The notes beneath the pieces are model-generated. The model had not been told where the DNA came from and searched no databases. It was given only the letters and a program-made list of their open reading frames with translations. 64,000 nt of DNA from contig JADFXG010000007.1 of the NCBI GenBank assembly GCA_015233895.1, forward strand, positions 1 through 64,000, read 5' to 3'. This DNA comes from Nitrospirota bacterium. GTDB taxonomy: Bacteria; Nitrospirota; Thermodesulfovibrionia; Thermodesulfovibrionales; Magnetobacteriaceae. The position numbers and the translations under genes were made by a program. How positions within the stretch are numbered: position 1 is the stretch's first letter; each line of letters opens with the position of its first letter. Positions 1 to 64,000 of the stretch are shown one piece after another.

Positions 1-150
1 CCTGTGGTTGACCTAAAAGTCGAAAAAAACTACAAACTAAGAGACGGTTGCAATTGTATTATTAGATACTATATGTACTTTCATATTATTGCAGGGTGGA
101 TTTTAGTTCCCATTGCGCTTCTAACAATTACCGGAAATCTTTCTAAATAA
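1..150 (+). CDS. C-terminal end of an unknown membrane protein (partial)
   Basis: Frame 1 is open from the window edge to a TAA at 148-150 and encodes 49 residues. The fragment carries a single strongly hydrophobic stretch (about residues 27-46, around IIAGWILVPIALLTITG) just before the C-terminus, so the parent protein ends in a membrane anchor. The start lies outside the window. No family can be recognised from so short a tail. It is convergent with the TatD-radical SAM gene, whose stop lies about 50 bases further on. Confidence 0.45.
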   Translation, partial: PVVDLKVEKNYKLRDGCNCIIRYYMYFHIIAGWILVPIALLTITGNLSK

Positions 151-198
151 TTTTTTTTGATGTCGAATTGGTATTTCTAAGAATTCTAAGCTATAACC

Positions 199-1560
199 CT
201 ACCCAAGCACATCAAGATGCCGCAGCCTGAAATTTACGCCCAACTCCTGTGCAATCTCTTTACACCCTGCAATGTCAACGCCAGGGACATCAACTACTGA
301 TACGATAATATCCGGAATGTATTTTTTTGCCTCTCGTATGAATTCAATTACCCCTGGGTAGGCGTTTACCACAGTCGGGGCACAAAGCCTGTTATAGGTC
401 TCTGCGTCTTGTGCGTTGAGGCTTATGGAGATTTTATCAACAAGGCCGGTTAGTTGCGGCAGTATGTTTTGCTTATGGATTATATTTCCAAGCCCATTTG
501 TGTTTATCCTGATACGGCCACCATGTGCCTTTATGTGTTTTGCCACAGTTATTACATTGTCGAGTTTTAGGAGCGGCTCTCCATAACCGCAAAAAACCAC
601 CTCGTCGTACCTAGCCGGATTGTCTCCTATAGCAACAATCAAATCCTGTGCCGAAGGGTCTGCCCTAAGGCTGAGATTATGCCCCTTAACTGTAGTATTT
701 ATGTTTCTAAGACAAAATACACACCGGTTTGTACAGGAGTTGGTCATGTTAAGATAGAGCGTGTTTCTTATTTGATAGGCGATTTTGTCCTCATGTGATT
801 GAGTATTTAGCCCAAACAGGGTTTGAGCGTTAAGCGTTGTGATTCTGTCAACATCCTCCAGTGAAATACCGCGCAGTTGTGCTATCTTTTTAGCGGTATG
901 AACTACATAAGCCGGCTCGTTTCTCTTCCCTCTGTGCGGCACAGGCGCCAAATACGGTGCATCGGTTTCAATCAGAAGGTGGTTATCGCTGACAGCGTTT
1001 ACGACTTTTTCAACATCGGGGTTGTTTTTAAAAGTAACAGTGCCGGAAAATGAAATATAAAGCCCCATTGATATCACCTCTTTAGCCGTCTCCACATTGG
1101 CTGTAAAACAGTGAAAAACCCCCCGTGTTACTTTGTGGTCGGTGAGTATCCTTAATGTATCCTCTGAGGCCTCACGGCTGTGGATTACCAATGGCAATCC
1201 GGTTTCCTTTGCCAGTTCTATTTGCTTGATAAATGCCTGCTTTTGTACATCTTTGGGTGAGTGGTTGTGGTAGTAATCAAGACCGGTCTCGCCCACTGCC
1301 ACACACTTTTTGTGTTTGCAAAGACCACGCAAATCTTCATAAACAGCTGTGGTTAAATCTTTTGCCTCATGGGGATGAATACCGATTGAGAAAAAGACAT
1401 TTTCATAAGCCTCGGCTATCACCTTGTTTCTTTCGTTACTTCCTGCATCAGAGCCTATCGTTATAAGGGGACTTACGCCAGCCTCAGCTGCTTTTCTTAC
1501 GATTTCTCCGACAACTCCTTCAAAGGGCGTCATTTCAAGATGACAGTGGGTATCTATCAT
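199..1560 (-). CDS. TatD-family metal-dependent hydrolase fused to a TatD-linked radical SAM protein
   Basis: Two domains in one 453-residue chain. Residues 1-255 are a TatD-type TIM-barrel nuclease with the metal ligands visible: H5-x-H7, E91 in GETGLDYY, H127, H150 and D200 in ETDAPYL. Residues about 262-453 are a radical SAM domain with the 4Fe-4S cysteines C276, C280 and C283 (CTNRCVFC) and a GYGEPLL-like SAM-binding strand. TatD enzymes are 3'-5' DNases or related phosphohydrolases. The radical SAM half matches the family known as TatD-associated radical SAM (TIGR04038), whose substrate is unknown. The ATG overlaps the stop of the upstream membrane gene by 4 bases (ATGA), so the two are probably co-translated. 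TatD proteins alone are about 260 residues, so the extra length is a true fusion and not a misread start. Confidence 0.9.
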   Translation of the reverse strand: MIDTHCHLEMTPFEGVVGEIVRKAAEAGVSPLITIGSDAGSNERNKVIAEAYENVFFSIGIHPHEAKDLTTAVYEDLRGLCKHKKCVAVGETGLDYYHNHSPKDVQKQAFIKQIELAKETGLPLVIHSREASEDTLRILTDHKVTRGVFHCFTANVETAKEVISMGLYISFSGTVTFKNNPDVEKVVNAVSDNHLLIETDAPYLAPVPHRGKRNEPAYVVHTAKKIAQLRGISLEDVDRITTLNAQTLFGLNTQSHEDKIAYQIRNTLYLNMTNSCTNRCVFCLRNINTTVKGHNLSLRADPSAQDLIVAIGDNPARYDEVVFCGYGEPLLKLDNVITVAKHIKAHGGRIRINTNGLGNIIHKQNILPQLTGLVDKISISLNAQDAETYNRLCAPTVVNAYPGVIEFIREAKKYIPDIIVSVVDVPGVDIAGCKEIAQELGVNFRLRHLDVLG

Positions 1561-2426
1561 GCTTCTGTAACGGCTGCATTGGCAGCGTCCGGCTCTTTTA
1601 GCACATCATAGGTTTTCAGTATCATAATGGCAATAAAAGCCATCACAACGCCAGTTAGAATGGTTGTCATTGCTATGGCCAGATATGAGGGAGTGTTATT
1701 AATGATATTTAATATCTTTTCATATTTATCATGAGCAATGGCGGAGAGTATTCCGCTTAAAATGCTGTTAGCAGCGTTATGTAATGCGTTTGTATCAGCA
1801 ATGCTTTCCATAGCACTTGTGGCCAACACATTGATTATGGATACAGTGATGGCTATGCTAAAAAGGGTTACATAGACCGAAAATGCAGCGTTGAGGTTAC
1901 GTCTTACCAGCTTTATGCTTTCACGTATCGCAGTAAAAGAGTGTTTGTTTTCCTTTATTATAAGAACGTATGTAAACATAAAAAAGAAGTTGACAAATAT
2001 TGCCGGCACTATAAGCAGCATCAGTCCTGCAACCAAAAGGATACCAAAGAGGGTTCCGGAAAAAAGGAGTGAGGAAAACTTTTTTAAAACCTCTGCTATA
2101 GCACTCCGATAACTTAAAGTACCATTTTCGATAAGTTCACGTGCCATTGCTAATGTCATTGCGTGAACAAACATCTGCATATAAAAATTCAGGATATTTG
2201 CGATAGCAAGTTTCCCGATCAGTTCTTTAAACAGCGCTAAGTCTTGTGGTTTAAGCGATTGAGTGGATAATGCGGATAATTTAGTAAGCCCGGGCCCCAG
2301 GTACTTATACGTGAACATGGATAAGATCAAAGAAAATATTATCGTAGGAGTTATTATTAACGTGTTTGACTTTATCGCAATGAAAGTGTCTCTTGCAAGC
2401 GGTATAAACTCTATTTTCTTAGCCAT
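1557..2426 (-). CDS. Multi-pass inner-membrane protein of unknown function
   Basis: A 289-residue hydrophobic protein with about six predicted membrane segments (near residues 18-42, 70-95, 117-135, 135-152, 178-205 and 245-275), separated by short charged loops. The layout resembles membrane-only families such as the glycerophosphodiesterase membrane domain or YciC-like proteins, but no diagnostic motif is visible and I do not assign one. It is the first gene of a two-gene minus-strand unit with the TatD-radical SAM fusion (4-base ATGA overlap). It is divergent from the hybrid histidine kinase, with 144 bases between the starts for both promoters. Confidence 0.75.
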   Translation of the reverse strand: MAKKIEFIPLARDTFIAIKSNTLIITPTIIFSLILSMFTYKYLGPGLTKLSALSTQSLKPQDLALFKELIGKLAIANILNFYMQMFVHAMTLAMARELIENGTLSYRSAIAEVLKKFSSLLFSGTLFGILLVAGLMLLIVPAIFVNFFFMFTYVLIIKENKHSFTAIRESIKLVRRNLNAAFSVYVTLFSIAITVSIINVLATSAMESIADTNALHNAANSILSGILSAIAHDKYEKILNIINNTPSYLAIAMTTILTGVVMAFIAIMILKTYDVLKEPDAANAAVTEA

Positions 2427-2570
2427 GTAATTAATGATAACATATTTAGTAATAGTTCAGCCAAACCGGTAAAAAAAGGGTTTTAATCCGGAAAACATTT
2501 GTTTTATTTCTAAAAGAAAGGTTATTATTAAAAATGTGGTGCTGTATCTTTTATTTAGAGGGAAATAACA

Positions 2571-5213
2571 ATGGAGAATGCTAAGAAAACATTAGAAAAA
2601 TATTTTTTACCGGTTGTTGCAGTGTGTTTCTTTCTTGGAGCATCTTTTACATTTTCTTATTGTGTATTTCCTTGTACAGGCAGTAGTCTGAGGTTTATCT
2701 TTTACGGCATTGTATTTTCATCTTTTTCTCTGCCAGTTTTTTGGGCTCTCTATAGTTATTACAGAAAAAGAATAATAGAACTGGAAATATCTTCAAAAGA
2801 GACAACCAAAGAACTACAAGACAACATGGAACTGCATTCAAAAGTAAATGCCCTGCTTGAGCGTGAAATCTACGAAAGACGTGAGGCTGAGGAGACGTTA
2901 AGGGAAAGCGAGGAAACTCTAAAAAAGATAACAAGCTCAGCCTCAGACGCCATTATCATGATAGACAACACCGGATGTGCTACGTTTTGGAGTCCGGGTG
3001 CGGAAAAAATCTTTGGATATACATCACAAGAGGTAATAAATAAGGATGTACACAAGATAGTTGCTCATCCGGACTTTTTTAATGTCTATGCAAAGGCATT
3101 TCCTGAATTTGCTGCCACTGGGCATGGCAATGTCATAGGGAAAACAATAGAACTGCCGGCAGTGAAAAAAGACGGTACTGTTTTCCCTGTTGAGCTGTCC
3201 CTCTCGCCGGTTAAAATAAAAGGAGCGTGGAATGCTGTAGCTATAGTCAGAGATATAACCCGGAGGAAAAGGAACGAAGAGAATCTTAGAAAACTTTCTG
3301 CAGCAGTAGAGCACACCGCTGACAGTGTTATTATCGCTAATATAGAGGGTTACATCGAGTTTGTCAACAGGGCTTATCTTTCACTTAAGGGAGTTATGGA
3401 AAAAGATGTCATAGGAAAGCTCATCAAAGACATCAACGAAGAGCCGTTTACTGAGCAGTTTTTTTCCAAACTACGTACCTCTGTAATTGAGGGCAATGTT
3501 TACAGAGGAGTAGCTGAAAATAAGGACATTAACGGTGAACATTATTATGTGGATATCACTGTGTCACCTGTAATGGGCTCGGATGGGACCGTCACTCATT
3601 TTATATTAACAGAGAGAGACATCACTTATAATTACATAACAGCAGAGGCCCTTAAACATTCCGAGGAGAAGTTCCGCTCTCTTGTAAACAATATTCCCGA
3701 CGTTATCTGGACATGTGACATCAGTGGTAAGGTTGTTTTTATAAGTAAAAATGTCGAGGATCTTATAGGAAAGACTCCGTTAGAACTTCAAAATGCTGTC
3801 AATATTTATAAGTCTGGTTGTATTGTCCCAGATGATGTTGGCAAACTTAAAGCCGCTTATACCGATCTGTTTGAAAACAACAAACCTTTCTCGGTAGAAG
3901 TCAGGGTAATAAATCAAGAAGGAAGACAGCTCTGGCTAATGTGCCGTTCTATGTTAGCTTATGAAAAAAACGGCAGGTTATATGCTGACGGTGCACTTAC
4001 TGACATAACCGAAATTAAACATATTCAGGATGAGCTCAATAAGGCAAAAGAGGAGGCTGAACAGGCAAATCGGGCAAAGTCGGAGTTTCTCTCTTTAATG
4101 AGTCATGAACTGCATACCCCCATGAATGCAATACTGGGTTTTGCACAACTCCTTGAATCTGACCCATACGACCCCCTTACTACATATCAGTTGGAAAATA
4201 CAGCTGAAATCCTGAAAGCCGGTCGTCATCTGCTTGAATTAATTGACAATGTTTTAGATTTGTCGAAAATTGAATCCGGCAAGGTAAAGCTTTCCTTTGA
4301 ACCTGTAAATTTGCAGGCACTAGTGGAGGAATGTATATCGTTGTTAACACCTATTGGTGAAAGCTGTCGTGTCTCTGTATCATTGGACATGGAAAGCTGT
4401 ACCGGGACATTTGTCAGAGCTGACAGGATGCGGTTGAAACAGGTAATACTTAACTTACTTTCCAACGGCGTTAAATACAGCAAAGAGGGAGGCAGCGTTT
4501 TTGTACAATGCAATAGAGCTGATGAGATGTTTGAAGTCAGTGTGTCAGATTCTGGGATTGGCATATCTGAGGAAAATCTAAAGTATTTATTTCAGCCTTT
4601 TAGCAATACTGACTACAGTTGCTGCCCAATTGACGAACTGGGAATAGGGCTTGTTATGACAAGGGAGCTTATTTCCCTTATGGGCGGCACCATGGGGGTG
4701 GAAAGCAAAGAGGGCAATGGGAGCAGATTTTATTTCACAATTCCGGTATCAACTGCACTTTCAGACAATGAATTTAATAAACAGCGGTCATGTATATCTG
4801 ATAATATTTTTTATAAAGAAGGAAAAGATAAATATATAATAGTTTACATTGATGATAATCCGGCAAGTATAACGCTGCTTGGCAGAATAGTATCACGTTA
4901 TAACAATATAGAGTTCCTTTCTGCAAATGATGGGTTAACTGGAATACAACTTGCTAAAGAGCATAGACCGGACATTATACTTACTGATATTAACCTTCCG
5001 GATATATCAGGAGTAGAGGTGTTAAAGAGAATCAGAGAAGATGCTGAAACAGCACAGATACCTGTTATAGCGTTAAGCGGCTATGTAGATGAGGGTAACA
5101 AATGTAGTGTAAACAGGAATGACTTTACCGGATTTTTACTAAAACCATTTAATTTTAAAGAGCTTATGGGTATAATAGAAGGACTTTTAGCGAAAAAGAT
5201 TAAGGAGCAATAA
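2571..5213 (+). CDS. Membrane-anchored hybrid sensor histidine kinase (three PAS domains, HisKA, HATPase, receiver)
   Basis: 880 residues. Two N-terminal membrane helices (about 14-33 and 41-63) precede a coiled coil at about 65-115. Three PAS domains follow, at roughly 118-235, 240-355 and 363-485. The HisKA dimerisation domain has the phospho-acceptor H512 in SHELHTP. The HATPase_c domain shows the N-box (LNLLSNGVKYS), the G1 box (SDSGIGIS) and a G2-like GIGL. A receiver domain (about 758-875) has an acidic pocket (YIDD) and phospho-acceptor Asp in LTDINLP. With PAS domains in place of a large periplasmic region it probably senses a cytoplasmic or redox cue. GAGGG at about 2558 serves as ribosome binding site. 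The HD-GYP response regulator starts 3 bases after its stop, so the pair forms one signalling unit ending in c-di-GMP breakdown. Confidence 0.93.
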   Translation: MENAKKTLEKYFLPVVAVCFFLGASFTFSYCVFPCTGSSLRFIFYGIVFSSFSLPVFWALYSYYRKRIIELEISSKETTKELQDNMELHSKVNALLEREIYERREAEETLRESEETLKKITSSASDAIIMIDNTGCATFWSPGAEKIFGYTSQEVINKDVHKIVAHPDFFNVYAKAFPEFAATGHGNVIGKTIELPAVKKDGTVFPVELSLSPVKIKGAWNAVAIVRDITRRKRNEENLRKLSAAVEHTADSVIIANIEGYIEFVNRAYLSLKGVMEKDVIGKLIKDINEEPFTEQFFSKLRTSVIEGNVYRGVAENKDINGEHYYVDITVSPVMGSDGTVTHFILTERDITYNYITAEALKHSEEKFRSLVNNIPDVIWTCDISGKVVFISKNVEDLIGKTPLELQNAVNIYKSGCIVPDDVGKLKAAYTDLFENNKPFSVEVRVINQEGRQLWLMCRSMLAYEKNGRLYADGALTDITEIKHIQDELNKAKEEAEQANRAKSEFLSLMSHELHTPMNAILGFAQLLESDPYDPLTTYQLENTAEILKAGRHLLELIDNVLDLSKIESGKVKLSFEPVNLQALVEECISLLTPIGESCRVSVSLDMESCTGTFVRADRMRLKQVILNLLSNGVKYSKEGGSVFVQCNRADEMFEVSVSDSGIGISEENLKYLFQPFSNTDYSCCPIDELGIGLVMTRELISLMGGTMGVESKEGNGSRFYFTIPVSTALSDNEFNKQRSCISDNIFYKEGKDKYIIVYIDDNPASITLLGRIVSRYNNIEFLSANDGLTGIQLAKEHRPDIILTDINLPDISGVEVLKRIREDAETAQIPVIALSGYVDEGNKCSVNRNDFTGFLLKPFNFKELMGIIEGLLAKKIKEQ

Positions 5214-5216
5214 ATT

Positions 5217-6275
5217 TTGGACGCAGAGCAAATATCTAAAGCTACAATATTGATAGTGGATGACAGCCAGGCAAACGTGGCATTGGTAGAAAAGATGCTC
5301 AAGGCTGAGGGTTATAAGAATATTTTAACAACGACGGATTCACGCCATGTTGTGGATTTGTATAAGTTGCATAATCCAGACTTGATTTTATTAGATTTGA
5401 ATATGCCATTTATGGATGGTTTTCAGGTGATGTCAGAGCTAAAAAAGATAGAGAGTAAAACGTATCTTTCAATAATGGTACTGACTGCTTACACGGACAG
5501 GACAATAAGGGTAAAGGCGCTTGAGTACGGTGCAAAGGATTTCTTAACAAAACCGTTTGACAGACTTGAAGTGTTAACGAGAATAAAAAACATGCTGGAG
5601 ATTCGCCTTCTACATAATGAAGTGATAGATTACAACAAGAGTCTTGAGGAAAAAGTACAGGAGAGAACGAGACAGTTAAAACACACACAGTTGGAGATAA
5701 TCCGCCGTCTTGGCCGGGCATCAGAATACAGGGACAATGAGACCGGAAATCATATAATCCGTATGAGCCAGTTTTGTGAGGTAGTGGCAAGGGGTGCGGG
5801 TTTTAGTAAGGAACACTGTGAGTTAATACTTCATGCAAGCCCAATGCACGATGTTGGGAAAATAGGCATACCAGACAGCATACTTCTAAAGCCTGCAAAA
5901 CTTGACCCTCAGGAATTTGAAATCATGAAAACCCATACAACAAAAGGTGCGGAAATTCTTGACAACCACGATTCAGAGATAATGATTCTTGCCAGAACCA
6001 TAGCGCTGACTCACCATGAGAAGTGGGACGGCAAAGGTTATCCGTACGGCATCTCCGGTGAGGCTATACCCGTAGAGGGGCGTATTGTTGCAGTTTGTGA
6101 TGTGTTCGATGCACTGACTTCAAAACGTCCTTACAAGAAAGCATGGAGCGTGGAGGATGCAGTTGCAGAAATAAAAAAGAACTCCGGTTTATGCTTTGAT
6201 TCCGCGCTGGTTGAGGTTTTTGTTGAACATCTGGATGAGATTTTAAAAATCAAAGAAAGCTACGAGGATGTCTAA
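5217..6275 (+). CDS. Two-component response regulator with HD-GYP phosphodiesterase output (RpfG-like)
   Basis: 352 residues. A receiver domain (about 1-125) has the phospho-acceptor Asp in LLDLNMP and a conserved KPF lysine. A coiled-coil linker (about 130-165) leads into an HD-GYP domain with H211-D212 in MHDVGKIGIP, the HHEKWDGKGYP block (G274-Y275-P276) and CDVFDALTS. HD-GYP proteins hydrolyse cyclic di-GMP, and the complete motif set suggests an active enzyme. The start is TTG, chosen because AAGGAG sits 9 bases upstream inside the end of the kinase gene and because the receiver fold begins right after it. Its stop overlaps that of convergent lolD by 3 bases, so no room remains for a terminator between them. 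Confidence 0.93.
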   Translation: MDAEQISKATILIVDDSQANVALVEKMLKAEGYKNILTTTDSRHVVDLYKLHNPDLILLDLNMPFMDGFQVMSELKKIESKTYLSIMVLTAYTDRTIRVKALEYGAKDFLTKPFDRLEVLTRIKNMLEIRLLHNEVIDYNKSLEEKVQERTRQLKHTQLEIIRRLGRASEYRDNETGNHIIRMSQFCEVVARGAGFSKEHCELILHASPMHDVGKIGIPDSILLKPAKLDPQEFEIMKTHTTKGAEILDNHDSEIMILARTIALTHHEKWDGKGYPYGISGEAIPVEGRIVAVCDVFDALTSKRPYKKAWSVEDAVAEIKKNSGLCFDSALVEVFVEHLDEILKIKESYEDV

Positions 6276-6937
6276 TCCAGCAATCTGCCGTCTTCCATGT
6301 GGTAAATTTTTTGGGTTTTTTTAGCGAAGGACTCGTTGTGGGTAACGATTATGAAAGTTGTTCCTTTGTTTTGATTCATCTTAAGCATTATCTCAATAAG
6401 GTGCTCGCCTGTTTTAGTGTCAAGGTTACCGGTGGGTTCATCGGCAAGGACTACAAGTGGGTCAAGGATAAGTGCGCGTGCTACCGCCACTCTTTGCTGT
6501 TCGCCGCCGGAGAGTTCTGCCGGACGGTGAGTTATGCGCTCTTTAAGCCCAAGCTCGGTAAGCAGTGCGGCTGCCTTCTCTGTCACCTCCTCACGGTTTG
6601 CTCCTGAAATAAGTGCCGGCATCATCGTGTTTTCAAGAGTGTTAAATTCCTGCAAGAGATTATGAAACTGAAATATGAATCCTATCGTTTTATTTCTAAA
6701 TGCAGCCAGTTTCTTGTCATCCAATGAAAACACATCCTGACCATTAAAGCTAACTGTGCCGGAGGTTGGTCTGTCCAGTGTGCCCATGACATGAAGCAGG
6801 GTGCTTTTCCCGGCCCCTGAGGCTCCCATTATGGAAATCAGCTGTCTGTCCCCTATTTCCATGTTTATCCCTTTTAAAACCTCAAGGACACCAGCATCGG
6901 TTTTAAACGATTTACTGAGGTCAGATATTATAACCAT
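6272..6937 (-). CDS. lolD: Lipoprotein-releasing ABC transporter ATPase LolD
   Basis: ATP-binding subunit of the LolCDE/LolDE complex, which extracts outer-membrane lipoproteins from the inner membrane. Walker A (GASGAGKST), Q-loop, signature ([10 protein letters not shown]) and Walker B plus catalytic Glu (VVLADEPTG) are all present, and the order and spacing are those of the MacB/LolD subfamily. I place the start at the internal ATG (MVIISDL), which fits the family's N-terminus. An ATG four codons upstream (at 6949) is the alternative. It overlaps the end of the small membrane protein gene before it. The permease partner lies at 8269-9492, separated from it by a plus-strand toxin-antitoxin patch. 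Confidence 0.9.
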
Positions 6938-7298
6938 GCTTTTTCTCATCTACTGGATTTTGATGGTGTCGTTTGTGGGTTTTAGCTGGAGTTATATTGT
7001 CGTCTTTATCTGTGGTGTTGTCTTTAATTTCCTCTTTGACGGCTGTTTTTTTATTGATGATGGATTTTATCTTATTATAGGAGCGTATGACGATTCCTTT
7101 TAAAAACCCGTCTGATTTTTTTACAACATCGGCCTTTTCAGCGGCCTTTTCCGATAGTTCTTTAATTGCTTTGCCGGTACGTTCCGTCTCCTTACCAAAC
7201 CACCGGAACTGCTCACCGCCTGAAACATATGATATAACATAAAACCCAATTACCGAAAAAATCGCTAAATATATAATCCGTTTTATAAGCTTAAACAT
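6921..7298 (-). CDS. Small single-pass membrane protein of unknown function
   Basis: 125 residues: a basic N-terminus (MFKLIKR), one membrane helix (about residues 8-27), then a hydrophilic, lysine-rich tail likely to be extracytoplasmic or cytosolic coil. It is not recognised as a known family. The 3' end overlaps the start of lolD, so it is probably translated with it. Its lysine-rich tail is of low complexity. It sits at the edge of the inserted HigA/MNT patch and may once have been directly downstream of lolC/E in the lysS-lol operon. Confidence 0.6.
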   Translation of the reverse strand: MFKLIKRIIYLAIFSVIGFYVISYVSGGEQFRWFGKETERTGKAIKELSEKAAEKADVVKKSDGFLKGIVIRSYNKIKSIINKKTAVKEEIKDNTTDKDDNITPAKTHKRHHQNPVDEKKHGYNI

Positions 7299-7432
7299 AC
7301 CAGTTCTGCTTTAATTACAATATCCACTTGTCAAGTTTAACATATCAGAGAGTACTCTGCAAAGCTAATCGCATATTCTCTTAAAATATCCCATCTTCAC
7401 ATACATCAAAACGGTGTGTTAAACTAAGAAAG

Positions 7433-7505
7433 ATGATAAAGTCCTTTGCCGATCAGGTATAGAGACGGGGATACCTATGATGTTGGGATAGTGGATTATC
7501 ACTAA
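7433..7505 (+). pseudogene. Relic of a HigB-type toxin gene (both ends kept, middle deleted)
   Basis: An ATG at 7433 begins MIKSFAD, the usual HigB/RelE-family opening, but the frame stops after nine codons. In another frame, ending at TAA 7503-7505, the sequence reads DGDTYDVGIVDYH, the hallmark C-terminus of HigB toxins. A complete HigB has about 92 residues and these two pieces account for about 25, so roughly 200 bases are missing near 7450-7460 and the join is out of frame. The antitoxin higA starts 10 bases downstream and is intact. Confidence 0.75.
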
Positions 7506-7515
7506 GGAGGATTTT

Positions 7516-7824
7516 ATGTACGACCTAAAAAGACAGCCGACTCATCTGGGGGTTATACTCAGAGATGAGTTCATTTCTCCACTAGGCCTAACTCAGGCAG
7601 AGGTTGCAAAGAGTCTTAAGACCACATCTGTTGCATTGAATGAGATAATTCATGGTAAGCGAAATGTCTCTGCTGATATGGCGCTTAGACTTGCACGGTT
7701 TTTTGACACATCAGAGGAGATCTGGCTGAATCTTCAGGACCAGTACGACCTGTATAAGGCCCGGGAAAGAAACAAGGATTTGATTAGTGAAATTAAACCG
7801 TATAGAGAAACGGCAAAGACATAA
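7516..7824 (+). CDS. higA: HigA-type antitoxin, XRE-family DNA-binding protein
   Basis: 102 residues. It opens with the HigA signature (THLGVILRDEFI), followed by a helix-turn-helix (about residues 25-65: LTQAEVAKSLKTTSVALNEIIHGKR) and the family's SEEIWLNLQDQYDL block. HigA binds and neutralises HigB and represses its own operon. Here the toxin is deleted down to a stub directly upstream, so the protein can act only as a repressor or as an antidote to a HigB encoded elsewhere. A consensus ribosome binding site, AAGGAGG, lies 6 bases before the ATG. Confidence 0.92.
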   Translation: MYDLKRQPTHLGVILRDEFISPLGLTQAEVAKSLKTTSVALNEIIHGKRNVSADMALRLARFFDTSEEIWLNLQDQYDLYKARERNKDLISEIKPYRETAKT

Positions 7825-7893
7825 CGGTACTCTTTTATTTTGGCACTACAGACCTTGAATAGATATGTTGTATAATATGATTTTGGGAGGTAT

Positions 7894-8211
7894 ATGGAAC
7901 AAAAAATAATTGATGTTATAGATAGATTTAAATCTCTCTTATCAGATAAAATATCAGTTTCTGATATCGTTGTGTACGGTTCACGAGTTAGGGGAGATTC
8001 ATCTGAACATTCTGATCTGGATGTATTGGTTGTTGTGGACATATCAAATCATTATATAGACAACATAATAAGCGACTGTGCATGGGAAGCCGGGTTTCCT
8101 GATGATATTGTTGTGGTTCCTATAGTTGTTACCGTTGGTGCATTGAAAGAAAGTCCTATACGGGAATCTTCATTTATTAAGGCGGTGTATAGAGAAGGCA
8201 TTTTAGTTTGA
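7894..8211 (+). CDS. MNT-type minimal nucleotidyltransferase (antitoxin-like)
   Basis: 105 residues with the nucleotidyltransferase motif GSRVRGDSSEHSDLDVLV (GS-x-x-x-G ... SD-x-D) and a further acidic strand. Stand-alone proteins of this size are typically the MNT partner of HEPN/MNT toxin-antitoxin pairs, where MNT AMPylates and silences a HEPN ribonuclease encoded just downstream. No intact HEPN gene follows; only a 22-codon stretch with an internal stop sits where it would be expected. GGGAGG three bases before the ATG is the ribosome binding site. Orientation is the same as higA and opposite to the lol genes on both sides. Confidence 0.85.
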   Translation: MEQKIIDVIDRFKSLLSDKISVSDIVVYGSRVRGDSSEHSDLDVLVVVDISNHYIDNIISDCAWEAGFPDDIVVVPIVVTVGALKESPIRESSFIKAVYREGILV

Positions 8212-8276
8212 ACGATAAAATTGGATGATGTGTTATAACAAAGGAAAAAGTTAGTATTGCTATTTTAACTATTTAA
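8208..8276 (+). pseudogene. Possible remnant of the HEPN partner of the MNT gene
   Basis: A TTG overlaps the MNT stop (TTGA) and begins LNDKIG, similar to openings of HEPN partners of MNT proteins. After an in-frame TGA the same frame continues ITKEKVSIAIL and stops. The idea that these are the two ends of a deleted HEPN gene rests mainly on position and on the overlap, because the residues are too few for a firm match. It overlaps the 3' end of lolC/E by 8 bases. Confidence 0.25.
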
Positions 8277-9492
8277 ACCTGAGCGGCTCTATGGGGTCAA
8301 GCTTTGCCGCCTGATATGCCGGATATATTGTTGATAAAAAACTAATTGTTAAAGCTGATACTGAGACCAGTACAAAATCTGATAGTTTCCACTTAACCGG
8401 CAGATGGCTGAGATAATACACATCTGGCGGGAGTTTTATGAGCTGATAGGAATCTAAGAGATAACAAGTTATCGCTCCTCCGGTTACTCCAATCAGTGTG
8501 CCGGTTAAACCTACAAGAAACCCCTGAATCATAAAAATTGCCATGATGCCGGAGTTGGTTGCTCCCATAGCTTTAAGAATTGAGATTTCACGCTCCTTTT
8601 CCATAACATTCATTATAAGAGTGGAGATGATATTAAAGGCCGCTACAATCACTATCAAGGTCAATATGATAAACATGGCAAATTTCTCAAGCTTTAGCGC
8701 TGAAAAAAGATTTCTGTTCATCTGCATCCAATCCCTTGCCCTGTAGGGAAACCCAAGCGCTGTGTTAAGCGTCTCTCTGACCTCAGAAGCCTTGTAGATG
8801 TCGTCAAGTTTAACCTGAACACCGTTTGCCGTGTCCCCTAATCCAAAGAACTTCTGAGCTGCTGCCATGTTTGTTATAGCAAGGCTTGAGTCATATTCAT
8901 ACATCCCGATTTCAAACACAGCCACAACCTTAAATTTTTTGGCCTTTGGGATCATACCCAGTGGACCTATCTCACCTACCGGAGAGATAATATTTACATA
9001 GTCTCCGTCTGTGACGCCAAGACCTCCGGCAAGCTCTGTGCCTATCACAATGCCGTCTTCTGTTTTGCCGAGCTCATCAAGTGAGCCGTTTTTAATGTAC
9101 TTCTTTAAGTCTGTCACGTTTTTTTCAAGCTCTGGGATAACCCCCCTTAGATAAACCCCCTGAGCTCTTTTTCCCTGAGAAACCATCACCTGGCCAAGCA
9201 CAAACGGAGCTGTGGCCTCAACATGGGGAAATTTCTGTATCTTAGCTGCAAGCTCCTCATACATTGGGATTGTGCCCTCATGGCTTAGTACCAGAAGGTG
9301 AGTGTTGACGCCAAGGATTTTCCGTTGCAAATCCTCATGAAATCCGCTCATTACCGAGAGCACTATGATGAGCGCCATAACCCCCAGCGCCACCCCGCCT
9401 GTGGATATGACCGTGTTGAAGGAGATACTTTTGTGTTTTTTCTTAGATTTAAGATATCTAAGCGCTATGGCAAAAAAGTATGGAAGTTTCAC
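8269..9492 (-). CDS. lolE: Lipoprotein-releasing ABC transporter permease LolC/LolE
   Basis: 407 residues with the LolC/E architecture: an N-terminal membrane helix after IALRYLKSKKKHKSISF, a periplasmic MacB-like domain (about 45-265), then an FtsX-type block of three helices (about 275-395) including the EREISILKAMGA coupling motif. Only one permease gene is visible, so the complex may be a LolDF/LolDE type with a homodimeric permease. Its start overlaps the lysS stop by 4 bases (ATGA), showing translational coupling, as in many bacteria where lol genes follow lysS. LolD lies 1.3 kb further downstream on the same strand. Confidence 0.9.
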   Translation of the reverse strand: MKLPYFFAIALRYLKSKKKHKSISFNTVISTGGVALGVMALIIVLSVMSGFHEDLQRKILGVNTHLLVLSHEGTIPMYEELAAKIQKFPHVEATAPFVLGQVMVSQGKRAQGVYLRGVIPELEKNVTDLKKYIKNGSLDELGKTEDGIVIGTELAGGLGVTDGDYVNIISPVGEIGPLGMIPKAKKFKVVAVFEIGMYEYDSSLAITNMAAAQKFFGLGDTANGVQVKLDDIYKASEVRETLNTALGFPYRARDWMQMNRNLFSALKLEKFAMFIILTLIVIVAAFNIISTLIMNVMEKEREISILKAMGATNSGIMAIFMIQGFLVGLTGTLIGVTGGAITCYLLDSYQLIKLPPDVYYLSHLPVKWKLSDFVLVSVSALTISFLSTIYPAYQAAKLDPIEPLRFK

Positions 9493-10970
9493 ATCTGTGG
9501 CTTAAGCAAAGGAAACAGGATAACATCCCTGATAGAGTGTGAATCTGTTATTAGCATTGAAAGGCGGTCTATACCGATACCCTCCCCGGCGGCAGGCGGC
9601 ATTCCGTACTCAAGTGCGCGTAAAAAATCCTCATCCATCCAGTGCGCCTCCTCATCTCCGCTCTCCTTAGCCTTCACTTGCTCTATAAACCGCTGTCTTT
9701 GGTCAATTGGATCATTTAACTCTGAAAACGCATTGGCTATCTCGCGTCCCATAATAAAAAGCTCAAAACGCTCAACAAGTTCCGGTTTATCGGCACGCCT
9801 TTTCGAAAGCGGTGAAATCTCAACAGGATAATCCGTTATAAAGGTAGGCTGGACTAAATCCGGTTCCACTTTCACCTTAAATATCTCATCTATCACATTT
9901 GTATAAGATGCTCCGGTAGGAATATTTAAACCCTCTTTTCTGCCCCATTCGGTGGCCTTTGCAGTGTCTCTTAAAATCTCCTCCGGAACCCCCTTTTCTA
10001 TGAATGAATCAAAGAAAGACACCCGTTTCCATGGCGGCGTAAAATCAAGCTCAACCTCTCCATATTTTAGCTTAAGAGCTCCCACCACTTTATTTAACGC
10101 AAACGAAAACATCTCCTCTGTAAATGACATAAGGAAATTGTAGTCCTTGTATGCAATGTAAAACTCAAGCATTGTAAACTCAGGATTATGCTTTGTAGAG
10201 ATGCCCTCGTTACGGAAGTTTTTATTTATCTCAAATATTCTCTCATACCCTCCGACAAGAAGCCTTTTCAGATATAACTCCGGGGCAATCCTTAGGTATA
10301 AATCCGTTGAGAGCGCATTATGATGGGTCTTAAATGGTTTTGCGGCTGCTCCTCCCGGAATTGGGTGCATCATCGGGGTCTCTACCTCTATAAAGTTGTG
10401 GCTTTCAAGAAAATCACGTATGGCTTTCACCAGTTTGCTGCGAATGGCAAAGGTTTTTCTTACCTCAGGGTTTACGATTAAATCAACATACCGCTGCCTG
10501 TAGCGGATTTCTACGTCCTTTAGCCCGTGCCACTTCTCAGGGAGCGGTCGCAGTGATTTAGAGAGGATTTTAAAATCTAAAACCTCTATAGTTAGCTCAT
10601 CTGTCTTGGTTTTAAAAAGCCTGCCTGAAACTCCTACAATATCCCCTATATCTATTTTTTTAAAAATAAGGTATTTCGTTTCTGATAATATATTTTTAGC
10701 AATGTACAGTTGAATTTTTTCATCAGAGCCGTCCTGCAGATGAGAAAACGAGACTTTCCCAAAGTTTCTTAAAGCTATGATGCGTCCTGCAACGCTGCAC
10801 TCAACACGCTCGGCCTCAAGTTCATCATGTGTCTTTGTAGCAAACCGCTCAGCAAGCTCCCGTGCCGAATTGCCGGGGTTAAAGGTTGCACTGTAGGGTT
10901 CAACACCCATAGAGCGAAGCTCCTCCAGCTTTTTCTTTCTCTGCTCTACTAGTTCGCTTAGCTCTTCCAC
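9489..10970 (-). CDS. lysS: Lysyl-tRNA synthetase, class II
   Basis: 493 residues, the usual length. An N-terminal OB-fold anticodon-binding domain (about 50-160) contains VAGRIIALRNFGKVSF. The class II catalytic core has motif 1 (RYRQRYVDLIVN), motif 2 (FRNEGISTKHNPEFTMLE) and motif 3 (GEGIGIDRLSML). The PLSKRR loop before motif 3 is typical of LysRS. It charges tRNA-Lys with lysine. It is the first gene of the minus-strand lysS-lolC/E unit and diverges from yceD across a 160-base region. Confidence 0.97.
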   Translation of the reverse strand: MEELSELVEQRKKKLEELRSMGVEPYSATFNPGNSARELAERFATKTHDELEAERVECSVAGRIIALRNFGKVSFSHLQDGSDEKIQLYIAKNILSETKYLIFKKIDIGDIVGVSGRLFKTKTDELTIEVLDFKILSKSLRPLPEKWHGLKDVEIRYRQRYVDLIVNPEVRKTFAIRSKLVKAIRDFLESHNFIEVETPMMHPIPGGAAAKPFKTHHNALSTDLYLRIAPELYLKRLLVGGYERIFEINKNFRNEGISTKHNPEFTMLEFYIAYKDYNFLMSFTEEMFSFALNKVVGALKLKYGEVELDFTPPWKRVSFFDSFIEKGVPEEILRDTAKATEWGRKEGLNIPTGASYTNVIDEIFKVKVEPDLVQPTFITDYPVEISPLSKRRADKPELVERFELFIMGREIANAFSELNDPIDQRQRFIEQVKAKESGDEEAHWMDEDFLRALEYGMPPAAGEGIGIDRLSMLITDSHSIRDVILFPLLKPQM

Positions 10971-11042
10971 TTGTACCAGTTACGGTTTAGATTTATTCCT
11001 AAAATAATCACAGCTCATTACTGTAACATTTTGTTGTTAAGC

Positions 11043-11072
11043 TTGACAAGTTTTAATTATTAAAATTATAAT
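11043..11072 (+). promoter_or_regulatory. Sigma70-type promoter of the yceD-rpmF-plsX-fabH operon
   Basis: A perfect -35 box (TTGACA, 11043-11048) is followed after 18 bases by a perfect -10 box (TATAAT, 11067-11072), in a T/A-rich spacer. Transcription should start near 11080, giving a leader of about 50 bases before the yceD ATG. Confidence 0.75.
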
Positions 11073-11130
11073 TCTACTCTACGCTACGTAAGCAGAGTTA
11101 GAACTGTTAGGGAGGGTAGGGTTATAAGGT

Positions 11131-11640
11131 ATGAAAGTGATAGTGATGGATATCCCGGATGAGGGGATGCACATTGCCATAGACATGGCACTGAAGGCAG
11201 AGGGAATTGAGACGAAGGGGCCGGTAAGGGGACACATTGAGTTACAGAGAAGCGGCACTGAGGTAATAGTAAGTGGTAAGGCAAAGGTGGATATAGGTTT
11301 GCAGTGCGGCCTGTGTCTTAGCGAATTTATAAGCGAATTGCCGCTTGACCTTAATCTTCTGTACGCTCCGGAGGGTGAACCGGTCTCAGAGGACAGTGTG
11401 GAGTTAAGCACCGGTGAGATGGACGTGTGCCAATACAGTGAAGGAGAGATTGATATAGCACAAATGTTGAGAGAGCAGGTAATTCTTAACGTATCAATCA
11501 GTGCAGTGTGTTCAGACAACTGCCGGGGGCTGTGTCCTGTGTGCGGCATCAATTTAAACACGGAAACTTGTAATTGCAAAAATACGTCCGGAGAGGGACG
11601 TTTTTTTAAACTAAAAGATTTATTAACGAAAACAAATTAA
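11131..11640 (+). CDS. yceD: YceD/DUF177-family protein
   Basis: 169 residues of the DUF177 family, which in bacteria and plastids precedes rpmF and is linked to 23S rRNA or ribosome accumulation. The C-terminal half has the conserved cysteine pattern (CGLCLSEF; then C-x-x-x-C-x-x-L-C-x-x-C-G), suggesting a zinc-binding site. GGAGG at 11111-11115 is rather far from the ATG, and AAGG lies closer to it. It is followed after 12 bases by rpmF, the classical arrangement. Confidence 0.9.
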   Translation: MKVIVMDIPDEGMHIAIDMALKAEGIETKGPVRGHIELQRSGTEVIVSGKAKVDIGLQCGLCLSEFISELPLDLNLLYAPEGEPVSEDSVELSTGEMDVCQYSEGEIDIAQMLREQVILNVSISAVCSDNCRGLCPVCGINLNTETCNCKNTSGEGRFFKLKDLLTKTN

Positions 11641-11652
11641 AAGGAGTAGTAA

Positions 11653-11838
11653 ATGGCTAATCCAACATCGCGGCATTCAAAGTCAAGAAGGGACAAAAGG
11701 AGGGCTAACTGGAAAGGAACAGCGCCGACTCTGATACTGTGTCCGGATTGTAAGGCGGTGAAATTGCCGCATCGGGTTTGTATGAGCTGCGGTAAGTACA
11801 ACGGCAGAAGTATTCTCGCAGTGAAAGAAAAAGAATAA
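11653..11838 (+). CDS. rpmF: 50S ribosomal protein L32
   Basis: 61 residues. It has the L32 opening (MANPTSRHSKSRRDKRRANWK) and a zinc-ribbon with four cysteines (CPDC and CMSC), so this is the zinc-binding (C+) form and not the zinc-independent paralogue. AAGGAG lies a few bases before the ATG. It is part of the yceD-rpmF-plsX-fabH operon, which links ribosome and membrane-lipid synthesis. Confidence 0.97.
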   Translation: MANPTSRHSKSRRDKRRANWKGTAPTLILCPDCKAVKLPHRVCMSCGKYNGRSILAVKEKE

Positions 11839-11865
11839 GAAATTTATAGAAAAGAGTAAAGAAAA

Positions 11866-12882
11866 ATGATAATAGCCCTGGATGCCATGGGAGGCGATAA
11901 TGCCCCCGGAGTCAACGTGGACGGAGCGGTGGAGTCAGTTAATGAGCTGCCGGATATAAAGATTATACTGGTGGGTCAAACTGATGTCTTAGAAGCGTTG
12001 CTTGCAAAAAAGAAATACCGTAGTGGAGCAATCGAAATAAGACATGCCTCCGAGGTCGTAAGCATGGATGACTCAACAGCAAATGCGTTAAGAAAGAAGA
12101 GAAATTCCTCCATACGAGTGGCTGTTGAGCTGGTAAAATCAGGCGAGGCACAGGCGGCGGTAAGCGCAGGGCATTCAGGGGTGGCGATGGCAACCTCACT
12201 CACGATATTAAAGAAGGCTCCCGGTGTGGACAGGCCTGCCATAGCTGTGTTAATGCCAAGAATTAAGGGGCGTTTTCTTTTAATTGACGCCGGAGCTAAT
12301 GTTGACTGTAAGCCTATAAACCTCCTTCAGTTTGCTCTTATGGGATCAGCCTACTACAAGTTGGTTTATAACGTAGAGGCGCCCACAGTTGCCCTTCTAA
12401 GCATAGGCGAGGAGGATTCAAAGGGCAATGAGCTTACCAAAGAGACATTTAAATTATTAAAATCGGCAAAAATCAACTTTATCGGCAACATTGAAGGAAA
12501 GGATATTTTTAAGGGGCTTGCCGATGTGATTGTCTGTGACGGATTTATCGGAAATACTGTTCTTAAAGTAAGTGAGGGTCTGGCAGAGGCAGTAATTCAG
12601 ATACTTAAGAATGAAATATCAGATTTAACTTTTGGCAAACTTGGGTTTTTGTGTTTAAGACCAGCATTCAGAAATTTTAAAAAGCACACCGATTATGACG
12701 AAAGCGGTGGCGCACCTCTATTAGGAATAAACGGCACATGCGTAATCTGCCACGGCAGGTCATCGTCAAAAGCCATACGAAACGCTTTGAAACTTACGCA
12801 TCAACTTGCTATGCAGAACATAAATAAAATAATAGCCGATGATATCGCCTCACAAAATATGCTCAGAACCGAGGGAACTTAG
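11866..12882 (+). CDS. plsX: Phosphate acyltransferase PlsX
   Basis: 338 residues, the normal size. PlsX converts acyl-ACP to acyl-phosphate for PlsY, the first step of phospholipid synthesis. Recognisable blocks are the N-terminal IALDAMGGDNAP, the AAVSAGHSGVAMA loop, the FLLIDAGANVDCKP strand and VCDGFIGNTVLKVSEG. It starts 27 bases after rpmF and is followed after 2 bases by fabH, as in many bacterial fab clusters. No fabD, fabG or acpP follows here. Confidence 0.97.
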   Translation: MIIALDAMGGDNAPGVNVDGAVESVNELPDIKIILVGQTDVLEALLAKKKYRSGAIEIRHASEVVSMDDSTANALRKKRNSSIRVAVELVKSGEAQAAVSAGHSGVAMATSLTILKKAPGVDRPAIAVLMPRIKGRFLLIDAGANVDCKPINLLQFALMGSAYYKLVYNVEAPTVALLSIGEEDSKGNELTKETFKLLKSAKINFIGNIEGKDIFKGLADVIVCDGFIGNTVLKVSEGLAEAVIQILKNEISDLTFGKLGFLCLRPAFRNFKKHTDYDESGGAPLLGINGTCVICHGRSSSKAIRNALKLTHQLAMQNINKIIADDIASQNMLRTEGT

Positions 12883-12884
12883 AT

Positions 12885-13865
12885 TTGAGCAATGCAAGAG
12901 TAATTTCAACAGGCTCATATCTGCCTGAGAAGGTTCTTACAAACAGTGATCTCGAAAAAATGGTTGACACCTCTGACACGTGGATAGTAGAACGAACCGG
13001 AATACATGAGCGCAGGATTGCCGCTGATAATGAGACGGCATCAGATATGGCTTATGAGGCATCAAAGCTGGCGCTGCAACGGGCAGGCTTATCGGCAGAC
13101 AGTCTTGATATAATAATAGTGGCAACAATCTCCGGGGATATGCCGATTCCGGCTACAGCCTGCTATGTGCAGAAAAAGCTTGGCGCCTCCAAAGCCGCAG
13201 CGTTTGATATAAATGCCGCATGTTCCGGGTTTATCTTTGGCCTTTCAACCGCTAATGCGTACATAAAGGCAGGGTTATATAAAAGAATTCTCTTAATAGG
13301 TTCAGAGGTTTTAACTAAATTTACAGACTGGCAGGACAGAAACACATGCGTCTTATTTGGAGACGGCGCTGGAGCAGTCATTCTTGAAGCACATGATGGA
13401 TACAATGGAGTGCTTTCTGTTGATATTCACTCCGACGGCGCTCTATCTGATATTTTGCTTTTACCGGGTGGCGGCTCAAAACATCCTACCTCGGTTCAAA
13501 CTGTAAATGACAGGCTTCATTATATTAAAATGAAAGGGAACGAGACCTTTAAGATTGCTGTCAGAACTCTTGAGAAACTTGTGGTTGACGCTCTTGAAAA
13601 AAACGGAGTTGACCCAAAAGACTTGGCTCTTTTAATCCCACATCAGGCAAACCTGAGAATAATCGCTGCAACAGCCAGCCGTCTTGGCCTTACTATGGAC
13701 AGAGTGATGCTAAATCTCAACAGATGCGGCAACACCTCGGCAGCTTCAATCCCAATAGCCCTCGATGAAGCAGTCGTAACCGGACGCGTAAAGGATGGAG
13801 ATTATATCCTGCTTGAGGCATTTGGCGGCGGCCTCACATGGGCATCCGCTCTGATTAAGTGGTAG
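12885..13865 (+). CDS. fabH: Beta-ketoacyl-ACP synthase III
   Basis: 326 residues. The catalytic triad is visible: Cys in INAACSGF, His in LIPHQANLRI and Asn in CGNTSAASIP; the C-terminal GGGLTWAS also fits. FabH condenses acetyl-CoA (or another short acyl-CoA) with malonyl-ACP to start fatty-acid synthesis. The start is TTG, two bases after the plsX stop, and the family's N-terminal strand begins right after it. It is the last gene of the operon. A perfect 10-bp hairpin (13889-13911), part of a dispersed repeat, lies 23 bases after the stop and could help end transcription. Confidence 0.96.
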   Translation: MSNARVISTGSYLPEKVLTNSDLEKMVDTSDTWIVERTGIHERRIAADNETASDMAYEASKLALQRAGLSADSLDIIIVATISGDMPIPATACYVQKKLGASKAAAFDINAACSGFIFGLSTANAYIKAGLYKRILLIGSEVLTKFTDWQDRNTCVLFGDGAGAVILEAHDGYNGVLSVDIHSDGALSDILLLPGGGSKHPTSVQTVNDRLHYIKMKGNETFKIAVRTLEKLVVDALEKNGVDPKDLALLIPHQANLRIIAATASRLGLTMDRVMLNLNRCGNTSAASIPIALDEAVVTGRVKDGDYILLEAFGGGLTWASALIKW

Positions 13866-13888
13866 AAAGAACAAAATGAATAAGTAAT

Positions 13889-14348
13889 AAGGGAGGGCGC
13901 TGCCCTCCCTTAGACCCTCCCGCAAGGGGTTTTGAACCCCTTGACCCCAGGTTTTGGGTTAGTGATCATCCGAAGCTGTCATTGCGAACCCCCGCAGGGG
14001 GTGTGGCAATCTCCTTTTTTTATAGAATGTTATATGTTGTGTTAAAGAATTTTTTAACCGGCGTTCCGCCGCTTAAAAAGTCTCACAGCGAGCTCCGCCC
14101 GCTAAACTGACGAAAAGATGAAAGGATTTATAGCATTACGTTAATACCGATTTGTCGCCAAAAAGCTAATATAATGTAATGGTGGAGAAAAAGGACTGGA
14201 TCCCGCAACAAGTGCGGGATGACAAAGAGGTGGTGCGAGATGACAAAGAGGCTGGGGTTCCTATCCTGTCATTCTGTCCCTTTCCTGTCATTCCTGCGAA
14301 GGCAGGAATCCAGGTCTTTTATTTATATCTTTGAACGTAACTCGGTAT
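13889..14348. repeat. Composite dispersed repeat, copy A (hairpins plus MITE-like unit)
   Basis: This non-coding stretch between fabH and the TIR gene contains, in order: a perfect hairpin (AAGGGAGGGC / GCCCTCCCTT, 13889-13911), a second hairpin (AAGGGGTT / AACCCCTT, 13924-13942), a GTCATTGCGA...GGCAATCTCC unit (13977-14013), an AACCGGCGTTCCGCCGCTT block from about 14055, and a 205-base MITE-like unit (14144-14348). A second copy with the same order of parts lies at 33475-33918, and the first part alone recurs at 34905-34955. Sequence identity is high in the outer blocks and low between them. Confidence 0.85.
14144..14348. mobile_element. MITE-like unit, copy A
   Basis: The ends ATACCGATTT (14144-14153) and AACTCGGTAT (14339-14348) are inverted with one mismatch. 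The inside carries the 'GGATCCCGCAACAAGTGCGGGATGAC' hairpin and the 'TGTCATTCCTGCGAAGGCAGGA' palindrome. It is nearly identical to the unit at 33718-33918, whose ends match perfectly. It has no coding capacity, so any movement would need a transposase from elsewhere. Confidence 0.6.
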
Positions 14349-14350
14349 AA

Positions 14351-16561
14351 CTACTGTTCTGCAAGAAAGTCCAGTAATTCGTTATAAGAATTATCTCCTT
14401 TATATTTCGCCATTTTGAGACCTCTGAGAAAAGGAGAAATATCATCGTCACCACAATTATCCAGCCTTAAAGGAATTACTCTTTTATCTGTTTTTTTAGA
14501 AAAAATATCGTATAAAACAGATTCATATTCGGCTCTACACCAATTTGATTTTCCAAGATTTTCGCTTAGGCAGGGCATAATGTGCTTACTGTCTTTCAAC
14601 CCCTCTTCTATCTTTTCTATGATCCTCTCGCCAAATCCTATCTTTTCATGATCAATCCAATAGCTTATCCCTTTAGTTTTCAAATCACGCAATATCTCAT
14701 TTTCAATTGTGTCCTTATCTTTACGGGCGTGGCTAATAAACACATCGTACTTTTTTGTATGTTCAAGAAGCTCTTTAAGTGATACAGGTTTGGCAGTTTT
14801 ACCACAGTTAACTTTGAGTTCGCCCTGAATTTCCATCTGAGTGAGAAAATCATATTCAAATAGGTACTTACAGTCTTTAAAACACGGGCATGGCACTTTT
14901 AAATCAGCCTTAAGATTTTTGGTTATTTCATGAATACTCTCAAAGTGATTTCTTATAGTAGTCAAAATTTCACGTTTTTTATCTCCAGCTATTGTAATCT
15001 CTATTTTCCTGTCGTTTGGATATGCTCTTATATAAGCTTTTGTTTTATTGCCGTTATCAATTTTCTGTAATATCGCACCAGTACGCCAGCATAAATAATT
15101 TTGGTTTTCATCTCGTTTGATTAATTCATGGGCTCTTACAATAAACCTTGGGATAACCGTTTTTGGTAAAAAGTCATATTCATATATGACCTTTACGCTG
15201 CCCTTTAAATCCCAGTCTATGTCAACGCTTTCTTTGGTTAAAGCGCTAGCTATGACGTGATTTTCTTTTTTCTCTATTTGAAATGATAACTCTAACCTTT
15301 TCATTAAATTAAGAAGTACATCGTGTTTTTCTTTTGGATAGCCATCCTCTTTTTTCCAAATATCAGTCAAATCGTTCTTATGTAAAATCCCTTTTCCTTC
15401 TATAACTGCTCTTGACGACACAACCTTATAGACCGCATTAGTGCCCCATGATGGTTTTATAATTATCGTATTGTGCAGTGTCAAATCGTCTTTAAAATGT
15501 AAAAACACGCCTAAATCATGAAGATATTCATCAAGCACATTTTCCTTACCTGCTTCAATTCCGTTTTCATTGCACAGCTTTTGAAATTCTGAATACTCAA
15601 TATGGTTTCTTGTATCATTTTCTAATTGCTCTCTGATTTTTATCCATGGCTGCGGCCAATCACTACCCATATGTGGCAACTGGGCGGCTATCTCAGCTAT
15701 ATCGGCTTTCAGTTTATCAAAACTATCATGAACCTTATCAGGTTCTTTACAACTTACGCGATAAAAACCTTGTATGATACCGGGGAATCTCTCTTTTAAA
15801 TCTTTTAAATTAATATCACCTGCGTATTCGTCGTACTTATTAAGAACTAAAATAACCGGACTGCCCACACCGAATACCTTAATGGTGTTAAGCCAGTGTT
15901 CAATTCTGCCGTATTCGTCCTCTTGTCTGGCATCCCATACAAGCATATAAACAGAGCGCTTTGTCAGGAAAAACTGATGGGTTGCGTGGTAAATCTCCTG
16001 TCCGCCAAAATCCCACACATTTAACTTTATATTCTGATTGTCTTGAATTTTTAAAGTTAACGACTTTATTTCTATTCCTTTTGTTGTTTCCTGAGTTTCT
16101 GAAAAACTGTTATCAATTAGTCTTCTTAAAATACTTGTCTTTCCAACGTCACCCTGCCCAACAATTATTAACTTTGCTTCATATCGTTTTTCAATTTCTG
16201 GTTTTTGTTCTGCTGTAGCAATAATGGATGTATATAAAACTGGTGATGCCACTGTAATTGTACTTTGCTTTTCTAATGAGTCAAAAAATTCTCTTATCGC
16301 ATTAATGCCATTTCTTGCTATCTCTATCGGCGGGGTTACAAGTGGGTTGTCATCTACCCAAAATGCAAGTGATTTATTAAGGTTTCCAAACTCAGGCTGG
16401 AGACTCGTTAGTTGGTTTCTAGATAAATCAAGTCTAAGCAAATTCTTAAGTTTTCCAATCTCAGGTGGGAGGCTTGTTAGTTCTTCACTAGCCAAGTCTA
16501 GTTCTTTAGCTTTATTTTCATACGCTTTATTGATTACTTCTAATAGTTCATTTTCATCCAT
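14351..16561 (-). CDS. LRR-Roc-COR-TIR protein (bacterial ROCO protein with a TIR effector)
   Basis: About 736 residues. There are short leucine-rich repeats at the N-terminus (about 18-75: ELTSLPPEIGKLKNLLRLDLS). A Ras-like Roc GTPase follows with P-loop GQGDVGKT (about 135-142), DFGGQ (184-188) and NKYD (241-244). A COR-like dimerisation region (about 290-520) precedes a cysteine-containing stretch (CPCFKDCKYLF ... NCGK) and a C-terminal TIR domain from about residue 604 (YDVFISHARKD). The TIR has the WCRAE block, whose Glu (about E678) matches the catalytic Glu of NAD-cleaving TIRs. Roco-TIR proteins resemble immune sensors; a defence role is inference. ATG at 16561 is chosen because GGGGG lies 9 bases upstream; a TTG three codons earlier is possible. 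Base composition is more A/T-rich than the adjacent fab genes, and the gene abuts a repeat, which suggests acquisition. Confidence 0.9.
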   Translation of the reverse strand: MDENELLEVINKAYENKAKELDLASEELTSLPPEIGKLKNLLRLDLSRNQLTSLQPEFGNLNKSLAFWVDDNPLVTPPIEIARNGINAIREFFDSLEKQSTITVASPVLYTSIIATAEQKPEIEKRYEAKLIIVGQGDVGKTSILRRLIDNSFSETQETTKGIEIKSLTLKIQDNQNIKLNVWDFGGQEIYHATHQFFLTKRSVYMLVWDARQEDEYGRIEHWLNTIKVFGVGSPVILVLNKYDEYAGDINLKDLKERFPGIIQGFYRVSCKEPDKVHDSFDKLKADIAEIAAQLPHMGSDWPQPWIKIREQLENDTRNHIEYSEFQKLCNENGIEAGKENVLDEYLHDLGVFLHFKDDLTLHNTIIIKPSWGTNAVYKVVSSRAVIEGKGILHKNDLTDIWKKEDGYPKEKHDVLLNLMKRLELSFQIEKKENHVIASALTKESVDIDWDLKGSVKVIYEYDFLPKTVIPRFIVRAHELIKRDENQNYLCWRTGAILQKIDNGNKTKAYIRAYPNDRKIEITIAGDKKREILTTIRNHFESIHEITKNLKADLKVPCPCFKDCKYLFEYDFLTQMEIQGELKVNCGKTAKPVSLKELLEHTKKYDVFISHARKDKDTIENEILRDLKTKGISYWIDHEKIGFGERIIEKIEEGLKDSKHIMPCLSENLGKSNWCRAEYESVLYDIFSKKTDKRVIPLRLDNCGDDDISPFLRGLKMAKYKGDNSYNELLDFLAEQ

Positions 16562-16709
16562 TTTGAACAAGCCCCCATAATTGATCCTCTAATTACTCCT
16601 GTTAATGTTCTGTCATAGCAGAACGAAAAGAAACACGGTCTGCTATATAATGATTAAAGTTTTCTATAGGATTATTGTACAGATTCTATGATTATTTTGC
16701 AAGAAGCTG

Positions 16710-16762
16710 TTAAACCCGTTGTTGGAGCAACCAACACCGCGTTTCAGGGGAGTGGGGTTTAA
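16710..16762. repeat. Inverted repeat in the gap upstream of the TIR gene
   Basis: TTAAACCC (16710-16717) and GGGTTTAA (16755-16762) are perfect inverted copies, with a smaller GTTG/CAAC hairpin between them. It lies in the 540-base gap between the TIR gene start and the TMTC-like gene end. I see no gene in it. Confidence 0.45.
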
Positions 16763-16792
16763 TATCGAATTGCAATCTAAGTTTTATATAAA

Positions 16793-16886
16793 GAGGAGAT
16801 TACGACGTCGCTACCGCTCCTCGTAATGACGGATAGAAAGACGCTAACCCTTGTAGTCATTGCGAGCGCAGCGTAGCAATCTCCTC
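16793..16886. repeat. Imperfect inverted repeat of the GTCATTGCGAG...GCAATCTCC type
   Basis: A left arm GAGGAGATTACGAC... (from 16793) and a right arm ...GCGTAGCAATCTCCTC (to 16886) pair imperfectly over about 30 bases. The right arm has the same skeleton as 13977-14013 (GTCATTGCGA ... GCAATCTCC). Such palindromic units are common intergenic repeats in bacteria. Confidence 0.6.
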
Positions 16887-16992
16887 CTTTTTCTGTAACT
16901 TAATTTTGTATTTGAACGCTACCCTGTATTAAAAAGTAATTCCAATTCTTACAGTTTGGGGATTTAGCACGTAATTTTTCTTAGTATTAATA

Positions 16993-17080
16993 TTACTTTC
17001 GCAACAATTTATCTGTTAATTCATTAATGGTTTTATGTAAAACTGCACCAATTTGATTTCCCAAGATTTTTACTCAGGCA
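16993..17080 (-). pseudogene. Relic of a second TIR-domain gene
   Basis: On the minus strand 17080-17045 reads CLSKNLGKSNWC, matching CLSENLGKSNWC of the TIR domain at 14351-16561. Another frame nearby (to 16993) reads INELTDKLLRK and stops, like the YNELLDFLAEQ end of that protein. The stretch in between is missing and the frames differ. It is therefore a deleted, non-functional end of a paralogue, lying directly upstream of the intact gene in the same orientation. Confidence 0.55.
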
Positions 17081-17101
17081 AAGCAATGAATTAACCTGGA
17101 A

Positions 17102-19033
17102 TTAGTGCAAAACTAAACCTGGATTACATTTAATGGAATTTAGATTACGGGCAGCATCTGCATAATCGGGTTGATATTCTAACGCTATTGCAAATTCTGA
17201 CACTGCCTCCTCTATAAGTCCCTGTTTTAAATAAAGTGCACCTAGGTTGTTATGAGCCACTGCAAAGGCTGGAGTTATAGCTATGGCTTTTTTGTAATTT
17301 TCCAGTGCTTTCTTAAGCACGCCGCGTTTAAGATAAATATTGCCAATGTTATTATAAGTTTGAGCAAGATCGGATTTTAATTGTAATGCTTTTTCATACA
17401 GCTTAAGTGCTTCGTCGTATTGCCCTTGTGAGGCATAAATATTTCCAAGATTGATGTAAGGCGGAGCAAAAAGGGGATTCGTTTTTATTGCCAGTTCATA
17501 AGCGCTCTTAGCATCATTAATCTCTCCAAGGTGTTCATAAATATATCCTGTCAGGTTGATTGACTGATAGTCGTTTATGTTTAACTCTATAGCTTGTTTA
17601 GCTGCTCTGAGTGCTTCGTCGTAGCGATATTTGTTGAAATATGCGTTTGCTAAAAAATTGTAGGGAAGGGGATGCTGCGGTGCTTTTCTGACATTATCCT
17701 CCCACAATGTTATCTCGCTTTGCCAGTGTACATTATTTGTATAAGTCGTAAGAGTTAAAATAATCGCTATTCCTAAAGAGATTATTACTATTACTTTCTC
17801 TCCGAATTTCCGCAAAAATCTGAATGCTAAAGCTCCCACAAAAAGAGAAAATCCTGCCGATGGCAAATATGCCCTGTACTGAAGCAATACCCATTCTTTT
17901 ACGGCAACCAGTAGCTGAGGTGAAATATTAATAAAAAACCATAAAATTCCAAAGGCTGCTAATTTGTAAAAGAGACGGTTGTTATCATCATTTTTCTTTT
18001 TAAACGAATCAAAAATTAAGACTGCTAAATAGCTAAGAATTATCAGAACAAAAACTCCGGATAAAATCACCCGGTAGTCTGAAAAAACCTTTGAGACCGG
18101 ATAGTAGTATATGAGGGTTTGGTTAACCGGAAAGATTAGCATTTTTATATAAGTTACAACCGCTCTTATCTGGGTAAAGAAGTTTTCTCCGGCTGAATAA
18201 ACATACAGAGGGTTTCTTGTGGCAGAATAGCTAAGGGATTTATCAACGGAGCTGAAGTCATTAACTTTACTTAAGTCGAGATGGATGCCGAATGTTCCTA
18301 ATTTTATTAAAATTAAAGGAATAATTACATAGAAAGGAATAAGAAAAAATATTCGTTTTGTCACTTTACCCTTAAAAAATAAAAATTCATAGGCGGTAAG
18401 TATCACAGGAAGCGTAATGGCAGATTCTTTGGTCTTAACTGAAACCAAAGCAAAAAACAGTGACAAAGCATAAAACACGTATTTTTTTAATTTTATCTTA
18501 GGATCACCACAGCCGGTCCTCCGCCATAAAGCATAAAACACCAACGACGACAAGTACATCAATGTAACTAACGAGGAATACCTCTGTATGATATACGTCA
18601 CTGCCTGAATTTGATTCGGATGTAGTGTAAAAATTAAAGCAATCAGGAAAGCTACATTTTCATTTATTGCTCTTTCTGAACTTTCTGCAGTAGATTTTCC
18701 TGATACAGCATTCAATGTAAGCAAACTAAAAGCAAATAAAAGAAGACCGTTTATTATATGAATCAAAATATTAACAATATGATAGCCAGGTGGCTTGAGT
18801 CCGTGGAGTTTACAATTTAAAAAGAAACTTGTTTCGGTTACAAACCTCATCTCGGTAAAGTCTCTGTACTGACAAAGATTTTCGAGGTTGTGGTCATCAA
18901 GTACAAATGGTGAATTTAAAGTATTGCTATAAGCAAGTACTGCTAAGACAATAATAACAGATATTTTAATCAGCCTAATATTTAAAAGACCGGTAAACTT
19001 GTTAATGATATTATGAATTTGTTTTAATTTCAT
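17102..19033 (-). CDS. TMTC-like membrane protein with C-terminal TPR repeats
   Basis: 643 residues. The N-terminal ~420 residues hold about ten membrane helices with GT-C-fold landmarks: an early acidic motif (FVLDDH, about residues 43-48), HPNQIQAVTYIIQR and VKTKESAITLPV. The C-terminal ~190 residues hold about five tetratricopeptide repeats (for example YINLGNIYASQGQYDEALKLYEKAL). The layout matches TMTC / DUF1736-like proteins, which in animals are O-mannosyltransferases; in bacteria the acceptor is unknown. The TPR part probably faces the periplasm and recruits partners. The gene appears to be transcribed alone, divergent from the sigma54 regulator. Confidence 0.82.
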   Translation of the reverse strand: MKLKQIHNIINKFTGLLNIRLIKISVIIVLAVLAYSNTLNSPFVLDDHNLENLCQYRDFTEMRFVTETSFFLNCKLHGLKPPGYHIVNILIHIINGLLLFAFSLLTLNAVSGKSTAESSERAINENVAFLIALIFTLHPNQIQAVTYIIQRYSSLVTLMYLSSLVFYALWRRTGCGDPKIKLKKYVFYALSLFFALVSVKTKESAITLPVILTAYEFLFFKGKVTKRIFFLIPFYVIIPLILIKLGTFGIHLDLSKVNDFSSVDKSLSYSATRNPLYVYSAGENFFTQIRAVVTYIKMLIFPVNQTLIYYYPVSKVFSDYRVILSGVFVLIILSYLAVLIFDSFKKKNDDNNRLFYKLAAFGILWFFINISPQLLVAVKEWVLLQYRAYLPSAGFSLFVGALAFRFLRKFGEKVIVIISLGIAIILTLTTYTNNVHWQSEITLWEDNVRKAPQHPLPYNFLANAYFNKYRYDEALRAAKQAIELNINDYQSINLTGYIYEHLGEINDAKSAYELAIKTNPLFAPPYINLGNIYASQGQYDEALKLYEKALQLKSDLAQTYNNIGNIYLKRGVLKKALENYKKAIAITPAFAVAHNNLGALYLKQGLIEEAVSEFAIALEYQPDYADAARNLNSIKCNPGLVLH

Positions 19034-19121
19034 AGGATTTAGTATAACACAGCAGTTTTGAGGTTATCGCAGCTTTTTTTTAACAAAGACAGTTAAACTA
19101 ACTTTAATAGGTGTCTGATTA

Positions 19122-19150
19122 TTGACATACTAAAGGAATAACTATACAAT
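19122..19150 (+). promoter_or_regulatory. Sigma70-type promoter placed for a leaderless transcript
   Basis: TTGACA (19122-19127), a 17-base spacer and TACAAT (19145-19150). The expected transcription start, 7-8 bases beyond the -10 box, coincides with the ATG at 19158, and no Shine-Dalgarno sequence lies between them. Confidence 0.65.
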
Positions 19151-19157
19151 ATTATTA

Positions 19158-20174
19158 ATGAAAGAAGGACAGACCAGAACATGTTTTAATAAGTTAATCG
19201 GTAAGTCTCAGGAGATGCAGCGTCTTTATTCGATAATAGAGAAGGTGGCATCCTCAGATAGTACCATTTTGATAATGGGAGAGAGTGGAACTGGTAAGGA
19301 GTTGGTGGCTAAGGCGATTCATTTTTTAAGTGTAAGGGCAGAGAATCCTTTTGTACCTGTTAATTGTGGTGCAATTCCTAAAGAATTACTTGAGTCTGAA
19401 CTCTTTGGCCACGAAAAGGGTGCTTTTACTGGCGCCATTTGTGCACGCAAAGGACGCTTTGAACTTGCCGATACAGGCACGATTTTTCTTGATGAAATTG
19501 GTGAGCTGCACCCATCCCTGCAGGTAAAACTCCTCAGAGTTCTGCAAGAAAGGGAATATGAAAGGGTAGGGGGAGTTAAAACCGTAAAGGGCGATGTCCG
19601 AATATTGGCTGCCACAAATAAGAATCTTGAGGAGGCTACAAAGCGCGGAGAGTTCAGAGAGGATCTCTACTACAGACTAAACGTCATACCTGTTAAGATA
19701 TCGCCTCTTAGGAACAGAAAAGAAGATATTCCTATTCTAAGAGACCATTTTATAAAGATATACTCCGACAAAAGAGCTATAGAGCATATTGTGGTTAATG
19801 ACGACGCTATGGAGCTTTTAGTGAAGTATAACTGGCCTGGAAACGTCAGGGAACTTGAAACCCTTATAGAGCGTTTCACCATACTGACGGAAAACGGGGT
19901 CGTAACTCTTGAGGATCTACCGGAGAGGTTTTTTCCTGCTAATCCTCACACGTCTGTTATGTCATCAGGCGGCTTATCCCAACTTCCCCCTGAGGGGATA
20001 GATTTGAACTCCTTTCTTGATGACATAGAAACCAATATAATACACCAAGCACTGGAACGCTCTCAGGGAGTGAAAAGTAAGGCCGCTGCTCTTTTGGGTT
20101 TAAACAGGACCACCTTTATAGAGAAATTAAAAAAGAAGGGAATAGATACTATAAAGTCTGGTGATTCACAATGA
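19158..20174 (+). CDS. Sigma54-dependent transcriptional activator without a receiver domain
   Basis: 338 residues. An AAA+ ATPase domain (about 14-240) carries Walker A GESGTGKE (41-48), the sigma54-contact loop GAFTGA (88-93) and Walker B TIFLDE (108-113). The C-terminus has a Fis-type helix-turn-helix (about 305-330: KSKAAALLGLNRTTFIEKLKKKG). The usual N-terminal receiver or sensor domain is absent, since the AAA+ domain starts almost at once. Activity must therefore be set by expression level or by a partner protein. It is followed by a secreted TPR protein and a PAS histidine kinase. The trio resembles FlrA/FlrB-like flagellar control, but that link is inference. Confidence 0.93.
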   Translation: MKEGQTRTCFNKLIGKSQEMQRLYSIIEKVASSDSTILIMGESGTGKELVAKAIHFLSVRAENPFVPVNCGAIPKELLESELFGHEKGAFTGAICARKGRFELADTGTIFLDEIGELHPSLQVKLLRVLQEREYERVGGVKTVKGDVRILAATNKNLEEATKRGEFREDLYYRLNVIPVKISPLRNRKEDIPILRDHFIKIYSDKRAIEHIVVNDDAMELLVKYNWPGNVRELETLIERFTILTENGVVTLEDLPERFFPANPHTSVMSSGGLSQLPPEGIDLNSFLDDIETNIIHQALERSQGVKSKAAALLGLNRTTFIEKLKKKGIDTIKSGDSQ

Positions 20175-20286
20175 CAGCAGCACGACATATAGCCGAAACA
20201 TGTCATTTGTTTGACGTGTTGAGATTTAAATAACCTTTTTAAATTAAGAACTTACCAACTGGTATATAATTTGCTACTATAATTTG

Positions 20287-22467
20287 ATGAAAGTCTATAT
20301 CTTTTCAATAGTTTTTTTAATCTTTGTCTCTTTAATGACAAATGCTTTTGCATTATCGCTCCCTGAACTCATTTTGACGCCGGAGTTAAAGCAGGCATGG
20401 GTTTTGATTGAACTAAAGGACTACAGCAAAGCAATAAAAATGCTTGATGAGTGCAGGCCGTTACAAAGCAAGGGTGCTGATGAATTGGCCGCCTGTAATT
20501 ATCTCTATGCAAAAGTTCTTCAGTTAAGGGGCAACGATACTGAGGCAGCAGAAAGGTACGGCAGGGCTTATGTATATGCGAAAAACAAAAATATAAGAGA
20601 AGAGGCGCTGTTTAAACAAAGTAAAATCAATTATGAGAAAAAACGATATTTTCTATCCAGGGCTGAGTTTAAGGCATTTTTGAGGAATTTCCCAAAATCA
20701 AAATATGCTGCAGAGGCTGGAGCATACCTGGCTAAGAGTCTGGAGGAAACAGGAGCTATAGAAGAGGCTCTTACTTACTATGACAAAGCTGAAGATTCAC
20801 CTGAGGTTCTATATGGCAAAGCTAATATACTGCATCAGATGGGAAAATACAAAGAGGCTGAAAAAGCATACTCAAAAGCCATTTCAAAAGGTATGGGTTA
20901 TCTTTTAAAAGACGAAAAAACTCGGTACTATTATGGCGAGAATTTATTTACTAATGGTAATACTAAAAAGGCAAAAAGCTTCTTATCTTTGGTAAAAGAC
21001 GAAAAATTTAAGGACAGGGCGAAGCTCTATATTGGGATTATCTCAATGGAGGATGCAAAACCAGATAAAGCTATAGAGTTTCTTACGGAGGCAGCAAGTG
21101 CAAAGGACAGTTTAGCAAAAAAGAAAGCGTTCTTAAATCTGGCTGCATTATTTATTAAGCACGATATGCCGGATAAGGCAAAAGAAGCGCTTGAAAACCT
21201 CAAAGCTCTTTTTATGACTGAAGAGGAGAAAGTAAAGTTCAGAAAAACTCTCTTATCACTTGCTGATGCATATATGAAAAACAGTATGCCTGATAAGGCA
21301 AAAGAAGTGCTCCTTAACCTTAAACACATGCTAACGAATGATGAAGAGAAAGCCTTGTTTCGAAAATATTTTTTGAAACTTGCCGACACGTACCTGGACA
21401 AAGGAATTGTTGATGAGACAACAAAACTTATTGCGTCGCTTAAGGAAATGAACCTTACTGAGGATGACAAGGCAATGCTTAGAAAAATCTATTTTAAACT
21501 TGTAAACACACAGGTTAAATCGGGTGTGTTAAATGAAGCTAAAGAAACACTTGATGTTATAAAGTCTATGAATTTGACAACTGATGAAAAAAATGAATTA
21601 AGTCTTATGAATGTAAATATGAAGCTTAAGGGGAAAAAGTTTAAAGATGCAATAGATGCGATAGTTGAACAATTGAAGAGTTCACCAGATTCTAAGGAAC
21701 TTTCTGACATGCTTCAAAATGTGCTTAGTGAGGCTATGAAAGGAGATAAAAAGGAATTCCTTTCGTTATGGGACTCATATGGCTCGTATCTTTTAAATCC
21801 ATCCCGTGAAAAATTTATAATGGATGTGAAAAATGCGCTAAAAGGCCAGGGCAAATCCTACGAAAATATTCTGCTTTGGCAGTCTAAAAACGGACCTGAA
21901 AAGGAAAAGTACAATGCCCTCCGGGAACTCTCCGATATGTCATCAAAGGCTGGAGATAAGTCTGCTGCAGTTAAATATCTGGGACAGCTTAAGGGGCTAA
22001 ATGCGACACCTGACGAAATCAACCGTCTTGAGGCTGATATGTTTTACTCAAATGGTGATTTCAGGAATGCAATTCTGAAGATGATGGATCTTAAGGAATT
22101 AAAAAAGGATGACAAAAAAATAATCGTTGATACAATTGGTCAGATAGATGACAAGGCAAGGGGAGCGGCATTTTTTGAAAAGACAATCAATACATTAGGT
22201 GCTTCGCAGAGCGATTACCTGCTGCTTGCCGACATGTATGCCAGTGCCGGCAAAAAAGAGCAGGCAATAAAGTATTACAAACAAATTTTACAGACCGACC
22301 CCGGTAATGACAGAGCGCTCTACGGCATTGCAACCGGCTCAACCGGAGCCGAGGCCGGGGATGCTTTACAGAAACTGAGTCTTATCAATTCAACGCTTGG
22401 AAACTATGCTAAATCAATGCTCCAGCAAAAGGAGCTGGATAAAAAACTGGAGGGAGCAAACCCCTGA
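20287..22467 (+). CDS. Exported TPR-repeat protein
   Basis: 726 residues. The N-terminal signal peptide (KVYIFSIVFLIFVSLMTNAFA) predicts export to the periplasm. The rest is helical repeats: classical TPRs near 60-250 and 640-710, and in the middle (about 300-460) four degenerate ~36-residue units of the form 'L..ADAYMKN.MPDKAKEVL..LK.M.' that look like a recent internal expansion. It probably acts as a scaffold. I take ATG 20287 as the start; a TTG codon sits just before it. It overlaps no neighbour and its stop is directly before the kinase start, so the two are probably in one transcript. Confidence 0.82.
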   Translation: MKVYIFSIVFLIFVSLMTNAFALSLPELILTPELKQAWVLIELKDYSKAIKMLDECRPLQSKGADELAACNYLYAKVLQLRGNDTEAAERYGRAYVYAKNKNIREEALFKQSKINYEKKRYFLSRAEFKAFLRNFPKSKYAAEAGAYLAKSLEETGAIEEALTYYDKAEDSPEVLYGKANILHQMGKYKEAEKAYSKAISKGMGYLLKDEKTRYYYGENLFTNGNTKKAKSFLSLVKDEKFKDRAKLYIGIISMEDAKPDKAIEFLTEAASAKDSLAKKKAFLNLAALFIKHDMPDKAKEALENLKALFMTEEEKVKFRKTLLSLADAYMKNSMPDKAKEVLLNLKHMLTNDEEKALFRKYFLKLADTYLDKGIVDETTKLIASLKEMNLTEDDKAMLRKIYFKLVNTQVKSGVLNEAKETLDVIKSMNLTTDEKNELSLMNVNMKLKGKKFKDAIDAIVEQLKSSPDSKELSDMLQNVLSEAMKGDKKEFLSLWDSYGSYLLNPSREKFIMDVKNALKGQGKSYENILLWQSKNGPEKEKYNALRELSDMSSKAGDKSAAVKYLGQLKGLNATPDEINRLEADMFYSNGDFRNAILKMMDLKELKKDDKKIIVDTIGQIDDKARGAAFFEKTINTLGASQSDYLLLADMYASAGKKEQAIKYYKQILQTDPGNDRALYGIATGSTGAEAGDALQKLSLINSTLGNYAKSMLQQKELDKKLEGANP

Positions 22468-22468
22468 T

Positions 22469-23626
22469 ATGGAAGATATAGGCAGACTTAACGAAGCATT
22501 CAACAACTTTACAGTTGCCTCTAAGAGTCTTGAGCTTTTGTATGAAAAGCTTAAGGAACGTGTTCATTATCTTACGATAGAGCTTGAGGAAAAAAACAAA
22601 CAGCTTGAGCAGGCACTCAGCGACACAGAGGAGGCAAAGGACTATCTGAAGGGGATTTTAGAGAGTCTCAGTGAGTCAATTATTGTAACCGATTCAAACG
22701 ATAGTGTGACGATGTTTAACAGAGCCTCGGTGAATCTTCTCAGGATAGCAGAGTCGGAGGCTATTGGGAAACCGATAGAGAGCCTCGATTTTACGATTGA
22801 AACTGAGGGCCCTGATACTTTTTTAAATGTTGAAAACAGCCAATATAATGTACTTGTGTCAAGCTCTACTGTTACTGATTCAGAGGGAGCGGTAAGGGGA
22901 AAGGTCTTTTTGCTTCAGGACATCACAAGGCTAAAGGAGCTTGAAACCCAGCACGAAAGAAACAAGCGCTTGATAGCGATGGGTGAGATGGCAGCACAAA
23001 TTGTGCATGAGATACGGAGTCCGCTTTGCAGTATTGAGCTCTATGCCAGTATGCTTGAAAACGAACTTGGACAAACTCAGCACGCAACCCTTGCCAGAGG
23101 GATATCAACCGGCATCAGGAGCCTAAACAACATTCTAACAAACATGCTGTTTTTTGCAAAACCTCAGAAACCGTTATTTGTTGATATTAAAACCTCCTCA
23201 GTGATAGACGAATCTCTGGATATGCTTTTGCCATTAATTGAGGCACGGGGGATAACGCTGCAGAGATTTGATGATGGCACCTCACCTTTAGTTAAAGGAG
23301 ACCTTGAGCTTTTGAAGCAGGTGCTAATGAATATAATCATAAACGCAGTTCATGTAACGCCAGAAAATGGGACGATAAAAATAGCAGAAGCAACAGAAAA
23401 CAATTTAGCGGTTATTAAAGTAATAGATGAGGGAGAGGGGATAAGCCATCAGAATATAGAGAGAATCTTTGATCCATTTTTCAGCACAAAAGACAGGGGC
23501 ACAGGATTAGGATTAGCCATAGCGTCAAAAATAATGCTCGTTCATGACGGAGCAATAAAGGTCAAAAGCGAACCCGGCAAAGGCAGCAGTTTTGAGATGA
23601 ACCTGCCGCTCAGTAGAACGATTTAG
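22469..23626 (+). CDS. PAS-domain histidine kinase (NtrB/FlrB-like)
   Basis: 385 residues from the ATG at 22469, which lies one base after the stop of the TPR gene; an in-frame ATG 24 codons upstream would overlap that gene and is less likely. It has an N-terminal coiled coil (about 20-55), a PAS domain (about 60-160), HisKA with H180 in VHEIRSPLCSIELYASML and an HATPase_c domain (NIIINAV, DEGEGIS, GTGLGLA). No membrane segment is seen, so it is cytosolic. The H-box and 'IELYASML' stretch resemble FlrB/AtoS-type kinases that phosphorylate sigma54 activators. The activator in this cluster lacks a receiver, so the real target is probably elsewhere. Confidence 0.9.
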   Translation: MEDIGRLNEAFNNFTVASKSLELLYEKLKERVHYLTIELEEKNKQLEQALSDTEEAKDYLKGILESLSESIIVTDSNDSVTMFNRASVNLLRIAESEAIGKPIESLDFTIETEGPDTFLNVENSQYNVLVSSSTVTDSEGAVRGKVFLLQDITRLKELETQHERNKRLIAMGEMAAQIVHEIRSPLCSIELYASMLENELGQTQHATLARGISTGIRSLNNILTNMLFFAKPQKPLFVDIKTSSVIDESLDMLLPLIEARGITLQRFDDGTSPLVKGDLELLKQVLMNIIINAVHVTPENGTIKIAEATENNLAVIKVIDEGEGISHQNIERIFDPFFSTKDRGTGLGLAIASKIMLVHDGAIKVKSEPGKGSSFEMNLPLSRTI

Positions 23627-23800
23627 ATGGCTTAGATTTGTAAAGCCACAATAACAAGTTGCAAATGATTGTATCTTAAGAGTATTAATTCATATTATAA
23701 ATTTAGCTTATAAATATATAAATATATTTTATTTGCATTTACACACGTTTATCTATTAGCATATAGATAGCCTCATCTACCACGAGTAGAAGGAGATCTT

Positions 23801-23824
23801 TTGCCGCTCCTAAAAGGGCGGCAA
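23801..23824. repeat. Short hairpin between convergent genes
   Basis: TTGCCGC ... GCGGCAA with a 10-base loop lies just beyond the stop of the minus-strand module. It has no T-run on either side, so I do not call it a terminator. The rest of the 200-base gap is very A/T-rich and shows no gene. Confidence 0.35.
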
Positions 23825-23830
23825 ATGCAC

Positions 23831-24322
23831 TTATGTTACTCGTTCATTAAAGCGTTTTCTTAATTTTAGTTTTGTAGCATCTCCTTCGACGTAGTATGCT
23901 GTTTTTAAGAAATATATAATGCCTTTTCTTAACTTTCGCTTTTGAAAGATAATCACGTAATCATAGTTTTCAAGCCATATGTATGTATCTATCTTTTGAG
24001 AATCTTTATTATCCCAAAACTTTATAGATATATCAGTATAGTTGTCAACGCAAGTGCGGCACCACGGCAATCGCTCTGCCCTCCGCGGGTCAAACTGTCG
24101 TTCCCCAGCTTCACGATTGTCTCTCTCTATTAAGTGCCAGAATCCCTCTTCATAATTCTCTCCACTTTTTATTCTTCTATCCCACCACACCATTAATCCA
24201 CAGAGCTTTAGATTTCCGTATTTAATGTCACTTTCAAATATGGAATACAACGCCTTAAGGACTTCATTCCATTGCCCATCTGTGGACACCATTTGAGGTA
24301 ACCATTTAGGCTGCTCAGTCAT
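23831..24322 (-). CDS. Small protein, possibly a BECR-fold (RelE/barnase-like) RNase
   Basis: About 163 residues. The C-terminal half has a layout (HLIERDN ... RRAERLPWCRTCVDN ... WLENYDYVIIFQKRK ... FLKTAYYVEG) that resembles phage/toxin-type BECR nucleases: a His, a conserved LPW, then paired strands ending in an aromatic 'TAY'. This is a pattern judgement, not a proven match. The ATG at 24322 overlaps the stop of the DUF3800 gene by 8 bases (ATGACTGA), so the two are translationally coupled and likely act together. If it is a nuclease, the DUF3800 protein could be its partner or control. Confidence 0.6.
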   Translation of the reverse strand: MTEQPKWLPQMVSTDGQWNEVLKALYSIFESDIKYGNLKLCGLMVWWDRRIKSGENYEEGFWHLIERDNREAGERQFDPRRAERLPWCRTCVDNYTDISIKFWDNKDSQKIDTYIWLENYDYVIIFQKRKLRKGIIYFLKTAYYVEGDATKLKLRKRFNERVT

Positions 24323-25028
24323 TATTTGCCTCTGAAGCATTCCACCTGAAAAGGTTTACTTTATTCTCTAGGAGCAGGGTCGTTTTTGTCAGGCAATAGT
24401 GTGAGCGTTCTTTTATTCTCTGAATTATTGCCTCTTTTGCCGAGTTCCCTGATAGCCCTCGATTCAGGTATGAAATTGCACCAGTCAAAAGGTCGGTTAA
24501 TTGAAGTACTTCGACTTCATGTGACCTTACCAATTGTATAAAATCTATAATAGTTTTAGAAAAGTCATATCTGTTATTGCTGAGAACCTCATGAAGCTTC
24601 TTGACTCTTTTACCACCTCTTGTATCCTTAATATCAAGGTAAATTCTATAAGTGTGCTCCGGGCTTATAATTACTTTGAGCATGTCGAAGTACATTTTAT
24701 AATACCACTCATCATGAGTTTGTCCGTGTTTTAAATGGTCAAGTTTAGATTTATCAGGAACAATCAACGCTCTAAAGTGCAGATCATTATCATCGAAAAA
24801 GTAATCAACCAACCCTAAATAAAAAGCTTTCTTTGCAGGGGAAACCTTTGTCCATTTAATCTCAAAATCTTTACTTATTCCATGTTCAATTTTCTTCTCA
24901 CGAATTCTTACTGATATTTCGCTTGCTTTATCTCGTTTGCACCAAATCGCACCTAAAACCATTGCTTTCTGTTGGTCATGCTCTAAATGACAGCTTTCAT
25001 CGCAATATATGTTGTATAACTCACTCAT
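24315..25028 (-). CDS. DUF3800 protein (RNase H-like fold)
   Basis: About 237 residues. The DUF3800 signatures are present: an N-terminal IYCDES strand (D10, E11) and a C-terminal LQLTDLLTGAISY helix, with a conserved WTKVS strand near 60. DUF3800 proteins are predicted RNase H-fold nucleases often found on mobile or defence loci. The ATG at 25028 is chosen because MSELYNIYCDES fits the family's start; ATG 25040 and TTG 25046 lie in frame upstream. It is the middle gene of a three-gene minus-strand set: HEPN-like gene, this gene, BECR-like gene. Confidence 0.8.
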   Translation of the reverse strand: MSELYNIYCDESCHLEHDQQKAMVLGAIWCKRDKASEISVRIREKKIEHGISKDFEIKWTKVSPAKKAFYLGLVDYFFDDNDLHFRALIVPDKSKLDHLKHGQTHDEWYYKMYFDMLKVIISPEHTYRIYLDIKDTRGGKRVKKLHEVLSNNRYDFSKTIIDFIQLVRSHEVEVLQLTDLLTGAISYLNRGLSGNSAKEAIIQRIKERSHYCLTKTTLLLENKVNLFRWNASEANND

Positions 25029-25128
25029 ACTTTTCTGCATCCTCAAGTTTAATTTCTATCTTTTCCACAGCGATATTAGCAAGTTGCCATTAAGCGTATC
25101 TTCAGAGAATGTATTCATATCAAAAAGT

Positions 25129-25842
25129 TTATTTACAATATATAGCGTTATCAAGTTGTTTTAAAAGATAAGAAATTAGACTTAGTATATCCAAACAGTC
25201 CTCATTATTCATATTCCAGTCTATAGCAGGCTCATGCGCTTGAGGATTGCGAATAGCTCTCATAAGACCGGCGGAAAGATGCATAATCCCTTCTTGTACG
25301 TTTATATCTGTATCAGACTCACATCTTGTGAACTTTAGTACACCATTTTTATTCAAAGCAGACATCATTAATTCGCTTCCATCTTTATTACTTTGAGACT
25401 TTTCTTTAACAAGTTTGTTATATACTTTACTTGCCTCAAAAACAGCATGAAAATAGTGTCCGTCATTAAATAGACGCTCACAGTTTATATTTATCTCGCT
25501 ATGATAATTTCTTGAAACGAAATCGTTTAAGTTCGTGTCATAAGAAACTTCTACTACATCTTCATTTAAATACTCATAAATATCATTCATATCTGTGTTT
25601 GGTGTTATCTCTTTTATAAATTTATATAATAATTCGTTTATTTTAGATTCTTCCATGTTCTGTTTTGCAAGCGTTAAAATCCAGTCATATATTAACTTAG
25701 CCGTTTCAGATGTTATGAAGTCGTTAGGAAAAGATTCTTTCTGGAAAGGAAATAAAGCATTAGCAATCATACCTATATAATTTATTTCTATATTATTCCA
25801 ATGCCAATGCCCTATATTGGTAGCTATCAGCCTATAATTCAT
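25129..25842 (-). CDS. TIGR02391 (Ymh) family HEPN-like protein
   Basis: 237 residues. The C-terminal half (about 118-235) matches the TIGR02391/Ymh family: CERLFNDGHYFHAVFEASKV, then LMMSALN, then LMRAIRNPQAHE. R198-x4-H203 (RNPQAH) is the HEPN-type ribonuclease motif. The N-terminal ~110 residues are helical and not recognised. HEPN proteins are common RNA-cutting effectors of toxin and abortive-infection systems; function here is inferred. The ATG overlaps the stop of an HsdS-like tail (ATGA), which suggests it once formed part of a type I restriction operon, where such genes are often found. DUF3800 follows after about 100 bases. Confidence 0.8.
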   Translation of the reverse strand: MNYRLIATNIGHWHWNNIEINYIGMIANALFPFQKESFPNDFITSETAKLIYDWILTLAKQNMEESKINELLYKFIKEITPNTDMNDIYEYLNEDVVEVSYDTNLNDFVSRNYHSEININCERLFNDGHYFHAVFEASKVYNKLVKEKSQSNKDGSELMMSALNKNGVLKFTRCESDTDINVQEGIMHLSAGLMRAIRNPQAHEPAIDWNMNNEDCLDILSLISYLLKQLDNAIYCK

Positions 25843-26018
25843 GTTGGATTCACCTTTATATCAAGCTCTGAAACATCAATCTCCCTGTCTATCAGTTTGG
25901 GCAGAAGCAGTTCACGGTATCGTGGAGGGTGGTCAACAATTTTTATAGCTTGTTCTTGATACCATTTCCTGTTGCCATAAGAATTATGTATTATAGGTTC
26001 ATATATAAGGTTTGTCAA
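25839..26018 (-). pseudogene. C-terminal remnant, possibly of a type I restriction specificity subunit (HsdS)
   Basis: An open stretch of 59 codons, bounded upstream by an in-frame TGA (26019-26021), ends YRELLLPKLIDREIDVSELDI... and stops at 25839 within the ATG of the HEPN-like gene. 'LLPKLxxxEIDVSELDI' is the usual C-terminus of HsdS proteins, which follows the last target-recognition domain. No hsdM, hsdR or recognition domain remains. The upstream half (YGNRKWYQEQ) is not recognised, so it may be a fusion product of the deletion. Confidence 0.45.
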
Positions 26019-26098
26019 TCATATTTTTTTATTAGCAATACCAAAAAAGCTTGTCTTTTTTGTCAGAGAAATGATAAAAACAACTGGGCCTCACCACT

Positions 26099-27247
26099 AT
26101 GAGATTCATACACACATCGGACTGGCATTTGGGCAGGTTTTTCTTTGGTTTGCATCTAACTGCTGATCAGGAATATCTGCTAAAAGAACAATTTATACCG
26201 CTCATTAAAGACACAAAGCCTGATATCTTGTTAATCTCAGGTGATCTGTATGACCGCGGGGTGCCGCCTTTAGAGGCTGTTGCTCTCTTAGATGAGGTTC
26301 TTTATAAAATCATAGCAGAGCTGAAAGTTCCGGTAGTTATTATATCAGGTAACCACGACAGCGGAGAGCGCCTTGCTTTTGCCTCTCGGTTTTTATCGGA
26401 ACAAAAACTGTTTGTTTTTGGCGGGTTTAATCCTGATATTGACTCAGTAACCATATCAGACTCTTACGGCGCTATTAATATCTACCCGCTGCCATACACC
26501 GAACCGGTTACTGTAAGGGATGCCCTTAGTGACAAAAACATCACCGACCACAATAGCGCCGTCTCCGAAGTGTTAAACATTATAAAACGAAAACACCCCT
26601 CTACAAACAGAGCAATCGTGATGGCACACGTTTTCACAATCGGTGGAGAGACTTGTGAATCGGAAAGACCCCTGTCATCCTCCTCATTTGCTGGCGGTAT
26701 AGATACTGTTAACACATCCCTCTTTAACGCTTTTCATTATACTGCACTAGGACATTTGCACAGAGCACAGACCATTGGCAGCAATAAGGTCAGATACTCA
26801 GGCTCACTGATGAAATATTCCTTTTCAGAGGCAAACCATGTAAAATCCGTGGAACTCGTGGATATGGACAGAGACGGTAACTGTACATCGGAACGAATTC
26901 CTCTCACTCCAAAAAGAGACCTCAGGCAAATTACCGGATTTCTCAAAGACATTCTTAGTAATGAAAACCGGTCGGATGACTACCTTGAGGTTACGCTCCT
27001 TGATGAGGGAGCTCTGCTTAATCCCATGGAGAAATTAAGGGAGAAATATCCAAATGTGCTTAAAATAGAACGTCCGATGCTTATGAGGGCTGACTCTAAA
27101 TTTTCAAATAATCGGGATCACAAAAAAGCAACAAAATCAGAGCTTTTTAGTTGCTTCTTTAAAGAAGTGGAGAATAAAGATTTAAACGATGAACAAAAAA
27201 TTGTCTTTAACGAAATATTGGATAACATCAACAAGGACAACCAGTGA
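26099..27247 (+). CDS. sbcD: Exonuclease subunit SbcD
   Basis: 382 residues. Mre11-type metallophosphoesterase with all motifs: SDWHLGR, SGDLYDRGVPP, SGNHDSGERL and LGHLHRAQ. With SbcC it cuts hairpins and protein-blocked DNA ends. The stop overlaps the sbcC start (GTGA), the common coupling of the pair. It diverges from the HEPN-DUF3800 module. Confidence 0.96.
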   Translation: MRFIHTSDWHLGRFFFGLHLTADQEYLLKEQFIPLIKDTKPDILLISGDLYDRGVPPLEAVALLDEVLYKIIAELKVPVVIISGNHDSGERLAFASRFLSEQKLFVFGGFNPDIDSVTISDSYGAINIYPLPYTEPVTVRDALSDKNITDHNSAVSEVLNIIKRKHPSTNRAIVMAHVFTIGGETCESERPLSSSSFAGGIDTVNTSLFNAFHYTALGHLHRAQTIGSNKVRYSGSLMKYSFSEANHVKSVELVDMDRDGNCTSERIPLTPKRDLRQITGFLKDILSNENRSDDYLEVTLLDEGALLNPMEKLREKYPNVLKIERPMLMRADSKFSNNRDHKKATKSELFSCFFKEVENKDLNDEQKIVFNEILDNINKDNQ

Positions 27248-30200
27248 AACCGTTAAAATTAATAATAGAAGGCTTTGGTCCATACGTAAATAAGCAGGTT
27301 ATTGATTTCACTGTTTTAGGAAACAGAACACTGTTTCTGATTCACGGTAACACAGGCTCAGGCAAGTCCACGATATTGGACGCTATATGCTTTGCCCTTT
27401 ACGGAGAAACCTCAGGCAATGAAAGAACCGGCACTCAGATGAGAAGTAATTTTGCAGACGGCAGCGTTCCTACTGAAGTTACTTTTGAATTCACTGTGGG
27501 CAGTGAAAGCTACCGCATTACCAGAAACCCTGCCTATGGTAAAAAATTGGTAGGAGCAGCACTATGGAAAATCACCGATTACAATAATCCTGAGTTGATG
27601 GCAAACAAAAAAACGCTGGCTGATGAAAAGATGATTACACTGCTTGGGTTTAATGCCGAGACATTTCGTCAGGTGGTTGTGCTTCCTCAGGGCAAGTTCA
27701 GAGAGCTTCTTATGTCGCCTGTGAAAGAACGTCAAAAAATCCTTGAGGTTCTCTTTAAAACCGAGGAGTACAGATTAATTGAGGAGGCGTTAAAAGAGGC
27801 TGCTAAAGACATAAAATCTAAAGCGGAACATGAGCTTATCAAAAGACGTGAGATACTTAACGAAAGCGATTGTTCATCATTTGAAGACCTGAGTTTTAAG
27901 TATGATGAGTATGGTAAGTGTATCGCAAAATATGAAGTGATTGTTAAAGATTCACAGGAAAAGTCCGAGTCGGCAAGGAATTTATTGGAGAGAGTTAGAA
28001 GAGATAATGAAAAACTAAAGGAGCAGGAAAACGCAGAGGAGGCTTTAAAATCCCTTCAGCATCGGGAGGATGAGTTTAAACAAAAACAGGTTAAGCTCAT
28101 AAATGCCCGTAAGGCGCTTCCACTTACTGAGGTGGAACACTCTCTCAATGAGAGGCTTAAAGAATTTGAAAAAGCGGTTAAAGAACACGAAAACGCAGCG
28201 AGGGAGTTTACGGAGGCTGATGTTATGAAAAAAGCAGCAGAGGAATCATTGAACAGTGAGTTGGCAGGGGAGGGTGAGCGTCTTAAGGCTCAGGAAACAC
28301 TTTCTTCATTAACTGGTTTTAAAGAGAAGGTCAAAGATATTGAAATCACAAAGAAAGAAATCATCCTACTAGAGACTACCCGAAAGAAACTTTCTGAAAA
28401 AATAGTTAACACTAAGGTGCGATACGAAAATCTTAAAAACGAATTGACACAATATCAAAGCGAACTGGTAAACGTGTCAGCCATAGCATCGCAAAAAGAG
28501 CTTTTAGAAAGGGAACTTGCAACTCTTCAACAAAAACATCAACAGAGTATTCAGCTGGATAAATTAAAAAATGAATTTTCTCTTACTCAAAATACATTAA
28601 AACAAAAACAGGATCACTATGAAAATCTGCAATTAAACCTCAAACAAGCAAAAGAAAAACTTGATTCCCTTAATACGCTTTGGATAGATGGCCAGGCTGC
28701 TTTTCTTGCTGAATCATTAACTGCCGGTAAACCGTGTCCGGTCTGTGGAGCCACTGAGCATCCTGCTCCTGCCGCTAAAACAAATGAAATCCCGACAGAA
28801 ATGAATTTAAAAGTCCAAAAGGAGACGATTGAACAACTCGAAAAGATAAATAGCAACACACTTAAGGAAAAATCCGAAGTTGAAAGCACGCTTGCAGTGC
28901 TAAGGTCAAACATAGAATCCCTTGAGGGCGCTCTTACTGATGGAGGAGACACAGCCGCCGCAGTAACTCTGGCACAGGGAAAACTCAAGTCGGCTACAGA
29001 TGCAGGAGTAAGATTTGAAACTATACGCAAAACTCTCGATACCTTAGAAAAGAAGGTGGCAGAGCTGCAAAAGGAACTCGAAAGCAGCGATACTGAATTA
29101 AAGGTAGTAATAGAAAACGAATCAAAAGCGAGGTCTAAGGCAGAGGTTATAGAAAAAGATGTCAGTGAGGAATTTCGTACGGAGACAGCTCTTTTAAAAG
29201 CCATAGAGCAAGAGCAGGCGATTATTTTAAAACTTAAAGAAAATCTTGAAAAAGCCCGTGCTAATGAAAGTGCAGCAAGCGCAAATTTTGCAGCTAAAAC
29301 AGAATCGCTAAAAAACATAAAGGAACACTTGCAGCTTTCATCAGAACGTAAAGAACAACTTCACATTCAGTTTCAGAGCAAACTAAAAGAAGCTGGATTT
29401 AACGATATTGCTGAGTTTCAAAACTCTAAAATATCGTCTAAAGGAATTGAAACTTTGGAGCTTGAAATCACTGACTTTTTTGCATCCATGCAGACAGCCA
29501 AAGACAGGGTAGGGCGTGCTCAGGTTGCTGCACGGGGATTGTCATTATCAGATATAAAAATATTTGAGGATGCTTATGAAGCATCAAAAGCTGAACTCGA
29601 AACACATCTCAAAATTTATTTTGATTTAAAAAACACTCACACTAATATTGGCAATTATCTTACAAAATTAGAAAAAACAGAAAAAGAAATCTCATCGCTT
29701 GAAACAACATACAGTAATCTTGGGTATATATCTGATGTGGCAAACGGTAAAAATGCCTACAACATAACGTTTCAGCGATTTGTACTTGCCTCGGTGCTGG
29801 ACGATTGCCTGTTGGTAGCCTCAAAACGGCTTCAGATGATGAGCAGGGGCAGGTACACTTTGGAACGGGCTGTTTCAGCTAAGACCGGTCGTGCTGCCGG
29901 AGGGCTTGACCTTGAGGTCTATGACTCATACACTGGGATAAGCCGTCAGGTATCAACGCTTTCCGGCGGGGAGAGTTTTTTAGCTTCGCTTTCAATGGCG
30001 CTGGGGCTTTCTGACGTAGTGCAGTCGTATTCGGGAGGAATTCACCTTGAGACTATTTTTGTGGATGAGGGTTTTGGAAATTTGGATCCTGAATCCCTCG
30101 ATTTGGCTCTCAAAGCACTGGTTGATCTACAGGAAGCCGGTAAACTTGTTGGCATTATATCCCATATTCCTGAACTCAAAGAGCGGATTGACGCCCGCCT

Positions 30201-30249
30201 TGAAGTTACTTTTAACGGCAAAGGCAGTTCTACTCGTTTTATTGTATAA
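27244..30249 (+). CDS. sbcC: Exonuclease subunit SbcC
   Basis: 1001 residues of the Rad50/SMC type: N-terminal Walker A (HGNTGSGKST), two long coiled coils, a zinc hook with C498 and C501 (KPCPVCGATEHP), and C-terminal signature (STLSGGESFLASL) and Walker B (TIFVDEGFGNLD). The start is GTG, overlapping the sbcD stop by 4 bases. It forms the ATP-driven part of the SbcCD nuclease, which acts on palindromic DNA. That is relevant in a genome with so many hairpin repeats. Confidence 0.96.
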   Translation: MKPLKLIIEGFGPYVNKQVIDFTVLGNRTLFLIHGNTGSGKSTILDAICFALYGETSGNERTGTQMRSNFADGSVPTEVTFEFTVGSESYRITRNPAYGKKLVGAALWKITDYNNPELMANKKTLADEKMITLLGFNAETFRQVVVLPQGKFRELLMSPVKERQKILEVLFKTEEYRLIEEALKEAAKDIKSKAEHELIKRREILNESDCSSFEDLSFKYDEYGKCIAKYEVIVKDSQEKSESARNLLERVRRDNEKLKEQENAEEALKSLQHREDEFKQKQVKLINARKALPLTEVEHSLNERLKEFEKAVKEHENAAREFTEADVMKKAAEESLNSELAGEGERLKAQETLSSLTGFKEKVKDIEITKKEIILLETTRKKLSEKIVNTKVRYENLKNELTQYQSELVNVSAIASQKELLERELATLQQKHQQSIQLDKLKNEFSLTQNTLKQKQDHYENLQLNLKQAKEKLDSLNTLWIDGQAAFLAESLTAGKPCPVCGATEHPAPAAKTNEIPTEMNLKVQKETIEQLEKINSNTLKEKSEVESTLAVLRSNIESLEGALTDGGDTAAAVTLAQGKLKSATDAGVRFETIRKTLDTLEKKVAELQKELESSDTELKVVIENESKARSKAEVIEKDVSEEFRTETALLKAIEQEQAIILKLKENLEKARANESAASANFAAKTESLKNIKEHLQLSSERKEQLHIQFQSKLKEAGFNDIAEFQNSKISSKGIETLELEITDFFASMQTAKDRVGRAQVAARGLSLSDIKIFEDAYEASKAELETHLKIYFDLKNTHTNIGNYLTKLEKTEKEISSLETTYSNLGYISDVANGKNAYNITFQRFVLASVLDDCLLVASKRLQMMSRGRYTLERAVSAKTGRAAGGLDLEVYDSYTGISRQVSTLSGGESFLASLSMALGLSDVVQSYSGGIHLETIFVDEGFGNLDPESLDLALKALVDLQEAGKLVGIISHIPELKERIDARLEVTFNGKGSSTRFIV

Positions 30250-30270
30250 TATTAGCATTCTATCTGACTG

Positions 30271-31446
30271 CTAATTGGTATAAGTCGGTTTTAAGGTGTT
30301 TGTATAAACTATAACGATTAAATGTGTAATGAGAAGGGCAAACAAAAAAGGCGCAAAATACATGTATAACAAGTAATGATAAAACAGCATATCCGTTACA
30401 AGCTTTATCACTATTATGGAAAAAATTGTTGCAAAAAAAGCCGGTAGTCTTTTTAAAGTTAACGTTATTAAGGAAATTACAAAAGCCGCTAAAAATGTTA
30501 GTGCTTTCTGATATTTTTCCTCTACCGGTGTGATGAAATTTCCGTTAAGCAGCATATCTATGGTATAGGCGAGAATGTACGTGCCTGGTGTCTTTTTTGA
30601 GATTGGAGTTGAGTGTATATCGCCTAACGGCTGTGCAGTTGCCGCTATTAGCACTATTTTATCTTTAAAAACTGCCGGCTCTGTTTCCTTAACCCTCCAA
30701 AAGGGTATCGAAGGAAATTTCTTGTTGGTATAGTTAATAAATGTATAATAAGATAAAAAATTTTTGTAAAACGAAGGGATAGCTATGTTGCCAAGCTTAC
30801 AGTGTCTTATACCAGATGAAAAAATATCAAATTCAGGGTCTCCATACGGATCATAATCTTTGCCTCCAAGATATCTGCTTACTACAGCAACAGGAAATGG
30901 CAGATAGTATTTATCTTTAAAAGTATCGGTATTCACATCTGTAGCAATTTCCTCGTTATTATGCGAATAATATGTTATTTTTATGTTTGCAAAGGTAACG
31001 TTATCATTGTTTCTATGAGCTGTTTTATGGTTAACCTGGTTTAATAGTAACCTTTCTAATTCATCTTTTTCATAGGCAAATACGACGTTAGTGTTTGCAT
31101 TTTCAAGTATCTTAATAAGTTTGATATCGTCTTTAAGGTCTCTAATCTTATAGAAAAAAATATCTATGCCCAGGACTTTTGGTTTCCCTTCAAGAATCCT
31201 TGATATGACTTCGCTATATAAAGAACGCTTATAGGGCAAATAACCATATCTCTTAACAGTTTCGTCATCTATTTCAACAATTAGTATCGGAGTCGTGCTC
31301 TTACTTTTAGTTGGAAACCGCCTGCCATACAGGTAATCGTCTATAATGGGAAGATATTCTCTGATTATAAATGAAATATCGGTTACAAAATATGCTATTA
31401 AAAAAGATAGCAGGAAAGAATATATATATCTTAAAGGAATTATCAT
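30271..31446 (-). CDS. CHASE2-domain membrane sensor without an output domain
   Basis: 391 residues. A single N-terminal membrane helix (about 5-28) is followed by a large extracytoplasmic CHASE2 domain (about 30-310) with the landmarks PILIVEIDDETVKRYG, VLGIDIFFY and KIVLIAATAQPLGDIHSTPI...PGTYILAYTID. Three membrane helices (about 317-385) end the protein. CHASE2 sensors normally continue into an adenylate cyclase, kinase or GGDEF domain; here the chain stops after the last helix. It may signal through a partner, or the output half has been lost. It is convergent with sbcC. Confidence 0.85.
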   Translation of the reverse strand: MIIPLRYIYSFLLSFLIAYFVTDISFIIREYLPIIDDYLYGRRFPTKSKSTTPILIVEIDDETVKRYGYLPYKRSLYSEVISRILEGKPKVLGIDIFFYKIRDLKDDIKLIKILENANTNVVFAYEKDELERLLLNQVNHKTAHRNNDNVTFANIKITYYSHNNEEIATDVNTDTFKDKYYLPFPVAVVSRYLGGKDYDPYGDPEFDIFSSGIRHCKLGNIAIPSFYKNFLSYYTFINYTNKKFPSIPFWRVKETEPAVFKDKIVLIAATAQPLGDIHSTPISKKTPGTYILAYTIDMLLNGNFITPVEEKYQKALTFLAAFVISLITLTLKRLPAFFATIFSIIVIKLVTDMLFYHYLLYMYFAPFLFALLITHLIVIVYTNTLKPTYTN

Positions 31447-31483
31447 TATCTGTATATAATGTTATCATATTTTTTTACATTTA

Positions 31484-31516
31484 ATATAGGAGCAACCTAA
31501 AAGATTGCTCCTATAT
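31484..31516. repeat. Perfect 12-bp inverted repeat (hairpin)
   Basis: ATATAGGAGCAA (31484-31495) and TTGCTCCTATAT (31505-31516) are perfect inverted copies with a 9-base loop, between the small orphan gene and the start of the CHASE2 gene. There is no T-run, so it is not a classical terminator. It could be a regulator binding site in the CHASE2 promoter region or an RNA hairpin. Confidence 0.55.
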
Positions 31517-31587
31517 AAGAAGGTTAATTAATTTCCATCACTCTGCAATCATATAGTTCTAACAAATAACACTTAACCAAATGAATA

Positions 31588-31842
31588 TTATCCTCTTGGA
31601 CCGGTGACAGGGTTCGGAGGGTGTATTTCAAAATGGTCATTAGATTTAATAGTAGGTTTATTTTTAATAATCTCTTTCACCTTTTCTAACACTTTCTTTT
31701 TCTGTTCAGGTGTAAGATTATCAAATAAACTTTTTGGAATTGGCAGCCCTTCTGAAGAATTAGTGCTATTATCGCTGCTTTTAGTGCTTCCATTGAATTT
31801 GCCTGTTTTTGGATCTTGAATATAATTGTCTCCTTTTCCCAT
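31588..31842 (-). CDS. Small hydrophilic protein of unknown function
   Basis: 84 residues, not recognised. It is polar, with a G/N/S/T-rich first third (GKGDNYIQDPKTGKFNG...), a helical KKKVLEKVKEIIKNKP stretch (about 48-63) and a PP...P..G tail. An AAGGAGG ribosome binding site 6 bases before the ATG strongly supports translation. It stands alone between the CHASE2 gene and the sugar dehydrogenase. The 200 bases upstream hold nothing else that I can identify. Confidence 0.6.
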   Translation of the reverse strand: MGKGDNYIQDPKTGKFNGSTKSSDNSTNSSEGLPIPKSLFDNLTPEQKKKVLEKVKEIIKNKPTIKSNDHFEIHPPNPVTGPRG

Positions 31843-32058
31843 AAAATCCTCCTTTTTCTTTTATTTAAGCTTTATTTCTCATATGATTGTGTAAAAACGG
31901 ATAAAGATGTCTAAATTAATTAAGAACTATGCTTAAACTCTATCGCTTACAAAAATCGAAACTACTTGTCTTTTTGTGAAAAGAAGTGCATAACTTAGAG
32001 ACAGCAAACAGTTTTACTTAGGGAGAATACAAAAGCTACAGCAGTACGATACCCAGCA

Positions 32059-33363
32059 TCACGCCCGAATTACATTTCCTCTGACGTTTAGATCATTTTT
32101 GATTAAATTTCTTGTATCAACGATAAGTTTAGAGTGCTCAACTATTTGTTTTGCGTCATATGAGCTGTGGTCGGTGGCTATCACCACACAGTCAAAGCTG
32201 TTCAGGGTTTCGGCAGTCAAAGATACCGATTCCTTTTCAATTTTGTACTTTCTTGTCTTGCCCACCTTTGGAATATATGGGTCATTGTAGCTAACCTGCG
32301 CCCCTTTTGATTCAAAAAGCTCCATCAGTTTTAAGGAGGGTGATTCCCTGAGGTCATCCACATTTTTCTTATAGGCCATGCCAAGAATGAGTATCCGTGC
32401 ACCTTGAATGGTCTTACCATGCTGTCCAAGCGCCTCAACTGTCTTTTGCACCACATAGTAGGGCATCTGAGTGTTTATCTCACCTGCCAGCTCTATGAAT
32501 TTTGTAGTAACATCGTACTCACGCGCTTTCCATGTTAAATAAAACGGATCAATGGGAATACAATGTCCACCAAGTCCTGGGCCAGGATAAAACGGCTGAA
32601 ATCCAAACGGCTTTGTTTTGGCTGACTCTATAACCTCCCATATGTCTATCCCCATGCGGTCAAACAACATTTTTAGTTCGTTCACAAGGGCTATGTTTAC
32701 AGCTCTATAGATGTTTTCCAGAAGTTTTGACGCCTCTGCCACTTTGGTTGAAGAGACCGGCACAGTGCTGACCACTATCGTATCATAGAGCGCCCGTGTC
32801 ACCTCTAAACAACGGCTTGTAAAACCTCCCACAACCTTTGGAATTGTAGATGTGGAGTGAGTCTCATTGTTTGGATCCTCACGCTCCGGTGAGTACGCTA
32901 AATAAAAATCCTCACCGGCTTTTAATCCGGATTTTTCAAGAATCGCTCTCATATCCTCATCAGTTGTGCCGGGATAAGTTGTTGATTCAAGCACTATCAG
33001 TTGACCCCTTCTTAGCTCTTTGCTAATTGCCTCAGATGTCTTAAACACGTAGGTCAAATCCGGCTCCCTATACTTATTAAGCGGGGTCGGTACGCAGATT
33101 AAAATGCAGTCCATCTGGTTAAGGAGCGAAAAATCCGTACTTGGTGAGAAATTAGGCAAAATCTCAGAAATCTTTTGCTCAGGAATGTGCTTTATGTAAC
33201 TTTTTCCAGCTTTAAGAAGCGCCACCTTATTGGGGTCAATATCAAATCCGGTTACTTTAAAACCAGCCCGGCAAAACTCTGCCACAAGCGGCAGTCCCAC
33301 ATACCCAAGGCCGATTATTCCAACTTTCGCCTCTCTTGTCTTTATCTTTTCAATTAATTCCAT
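32059..33363 (-). CDS. UDP-glucose/UDP-N-acetylglucosamine-type nucleotide-sugar 6-dehydrogenase
   Basis: 434 residues. The Rossmann motif GLGYVGLP at the N-terminus binds NAD. The catalytic Cys lies in GGHCIPIDPFYL, and the C-terminal domain has the LGMAYKKNVDDLRESPSL block typical of the UDP-GlcNAc (WbpA/VipA/TviB) branch. It makes uronic-acid sugars for surface polysaccharide. The start is taken at the ATG at 33363; a TTG six codons upstream is possible. TATAAT lies about 30 bases upstream as a -10 box. It is a single gene with no polysaccharide genes next to it. Confidence 0.92.
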   Translation of the reverse strand: MELIEKIKTREAKVGIIGLGYVGLPLVAEFCRAGFKVTGFDIDPNKVALLKAGKSYIKHIPEQKISEILPNFSPSTDFSLLNQMDCILICVPTPLNKYREPDLTYVFKTSEAISKELRRGQLIVLESTTYPGTTDEDMRAILEKSGLKAGEDFYLAYSPEREDPNNETHSTSTIPKVVGGFTSRCLEVTRALYDTIVVSTVPVSSTKVAEASKLLENIYRAVNIALVNELKMLFDRMGIDIWEVIESAKTKPFGFQPFYPGPGLGGHCIPIDPFYLTWKAREYDVTTKFIELAGEINTQMPYYVVQKTVEALGQHGKTIQGARILILGMAYKKNVDDLRESPSLKLMELFESKGAQVSYNDPYIPKVGKTRKYKIEKESVSLTAETLNSFDCVVIATDHSSYDAKQIVEHSKLIVDTRNLIKNDLNVRGNVIRA

Positions 33364-33474
33364 TTGAATCTCAATCAGCAAACGATATTATAGCATAATC
33401 AAAATGATTATTTGACAACAAATGGGAAAAGTTAAAATAATTGGAAGAGTAGGGTAGGGGGAAGAGATAAGAAT

Positions 33475-33918
33475 AAGGGAAAGGGCGTTGCCCTCTCCCT
33501 TAAACCCTCTCCTACAAGGAGGCCAGCCTCCTTGACCTCAGGTTTGTTAGCAACGATTGGTTGATTATGTTTAATGTTTTGTTGGTGTGTTTGTGGGTAG
33601 AGAGTTTTTTAACCGGCGTTCCGCCGCTTAAAAAGCTTCAATGAGAGCTCCGCCCGCACAACTGACGAAAAGATTAAAAGATTTATCGTTTTGCGATTAA
33701 CTATAGTATTCGCATTTATACCGAGTTGCTGCCAAAAAGGTAATATAATGGTGGAGAAAAAGGACTGGATCCCGCAACAAGTGCGGGATGACAAAGGGGT
33801 GGTGCGGGATGACAAAGGAGGCTGGGGTTACTTTCTTGTCATTCTGTCCCTTTCTTGTCATTCCTGCGAAGGCAGGAATCCAGGTCTTTTATTTATATCT
33901 TTGAACGTAACTCGGTAT
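33475..33918. repeat. Composite dispersed repeat, copy B
   Basis: It has the same order of parts as copy A at 13889-14348. Hairpin 1 is AAGGGAAAGGGC / GCCCTCTCCCTT (33475-33501). Hairpin 2 is CAAGGAGG / CCTCCTTG (33515-33534). These are followed by the AACCGGCGTTCCGCCGCTT block (from 33611) and the MITE-like unit (33718-33918). Hairpin 2 differs in sequence from copy A but still pairs. It lies upstream of the nucleotide-sugar dehydrogenase, so it is not tied to gene ends. Confidence 0.85.
33718..33918. mobile_element. MITE-like unit, copy B
   Basis: Ends ATACCGAGTT (33718-33727) and AACTCGGTAT (33909-33918) form a perfect 10-bp terminal inverted repeat around 181 inner bases. The inside is nearly identical to 14144-14348. 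A reading frame (VEKKDWIPQQVRDDKG) runs through it, but this is the well-known spurious translation of this repeat family. Confidence 0.65.
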
Positions 33919-34016
33919 TATTGCCACTTATTGATGTGATACGTTATTATACTATATGTATGGCGATATAATCATTTTATTAAAAGTGTTTTAATTTATT
34001 AAAAAAAGGGGAGCCT

Positions 34017-34217
34017 GTGAGCATTTCAGTTTATGAGTCAAAACTTAAAGAGATTATGAGAGAGGTTATCAGGGAGGAGTTCATCAATTTGTCTGTCAAC
34101 CTTCTTCCCTTTGTTTCAGATGAGGAAATGGAGGAAATTAACCAATGCCATGATAGTGAGGACTTAAACGAAAATACTAATGATTTTATTGATATGACTG
34201 AATGGCTTGGACGTTAG
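34017..34217 (+). CDS. Small antitoxin-like protein (RelB/ParD type)
   Basis: 66 residues, acidic, with a helical N-terminus (SVYESKLKEIMREVIREEF) and an acidic tail (DEEMEEI ... DFIDMTEWLG). It precedes, with a 16-base overlap, the start of a ParE/RelE-like toxin whose second half is missing. That arrangement and the acidic helical make-up are typical of antitoxins. The start is GTG; AGGGGAG lies about 5 bases upstream. Confidence 0.65.
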   Translation: MSISVYESKLKEIMREVIREEFINLSVNLLPFVSDEEMEEINQCHDSEDLNENTNDFIDMTEWLGR

Positions 34218-34333
34218 AAATTAAGAGTAAAGCTGTTAAATTCATTAAGGCACAAAAGAGTGAAACACAACACAAATTAAAGCAAGCGCTAAATACTCTG
34301 ATTGATCACCTTAATTGTGGCATACTACTTTAA
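34202..34333 (+). pseudogene. Truncated ParE/RelE-type toxin
   Basis: An ATG inside the antitoxin's end opens a 43-codon frame: MAWTLEIKSKAVKFIKAQKS... . The opening 'W-x-[IL]-E-[IV]-x-x-x-A-x-K-x-[IL]-x-K-x' is the usual N-terminus of RelE/ParE toxins. The frame ends at TAA 34331-34333, whereas complete toxins have about 85 residues. The catalytic C-terminal strands are gone. Its end meets the convergent GIY-YIG gene, which suggests the deletion joined the two. Confidence 0.65.
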
Positions 34334-34785
34334 AATATACGTTTCCAACGCTTAAATGCCTTTATGTCGGCGGAGCTTAAATCAAACCATTCTCCACCCT
34401 TCCTTTTCGATTCAAAACGTTTGTGCCAGTATGTTTCAATTCCGCTTGGGTCATCTGTTTTTATTGAATAAATCATATCAAGTTTTTCAGGTAATTGAAT
34501 TCTTAATTCGTTTCCGCGTCTAACAGTATCCTTAGTCCTTCCAATCTTGTAATAACGACCAGATTTAAAAAGATAAACTTCACCTGAAACTTGACTGGTG
34601 TCTGAATCGTAAGAGTCTTTTTCTTTATCAGAATTTCCAATAATCTCTTTGCATAGCTCCACAATATCATCATATTCCTTCTTTGCAGCATATTCAGATA
34701 GTTTTGTGAGAGCATCTTTTTTGAACAATCTTTCCATAGTCTTAGGATTTGGAAAATCATGTTCATTGTGTTTTTTTACACTCAA
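34330..34785 (-). CDS. GIY-YIG (T5orf172/Mug113-like) nuclease-domain protein, 5' end truncated
   Basis: 151 residues from a TTG start. The C-terminal ~85 residues are a GIY-YIG-type fold of the T5orf172 class: GEVYLFKSGRYYKIGRTKDTVRR, then IETYWHKRFESKR and GEWFDLSSADI. The same frame stays open upstream to about 34908 and still encodes family-like sequence (FISVTRELGRFPTRGDL). No ATG is present there, and the homology is cut off by a dispersed repeat. The gene is therefore probably a 5' truncation that may still be expressed from an internal start. Its stop overlaps that of the toxin relic. Confidence 0.75.
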   Translation of the reverse strand: MSVKKHNEHDFPNPKTMERLFKKDALTKLSEYAAKKEYDDIVELCKEIIGNSDKEKDSYDSDTSQVSGEVYLFKSGRYYKIGRTKDTVRRGNELRIQLPEKLDMIYSIKTDDPSGIETYWHKRFESKRKGGEWFDLSSADIKAFKRWKRIF

Positions 34786-34904
34786 ATCTCCTCGGGTCGG
34801 AAAGCGACCAAGTTCCCGCGTAACTGAAATAAATTTCTCACAAATAAATTCTTCATCATAAGCGGAATTGAGAGTATTTGGCGAAAAACCGGCTTCGAGA
34901 AGAG

Positions 34905-34955
34905 CATCATTCCCCTTGCGGGTGGGATTTAAAGGGAGGGCAGAGCCATCCCTTT
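34905..34955 (-). repeat. Partial copy C of the dispersed hairpin repeat
   Basis: On the minus strand: AAAGGGATGGC...GCCCTCCCTTT (a hairpin of 11 bp with one mismatch, 34931-34955), then CCCACCCGCAAGGGG, matching the start of copy A (13889-13930). It stops abruptly where the GIY-YIG reading frame begins. The RND gene's stop codon lies inside the hairpin. Confidence 0.7.
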
Positions 34956-37900
34956 AGAATTTCTTAGAATTACCTTTTCTCATTATTTTCATTTGGATAT
35001 CGTCAAAGAGGTCATAAGCGGAGGGTACGACTAAGAGTGTCAGAAACAAAGAAGTGATAAGGCCGCCGATTGTGGCTACGGCCATTGGGGCGCGTGTCTC
35101 TGAGCCGTCGCCAAGGGCAAGCGCTATTGGCATCATTCCAAAAATCATCGCAAAGGTTGTCATAAGTATCGGGCGCAGTCTTACCGGGCCTGCCTCAATC
35201 AGTGCCTCACGCCGGCTCATTCCACGCGCTCTCAGCGTGTTTGTGTAATTAACAAGTAAAATCGAATTTTTCTTAACAAGTCCCATTAGAAGTATCAGCC
35301 CTATGAAGCTAAATATGTTAAGCGTCATACCAGTAATCAAAAGAGCGCCAAATGCCCCGATAAATGAAAACGGCATCGCAAGCAGCACCGTCACAGGATG
35401 AATAAAACTCTCAAACTGCGCCGCTAATATCATGTAGGCCATAAAAATGCCCAGAAAGATTGCAAATGTCAGATAATAAAACGACTCTCCCATCGTATCG
35501 CCCATGCCTTTAAAGATTCCCGAATAGCCCTGAGGCAAAATCCCCTCTGCTATCCCGCGGAGGTCCCCCATGGCCTCTCCAAGCGGCTTTTTCTCAAGGT
35601 TTGCAAATAATAGTACTGCCCGCTGCCTGTCCACACGGTTTATGACCGAAGGGCCTCCGGCCTCCACAGTCGTTACCACGGTTGAAAGCTCAATCAGCCG
35701 CCCATCCTTTGCCCTTACGTAAATCCCTCCGATGTCGCCGGATTTAGTCCTGTCTTCAGGATTAAGCCTCACCCGGACATCGTAACGCCTGCCTCTAACA
35801 GTATCCTTATACTTTGATACATCCACCTCGCCGCCAATTAGCAGGTTAATCGCCTCGGCAATTGTCGCTATATCAATACCAAGATCTGCTGCACGGTCTC
35901 TGTCAACATAAACCCGCACCTCAGGTTTGCCAGGTTCCATTGAAGTGTCAACGTCCACTATGCCGGGAATTTTAGAAAACTTTTCCATAATGTCTTTTGA
36001 GTACCCCTCAAGTGCGGATAAATCAGGGCCCCGGATATTGTATTGAATCGGAGTGTTTCTCTGCCCTCCGCCTACTATTGATACATCCTCTACCGTTGCT
36101 TTTAGCCCCGGCACCTGAGATTTCAAGAGTTTTCTCACCTCAGACTTTATCTTCTCCTGGGACTTCGAGCGTTCCCTCTTGTTTGTCAACGTGATAAACA
36201 CTGAGGCTTTATTTATCTCTCCGGTTTGTCCAAAACCGAGGGCATAAAACACCGTCTGAACTCCGGCTTGTGCCCGGATTATATCCTCTGCCTTCCTAAA
36301 CATGTTGTCAACCTCACTGACCGAATAATCCACCGGCGCCTGAAGCCTTACTATAAAGCGCGCCTGGTCCTCCGGAGGAAGCATCTCTTTCCCAATAAAT
36401 CTCACCATAAATATGCTAAACACAAATATAGCAAAACCAAACGCAAGGATTTTTAATCGGTGTTCAAGCGAGTATTTTAGTAAACCTCTGTAAACTCCTT
36501 CGAGTTTCAGGTAATGGCTGTTAAACCAATAGTAAAAACGCTTATAGCCGGATGGTTTCTTGCTGCTGTCAGAGTCAGCCTCAGCTTTAAGAAACCGTGA
36601 GGCAAGCATCGGCGTAAGCGTAAAAGATACAAACATTGACATCAATACGGCAAAGACAACAGTCAGAGCAAACTGGACAAAGAATCGTCCTACAAGTCCT
36701 TTCATGAATGCTACCGGCAGAAATATTGCCACAATTGCAAGGGTTGTAGCCATGACGGCAAGTCCGATTTCGTCGGTGCCAAATGATGCCGCCTCTTTAG
36801 GAGGCATCCCAAGTTTCATATGCCGGTGGATATTTTCTATCACTATTATGGCATCATCCACTAAAATTCCTATTGAAAGGGAAAGCGCAAGCATACTCAT
36901 ATTGTTAAAAGTGAAATCTAAAAAGTGCATCATAGCAAAAGTTGACACAATGCTTGTGGGAATGGCAAGAGCGCTGATTAATGTGACACGCATACTGCCA
37001 AGAAAAATCAGGACGGCAATGGAGGCAAAAATCCCTCCGTAAATCAAATGATGCATGACCTCGTTTATGGAGCGTTTTATAAATATGGACTGGTCAAAGC
37101 TGACTCCTATACTAAGCCCCGGAGGAAGCGTTTTTTCGATTGTTTCAAGTTCCTTCTTCACTCTGTCAACAACATCTGCGGTGTTGGTTCCGGATTGCTT
37201 TTGAATACCAAGTCCTATGGCTGTCTCTCCGTTAAACCTCGCTATTGAGCGGCTCTCTGCCATATCATCGAGCGCTCGCCCAACATCTTTCAGACGCACC
37301 GCTTTACCATCCTTATAGGTGATGATGAGATTATTAAATTCCTCAGGTGATGTAAACTCTCCCTTTATTTTTACAGTAAATTCCTTAGTGGTACTTTCGA
37401 TTCTACCGCCGGGAAGTTCTATATTTCCTGCCCTGAGAGCATTAACTACGTCGCTCCCTGTCAGACTATACGCCTTAAGCCGTTCTTTATCAAGCCATAT
37501 TCGCACCTGTCTCAGTCTTAGCCCCGTAGTTTGAATTGCGCCTACGCCGGGAATTTTCTGTAATGCCTCTTTTAGCGTTTCATTTGCATAGGTTGAAATC
37601 TCACGAACCGACTTTTTGCCTGTAAGAGCTAACCACAGTACCGGTGCGCTATCCATATCTACTTTTGCCACCACCGGTTCATAAATGTCCCTTGGCAGCG
37701 CTGCCCGTATCGCCGAGATTTTTTCTCTTACGTCTTGTGCGGCAAGATCGATGTTTCTATCCAACACAAATTCCACTATGATGGTTGAGACCCCCTCGGT
37801 GCTTATGGAGGTGATGGATTTAACACCGTTTATGGTGTTTATGCTTTCCTCAATCTTGTCTGTAACGTCAATGTCTATTACTTCGGGGCTTGCACCGGGA

Positions 37901-38052
37901 AGCATTGTGGTTAAACTAATTATGGGAAAGTCAACTTTCGGAAATAAATCCACTCCGATTGATGGATAGCTGACAACACCCAGAAGTACGAGAGAGAGAA
38001 TCATCATAGTGGCAAAGACGGGACGTTTTATTGAAATATCGGGTAGTTTCAT
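34954..38052 (-). CDS. RND-family inner-membrane efflux transporter (AcrB/HAE1 type)
   Basis: 1032 residues. The classical RND plan is visible: N-terminal helix, porter domains, and two blocks of membrane helices. The proton-relay pair Asp-Asp is in SIGILVDDAIIVIENIHRHMK. The beginning (MKLPDISIKRPVFATMMILSL) and the 'FLGSMRVTLISALAIPTSIV' block fit the HAE1/efflux group. It pumps drugs or other hydrophobic compounds out of the cell. It is the third gene of a tolC-MFP-RND operon. Its ATG overlaps the adaptor's stop by 4 bases (ATGA), so it is coupled. Confidence 0.95.
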   Translation of the reverse strand: MKLPDISIKRPVFATMMILSLVLLGVVSYPSIGVDLFPKVDFPIISLTTMLPGASPEVIDIDVTDKIEESINTINGVKSITSISTEGVSTIIVEFVLDRNIDLAAQDVREKISAIRAALPRDIYEPVVAKVDMDSAPVLWLALTGKKSVREISTYANETLKEALQKIPGVGAIQTTGLRLRQVRIWLDKERLKAYSLTGSDVVNALRAGNIELPGGRIESTTKEFTVKIKGEFTSPEEFNNLIITYKDGKAVRLKDVGRALDDMAESRSIARFNGETAIGLGIQKQSGTNTADVVDRVKKELETIEKTLPPGLSIGVSFDQSIFIKRSINEVMHHLIYGGIFASIAVLIFLGSMRVTLISALAIPTSIVSTFAMMHFLDFTFNNMSMLALSLSIGILVDDAIIVIENIHRHMKLGMPPKEAASFGTDEIGLAVMATTLAIVAIFLPVAFMKGLVGRFFVQFALTVVFAVLMSMFVSFTLTPMLASRFLKAEADSDSSKKPSGYKRFYYWFNSHYLKLEGVYRGLLKYSLEHRLKILAFGFAIFVFSIFMVRFIGKEMLPPEDQARFIVRLQAPVDYSVSEVDNMFRKAEDIIRAQAGVQTVFYALGFGQTGEINKASVFITLTNKRERSKSQEKIKSEVRKLLKSQVPGLKATVEDVSIVGGGQRNTPIQYNIRGPDLSALEGYSKDIMEKFSKIPGIVDVDTSMEPGKPEVRVYVDRDRAADLGIDIATIAEAINLLIGGEVDVSKYKDTVRGRRYDVRVRLNPEDRTKSGDIGGIYVRAKDGRLIELSTVVTTVEAGGPSVINRVDRQRAVLLFANLEKKPLGEAMGDLRGIAEGILPQGYSGIFKGMGDTMGESFYYLTFAIFLGIFMAYMILAAQFESFIHPVTVLLAMPFSFIGAFGALLITGMTLNIFSFIGLILLMGLVKKNSILLVNYTNTLRARGMSRREALIEAGPVRLRPILMTTFAMIFGMMPIALALGDGSETRAPMAVATIGGLITSLFLTLLVVPSAYDLFDDIQMKIMRKGNSKKF

Positions 38053-39161
38053 CTGTGGTTCTTATCAATAACTTTAACTGCCGCGCCGTCAAACAGGGTT
38101 TGCTGTCCGACTGTAACAACCTGTTCACCAGCCTTTAAGCCCGCGTAAATCACGGTCAGATCTGTGCCGTCTAAACTAAAACTCTGGCCAATTGAAACCT
38201 GCCGGTGTTTTGCCGTGGTTCCCTCAACTACAAACACTTTGGCTTTTTCGCCTTCATGTATTAATGATGTTGAGGGTACAGTCAGAACATCACCGGGCCT
38301 TGCCGCATATAGTGTTACTTTTGCAAAATATCCGGCTTTAAGAGCGCCATCAGGATTATCAATAACCGCTTCAATTTTTAGCATTCGGGTTTTGTCATCA
38401 AGAGCCGGGTAAACCATAGTTACTTTTGCATTGAACTTTTTGGTTGTTATAGCATCAACCGAAAATTCCACATCGTTGCCGGGTTTAATTATAGCAGAGT
38501 TTTTTTCATTGATGTTAAAGTAGAGCTTTAGTTTAGAGGTTTGAATAATGCTAAACATTGGAGCGCCGTATTTTACAAAATCACCGGCTGAGATTTTTTT
38601 CAGTTCAATTGCTCCGGTAATCGGGCTTACCGGTTTGGTTTTAGTGAATTTTACTCTGGCAAGCTCAGACGCTGCCGCCATTCTTTCTGCCTCAGCCTGA
38701 GCGATTGCCTTTCTGGTTGAAACATCGTCAAACTGTTGTTTGGTAACAAGCTCCTCATCATAGAGGGCTTTCTTTCGTTCAAATTCCAAATTTGTGTTAG
38801 AGAGTGTGGCTTGTGCTTGTTTATAGGCCTGTTGTGCCCGTGAAAGTTCCAGTGAATAGTCTTTGGTATCAATAAGAGCAAGAGGAGCGCCCTTTTTAAC
38901 TTTCTCACCCTCGTTTACATAGAGCTGCTTAATGAGCCCGTCTGCCTCACTGCTTACCGTTATCCGTTCAAAGGGCTCAAGAGTGCCGGTTGTCTCGATA
39001 AACGGTTTTAAAAATACTGTTTTAACTACAGCCACCTGTACGTTTATTGTCTTTTCCTCTTTGCCTGTGGCTTCTGGTTTGCTGCAGCCGTATAGAACGA
39101 TTAAAATAAGGAGGATAAGCAAAGTTGCCGGTATTTTTTTCATAATCTGCGTGTTTTGCAT
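38049..39161 (-). CDS. RND efflux periplasmic adaptor (membrane fusion protein), lipoprotein
   Basis: 370 residues. An N-terminal signal ends in a lipobox-like LYGC with C26 as the lipidated cysteine. The HlyD/AcrA layout follows: beta-barrel and lipoyl halves (GLIKQLYVNEGEKVKKGAPLALID and its partner ITGAIELKKISAGDFV), and a short helical hairpin (about 95-150). AAAGGA 8 bases upstream supports the start at 39161, just beyond the TolC gene's stop. It joins the RND pump to the outer-membrane channel. Confidence 0.94.
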   Translation of the reverse strand: MQNTQIMKKIPATLLILLILIVLYGCSKPEATGKEEKTINVQVAVVKTVFLKPFIETTGTLEPFERITVSSEADGLIKQLYVNEGEKVKKGAPLALIDTKDYSLELSRAQQAYKQAQATLSNTNLEFERKKALYDEELVTKQQFDDVSTRKAIAQAEAERMAAASELARVKFTKTKPVSPITGAIELKKISAGDFVKYGAPMFSIIQTSKLKLYFNINEKNSAIIKPGNDVEFSVDAITTKKFNAKVTMVYPALDDKTRMLKIEAVIDNPDGALKAGYFAKVTLYAARPGDVLTVPSTSLIHEGEKAKVFVVEGTTAKHRQVSIGQSFSLDGTDLTVIYAGLKAGEQVVTVGQQTLFDGAAVKVIDKNHR

Positions 39162-39162
39162 C

Positions 39163-40551
39163 TTAATCAGTCCTTTTAGTTGGAATAGATTTTAAGAATA
39201 AGCCTGTTGAACGTTTGAGTTTAAGAGTGGAGAGGGATAGATCGTAGTAAGCATCTGAGTACTGTTTTTCAGAAAGTGTCAGGAGATTATTAGCATCAAT
39301 AACATCGAGGCTTGTGGCAAGTCCAGCGTTAAATTGTTTTGTAACAGCGTAATAATTTTCGCTGGCGTAGTCCAGTTGCTCTTTGAAATATGTAAGAGTT
39401 TTTTTAAGCGTGAGGAACGTGTAATATGATGCCTCAACGTCGTTTTCGAGGGATTTTTTTAAATCAAGTAAGGCTAGCTCACTTTGGTTTTTCTTGTGTA
39501 CGGCTTCAGAAACTTCTGCATATCTCAGACCGCCTTCAAAGATTGGAAAAGAGAGCATAACGGCTCCATACATAGTTTCAGGGGGCATGGTGTCGGTGGT
39601 GGAAGGAGAGTCGTCCCTTTTTTGATACACGCCCTCAAGTGTAACAGAGGGCAAAAAGGCGCTTTTAGCGTAAGTAATTTGTTTTTTAGTCATCTCTAAA
39701 GCTGACACAGCGGCTTTCACCTCTGTCCGTTCATTCATAGCGGCATCAACAAGACAAGTGGTTTCAGCTGTTTTACAGGCAGAGAGAATTGCCTCTATTT
39801 CAGCTTCATTAGTTTTCTGTGAAGTAGTGTACTCAGCAATCGAAAAGTCACCATTTATGCCGATATTTCTGGCAAGAGCTGAGGTTTTAACGCTGAGGTC
39901 ATTTTGTGCTTTAAGGAGTTCGGCCAGAGCACCGGATAGCTCAGCCTTAGCTCTGAGAAGGGCTGTTTTTGTGATTTCACCGGCTTTAAGCTTAGTCTCA
40001 GCAGATTTTTTATAGGTTTTTAGCCTTTCAGCATTATTTTCAGCAAGTGTTACCGACTTTTTTGCCTTAAGAACATTAAAGTACCATGAGGTCACATCAT
40101 ATAAAAAAGTCTCTTTCGCTGTATAAAGTTCAAAGCCGGACTTTTCAATCATTCGTTTTGAAATATCGAGGCGGCTAAACTGAGCACCGCCAAGAGATAT
40201 TGTCTCCTCCAGTTTAACACCGCCAATTAGGGTATGTTCGGGCTGAATTGGGAAGCTTAAGCTGTAATTCATGAAGTCTAAGCCGTTATACTTAGCCTTG
40301 TTATATCTGTAATACTGTCCGTATGCAGTTACAGTCGGTAAAAAAGCTGCCACAGCCTTATCTTTACCGGTTTTAGAGACACCGAGCTCCTCTTCTGAGA
40401 TTTTAATTTTCTCCGAATTTTTCAGTGCTATTTCATAAAGTTCATTAAGTGAATACTCGTAAGCAAAAGCAGCGGCATTAAAAGTAATACTAAAGAGCAG
40501 TGACAATATGAATAGATTATAAGCTATTGCGTTAAACGTCCTCTTTTTCAT
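39163..40551 (-). CDS. TolC-family outer-membrane efflux protein
   Basis: 462 residues. A signal peptide (to about residue 30, ...NAAAFAYEYSL) is followed by two repeats of the OEP fold, with long helices and the characteristic 'FNAGLATSLDVIDANNLLTLSEKQYSDA' stretch near the C-terminus. It forms the outer-membrane exit channel of the tripartite pump encoded downstream. It is the first gene of the three-gene operon, and one base separates its stop from the adaptor's start. Confidence 0.94.
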   Translation of the reverse strand: MKKRTFNAIAYNLFILSLLFSITFNAAAFAYEYSLNELYEIALKNSEKIKISEEELGVSKTGKDKAVAAFLPTVTAYGQYYRYNKAKYNGLDFMNYSLSFPIQPEHTLIGGVKLEETISLGGAQFSRLDISKRMIEKSGFELYTAKETFLYDVTSWYFNVLKAKKSVTLAENNAERLKTYKKSAETKLKAGEITKTALLRAKAELSGALAELLKAQNDLSVKTSALARNIGINGDFSIAEYTTSQKTNEAEIEAILSACKTAETTCLVDAAMNERTEVKAAVSALEMTKKQITYAKSAFLPSVTLEGVYQKRDDSPSTTDTMPPETMYGAVMLSFPIFEGGLRYAEVSEAVHKKNQSELALLDLKKSLENDVEASYYTFLTLKKTLTYFKEQLDYASENYYAVTKQFNAGLATSLDVIDANNLLTLSEKQYSDAYYDLSLSTLKLKRSTGLFLKSIPTKRTD

Positions 40552-40575
40552 TTATTCCATCAGCAATCACCACAA

Positions 40576-41532
40576 CTATTGTATAAGCATGTCTTTTAGC
40601 TCATCTAATGAGGATGCCGTTTTGATACAAGTCTTAACCTGTTCCAGTTTTTCTACATTATTAATGTGGTCTATCATATTCATAAGTGACAGCCCGTTTA
40701 TGCCAAACTTAAGTTCTAAGCCTAACTGAATCCCCTCCCTCAGTCCTTTAATCAACCCTTTTTCAATTCCACGTTCAATCCCCTTCTCAATCCCCTTCTC
40801 AATCCCTTGCTCAATCCCTTGCTCAATTCCACGTTCAATCCCCTTCTCAATCCCCTTCTCAATCCCCTTCTCTATGCCTTGTTTATACCTGACATCCCGT
40901 TCTATATCGTACACTAAAGCCATTTCTTTTACCTCCTTATATACTTTTTCTTGCAAATCCCTCAGTTGTGCCAATATCTCTAACTGCCTTATGTACTTTA
41001 AACGGCCCAGTTCCCCTTTTACGGTGTTTTTTATTCTGTCTAACAGTCTCTTTATTACTATTGTATCATCTTCTGAGGCAAAATTACATAAAATCCCAAT
41101 TATCACATCCTCCGGTTTATTGGAGCTTATAAATTTCCCACAGTCTATGTTTCGGAAGTCTATGATGTCATATTCAAAGGCCATTTTATCTGCCCGGATA
41201 TAATTATTCATCCTGAGCGGTTCTCTGCCAACATAAAATAACACCTGCCTTACCGGTTTTCCATACGTTTGCTCAATATAAATCCGGTACCGGAGCATTC
41301 TATAGGGCATGTTGCTGTCATTTGTGGCCTGAAATTCAATATGTAAAATGTATACGGTTCCATCGTGTAACGTAATCTCAAGTAAAAAGTCCGCTTCTCT
41401 TTCATCGGTTATCTGAAGCTTGGTTTTTAATGGCTTTATCTCCTTAGCTTTTATGCCCAAAACTTCAGAAACTAACACATGCAGCGCTCCGCGCAGGCTC
41501 TCTTTTAATATCTTATCAAATCGCCCCGACAT
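40576..41532 (-). CDS. Rpn/PD-(D/E)XK nuclease-family protein with GIEx tandem repeats
   Basis: 318 residues. The N-terminal ~200 residues carry a PD-(D/E)XK core typical of the Rpn/transposase_31 and DUF4351 groups (ADFLLEITLHDG ... YILHIEFQATND ... MPYRMLRYRIYI). Rpn proteins are DNases that promote recA-independent recombination. The region about 218-262 is ten copies of a GIE[K/R/Q] unit followed by GLIKGLREG, and a short helical tail (about 280-318) ends it. The repeat is perfectly in frame and probably forms a helix or coil of variable length. The gene stands alone after the efflux operon. Confidence 0.85.
   Translation of the reverse strand: MSGRFDKILKESLRGALHVLVSEVLGIKAKEIKPLKTKLQITDEREADFLLEITLHDGTVYILHIEFQATNDSNMPYRMLRYRIYIEQTYGKPVRQVLFYVGREPLRMNNYIRADKMAFEYDIIDFRNIDCGKFISSNKPEDVIIGILCNFASEDDTIVIKRLLDRIKNTVKGELGRLKYIRQLEILAQLRDLQEKVYKEVKEMALVYDIERDVRYKQGIEKGIEKGIEKGIERGIEQGIEQGIEKGIEKGIERGIEKGLIKGLREGIQLGLELKFGINGLSLMNMIDHINNVEKLEQVKTCIKTASSLDELKDMLIQ
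40759..40878 (-). repeat. 12-bp tandem repeat inside the Rpn-family gene (10 units)
   Basis: Ten consecutive units of 12 bases (consensus GGRATTGARMRN on the coding strand) encode G-I-E-[K/R/Q]. Neighbouring units differ at only one or two positions. Slippage could change the number of units without a frameshift, because 12 is a multiple of three. Confidence 0.85.
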
Positions 41533-41707
41533 TGAGTTTACGTTAACACAATTGCATAGCTGTGTTCAAGTTGAAATGATCAACACCGTTTGTATATAAT
41601 GGTGAAACGAGTAGCTTAGTGAAATGGCAAAGAAACGGAGAGCAATACAGCCACGGAGATAAGACCCGTGCAAATAATCCGGCAGCTCAGACGGATGTAG
41701 AGGTCTA

Positions 41708-42096
41708 GTGGCAAAGTCGAAAATAGATAATCTGATAATTAACTCCCCTTATGAGGAGCCGGGCAGGTATTGGAGTTATGACAGAGAAACCAGACTGTTT
41801 GAATTAAAAGATGGCCGCAGGCCGGCTGGTTACGTTATAGCGATTGAGGGTTCAAAATCATTTGATGATCCAGGTGTTTTTATAGAGATTTCCCTTGTCA
41901 ACAAGATCAGAGAGCGTATCAAGGCATGGCGGGAGGAAGGGAGGAGGCCACAAAATGGGTAGGCGGCCTAGACAGAATACACAAAGTACGCAAGATTATG
42001 CGCTGTTATGATTTATCGGCAACTCCGTTTGCTCCAACCGGCAGGAAAGCATCTGAAGAGTCACTGTTTGGATGGATTGCAGGCTTGAGACATTGA
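41708..42096 (+). pseudogene. Relic of a large restriction endonuclease (BPTD_3080-like, DEAD-box type)
   Basis: The first part (41708-41962, GTG start) reads KIDNLIINSPYEEPGRYWSYDRET..., the N-terminus of a ~1000-residue type III-like restriction enzyme. After a frameshift, 41962-42096 reads CYDLSATPFAPTGRKASEESLFGWI, the helicase motif III region from the middle of the same enzyme. The roughly 150-250 residues that should separate these are missing, along with the whole second half. Upstream (41637) a 12-codon frame begins MAKKRRAIQPRR and may be the start of a lost partner. None of it can make an active enzyme. Confidence 0.75.
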
Positions 42097-42313
42097 AATC
42101 ATCAGGCTTTTCTGAGGAACAGGCAAAGGGCTTGTCTGAAACGCTTAGAGTAACTCAGGAAACAAGCACTGAACACCTTGCCACAAAGAGGACATATCCA
42201 GACTTGAGCTTAAAATAGAATCAGTTAAGTCCGAAACGTTGAAATGGATGTTCCTGTTCTGGGCAGGGCAGTTAGTAGCCATGTTAACCTTGTTTAAATT
42301 TTTTTTTAAATAG
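42072..42313 (+). pseudogene. Frameshifted DUF1640-like coiled-coil membrane protein
   Basis: From ATG 42072 one frame reads LETLKSSGFSEEQAKGLSETL... up to about 42185; the +1 (or -2) frame then continues DISRLELKIESVKSETLKWMFLFWAGQLVAML and ends at 42311-42313. Together these give the DUF1640 pattern: helical N-terminus, coiled coil, C-terminal membrane helix. A single-base indel near 42183-42190 breaks it. Its first codons lie inside the restriction-enzyme relic, so a deletion joined the two. Confidence 0.65.
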
Positions 42314-42466
42314 CACCTCACAAAAAGAAACATATATCCCTTATATTAAAGCATACACTCTATAAGGCACCACAATGACCGTAGTTGAAATTTTAGTTTT
42401 AAATGATAACAATGTTAGCTTAGGGGTGTTAAGGCAGCCACAAATTGAACCAAAGAGAAATGTTTA

Positions 42467-42538
42467 AGCGGGCGACGGGATTCGAACCCGCGGCCAAAAG
42501 CTTGGGAAGCTTTCACTCTACCACTGAGTTACGCCCGC
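42467..42538 (-). tRNA. tRNA-Gly (anticodon CCC)
   Basis: On the minus strand a full cloverleaf can be drawn: acceptor stem GCGGGCG / CGCCCGC, D-arm with AGTGGTAGA, anticodon loop TTCCCAA giving CCC, and T-arm GCGGGTTCGAATCCCGT. Length is 72 and CCA is not encoded. It reads GGG codons. A promoter with a 17-base spacer lies directly upstream. Confidence 0.95.
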
Positions 42539-42547
42539 AATCCAGTT

Positions 42548-42576
42548 ATTCTACAATTTCCTTACCATTATTGCAA
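42548..42576 (-). promoter_or_regulatory. Sigma70-type promoter of tRNA-Gly
   Basis: On the minus strand TTGCAA (42576-42571), a 17-base spacer, then TAGAAT (42553-42548), 9 bases before the tRNA 5' end. Confidence 0.65.
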
Positions 42577-42918
42577 ATATTTTTTTGTCTTACAAGTTAC
42601 TAATATTTTGTACACAGATTTTATTTCATTATCTCAAGCACTTAAACAACTTATTAACAAAACGCCTGAATATTGTCTAAGTTTATATAAAAAGGCACTT
42701 AAAATAACATCCTTCAAGTATCACGCTAAAACATAATGATGCCTATGGCTATATTAAATGTTTTACATAATATTACTTATCGGACATTGTTTTTGAACAT
42801 CAGGTGTTGATAACTTGTTTGGTTTTGGCATATAACACGATGCGATTGCTGTTGCTTTGTTGGTTTACCGGTTTTGTATAAATATTAGGCAAAATATTAA
42901 TCTTTATTTTATAGCAAG
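42577..42918. other. Non-coding A/T-rich gap
   Basis: This 340-base stretch between the mtaB stop and the tRNA-Gly promoter is A/T-rich. No reading frame, RNA or repeat in it convinced me. Confidence 0.5.
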
Positions 42919-44253
42919 TTAGATTATATTTATTGGGCTGCCGGTTAGTGAGTTGTTAGTATAGGCTGTAACTATTAGATTTATAAGGGATTTGTGTTTT
43001 ATCGGAATGTTCGCGACATTTTGTAACGTTACTTTAAGGTAGTTGTCTGTTGTTGCCAAAACCAAAGCCCCGTCATTGCTCTCAACGATAGCTTTTAGCG
43101 TCCGTCCTGGTTGTTTTTTCATATAGGAATCCTTAAAGTCTTCAGACAATGCTCTCAATCTTAATGCTCGTTCTTTCTTTATGTTTTTTGCTATGTGGTT
43201 TGACATGTTGAATGCTGCAGTGCCTTTTCGTTTTGAATATGGAAATACATGAAGGTATGTTAATGGAGTTGATTGAAGAAATCTATACGTGTTTTCAAAA
43301 TGGGCATCTGTCTCTCCGGGAAACCCAACGATAACATCCGTACCAATTGAAATATTCTCTATTTCACGATTCAGCCGTTCTGTGATTTCTCTAAACTTTT
43401 CTATTTTATGAGGTCTGTTCATTAGTGAAAGGATTTCATCGTCACCGCTTTGAACAGGTATGTGAATGTGCTTGCATACTCTGTCTTCTTTAAGGAGTTC
43501 AAATAAACGCTCATCTAATTCACCTGCCTCAAGTGAGCTTATCCGTAGTCTGATTTTTTTTGTTTTTTGCAGTATATTTTCTATTAAAATTGAAAGTGTT
43601 ACTTTAGGTTTTAAATCTAATCCGTACTGGCCTATGTGAATTCCTGTAAGCACTGCTTCATTAAAGCCATTATACTCAGCTGCCGCTGCCTCTGCCACTA
43701 TATCAGTCTTTGGGCTGCTTATAGAGGCCCCTCGCGCTTTAGTTATTATGCAGTAAGAACATTTCCAGTTACAGCCGTCCTGAATTTTTAAAAATGCTCG
43801 GCTTCGGGTTGCTGATGTGCTTAGCGCTGATTTCTCAGCGTTTTCCATAACCTCTGAGGTTGCTAACTCCATTATGCCTGAGGTTGCTAACTCCATTACG
43901 CCAGGGGTTGCTAACCCCATTACGCTAGGGGTCGCTGACCCCCTGAAAAAATCAATTTTTTCGTTATTCCGTACTATCTCAATTTTTGAATCAATCTGCA
44001 TTATTTCACTTTTATTAAGCTCCGAATAACATCCGGTTACAAACACCCTTCCTGATAAGTTAAGCGCCCGCCTGATTAGTTGTCTTGACTGATAATCACT
44101 CTTTGCCGTAACCGTGCAAGTGTTAATGATACATATGTCGGGATGTTCTTCTAATGATACTGCTTTGTGGGAATTTTCCTGAAAAAATCTTTCTAATGTG
44201 GCAGTTTCTGATTGGTTTGTCTTACATCCTAAAGAGATTATTGAAAACTTCAT
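42919..44253 (-). CDS. mtaB: tRNA t6A37 methylthiotransferase MtaB
   Basis: 444 residues. Methylthiotransferase architecture: an N-terminal UPF0004 domain (SLGCKTNQSE; three conserved Cys), radical SAM cysteines in CNWKCSYC (about 159-166) and a C-terminal TRAM-like part. 'GCKTNQ' is the MtaB-type form; it converts t6A to ms2t6A at position 37 of tRNAs. Residues about 104-136, between the two domains, consist of four copies of an 8-residue unit (xVMELATS) encoded by palindromic 24-bp repeats, which the family lacks. The ATG overlaps the miaB stop by one base. It is the last gene of the purC...mtaB operon. Confidence 0.92.
   Translation of the reverse strand: MKFSIISLGCKTNQSETATLERFFQENSHKAVSLEEHPDICIINTCTVTAKSDYQSRQLIRRALNLSGRVFVTGCYSELNKSEIMQIDSKIEIVRNNEKIDFFRGSATPSVMGLATPGVMELATSGIMELATSEVMENAEKSALSTSATRSRAFLKIQDGCNWKCSYCIITKARGASISSPKTDIVAEAAAAEYNGFNEAVLTGIHIGQYGLDLKPKVTLSILIENILQKTKKIRLRISSLEAGELDERLFELLKEDRVCKHIHIPVQSGDDEILSLMNRPHKIEKFREITERLNREIENISIGTDVIVGFPGETDAHFENTYRFLQSTPLTYLHVFPYSKRKGTAAFNMSNHIAKNIKKERALRLRALSEDFKDSYMKKQPGRTLKAIVESNDGALVLATTDNYLKVTLQNVANIPIKHKSLINLIVTAYTNNSLTGSPINII
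43847..43942 (-). repeat. Palindromic 24-bp tandem repeat within mtaB (4 units)
   Basis: Units 43847-43870, 43871-43894, 43895-43918 and 43919-43942 share the pattern ATTAnGCnnGRGGTTGCTAACYCC (plus strand), with GGGGTT-GCT-AACCCC as a perfect palindrome in one unit and near-palindromes in the others. The length keeps the mtaB frame. Confidence 0.85.
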
Positions 44254-45563
44254 TAAACAACGAGCTCACCTTCAAGGGAGTGTTTAAAGCCCTCTATGAT
44301 TTTTACCATAACAACTCTTCCCCTTTCAGTGTTTTCACCCGGCAGGAAACTAACAATTTTATTTGAGGTAGTTCGTCCAAACCACTTATTCTCAGAATTG
44401 GTTTCATTTTTGCCCTCTGTCATGACCTCAAAGCACCTGCCCTCAAGGGATTTATTTATCCTTTCAGTGATTGTATCTGAAACAGTCAGGATTTCCGCAA
44501 GTCTTTGAGATTTTATTGAGTCACTGAGCTGGTGTTCCATGCCGGTTGCCTTAGTATTTGGTCTTTGAGAGTATTTAAACGCAAATATGCCGTCAAATTC
44601 TATTTCTTTCAGCGCCCTTACGGTCTCTTTGTGGTCTGAGTCGGTCTCTCCCGGAAACCCTGCAATTATATCTGTAGTGATTGCAATGTCCGGTACGTGT
44701 TTGCGCAGAAGCTGTATCTTACAAAAATACTCCTCGTAAGTGTATTTTCTGTTCATACGTGCAAGCACACTGCTGGAGCCGGATTGGACAGGAAGATGAA
44801 TGTGATTACAGATTTTTTTGGTTTCCCCAATAGTTGAAGCTAACTGAACTGTCAGGTCTTTGGGGTGAGATGTTATAAAGCGAATTCTTAAAATCCCTTC
44901 AATATTGCTTATCATCGTTAGAAGCTCTGGGAAAGTGCACCCTCCGTTATAGGAATTCACATTTTGTCCAAGCAGCGTGATTTCCTTATAACCAATACCT
45001 GCAAGGTCTCTGATTTCTGTTATTATGTGTTCAAACGGCCTTGAGCGCTCTCTGCCCCTTGTGTATGGCACAACACAGTAGCTGCAGTAGTTGTTACATC
45101 CATACATAATATTAACCCATGCTCGCAAGTCATTATCACGGTGTGGTGTTTGAAGTTTTTCATCCTCTGCTTCATAGTTTTCCTTTGTAAAGGCAGTCCG
45201 GTTTTCATCGTAAAGAAATTCTTTAAGGCCAAATATGTTTTGAGGGCCAAAGGAGAAATCCACTGACGGATGCGATTTCAAAAGCGCCCTTCCCTGCTGT
45301 TGAGCAATACAGCCGGATACGGCTATTTTTAACTCGGGGTGTTTCTTTTTTTGCAGGCTTAATCTGCCAAGCTCGCTCAGGAATTTCTGTTCCGCTTTCT
45401 CTCTTATGCTGCAAGTGTTAAGAACCACTAGGGAGGCTCCCTCAGGGGTATCCGAAATATCGTAGCCCTCCCCTTTCAAAATACCCTTTATGTGTTCCGA
45501 ATCACGGACATTCATCTGACAGCCCCATGTATGAATGTAGGCTGTTAATTTATCTCTTGTCAC
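44253..45563 (-). CDS. miaB: tRNA-2-methylthio-N6-dimethylallyladenosine synthase MiaB
   Basis: 436 residues. UPF0004 domain with WGCQMNVRDSE, then radical SAM cysteines in YGCNNYCSYCVVPYTRGRERSRP and a C-terminal TRAM domain (to LEGELV). It adds the methylthio group to i6A37 of tRNAs. Having miaB followed at once by mtaB puts both methylthiotransferases of tRNA position 37 in one operon. Confidence 0.95.
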   Translation of the reverse strand: MTRDKLTAYIHTWGCQMNVRDSEHIKGILKGEGYDISDTPEGASLVVLNTCSIREKAEQKFLSELGRLSLQKKKHPELKIAVSGCIAQQQGRALLKSHPSVDFSFGPQNIFGLKEFLYDENRTAFTKENYEAEDEKLQTPHRDNDLRAWVNIMYGCNNYCSYCVVPYTRGRERSRPFEHIITEIRDLAGIGYKEITLLGQNVNSYNGGCTFPELLTMISNIEGILRIRFITSHPKDLTVQLASTIGETKKICNHIHLPVQSGSSSVLARMNRKYTYEEYFCKIQLLRKHVPDIAITTDIIAGFPGETDSDHKETVRALKEIEFDGIFAFKYSQRPNTKATGMEHQLSDSIKSQRLAEILTVSDTITERINKSLEGRCFEVMTEGKNETNSENKWFGRTTSNKIVSFLPGENTERGRVVMVKIIEGFKHSLEGELVV

Positions 45564-45576
45564 TTTGTTTCGTTCC

Positions 45577-46302
45577 TTAATAATTTAGTATTTCAAGCAA
45601 GTCTGAGTTGTCTCTTCTTTCGTAATCATTGCCGGAGCGTCTTCTTTTTTCAAATTCCTCTCTGGCCTTAGCAACATCACCTTTGAAGTAGGGATCTATT
45701 GCCAGAGCCTGCATGAGTTTTTCTGAGGCTTCACCGTAACGTCCCATAGCGTTCAGTACCAGTGCCATACCGACAAAGGAGCTGCTGCTTTTTACATTTC
45801 TCATCAGTGATTCATTAAATGCGTTCAGGGCCTCCCGCAACTTTCCAACCCGGTAGAGAGAGTAGCCGAGATTATTGTAGGCTCGATCTGGTTTTTCATA
45901 AAATTGGTTTTCCAGCGCTTTTTTAAAGCAATGTATGGATCCCTCCCATAGTCCGGATTTTGCATAAGTTATCCCCAAATTGTTGTATGCTTCAGAGTAA
46001 CTGGAGTCAGAATGTATAGCTTTTTTAAAAGCCTCTGTTGCACCTTTCAAATCCTGAAAATGCAGACAGGTAAGGCCAAGTGCATTGAGTGACTCTTTAT
46101 CGTCAGGGTCTATTTCAAGCGCTTTCTTAAACTCAATCTGTGCTCCCTGGAAATCCTGTTCGTTTATCTTAGACATTCCCATCTTATAATGTGAAACCAG
46201 GAGTTTGTTCTTGTTTGGCGAATCACTCTGTGTAGTTGCGCAGGAAAATAACATGGCTGACATTACCGTCAGTAATACTGCTGCATTTTTTAGTTTATCC
46301 AA
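45577..46302 (-). CDS. TPR-repeat lipoprotein (NlpI/PilF-like)
   Basis: 241 residues. A signal peptide ends in a lipobox (LFSC, C21). It is followed by about five TPR units from residue 40 (FKKALEIDPDDKESLNALG; AFKKAIHSDSSYSEAYNNLGI ...). The lipidated N-terminus and short TPR array fit NlpI/PilF-type lipoproteins, but no specific function can be read. It lies between scpA and miaB in the operon, with 49 bases to scpA and 13 to miaB. Confidence 0.85.
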   Translation of the reverse strand: MDKLKNAAVLLTVMSAMLFSCATTQSDSPNKNKLLVSHYKMGMSKINEQDFQGAQIEFKKALEIDPDDKESLNALGLTCLHFQDLKGATEAFKKAIHSDSSYSEAYNNLGITYAKSGLWEGSIHCFKKALENQFYEKPDRAYNNLGYSLYRVGKLREALNAFNESLMRNVKSSSSFVGMALVLNAMGRYGEASEKLMQALAIDPYFKGDVAKAREEFEKRRRSGNDYERRDNSDLLEILNY

Positions 46303-46351
46303 ATTCTGTTACCTCCGGAGTGTTTCTTTGTAATTTTATTTAAATTACACA

Positions 46352-47068
46352 TTAGCGTTTAACAATTTTAATCTCACCGAAATATTGCTCCTGAAAAACA
46401 CAAGCAAGCCCCAGCCTCAGTATTTCCAGCAAAGCAAGGAAAGATACTATCATATCCACCTTATCATCTGTCTCTTCAAAAATATCGTTAAAGGTTATTT
46501 CTTTTTCTATTTCAAGCCTCTCCATGATGATAGCAATTTTGTCTTTTAAGGTCAAGCTCTCTCTGGTAATAAGCCTCGCTTCAACAGGTTTTTTATCTAT
46601 CAAAGAGGAAAAAGCCCTTAATAGCACATATAGGTCAACGCTGAACAACGACTGTTTAACTTCTGAGGTATCCTCGTCAATCCACTGAGGGTCCCGGTAA
46701 AAGCAGGTTTCTCCAAAACTCTCTTTTTCCTTAAGTAACAGTGCCGCCTCTTTAAATGACTGATACGAAAGCAGCCTTTGTACAAGCTCAAGCCGCGGGT
46801 CCTCATCCTCATCCAATGCGTCCTGATGCTCAACCGGCAGCAGCATTCGTGACTTTATATGTATCAGGGTTGCTGCCATAACAAGAAACTCGCTTGCTAT
46901 ATCCACGTTCAGCTCCTTAGTCCATGCTGCAAGGTACTCAAGGTACTGTCTGGTGATAAACGCTATTGGAATGTCATAGATGTCTATTTTGTTTTTTTGA
47001 ATCAGGGAAAGAAGCAGATCCAGCGGGCCTTCATAAATAGGAAGTTTTACTTTAAGTTCCTGTTCCAT
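46352..47068 (-). CDS. scpA: Segregation and condensation protein ScpA
   Basis: 238 residues. ScpA (kleisin) with the N-terminal YEGPLDLLLSLIQKNKIDIYDIPI and the 'FLVMAATLIHIKSRMLLP' helix, and a C-terminal winged-helix part. It joins SMC and ScpB to condense chromosomes. scpB, often the next gene, is not present in this window. It begins right after the ubiA stop. Confidence 0.93.
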   Translation of the reverse strand: MEQELKVKLPIYEGPLDLLLSLIQKNKIDIYDIPIAFITRQYLEYLAAWTKELNVDIASEFLVMAATLIHIKSRMLLPVEHQDALDEDEDPRLELVQRLLSYQSFKEAALLLKEKESFGETCFYRDPQWIDEDTSEVKQSLFSVDLYVLLRAFSSLIDKKPVEARLITRESLTLKDKIAIIMERLEIEKEITFNDIFEETDDKVDMIVSFLALLEILRLGLACVFQEQYFGEIKIVKR

Positions 47069-47935
47069 CTATCTTTTAAATACAGTATTTTCAAGCAGTA
47101 CAAACACAAAAACCGTGACACTTATATAGCCGTTAATATTAAAAAAAGCCATATCAAGCTTACTAAGATCATTGGGTTTAACCAGCGAGTGTTCATATAT
47201 CAAAAGAGCAGCAACAACGCTGATTCCAATAAAGTAAACAAATCCCATCTTAAAAAACACTCCCGTTACTGCAAGCAAAATAAATGTAAGCAGATGAAAA
47301 ACCCTTGAAAGTGTGATAGCTCTTTTAACTCCAAATCTCTGCGGTATGGAGTAAAGGCCATGTGTCTTATCAAAGTCAACATCCTGAAGGGCATACAGGA
47401 TGTCAAAACCGGCAAGCCAAAACACTACGGCAAAAACCAGCGGCAAGATTGATAAAGAAAACTCACCCCTTATCGCTATCCATGCTCCAAGGGGAGCGCC
47501 GGATATCGCAATCCCCAGAAACAGGTGGGAACTCCACGTAAAACGCTTTGTGTATGAGTAAAAAAACAACACTGCTAAGACAACTGGTGAGAGTTTAAAA
47601 CATAGTGGATTCAGCATGTAGGCAGAGAGCACAAAAAGGGCTGAAAACATGGCGGTAAACACTGAGGCTTCGGCCAGTTTGACGGCTCCAGCGGGTATTT
47701 CACGGTTTTTAGTGCGAGGATTTAGCGCATCAATTTTTCTGTCAGCTATCCTGTTTAATCCCATTGCAGCTGAGCGCGCACTAACCATGGCTGCCGTTAT
47801 CCAGAGAATTTGCCTGCCTGTAGGAATCCCGGCGCACGCAAGAACTCCGGAGGTAAAGGCAAATGGAAGGGCAAACACCGAGTGGGAAAACTTTATCATC
47901 TTCAGGTAAAGTCCGGTACGCTTTATAAAGTGCAT
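47069..47935 (-). CDS. UbiA-family prenyltransferase (4-hydroxybenzoate/MqnP-type)
   Basis: 288 residues with about nine membrane helices. The first prenyl-diphosphate motif is NRIADRKID (61-69), followed by KNREIPAG; the second is DVDFDKTHGLYSIP. These fit the UbiA/MqnP group that attaches a polyprenyl chain to an aromatic acid in quinone synthesis. In Nitrospirota the futalosine route to menaquinone is common, so MqnP is a fair guess; the substrate cannot be read from sequence. Confidence 0.88.
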   Translation of the reverse strand: MHFIKRTGLYLKMIKFSHSVFALPFAFTSGVLACAGIPTGRQILWITAAMVSARSAAMGLNRIADRKIDALNPRTKNREIPAGAVKLAEASVFTAMFSALFVLSAYMLNPLCFKLSPVVLAVLFFYSYTKRFTWSSHLFLGIAISGAPLGAWIAIRGEFSLSILPLVFAVVFWLAGFDILYALQDVDFDKTHGLYSIPQRFGVKRAITLSRVFHLLTFILLAVTGVFFKMGFVYFIGISVVAALLIYEHSLVKPNDLSKLDMAFFNINGYISVTVFVFVLLENTVFKR

Positions 47936-47945
47936 TCTGTGGGTA

Positions 47946-49676
47946 CTATTTCGATTGAGAAAGTTGTTTTAGCAACAAGGCATTCTCTAATGCAATGGAG
48001 ACCTCTTCACAAAGCGCCATTGCAAAGTCTATTTCATCTTTAGTAAAGTCCCTGTGCTGCGTGGTTAAAAGCCGTAACACTCCGATAGTGTTGTTGTTAT
48101 ACGACATCAAGGGGACTGCAAGCAGGCTCTTTATGCCCTCCTCCTCGGCCTCCTTGTGATACACCACACGCGGGTCCTTGCCTACGTCATAGATGGCAAC
48201 AGGTTCGCCCTTAAGAGCCGCCTTTATATTTTCCTCGCCCTCAACGTCTCCGCGGCTAAGGTACTGGGTGCTTAGCCCTGAGGATGCCATAAGTTTTAAC
48301 TTATTCGTCTCCGGATCTATTAACCTTATAGTGGCAGCCTTTGTATTCATCACCTCAGGAAGTTTCTTCACTATTAAATCCATAATCTCGTTGGGGTCCT
48401 TATGCTTACTCATCAGCTTGGTAATTTCCTGTATTGTTTTTAAATAGGTTACCTCTTTGTACTTCTTTTCGTACATTCTTGCATTTTCTATTGCAATCCC
48501 GCACTGTTCAGCCAGAAAAGATGAAAAATCGGTCTCCTCCTGGGTGAAGTTTTTATACCACCCGGTATATATGGTTAGCACGCCAATTAATTTATCTCTT
48601 ACCTGAATCGGAACAGTCAATATGCTCTTAATGCCCTCTTCTATGATGTCCTTTTTATTTAGAACCCGGCTGTCCGTTGTTGCATCATAAATGGCAACCG
48701 GGGACAGATTAAGCTCCTGCAATATTCTTATGTCCTTTTCGTGAGGAAAGGGTAATGCCGGATTCTCAAGATACAGGTATCTTAATGCCTGAGATATGTT
48801 CATATCTTTCAGAGGAGTGTTTGCAAAAAATCTCTCTTTCAGTCCGCATGAGGCCACAACAGTGAATTTCTTTGTTATTTCATCAATCAGCTTTATTGTA
48901 ACAGCCTTAACCCTGAAAGCCTCAGCTATCTTAAATACTATACTATTCAGAACCTCCTCAAGTTTAAGTGAGGAACTTACCGCCTTTGAAATCTCCCTGA
49001 ACAGCCTCAGATATTCCTTTTCTCTTGTGACCATAGTTTCATACTCTTTGGCATTCATAATGACTATAGCAGCCTGTTCGGCAATAGCCATGAGAAATTT
49101 CCTGTCCTCCTCGACATAGTCACGAGGCTCTGCCGTGTACATCCTGAGTACCCCTATGATCTCATCTTTGAATCTCAGCGGGATTGATAAAATACTGCTG
49201 ATTCCCTCTTTTTTAGCCTCCTTATGGTACTTTGAATCCTCATCAAAGGTTATATCGTAAACAGAGACTTGTTTACCGGAGAGGGCATCCTCAATGCTCT
49301 TATCAATTACAACCGAACCTTTATTGACATACTCCTTACTTAAACCATAGTGTGCAGCTACGTCAAGAGTTCCTGACTTTTTATTTATAAGTCTAAGAAG
49401 ACTTGCCTTTACGTTCATTACTTTTACTATGCTTGTCACAATCAGATTAAGGGTTTCCTCTAAAGAAATACTTGAACTTATGACTTTGCATATATTTTGA
49501 TAGCTTTCAAGATACACTCTTTTTTCAAAAATTTTCTCTGAACAGCCAGGGCACATTCCGTGAGTGGTCTCACCCAGGCCCTTAGCTGCAAAGTACTCTT
49601 CTATAGTTTGCCATGAAGTGTCGTCTGCCCTGATTTTTTTACACCATCCGCAGACCATTTTTAATTGATTATCCAT
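47946..49676 (-). CDS. Triple-GAF sensor protein with an N-terminal zinc-finger-like domain
   Basis: 576 residues. The first ~50 residues have two CxxC pairs (C9/C12 and C42/C45), with the layout 'MVCGWCKKI...W..IE.Y.....THGMCPGC', a small metal-binding module seen on signalling proteins. Three GAF domains follow, at about 60-210, 225-390 and 405-560, each with the VPL/IGVL-type core strand. No kinase, cyclase or other output is present, so it may work by protein contact. It starts 2 bases after purC and ends 10 bases before ubiA, so it is co-transcribed with metabolic genes. Confidence 0.85.
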   Translation of the reverse strand: MDNQLKMVCGWCKKIRADDTSWQTIEEYFAAKGLGETTHGMCPGCSEKIFEKRVYLESYQNICKVISSSISLEETLNLIVTSIVKVMNVKASLLRLINKKSGTLDVAAHYGLSKEYVNKGSVVIDKSIEDALSGKQVSVYDITFDEDSKYHKEAKKEGISSILSIPLRFKDEIIGVLRMYTAEPRDYVEEDRKFLMAIAEQAAIVIMNAKEYETMVTREKEYLRLFREISKAVSSSLKLEEVLNSIVFKIAEAFRVKAVTIKLIDEITKKFTVVASCGLKERFFANTPLKDMNISQALRYLYLENPALPFPHEKDIRILQELNLSPVAIYDATTDSRVLNKKDIIEEGIKSILTVPIQVRDKLIGVLTIYTGWYKNFTQEETDFSSFLAEQCGIAIENARMYEKKYKEVTYLKTIQEITKLMSKHKDPNEIMDLIVKKLPEVMNTKAATIRLIDPETNKLKLMASSGLSTQYLSRGDVEGEENIKAALKGEPVAIYDVGKDPRVVYHKEAEEEGIKSLLAVPLMSYNNNTIGVLRLLTTQHRDFTKDEIDFAMALCEEVSIALENALLLKQLSQSK

Positions 49677-49678
49677 CG

Positions 49679-50554
49679 TTATCCCGTTAAAATGTTAAGT
49701 ATTTCTTTATACTTCTGAGTTGTTTTTTCTATCACCTCAGGCGGTAGCACAGGGCCTGGGTAAGTCTTATCCCAACTGAGAGTCAGCAGGTAGTCTCTCA
49801 CTATTTGCTTATCAAAACTCTCCTGAGGGCCACCACTACGGTATTTTGCTTTTGGCCAGAATCTTGAAGAGTCAGGAGTCAGAACCTCATCTATCAAAAT
49901 AGTCTCTCCGTCAAATAAACCGAACTCAAACTTGGTATCAGCTATTATGATTCCTTTTGACAAAGCATAGGCTGAAGCTTTTTTATAAATATTTAAACTA
50001 AGCTCTTTGAGTTTTTCCATTTGGCTTGCTCCGACAAGCTTAGATGCCTCATCAAACGATATATTAATGTCGTGGCCGTGTTCAGCTTTTGTGCTGGGAG
50101 TAAAAATCGGTTCGTTAAGTTTATCAGACTCTTTAAGCCCCTCAGGCAGACTGATTCCGCAAACTTTACCGCTTTTTTTGTACTCGCTCCATGCTGAGCC
50201 GGAAATATATCCCCTCACTATACACTCAACCGGAAATGTGACGGCTTTTTTAACAAGCAGCGCCCTACCCTTCAAGCTCTCATTGTATTTATGGCAAACC
50301 TCTGGAAATTCTGATATATCAGTGCTTTGAAGATGGTTTCCAACAATATCCTTTAGAAACGAAAACCAAAAAGTGGAAATCGCAGTAAGCACCTCTCCTT
50401 TAGAGGGTATGCAGTCAGGCAGTACAACATCAAAGGCTGATAGCCTGTCTGTTGCGATAAACAGGAGGTATTGTCCAATTTCATATATATCCCTGACTTT
50501 GCCCCTTCTGAGCAATTTTAAATCACTGAAATCGGTCTCTCTTACAACACTCAT
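49679..50554 (-). CDS. purC: Phosphoribosylaminoimidazole-succinocarboxamide synthase (SAICAR synthetase)
   Basis: 291 residues. [12 protein letters not shown] at the start binds [21 protein letters not shown] and ADTKFEFG are family signatures. It joins aspartate to CAIR in purine synthesis. The length is that of the longer (yeast/bacterial type II) form. It is first in the minus-strand operon and diverges from bioB. Confidence 0.95.
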
Positions 50555-50760
50555 ACGGGCATTCCCTTTAACACAGAACGTTTCTGTCCTTTTGAATTTT
50601 CATGAAAAAATGCAAAATAGCCAATAACATAATATATGATAACAGAAATTATTGTCAAGTTAGAGTAAAATTCTTGTGTGCAACTAAAATAAAAATGTCA
50701 GGAATTGTTATACTTAAACACAGTGGCCTTTTTAAATTACAGCCATTTTTTTTATGGGTT

Positions 50761-51723
50761 ATGGTTACAAAGTTAAAAGATAAGGTACTTGAGGGTAAAA
50801 GCCTGACAAGGAACGAGGCTGTGGATATATGCAGCCTTCCCAACAGCCGCCTTTATGAGCTAATGGCTGCCGCCTCTGCTATCAGACAGCATCACAGGGG
50901 TGATTTAATAGACCTGTGCTCGATAGTTAATGCCAAATCCGGCGGGTGTTCTGAGGACTGCTCCTTCTGCGCACAGTCTTATGAGTCTAAGGCCGATATT
51001 GAGCGTTATCCGCTTAAAAGCTATAAGCAGATTGCCGCCGCTGCAATAAGCGCCAAAAAAAACGGCGCCAGACGTTTTTGTCTGGTTACTGGCGGTAAAA
51101 GAGTGCAGGACGGCGAGTTAATAAAACTCTCCGATATGGTCAAATCCATAAGCGCCGAGGGACTGCTCCCTTGCGCCACTCTGGGGCTTCTTAATGAAGA
51201 TTCCCTGAGCTTACTAAAAGATTCCGGACTCAACCGCTACCACCACAATATTGAGACATCAGAGCGGTTTTTCCCACAGGTTTGCCACACTCATACTTTT
51301 AAAGATAAGGTCAAAACCATCGAAGCCGCTAAATTGACAGGGCTGTCTCTGTGCTCCGGCGGCATATTTGGCCTTGGTGAAAACTGGGAGGATAGAATAG
51401 ATATGGCTTTTTTTCTGAGAGATATTGAGGCGGACTCAATTCCAATAAATTTTCTCACTCCTGTTGCCGGTACCAAAATGGCAGATGTTTCCCCGCTTGA
51501 CCCGGCAGATGCGCTAAAAATAATAAGTCTCTACAGATTCATACTGCCCCAGAGGGAAATTCGCATCTGCGGCGGCAGGATGCAAACACTGGGAGAGTTT
51601 AATTCCTTCATATTTATGGCAGGCGCCGATGGCCTGCTCATCGGAAATTATTTAACCACCACAGGGCGCTCTCCGGTTCTGGACACAAGGTTTATTGAGC
51701 TTTCGGGGTTTAGGTACAAATGA
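50761..51723 (+). CDS. bioB: Biotin synthase
   Basis: 320 residues from the ATG at 50761. The radical SAM motif C63-x3-C67-x2-C70 (SEDCSFCAQS) and the later biotin-synthase blocks (YHHNIETS, CSGGIFGLGE, NFLTPVAGT, ICGGRMQTLG) are complete. It inserts sulfur into dethiobiotin. The frame is open for 53 more codons upstream, but only from here does the family's N-terminus fit. No clear ribosome binding site is visible. No other bio gene is nearby. Confidence 0.93.
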   Translation: MVTKLKDKVLEGKSLTRNEAVDICSLPNSRLYELMAAASAIRQHHRGDLIDLCSIVNAKSGGCSEDCSFCAQSYESKADIERYPLKSYKQIAAAAISAKKNGARRFCLVTGGKRVQDGELIKLSDMVKSISAEGLLPCATLGLLNEDSLSLLKDSGLNRYHHNIETSERFFPQVCHTHTFKDKVKTIEAAKLTGLSLCSGGIFGLGENWEDRIDMAFFLRDIEADSIPINFLTPVAGTKMADVSPLDPADALKIISLYRFILPQREIRICGGRMQTLGEFNSFIFMAGADGLLIGNYLTTTGRSPVLDTRFIELSGFRYK

Positions 51724-51752
51724 CGGAAGTACATCTTTACCATCTAAATACC

Positions 51753-52661
51753 TCATTTTCCAGCCTTTTTCAATAACTCTTCTTCTATTTCTATGTCCCA
51801 GGCCAAAAGCGCTTCACGTCTGCTTTCTCTTGCCTCTCTTATAAGGCGCAGATTACGAGCTGTGGTTTCAGGCTCCCAGGGCTCCCGCACTAATGTCAGA
51901 GCTTTTGTAAGTGATTTAAGTGAATTTTCTTTTTCTTTAGCTAATACATTTAATTCAAGAAGCGTTGCGTAGTCCCAGTAATCCGGCTTTCCTGTAACTA
52001 TCCGGCGCTCTACTGCATAATGCACTACAGGTATTAGCTGCTCACGCCTTGGATCAGGTGGAGTCTGTAGTTCCATCAGAGTTACTGCATTAACACCGGG
52101 ATAAGCATCCCGCCAATCTGATTCAAAACCCTTTAAATAAGTTTCGACTGCTTTATTAAGATAATCAGCAGCAGCAATTTCTTGCCCTTTCTTTATTTCT
52201 GCCTCCCATCTGTCTTTATACACTCTGCCTAAAATCCCGCATGTCTCACTGCTTGGACCACGTTTGTTTATCTGTGTTAAGAGAACAGCTTCAGCCTCCT
52301 CAGATTTACCATCGCGATTCAGTGCAAACCCAAGTTGTTCCTGAATCATAAGCTCAGAAGCTAAAGGCTTAGACATCTTATCAACCAATGCTATCATGTT
52401 TTTATAGGCGCCAACTGCCCGATAAGAAAGAAATAAGTCAACAACAACACCTGCCTCCGCTTTCTCTATTGAAGGAATCTCATTCTCTATCTCACGCAGT
52501 GACTCTACTCCCTCTTTTCTTGCACTTTTGAGACGCACCTTAAACTCCGGGGAGTAATCCGCTATCTCTCTGAAAAGATCTGTTTTGGTGTGGGCTATAT
52601 TAGAAAACTCTCCGACAAGTTGATAAAGAGGATTTTCTGTCTTAACCATTTTATGATACAC
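51753..52661 (-). CDS. DUF4071 / TRAF-binding-domain-like TPR protein
   Basis: 302 residues, all helical. The stretch LGRVYKDRW ... YLNKAVETYLKGFESDWRDAYPGVNAVTLMEL (about 145-215) is the signature of the DUF4071 (MAP3K TRAF-binding-like) family, a TPR-like fold. In bacteria it often sits next to or within signalling or stress proteins with TIR or caspase-like parts. No effector domain is present in this chain. It is transcribed alone and convergent with bioB. Confidence 0.75.
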   Translation of the reverse strand: MYHKMVKTENPLYQLVGEFSNIAHTKTDLFREIADYSPEFKVRLKSARKEGVESLREIENEIPSIEKAEAGVVVDLFLSYRAVGAYKNMIALVDKMSKPLASELMIQEQLGFALNRDGKSEEAEAVLLTQINKRGPSSETCGILGRVYKDRWEAEIKKGQEIAAADYLNKAVETYLKGFESDWRDAYPGVNAVTLMELQTPPDPRREQLIPVVHYAVERRIVTGKPDYWDYATLLELNVLAKEKENSLKSLTKALTLVREPWEPETTARNLRLIREARESRREALLAWDIEIEEELLKKAGK

Positions 52662-52776
52662 TCCTTATGCAAAAAAATCCTTTTTCTTTAACCCGTATAA
52701 AAATTGTAGCAAATTATATTTTTATCTGTCAATCCGTTTTGCAGGCATAACTCTTCCTTAAAATATCTTCCTTAAA

Positions 52777-53487
52777 TCAAATTCTCCTGGCTGTCAGCAT
52801 TATAAGCGGAGTGTCGCACTCTGGGGTGCTTTCTACCGTAAAGCCGCATGTTTTCAACATAGCCACCCACTTGTCAACTTTAAGTCTTGTCTTTGAAATC
52901 CGATAGAAATCCACATTTAAGCGCCTTTTTATATTCTCAGGAAGGGATCCGATGAGCTTGATTATAATGTTATGATTATAGAATTTTATTTTGACGTTTT
53001 CAATCCGCCTTTCCAAATGCCTGTCATCTGGGACGGTCAGAGCAAAGTACCCGCCTGGTTTTAAAGCTCTAAATATTTCTTTGAAATAAACAGCTGGCTC
53101 CCCAATGTATTCAAACACGCTTGATGCTGTTACGGCATCAAAAGTCTTGTCATTAAACGGTAATGTCTGCGGGCGGTTCTTGTCGGCGCCTGTAAATATT
53201 ATGCCTGATGAGCTATACCTCTCCTGTGCCCTTTTTATCATCAACTCCGAAATGTCATAGCCCTGTACATTAAATCCGGCCTCTTTTAGCGAATTGGTCA
53301 AGTCCCCGCTCCCGCAGCCAAAGTCAAGCACAAGTGAACCTTGCGGTAATTTTTCTGTTAGAACGCTGGAGAATCTAATAGTCCTTGCGGCCATTACCCC
53401 GTCTGCCTCGTAGTTTTTCTCCCATGAGCCGGAATATTTGTTAAAGAAACTCTCTACTTTCTCTGTATGTTTTGTATTATTTTCCAT
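52777..53487 (-). CDS. SAM-dependent class I methyltransferase
   Basis: 236 residues. Rossmann-type methyltransferase: motif I VLDFGCGSGDLT, then D in VQGYDISELM, and FDAVTASSVFEYIGEP with YFALTVPD. It fits the UbiE/methyltransferase_11 group. The substrate cannot be read from sequence. It diverges from the HEAT-repeat gene across a 90-base gap. Confidence 0.85.
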   Translation of the reverse strand: MENNTKHTEKVESFFNKYSGSWEKNYEADGVMAARTIRFSSVLTEKLPQGSLVLDFGCGSGDLTNSLKEAGFNVQGYDISELMIKRAQERYSSSGIIFTGADKNRPQTLPFNDKTFDAVTASSVFEYIGEPAVYFKEIFRALKPGGYFALTVPDDRHLERRIENVKIKFYNHNIIIKLIGSLPENIKRRLNVDFYRISKTRLKVDKWVAMLKTCGFTVESTPECDTPLIMLTARRI

Positions 53488-53535
53488 TTAGCAAACATTA
53501 AATCATAATTTCTAAACAAAACAGAAACATCCTAA

Positions 53536-53565
53536 TTGATTTTAACATGTATTGAATTATATAAT
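53536..53565 (+). promoter_or_regulatory. Sigma70-type promoter of the chemotaxis operon
   Basis: TTGATT (53536-53541), an 18-base spacer and a perfect TATAAT (53560-53565). The expected start of RNA near 53572 leaves a leader of only about 7 bases before the ATG at 53579, with no Shine-Dalgarno sequence. Confidence 0.6.
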
Positions 53566-53578
53566 ACAATGGTTTCGA

Positions 53579-55426
53579 ATGAACAAAGCAAGATTAGAGA
53601 AATTAAAAAAGAGTTTGAACCACTCCGATGTCTCAAGGCGGCGGCAGGCTGCCTCTATGCTTGGGGAGGGTGATGAGCGGGCAATTTATCCACTAATAAC
53701 GGCTCTCTTTGACAAAAGCCTTGCCGTACAGGACTCTGCTGCCCAATCTTTGATTCAAATAGGCGGCGAGGCTGTAGCTTATATGACCATACCGGTTTTA
53801 AGGAAAGAGGCTTCTCAAAGAAATGCAGCCCTCTTAATTCTCAAAGACCTTGGCGAGGTCTCAGTTCCTTTTCTGTATGATCTCTTAAAGGACAGGGATG
53901 AAGATATGCGAAAGTTTGCTGTTGACCTGCTTGGCGATATTCATATCGGAGTTGATTATGAATTGTTGATACCTATGTTTAAAGATGAAAACGCAAACGT
54001 AAGAGCCGCAACATGCCGTTCATTCGGCCTTCTTAACGTTAAAGAGGGTGTAAAGTATCTTAAGAAGGCTCTCTCTGACCCTGAGGAATGGGTCGCTTTT
54101 ACCGCTTTGGAGGCTCTTGGTGCCATGGAGTCTGAGGAGGGGGTAACCGCTATTAGTGAACTCTGCAACGGTTCCTCTTTGGTGCTTAAGTTTGCAGCTT
54201 TTGAAACTCTAGGTAAAATTCCCTCTAAACAATCCAAAGATGCACTCATCGAGTGCACTAAAACCACCGATTCCTTTACAAAATCAGTTGCAGTAAAGAG
54301 CCTGGTTCAGATTGGCATAGAGCCTGATATGCTTTTCCTTGCCCCTGACCTCAGAGTTATGCTCCAAAGTGATGACTGGGAGGATAGATTTGCAGCTATT
54401 TCAGGTCTTTCAGTAATAAAAGATAAAGATTCACTTTATACTCTTCTGGATATGGCAGGCTCCCTGGACACCTCTTATCCTGAAAATGAAGAACATACAG
54501 CCATCATAAAGGATGCTGTTTTAAATATTGCCGACTGCTCATCGTTGCTCTCTCTTTGTGACATCAATAACCTAAAATTCAGAGGCATGGCAATTTTGGT
54601 GGAAACACTCGGAAAACTTAAGTGCGTTGAGGCTATTGATACACTTGTAAAACTCCTTAGAAGTTCACTCAGGGATATTCGCAGGGAGGCTGCCCATGCA
54701 CTTGTTGAAATTGCAGATGAGCGCTGTGTGGACTCACTGATTGAGGCACTCTCTGATGAGGACGGCCACGTCAGAAAACAGAGCATCTATGCTCTAAGAA
54801 AGTTGAAAGCCAAAAAATCTTTTTTACCCATACTTGATCTTATAAGCAAAGAGGGTTACGAGGATGTTGTTGATGAAGGGGTTAAGGCCCTGCTTTCTAT
54901 GGATTCATCAAAGTTTCTGCATAAAGCCTCCTCTTATCCTGAAAATTTTAAAATCTATATAGCTAAATATGCTCAGGAGACGGAGCTATTGCTTGACCTT
55001 TCAAAGGATGACAGTAAAAGTGTTAAAATAGCGGCGATTTCACGGCTCGGCTCTTTTAATCAGCAAAATGCTTATGACAGACTTTCTGAACTCTTAAATG
55101 ATAATGATTTAGAACTAAGACGCTCCTCAGCAATGACTCTCAGCCAGTACGGTGTTTTTGTTGATGCTCTTTTAACGGCTGTCAACGATAGTGATATGTG
55201 GGTTAGATTTTATGCACTTAAAGCGATTGCTGCTACAAAGGGTGCTGAGTACCCTGATCTGTTTGCTCAGGCACTTAATGACCGTGAAAACCTTGTAGTT
55301 ATGGGGGCAATTGATGCGCTTTCAATTTTAGGCGGACAGGATGCGTATGAGGCCATCTATTCCATCAGAGATCATACAGATGACGCAATAAGGCAGCGTG
55401 TTGAAGAGGTCTTACAGAGCTTGTAA
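53579..55426 (+). CDS. HEAT-repeat protein at the head of the chemotaxis operon
   Basis: 615 residues from the ATG at 53579, chosen because a TTG at 53552 lies upstream of the -10 box. Nearly the whole chain is HEAT/PBS-lyase repeats of about 30 residues (for example RRQAASMLGEGDERAIYPLITAL; VRAATCRSFGLLNVKEGVKYLKKAL; VRKQSIYALRKLKAKKSFLPIL). Such alpha-solenoids bind partner proteins. The stop overlaps cheR by one base (TAATG), so the protein is probably a scaffold or regulator of the signalling complex. Confidence 0.88.
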   Translation: MNKARLEKLKKSLNHSDVSRRRQAASMLGEGDERAIYPLITALFDKSLAVQDSAAQSLIQIGGEAVAYMTIPVLRKEASQRNAALLILKDLGEVSVPFLYDLLKDRDEDMRKFAVDLLGDIHIGVDYELLIPMFKDENANVRAATCRSFGLLNVKEGVKYLKKALSDPEEWVAFTALEALGAMESEEGVTAISELCNGSSLVLKFAAFETLGKIPSKQSKDALIECTKTTDSFTKSVAVKSLVQIGIEPDMLFLAPDLRVMLQSDDWEDRFAAISGLSVIKDKDSLYTLLDMAGSLDTSYPENEEHTAIIKDAVLNIADCSSLLSLCDINNLKFRGMAILVETLGKLKCVEAIDTLVKLLRSSLRDIRREAAHALVEIADERCVDSLIEALSDEDGHVRKQSIYALRKLKAKKSFLPILDLISKEGYEDVVDEGVKALLSMDSSKFLHKASSYPENFKIYIAKYAQETELLLDLSKDDSKSVKIAAISRLGSFNQQNAYDRLSELLNDNDLELRRSSAMTLSQYGVFVDALLTAVNDSDMWVRFYALKAIAATKGAEYPDLFAQALNDRENLVVMGAIDALSILGGQDAYEAIYSIRDHTDDAIRQRVEEVLQSL

Positions 55427-56244
55427 TGGAACTTAAAGATGAAACATTTAGAAATTTCAGAGATTTCATATATGAAAAAAGCGGTATATACATACCGGAT
55501 ACAAAAAAGTATTTTATAGAAAACAGATTAGGCAAAAGAATAGAGGAAAACAAACTGGCAAGCTTTGACGATTATTTATACATGTTGAAATATAATAACA
55601 ATATCAGTGAACTGAATGTTATGTTTGAAAGAATAACAACAAATGAGACATTTTTTTTTCGTGAACTCCAACAATTAGAGGTGCTTGTGGGGCACATAAT
55701 ACCTAAGATAAAGGCGGAGTTAAAACCTGCAACCTTAAGAATCTGGTCATCAGCCAGTTCAACCGGAGAGGAGCCCTACACTATCGCAATGATGCTTATG
55801 GAAAACCCCAAAACGGCAGGTATAAAATTTGAGATACTTGCCTCGGATTTAAGCGAATCCGTTTTACAAAAAGCCAGAGTAGCCACCTATGGCCAGTACT
55901 CAATCAGAAACGTTCCTCAAAACTATCTGAAAAAGTATTTTAAACAGTTAGAAGGTACCAATTATGCCTTAAATACCGAGGTTCGCTCAAAGGTGAAATT
56001 TGTACAGATTAACCTTCTTGATGCAGCAAAGATGAGAAGTGTCAGGGACATGGACGTTGTGCTTTGTAGAAATGTGTTGATATACTTTGATAAAAAAGCA
56101 AAAATATCTGTAGTAACAAGTATTTATGAGTCGCTGAAAAACGGCGGCCATTTTCTAATAGGAATGGCTGAGTCACTGCACGATGTAACACGTGCGTTTA
56201 AGCCTGCAGTCATAGATAAAACAGTGGTTTATCAGAAGGCATAA
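55426..56244 (+). CDS. cheR: Chemotaxis protein methyltransferase CheR
   Basis: 272 residues. An N-terminal CheR helix domain (FRNFRDFIYEKSGIYI) is followed by the SAM-binding part (RIWSSASSTGEEPYTIAMML; LASDLSESVLQKAR; VLCRNVLIYFD). It methylates glutamates of chemoreceptors with SAM. It begins at the stop of the HEAT gene. No receptor gene is present in the window. Confidence 0.96.
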   Translation: MELKDETFRNFRDFIYEKSGIYIPDTKKYFIENRLGKRIEENKLASFDDYLYMLKYNNNISELNVMFERITTNETFFFRELQQLEVLVGHIIPKIKAELKPATLRIWSSASSTGEEPYTIAMMLMENPKTAGIKFEILASDLSESVLQKARVATYGQYSIRNVPQNYLKKYFKQLEGTNYALNTEVRSKVKFVQINLLDAAKMRSVRDMDVVLCRNVLIYFDKKAKISVVTSIYESLKNGGHFLIGMAESLHDVTRAFKPAVIDKTVVYQKA

Positions 56245-56266
56245 GCCGCGGGATGGAGGAAAGAGT

Positions 56267-56632
56267 ATGAAGATAATGGTAGTGGATGACGATAAGACTA
56301 CTCGGAAAATACTCGGCCTCTATCTGAAAGGCGGAGGGCACGAACCTGTGTTTGCAGAAAACGGCCTTGACGCTATAGAAAAACTTGCTGCCAACGAGGT
56401 CGATTTAATCCTGACAGATCTAAATATGCCCTACATGGATGGCATAGAGTTGACTAAAACCCTTAAAACGGATCCTTCTTTTAAGGATATTCCATTAGTA
56501 ATGATAACTACGGAAAATGATGAGGCTGAAAGAAGCAAAGCTATGGCTGCAGGTGCAAACGGTTATCTGGTAAAGCCGATATCAGCCGATACACTCAATA
56601 AGAATGTTAAAATATTTGCAAAAAAAAATTAA
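56267..56632 (+). CDS. cheY: CheY-like single-domain response regulator
   Basis: 121 residues, a bare receiver. Acidic pair D7/D8 (VVDDD), phospho-acceptor Asp in LILTDLNMPYMDG, Thr in MITTEND and Lys in LVKPIS are all present. GGAGG about 9 bases before the ATG. It is followed 18 bases later by a second CheY; one probably drives the motor and the other could be a phosphate sink. Confidence 0.93.
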   Translation: MKIMVVDDDKTTRKILGLYLKGGGHEPVFAENGLDAIEKLAANEVDLILTDLNMPYMDGIELTKTLKTDPSFKDIPLVMITTENDEAERSKAMAAGANGYLVKPISADTLNKNVKIFAKKN

Positions 56633-56650
56633 ATTCAGGAGGAAATTTTA

Positions 56651-57043
56651 ATGCCATATGACAAGCACATGAAAATTCTTGTGGTTGATGATTTTTCAAC
56701 AATGAGAAGAATCATTAAAAACATCTTAAAGCAGCTCGGATATGAGAAAATTGAAGAGGCTGAGGACGGTGAACAGGCCTTTACCAAACTTAAAAATGGT
56801 GACTTTGATTTTTTGATAACCGACTGGAATATGCCTAACGTTACCGGCCTTGAGTTACTCAAAAGAGTTAGAGCAGACGCAAAATTAAAGGCTATCCCTG
56901 TGTTACTGGTAACAGCAGAGGCAGAAAAAGAGCAGGTCATTGAGGCTGTTAAAGCTGGTGTTAATAACTATGTCATTAAACCTTTCACTGCGGATGTGCT
57001 TAAGGATAAGCTGGATAAGATATTTGAAAGACTGAAAAAATAA
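56651..57043 (+). CDS. cheY: Chemotaxis response regulator CheY
   Basis: 130 residues. It matches classical CheY closely: [27 protein letters not shown], phospho-acceptor Asp in [20 protein letters not shown] and the invariant Lys in YVIKPFT. GGAGG 7 bases before the ATG. Of the two receivers in the operon this is the better candidate for the flagellar motor signal and for the substrate of the CheZ domain encoded next. Confidence 0.96.
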
Positions 57044-57064
57044 TTTCGCTGCCGGAGGAAAAAC

Positions 57065-58342
57065 ATGGGCCAGTATATAGGTTTTAACATTGGCAGGGAG
57101 GAATATGTAGTTCCTATTCTGATTGTGCAGGAGATCATGAAGCCAACTCAGACCACAGTTTTGCCGCATTCAAGGGATTTTGTGATGGGTATAATCAGTT
57201 TGCGCGGCAAGACGATTACAGTTATAGATTTAAAACAAAAGCTAGGACTATTTAACGCCGACTCACAGGGAGAGGGCAATGTTATAGTGGTCAATATGGG
57301 ACGCATTACGTTTGGAGTTAAGGTGGATTCCATAACCGGTGTTATGAATATAGATAATGATTCAATTGTAACAGAGGTCGGATTTGTTGGCACAAATACG
57401 GATGAATGCCTAAAGGGAGTTGCTAATCTCGGTGATGACAGGATGGTACTTGTTTTAGATTTTACTAAGTTATTAACTAACGAGGAGATTTCCCTTATAG
57501 GGGAGGATATAGTAAATTCTGAATGTACTGATGAAGGTGAGGTTGTGGTCACAAAGAGAATAACAACTATGGGCGGAGATTTTTTCGTAAAAGAGGTGCG
57601 GGATGCCGTCCATAAGAGTGCTGCAGATAAAGGGCTTGATCAAAAATTGGTCATAAGATTAATGGAAAATGTCAACAAGCTAATGGAGTCCTTTGCCAAT
57701 GGAGATATAGAGTCTGCCGAACGGGCGATAGATGATCTTTCAAGTTTCGGGGACCGTGAAATGTTTTCAGAGATTGGGAGAATGACCCGCAAGTTGCATG
57801 ACTCCATAAAAGATTTTAAACAGTTATTGAACCCTAAGCTAAAAACTCTCGCTGAGGGGGAGATGTCTGAGGCAACCGATAAGCTTGAGTGGGTAATAAC
57901 TAAAACTGAGGAGTCAGCAAATAAGACTATAAATATAGCAGAGAAAAATCAGGCTAAAATAGATGAGCTCCTGGCTGCAATGGATAACCTTGAATCATCA
58001 CCTCAATCTGAGGAAACTGCAACTGCAGATAAGGATTTTTCCAATCTTTTAAAAAACGAATTAAACGATATGAATAATGATTTTCTTGAGATAATGATGG
58101 CACAGGAGTTTCAGGACCTGACAGGACAGATACTTAGAAAAGTGATCAAACTTGTCAGAGACCTGGAGGATCAACTGGTAAAACTTGTTATGATGTTTGG
58201 CGTAAAAGTAGATGGGAAGCAGCCTGAAAAACCGATTGAAAAAACAGAGGGTGAACTCCTCGGCCCTCAAATAAAACCCTCTGAAAGCGCAGTGTCCGAC
58301 CAAGGTGATGTGGATGCGCTGCTTGCTGAGTTTGGATTCTGA
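57065..58342 (+). CDS. CheW-CheZ fusion protein (coupling domain plus CheY phosphatase)
   Basis: 425 residues. Residues 1 to about 145 are a CheW domain (YIGFNIGREEYVVPILIVQEIMKP ... HSRDFVMGIISLRGKTITVIDLKQKLGL ... GVANLGDDRMVLVLDFTKLL). Residues about 165-385 are CheZ: a long helical hairpin with the catalytic block MAQEFQDLTGQ, where D351 and Q355 match D143 and Q147 of E. coli CheZ. The chain ends in DVDALLAEFGF, the CheY-tethering tail of CheZ. The protein should sit in the receptor-kinase array through CheW and dephosphorylate CheY~P there. GGAGG 6 bases before the ATG. A separate CheW lies at the end of the operon. Confidence 0.93.
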   Translation: MGQYIGFNIGREEYVVPILIVQEIMKPTQTTVLPHSRDFVMGIISLRGKTITVIDLKQKLGLFNADSQGEGNVIVVNMGRITFGVKVDSITGVMNIDNDSIVTEVGFVGTNTDECLKGVANLGDDRMVLVLDFTKLLTNEEISLIGEDIVNSECTDEGEVVVTKRITTMGGDFFVKEVRDAVHKSAADKGLDQKLVIRLMENVNKLMESFANGDIESAERAIDDLSSFGDREMFSEIGRMTRKLHDSIKDFKQLLNPKLKTLAEGEMSEATDKLEWVITKTEESANKTINIAEKNQAKIDELLAAMDNLESSPQSEETATADKDFSNLLKNELNDMNNDFLEIMMAQEFQDLTGQILRKVIKLVRDLEDQLVKLVMMFGVKVDGKQPEKPIEKTEGELLGPQIKPSESAVSDQGDVDALLAEFGF

Positions 58343-58400
58343 CAGAGAATGGATATGATTTCCATAAATATAAAAATAAACACTTGGGAGGGCATCTGAA

Positions 58401-60341
58401 TTGTCTGACGAAATGGATGAAATAATAAATGATTTTTTAATAGAAACAACAGAGCTTGTTGATGATTTGAATCAGAAGTTTGTTGAGCTTGAGTCTGACA
58501 GAGATAATCAGGATTTGGTCAACAGTATATTCCGTTCCGTCCACACGATAAAGGGAGCCTCCGGGTTTTTGGGCTTTAACCAGATGGTGGATGTGACGCA
58601 TATAACGGAAAGTGTGCTGAAAAAAATAAAGGATGGTGATTTAATTCTTGAGCCCGGCATTATGGATGTGATACTTGAGTCCATAGACATGGTTAAAGTG
58701 TTGTTAGATCATATAAAACAAAAAGACGGAGCTGAGGAGGACATTACCGGTCTTGTTGGCCGCCTTAAGGCAATAAATGACGGCACTGCCGCAGGCTTAT
58801 CCGAGCCGCCGCAGATGACGGCACAGCCTGCCTCAGATGAGCCGGATATAGATATGACAGGCGTGCTGGATACCGATCTTCTGGCAGAACTTGAGGCAGA
58901 ACATGCTGCCTCCTCAAGCGTCAAACAGGTGGGCACAATCCTTATAGAAAGCGGTTTGATTAGTGAGGATGACGTGGATGAGGCTCTTAAGATTCAGGAG
59001 CTTATCAAAGAGTCAGTAGATGTTGGAGAGATTCCCAGGGTTGGTGAAATTTTAACCGTCACCGAAAAAGCATCCAAAGATGATGTAAAGAAGGCTCTCA
59101 ACAAACAGGCCCCGCCATCCCCTCCTGCTGAGAAATCAGATAAACCCCAACAGGTGGAACAGACAATCAGAGTGGATGTTGAGCGGCTTGATAACGTGCT
59201 TAATCTGGTTGGGGAACTGGTTTTGGCAAGAAACCGGCTTGTTAAAATCTCAACTACTCTTGAAATAAAATACCAGGACAGCGAAGACCTGGCGCCGCTT
59301 ACCGAGTTAACATCATTTATAAACCTGATAACAACAGACCTTCAGATAGCGGTTATGAAGACACGTATGCAACCCATAAAGAAGGTATTTAACCGGTTCC
59401 CAAGAATGGTAAGAGACCTTGCCCGCCAGCTAAACAAAGAGGTAGAGTTAAGGCTTTTTGGCGAGGATACCGAACTTGATAAGTCAATTATTGAGGAAAT
59501 AGGCGACCCCCTTGTTCATTTAATAAGGAACTCCGTAGATCATGGCATAGAGATGCCAAAAGAAAGACAGTCTATTGGAAAGCCAACCTTAGGCACCGTA
59601 ATACTTTCAGCCTATCAGGAGGGTAATAACATAGTCCTTGCAATAGAGGACGATGGTAAAGGCATAGACCACGAAATGCTAAGAGAAAAAATAGTGGAAA
59701 AAGGCCTTTCAACATTTGATGAACTTGATAAACTTTCCATAAAAGAGGTTCTGGATTTTATTCTCTTACCCGGATTTTCCACAGCCAAGGTCGTATCAGA
59801 TGTTTCAGGCAGAGGGGTTGGTATGGATGTGGTAAAGACCAACATAGATAAGTTAAACGGTGTTATCACAATCGATACGGAAAAAGGTAAAGGGTCAAAG
59901 TTTATAATCCGGCTGCCGCTTACGCTTGCCATCATTCAGGCGCTTATGGTAGGAGTCAGCAAAGAGGTGTTTGCAATTCCTCTGGCCTCGGTTGTTGAAA
60001 CAGTTCGATTGGTTGATAAGGACATTAAAACAATAAGGGGACAGGAGACTGTTATACTCAGAGACGAGGTGGTGCCGGTGCACAGACTTGCTGACAAGTT
60101 CTTCATAGAGAGGTCCTCTGATGTAAACGGTAAGATGTACCTTGTGGTTATACTGATAGGAGAGAAGAAATACGGACTAATGGTTGATAAGCTTTTTGGC
60201 CAGGAAGAGGTAGTTATTAAGTCCATAGAGGGATTTTCCGGGAGTGCCGATGGCGTAGCCGGAGCCACAATAACAGGAGACGGAAAAGTTGTGTTGATTT
60301 TGGATCCATCTGTGATGTTTAGCAGCGCTAAGCACGGATAA
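58401..60341 (+). CDS. cheA: Chemotaxis histidine kinase CheA
   Basis: 646 residues. P1 HPt domain with H48 in SVHTIKGASGFLGF; a linker (about 110-245); P3 dimerisation (VERLDNVLNLVGELVLARNRL); P4 kinase (IRNSVDHGIE, EDDGKGID, GRGVGMD); P5 CheW-like regulatory domain. The linker has no recognisable P2 CheY-binding domain but holds two copies of a 'VG-x-IL...A..K' motif (about 175-245), resembling the N-domain of GspE-type ATPases. The start is TTG, supported by GGAGGG 8 bases upstream. Confidence 0.96.
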   Translation: MSDEMDEIINDFLIETTELVDDLNQKFVELESDRDNQDLVNSIFRSVHTIKGASGFLGFNQMVDVTHITESVLKKIKDGDLILEPGIMDVILESIDMVKVLLDHIKQKDGAEEDITGLVGRLKAINDGTAAGLSEPPQMTAQPASDEPDIDMTGVLDTDLLAELEAEHAASSSVKQVGTILIESGLISEDDVDEALKIQELIKESVDVGEIPRVGEILTVTEKASKDDVKKALNKQAPPSPPAEKSDKPQQVEQTIRVDVERLDNVLNLVGELVLARNRLVKISTTLEIKYQDSEDLAPLTELTSFINLITTDLQIAVMKTRMQPIKKVFNRFPRMVRDLARQLNKEVELRLFGEDTELDKSIIEEIGDPLVHLIRNSVDHGIEMPKERQSIGKPTLGTVILSAYQEGNNIVLAIEDDGKGIDHEMLREKIVEKGLSTFDELDKLSIKEVLDFILLPGFSTAKVVSDVSGRGVGMDVVKTNIDKLNGVITIDTEKGKGSKFIIRLPLTLAIIQALMVGVSKEVFAIPLASVVETVRLVDKDIKTIRGQETVILRDEVVPVHRLADKFFIERSSDVNGKMYLVVILIGEKKYGLMVDKLFGQEEVVIKSIEGFSGSADGVAGATITGDGKVVLILDPSVMFSSAKHG

Positions 60342-60349
60342 CAGATAAA

Positions 60350-61444
60350 GTGATACAGACTCCTGAAAAAAAGATAAAGGTGCTAATTGTGGATGACTCA
60401 GCCTTTATGAGAAACACCATAAAGAGCTTGATAGTGAGGGATCCTGAGATACAGGTTGTTGGAACTGCCTCAGACGGTTTTGAGGCGCTGGAGAAAATAG
60501 AATCCCTGAAACCTGACATTATTACACTGGACGTTGAGATGCCGCGGATGAACGGGCTTGAGGCTCTTAGGGCAATCATGGCAAGCAACAATCCTCTGCC
60601 TGTGATAATGGTTAGCTCACTTACGACAGAGGGCGCTAAGACCACTTTAGAGGCACTGGAGCTTGGTGCCGTGGATTTTATTCCCAAAAATCTCTCTGAT
60701 CTATCTGTTAATATCGTCAATATAAAGGATATGCTGCTGGATAAGCTTAAGCAAATAGGAGGCAAAAAACTCAAAATACAGAGAAAGGTTTCCTCTCTTA
60801 AAGTTGGAGTTTCCACAGTGGCCAAGCCGGTTGCACCACAGCCGCAGTCTGTCCGGTCAGTTCAGTTTACATCAAACAAGAAAGTACAGATGGTTGCCAT
60901 TGGAACATCAACAGGCGGCCCTAAGGCGCTTCAGAGTATAGTGCCATTTTTCCCTAAAAATTTCTCAGTACCTGTTATAATATCCCAGCACATGCCGGCT
61001 AATTTCACAGGCCCTTTTGCCGAGCGGCTTTGCCAGCTGAGCCAGTTGCCGGTAAAAGAAGCCAAGCATGGTGAAAAAATAGAAAATGGTATTGTCTATA
61101 TTGCCCCTGGCTCAGGACACATGAGTATTACCAAGAAGGGATTTGACAAATTTATCAGCATCGGGGATGACCCTGGCTACATATATAAACCCTCGGTTGA
61201 CGTTATGATGTTAACCACTAATTCTGTAATGCCTGGGGCCTGTCTTGGAGTCATATTAACCGGCATGGGTAATGACGGCTTTAAAGGGATGAGAGCTATT
61301 AAGGAATCAGGTGGCAGAACGATAGCTCAGGATGAGGAAAGTTGTGTTGTATTTGGAATGCCCAAGTTTGTCGTTGAAGCGGGTCTTGCCGATAAGGTTG
61401 TGACGCTTTCAGAGATAGCAGGGGAGATTATTAATTCAATATAG
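60350..61444 (+). CDS. cheB: Chemotaxis response regulator/protein-glutamate methylesterase CheB
   Basis: 364 residues. Receiver domain with D61 (TLDVEMPRMNG), linker, and methylesterase domain with the catalytic Ser in AIGTSTGGP, His in SQHMPANFTGPF and Asp in LTGMGNDG. It removes methyl groups set by CheR. The start is GTG, 8 bases after the cheA stop. Confidence 0.96.
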   Translation: MIQTPEKKIKVLIVDDSAFMRNTIKSLIVRDPEIQVVGTASDGFEALEKIESLKPDIITLDVEMPRMNGLEALRAIMASNNPLPVIMVSSLTTEGAKTTLEALELGAVDFIPKNLSDLSVNIVNIKDMLLDKLKQIGGKKLKIQRKVSSLKVGVSTVAKPVAPQPQSVRSVQFTSNKKVQMVAIGTSTGGPKALQSIVPFFPKNFSVPVIISQHMPANFTGPFAERLCQLSQLPVKEAKHGEKIENGIVYIAPGSGHMSITKKGFDKFISIGDDPGYIYKPSVDVMMLTTNSVMPGACLGVILTGMGNDGFKGMRAIKESGGRTIAQDEESCVVFGMPKFVVEAGLADKVVTLSEIAGEIINSI

Positions 61445-61558
61445 ACTTTTATTATTATATTTATTTAAGGTATAATCCGTTATACGATGCAGTTGGACTT
61501 TTTTAGCAGTTGTGTTGTTATGGCAAAATGATGATTAAACATATATGGAGGCATAGAT

Positions 61559-62023
61559 ATGGAGCCTTTTACAGCGACTGAAGACATACTTCAGCTTGTT
61601 ACTTTCACTCTCGGGACAGAGGAGTATGCTGTTGATATTTTAAAGGTACAAGAAATAAATCGGATGACATCAATAACGATGGTTCCCAATGCCCCGCCTT
61701 TTGTAGAGGGTGTGATAAACCTCCGCGGCAAAGTTATACCTGTTGTCAATTTGAGAAAGAAATTCGGAATTCCGGGGATGGAAGACAGTGAAAACGCCAA
61801 AATTATGATTGTTGACCTCAAAGGGGTTACGATGGGGCTGATTGTGGACGCAGTATCGGAGGTTCTCAGAGTGCCTGCAAATATCGTAGAACCCACCCCA
61901 CCAATGGCTACCGATATTAGTACAGAGTTTATATACGGCATCGCCAAGTTAAATGACAGGCTTATAATTATGCTTGACCTTGATAAGATGATTGACAGCG
62001 CTACGGATTCTTTCAGTTTCTAA
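61559..62023 (+). CDS. cheW: Chemotaxis coupling protein CheW
   Basis: 154 residues, a stand-alone CheW: LVTFTLGTEEYAVDILKVQEINRM, APPFVEGVINLRGKVIPVVNLRKKFGI and FIYGIAKLNDRLIIMLDLDKMI. It bridges receptors and CheA. It lies 114 bases after cheB; GGAGG about 8 bases before its ATG. The gap could hold a promoter, but I see no clear boxes. Confidence 0.95.
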   Translation: MEPFTATEDILQLVTFTLGTEEYAVDILKVQEINRMTSITMVPNAPPFVEGVINLRGKVIPVVNLRKKFGIPGMEDSENAKIMIVDLKGVTMGLIVDAVSEVLRVPANIVEPTPPMATDISTEFIYGIAKLNDRLIIMLDLDKMIDSATDSFSF

Positions 62024-62091
62024 ATCAACTCTTGACACCTTAAAGCACAATGTGATAGTTTACTTAAGTGTAACGCTCTTTGTAAAGGCAC

Positions 62092-62175
62092 GCCGGAGTG
62101 GCGGAATTGGTAGACGCAAGGGACTTAAAATCCCTCGGGTTCACGCTCGTGCCGGTTCGAGTCCGGCCTCCGGCA
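62092..62175 (+). tRNA. tRNA-Leu (anticodon TAA)
   Basis: 84 bases. Acceptor GCCGGAG / CTCCGGC, D-arm with GGCGGAATTGGTAGACGC, anticodon loop CTTAAAA giving TAA, a long variable arm (CGGGTTCACGCTCG) typical of leucine tRNA, and T-arm GCCGGTTCGAGTCCGGC. CCA is not encoded. Confidence 0.96.
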
Positions 62176-62187
62176 TTTAATAAAAAC

Positions 62188-62226
62188 AAGGGGTTAGACG
62201 CTTTTATTTAACCCTTTTCTTTTTTA
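62188..62226 (+). terminator. Rho-independent terminator after tRNA-Leu
   Basis: AAGGGGTTA (62188-62196) pairs with TAACCCTT (62209-62216), with one G-T wobble, and is followed by a T-rich run (TTTTCTTTTTT). Confidence 0.75.
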
Positions 62227-62338
62227 TTCCAATTCCGGGTATGTTTTAACTTATTTGGCAGTTCAAAGTATTTCTGAAAATAGGAATTACCCAAAAGAGA
62301 GAAAGAATAATCCCTCTTTTGTGATAATTCCCAGTGCT

Positions 62339-64000
62339 TTATATATTCAGGGCTTTTCTCTTTTTCATAATATGGTCTTCAATTCCGTTTACAATCTGAA
62401 CAGGGTCATCGCCGACGGCAATTTTTCCTCCGGTTAGATTCTCAACATCCTGAGTCAGAAGTTTAACCACATCCGGTGCTCCTGTCACTGCTGGTGTTGG
62501 AGATACATGAGTGTAAAGACCAAATGCTACGGCAAACATGGCGTCAATAGTTGCTTTTTGTTCCATGTATTCAGGGGCAGTTACTGCTACAGGCAACTGT
62601 GACACATCAACCCCAAGCGCTCCAGCAACGGCTGTAACCAGATTGGCAAGCCTTCCCGTGTCCGTACAAGTGCCAAAACTCAGCGCCGGGGGAACTCCCA
62701 GTGCCTTGCATACACTTTGCAGCCCCGCACCAGCCAATGCAATGGCGTCAAGACTTTGCAGTCCCGCTACCTGCAAGGCTGCATTTCCACAACCGGCACT
62801 AAGAACCAGAATATCTCTCTTTATCAGTTCTTTAGCTACAGCTACAGTCAGTGCATCCTGTGGTCCGTTTGCCAGAGTGGAACAGCTTACCAGAGCGGTT
62901 ATACCTTTTATGGAGCCTTGCTTTATTGCGTCAAGCAGCGGATTTAATGAGCCACCCAGGGCTTTTAGTACGGATTCTGTTGAAAACCCCACGATTGCAT
63001 TTTGTTTTTTCTGAGGAATAAGTGTATCTTTCCCCTTTCTCTTTTGAAAGTTATCGATTGCTAAGGTAATTAGCTTACCAGCAAGCTCTTCAACGTCCTC
63101 GGGTGTGTAATCATAGTTAATGTTTACGCCCGGTAACCTGACCAGCTTCGATACGCTGGCTACGGTTGAGTTATATTTATCGGCATAGAGGCTAAGTGTC
63201 GGTACAGAACAGTTCATATCAACTGCGAAGAGATCTACGGCACCAGTTGCCATTACATATTCCTGGTTTATCCAGTTGCCGGTAAGCCCTACAAATACAT
63301 CGTCTGTGGGAAAGCGCTGAATCAACTCCTGCCCCGTCTCGATAGAGCCGATAACCCTGATACCCTTAGCGCCTTTGTCACGGGCCAGTTTTTGAATATC
63401 GTCCCGATGCGCAAGATTTATGATAGCTGCCCCGACAAAAGGCTCATGCCCGTTTGGTAGAATGTTCACATAGTCTTTGTCTATTATGCCGACATCTACG
63501 AAGGTCTCATGGGGCGTGGGAGAACCAAACAGTATGTCCTGGACAATTTCAAGAGGAATCTGTGCGCAATAAGCCATCGAGATAGACATTCTCATGGCCA
63601 TTTTTGCTAAAGATACATAATCCGAGTCAATATTGGTCATACATCTGGTTTCAGTATCCATGATTTCATGAAGTGTGCCACCCGGGAAGATTCCCATCTC
63701 TCTCCAGAGGCGCTTACGTGCCTCTGGTGCGTATATCTCAACAAGCTTTGATTCCTCATCAGAGTCCTTATGGAATTCACTGAGGAAGAAGTCGGCTACT
63801 TTCAGGGCAGTTTGTTTTATGTCGCCTTGCTTGCCTACTCCTATAGTATCGGCAACGCTGTTGAGCAACTCTTCATTTTTTATCGCAAAAGAAGTCTTTC
63901 CCTCAGCGACAGCCTTTAGCGTCTTAAAAGCAGATTTCGCGTGATATGAATACGCTGCTGCCCCAAAGATATTGGTATGCACCAAGTTCCTCATCACCAT
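62339..64000 (-). CDS. cooS: Anaerobic carbon monoxide dehydrogenase catalytic subunit CooS (5' part outside the window)
   Basis: The visible 553 residues are the middle and C-terminal part of a Ni-Fe-S CO dehydrogenase. C-cluster-region landmarks include MNCSVPTLS, VSCSTLANGP, SAGCGNAALQV and FGTCTDTGRLANL, and the family's 'GFSTESVLKALGGSLNPLLDAI' stretch is present. The window edge falls at an ATG, but the homology clearly starts earlier: the complete enzyme is about 640 residues and the B/D-cluster cysteines of the N-terminus are missing here. CooS interconverts CO and CO2, alone or with acetyl-CoA synthase. The partner genes would be outside. Confidence 0.93.
   Translation of the reverse strand: MVMRNLVHTNIFGAAAYSYHAKSAFKTLKAVAEGKTSFAIKNEELLNSVADTIGVGKQGDIKQTALKVADFFLSEFHKDSDEESKLVEIYAPEARKRLWREMGIFPGGTLHEIMDTETRCMTNIDSDYVSLAKMAMRMSISMAYCAQIPLEIVQDILFGSPTPHETFVDVGIIDKDYVNILPNGHEPFVGAAIINLAHRDDIQKLARDKGAKGIRVIGSIETGQELIQRFPTDDVFVGLTGNWINQEYVMATGAVDLFAVDMNCSVPTLSLYADKYNSTVASVSKLVRLPGVNINYDYTPEDVEELAGKLITLAIDNFQKRKGKDTLIPQKKQNAIVGFSTESVLKALGGSLNPLLDAIKQGSIKGITALVSCSTLANGPQDALTVAVAKELIKRDILVLSAGCGNAALQVAGLQSLDAIALAGAGLQSVCKALGVPPALSFGTCTDTGRLANLVTAVAGALGVDVSQLPVAVTAPEYMEQKATIDAMFAVAFGLYTHVSPTPAVTGAPDVVKLLTQDVENLTGGKIAVGDDPVQIVNGIEDHIMKKRKALNI

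Follow-up and report, generated by a model that had tools for sequence, protein, structure and literature searches.

A single gene encoding both a CheW coupling domain and a CheZ domain was found in a 64,000-nucleotide stretch of a Nitrospirota genome (assembly GCA_015233895.1, contig JADFXG010000007.1, positions 1 to 64,000), referred to here as the window. The fusion is real and is conserved across a whole Nitrospirota class, magnetic members included. Judged from its sequence, the protein is probably an adaptor with a built-in phosphatase, in which the CheW domain would place a CheY~P phosphatase in the chemoreceptor array. Its plus-strand open reading frame spans 425 codons, begins at an ATG preceded by a GGAGG ribosome-binding site and has no internal stops. 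The features of the fusion and its operon are listed in Table 1.

Table 1. Coordinates of the cheW-cheZ fusion, its parts and neighbouring che genes in the window.
Feature	Position	Strand	Basis
cheR	55426..56244	+	PF01739 E 3.2e-55
Single-domain receiver protein gene	56267..56632	+	PF00072 E 1e-28
cheY, presumed CheZ-domain substrate	56651..57043	+	Solved CheY chains, E 1e-49 to 1.9e-53
cheW-cheZ fusion gene, 425 aa	57065..58342	+	One open frame, GGAGG RBS, Pfam CheW + CheZ
CheW domain, residues 3-140	57071..57484	+	PF01584; E. coli CheW 2ho9; Foldseek 8c5v
Linker, about residues 143-231	57491..57757	+	Alignment motif, AlphaFold2 secondary structure, dN/dS
CheZ domain, residues 232-425	57758..58339	+	PF04344; 1kmi_Z; D351 + Q355 in MMAQEFQDLTGQ; tail VDALLAEFGF
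cheA	58401..60341	+	Hpt, H-kinase_dim, HATPase_c, CheW
cheB	60350..61444	+	Response_reg + CheB_methylest
Canonical single-domain cheW	61559..62023	+	PF01584 E 2.3e-41

The Pfam CheW model matched residues 3-140 with 111.3 bits against a cut-off of 23.5 (E 3.6e-32, profile 1-137 of 138), in agreement with the CheW domain placed at residues 1-145 by a first-pass annotation of the window. The N-terminal part aligned to E. coli CheW (2ho9) by sequence with an E-value of 5.8e-19. V21, E23 and R47 of the fusion correspond to V36, E38 and R62 of E. coli CheW, and R62 is reported to matter for the function of CheW in E. coli (PMC3828127). E23 and R47 did not vary among the 56 fused proteins aligned, and V21 was nearly invariant. 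AlphaFold2 modelled the CheW barrel confidently. Foldseek found this part to be similar to CheW of the E. coli core signalling unit (8c5v, TM-score 0.87). Both a whole-profile match and the core-complex residues of CheW coupling proteins are present in the fusion, and within the array its CheW domain is predicted to bind CheA P5 and receptors.

The CheZ model PF04344 matched residues 232-425 with 153.9 bits against a cut-off of 30.7 (E 6.5e-45, profile 2-203 of 203). A full CheZ had been annotated at about residues 165-425. The near-complete match bears out the full domain and its end but not its start, as the curated domain begins at about residue 232. The C-terminal part aligned to E. coli CheZ (1kmi_Z) by sequence with an E-value of 3.4e-16. 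The residues annotated as catalytic, D351 and Q355 in the segment MMAQEFQDLTGQ, aligned with D143 and Q147 of E. coli CheZ, and the annotated CheY-binding tail aligned with the tail of 1kmi_Z. The catalytic D and Q were invariant in 58 of 58 fused and 33 of 33 stand-alone proteins. In the AlphaFold2 model the CheZ part consisted of a long helical hairpin (residues 257-310 and 316-377), from which residues 379-412, modelled with low confidence, led to a last helix (414-422); this predicted arrangement is the CheZ layout. The model is a monomer with a low pTM of 0.39 and its CheZ part matched 1kmi weakly by fold, which may be expected because a dimer was predicted as a monomer. The whole-profile match, the catalytic Asp/Gln pair and a C-terminal CheY-binding helix that follows a flexible linker are all present. 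The domain would be expected to dimerise and to act as a CheY~P phosphatase.

The linker between the domains was conserved among most fused proteins. A GG motif (G171) was present in most fused families, and the linkers of families f22 and f14 differed from the rest. The last 30 or so residues of the linker aligned with the N-terminal ends of the separate CheZ proteins of Guyparkeria and Halothiobacillus, with matches beginning at query residues 193-200. AlphaFold2 predicted low-confidence strands followed by helices at 175-189, 193-212 and 215-226. Linker dN/dS was 0.10-0.24 in the comparisons with congeners that were unsaturated.

The two domains belong to one genuine protein. The frame was unbroken between them, and the same CheW and CheZ architecture was found in 58 distinct Nitrospirota proteins from many independent genomes, each in one frame. 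A missed frameshift is excluded because these independent genomes show the same single frame, and the hidden stop or frameshift that the first-pass annotation had asked to be checked was not found. The chance that a sequencing error or an assembly join fused two genes is negligible. The single-contig assemblies G079 and G075 carry the same frame, and recurrence, including in G079 (L010), which belongs to the same genus, rules out a frameshift or assembly error. The linker is conserved, and the whole gene is under purifying selection with a dN/dS of about 0.1 against congeners, linker included. The idea that CheZ is made on its own from a start inside the gene was considered and rejected, as no strong ribosome site was found in the linker. 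The closest named locus to the fused protein was that of MAG nDJH6bin1 (98% identity). The fused proteins of Candidatus Magnetomicrobium and Candidatus Magnetominusculus xianensis were 52-53% identical to that of the window. In NCBIfam the CheZ and CheW equivalog models both matched the fused protein below cut-off, and no model combines CheW and CheZ.

The operon in the window runs HEAT-repeat gene, cheR, receiver, cheY, cheW-cheZ, cheA, cheB and canonical cheW. This confirms the position of the fusion after cheY and before cheA, and the presence of a second, normal cheW, both noted in the first-pass annotation. The operon CheY is close to Vibrio and E. coli CheY, including the chain of the CheY-CheZ complex 1kmi, and therefore the usual CheZ substrate is encoded next door. 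The HEAT-repeat protein gene lies at 53552-55426 (PF13646, E 9e-66) and its end meets the cheR start at 55426. The same gene was found upstream of cheR in L033-L037, and it is therefore a member of the che operon in the window's family. Between the Hpt and dimerisation domains of the window CheA (58401-60341, codons about 175-240) the linker contains two repeats of the form G-x-I-L-x-x-x-G-x-I/A-x-x-x-x-V-x-x-A-L-x-x-Q. Repeats of the same type were present in CheA of L025 and L031. By eye they resemble the c-di-GMP-binding motif of MshEN, which is a lead only; a Pfam search gave no match of the repeats to the MshEN family. On the minus strand at 51753-52661 a bacterial protein matched MAP3K_TRAF_bd (Pfam, E 1.5e-45) and TPR-S (E 1.9e-26), and a methyltransferase gene adjoins it.

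The fusion was the only CheZ match above the PF04344 cut-off in the window's genome. Further CheA, CheW and CheV-like proteins, assigned by frame length, were present in this genome. One of its frames, of 360 aa, holds two CheW domains in tandem (G000:C6:92509-93498), and in G052 three CheW domains were seen in one frame of 502 aa. Two homologues of CheX-type phosphatases were also present in the window's genome (G000:C21:3475-3771 and G000:C32:20627-20920) and are possible additional CheY~P sinks. Given these further CheA, CheW, CheV-like and CheX genes, signal termination may be shared.

The phylum-wide search covered 396 Nitrospirota genomes, of which 225 had CheZ above cut-off, and the CheW test was applied to a sample of the genes. 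Every tested CheZ of the window's class was fused, in 52 genomes from 12 families (f1, f3, f4, f6-f10, f12-f15) and in two additional MAGs from a named collection (L034 and L036). Outside the class the fusion was found in three of four genomes of f22 and in one genome of f25. One f22 genome and families f26, f29, f30, f33 and f35 had CheZ as a stand-alone protein. Its gene lay between cheY and cheA, the place that the fusion holds in f1, in f29, f26 and the f22 genome; this is the position of stand-alone CheZ in Nitrospira-type relatives. Among 398 Pseudomonadota genomes, 148 had CheZ above cut-off, and no fusion was seen. Pseudomonadota CheZ frames of 330-440 aa were dismissed as fusions after a set of 14 from among the longest was checked; none contained a CheW domain and several overlapped the neighbouring cheY frame. 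Frames of 401-407 aa in a Betaproteobacterial MAG and Sulfuricella (L048, L049) were upstream read-through with no CheW. A 4-kb contig labelled Opitutaceae (L044) carried a CheY-CheZ-CheA cluster whose CheZ grouped with Piscirickettsiaceae, and it is probably a contaminant of that MAG.

Two gene orders around the fusion were frequent. The order cheY, cheW-cheZ, cheA was seen in f1 and f22. In f3, f4, f6, f7, f15 and others the fusion followed cheA and preceded either cheB or cheW and cheB. A separate canonical CheW match was present in 10 of 10 genomes checked. Replacement of canonical CheW by the fused domain was therefore rejected, and the fusion is an extra adaptor.

In the CheZ tree the fused f22 proteins grouped with stand-alone Nitrospira-type CheZ (100/100), and a single clade of all fused CheZ was rejected (p-AU 7.6e-38). 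In the CheW tree the CheW domains of all fused proteins came out as one group with moderate support (91/77), and in a larger quick CheW tree they were separated. The CheZ and CheW trees are compatible with a single ancient fusion followed by losses of the CheW part, or with two fusions. Stand-alone Pseudomonadota CheZ adjoined the f14 fused proteins in the CheZ tree (96/89). CheW may have been lost there too, a reading that depends on the root and on thin sampling.

The placement of CheZ differs between bacteria. The first-pass annotation stated that elsewhere a separate CheZ is brought to the array by CheA-short, which holds for enterics and does not extend to epsilonproteobacteria, where placement depends on ChePep, or to Azorhizobium, where polar placement is independent of CheA (PMC7750401). 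In E. coli the aromatic hairpin tip of CheZ, with two aromatics at residues 97/98, binds CheA-short (PMC7750401), and experiments and models show that CheZ placement alters the response (PMC2673030). The hairpin is shortened in fused CheZ: the distance from the threonine to the catalytic aspartate is 118 in E. coli and was 100-117 in the fused proteins, with a median of 100. Every fused protein had a hairpin tip that was shortened or deleted; deletion was seen in many. No tip Trp was found in any of the 58, and the aromatic CheA-short-binding tip was absent. In L023, L029, L050-L072 and relatives about 28 profile positions are missing at the tip, and for this reason PF04344 matched in two pieces (2-79 and 108-203). 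The tip was also absent from stand-alone Nitrospira-type CheZ. Tip loss as a mark of the fused proteins was therefore unsupported; it belongs to Nitrospirota CheZ as such, not to the fusion. Absence of the aromatic tip suggests that the enteric CheA-short route is unavailable and that a different placement route, such as the CheW domain, would be needed.

In the proposed mechanism the N-terminal CheW domain would occupy a CheW place in the receptor-kinase array next to canonical CheW, contacting CheA P5 and the receptor tips. The CheZ domains would dimerise into a four-helix bundle, the C-terminal tail would capture CheY~P and D351 and Q355 would remove its phosphate. With the phosphatase in the array beside CheA, CheY would gain and lose its phosphate in one place, and the enteric CheA-short route would not be used. 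CheY~P would thus be dephosphorylated at the array itself, as had been proposed in the annotation, and an effect on signalling would be expected. The reading is favoured because both domains scored far above curated cut-offs with their key residues invariant, the CheW part folds confidently, the adjacent CheY is of the E. coli/Vibrio type and the CheA-short tip is absent. It is favoured also because canonical CheW co-occurs, the fusion is conserved throughout a class, selection is purifying and the gene mostly lies within a che operon, in either of two orders. Against it stand the fusions of f8, f13 and f14 with no che gene detected in the fetched flanks, the other CheA, CheW, CheV-like and CheX proteins, the inexact tracking of tip loss with fusion, and the monomer model with its low pTM and weak CheZ fold match.

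The main rival is that the CheW domain also relays the state of the receptors and kinase to CheZ, so that phosphatase activity is controlled by the stimulus. CheW connects receptor and kinase, and E. coli CheZ reportedly becomes a more active phosphatase once bound to CheA-short at the cluster (Wang and Matsumura, cited in PMC2673030). Most fused families conserve the linker, which is under selection and looks like something other than a free spacer. However, AlphaFold2 confidence was low at residues 150-179, which look less like a rigid transmitter than like a flexible tether, and the linker differs in f14 and f22. Such gating is considered unlikely. A placement away from the main array is rather improbable. 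The CheW domain would then be an assembly or targeting module, for instance for another chemosensory system, or a decoy adaptor, while CheZ works in the cytoplasm as usual. Several CheA and CheW sets are present per genome, and no che gene was detected beside the fusion within the fetched flanks in f8, f13 and f14 (L004, L006-L008, L012-L015, L019, L021, L024), as such a role would allow. On the other side, the fusion adjoins cheA in f1, f3, f4, f6, f7, f9, f10, f12, f15, f22 and f25, and the core-interaction residues of CheW are invariant. A more speculative extension, offered as a long shot, would build the fusion into the array ring as a state-sensing component; acting through neighbouring CheW domains, the receptors would control the kinase and the phosphatase jointly. 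The fusion may also be ancestral in Nitrospirota, with Nitrospira-type stand-alone CheZ derived by loss of the CheW part. If true, such joint control would be a form of chemotaxis control without earlier description.

Whether and why the phosphatase needs to sit beside the kinase has long been discussed. Other bacteria place CheZ by CheA-short, ChePep or unknown partners, and a whole class here appears to have phosphatase and array hard-wired together. The class-wide fusion offers a natural test of phosphatase localisation, and the protein could serve as a single-piece reagent to tether CheZ to arrays. The fusion also bears on steering by magnetotactic Nitrospirota, in which chemotaxis is known mostly from sequence.

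The first-pass annotation knew of no described case of this exact fusion, and a search of 5.39 million open papers turned up no description. The CheW architectures that a 2023 study gives as described are CheA, CheV, 2xCheW, 3xCheW, CheW-CZB and CheWS (PMC10653840). The study mentions 30 more undescribed architectures in a supplementary figure (Fig. S10), and CheW-CheZ may be among them. Both modules are classical; what is new, as far as the open literature was searched, is that they are combined and that this is conserved across the class.

The fusion shares with E. coli and Vibrio CheZ (PF04344) the Asp/Gln pair of the catalytic site, a long helical hairpin and, at its C-terminus, a CheY-binding peptide, but differs in its covalent N-terminal CheW, shorter hairpin and lack of an aromatic CheA-short-binding tip. 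As in enterics the phosphatase would be placed at the array. In enterics this is by non-covalent binding of the tip to CheA-short (PMC7750401), whereas in the fusion it would be by a covalent CheW domain. The fusion adds an adaptor-effector design beside CheV and CheWS. Like CheV it joins a CheW domain to a second module able to lower CheY~P and is an extra adaptor beside canonical CheW. The receiver of CheV is thought to be a phosphate sink (PMC4742279), whereas the module of the fusion comes from a true phosphatase family. No match to Response_reg (Pfam) was found in the fused protein, and its architecture is not that of CheV. CheWS of Treponema likewise joins CheW to another chemotaxis module, CheR-like in this case, and lies in the array ring beside canonical CheW according to the 2023 study (PMC10653840). 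The CheWS module is a SAM-binding CheR-like sensor for signal input, while that of the fusion is a phosphatase by family, for signal termination.
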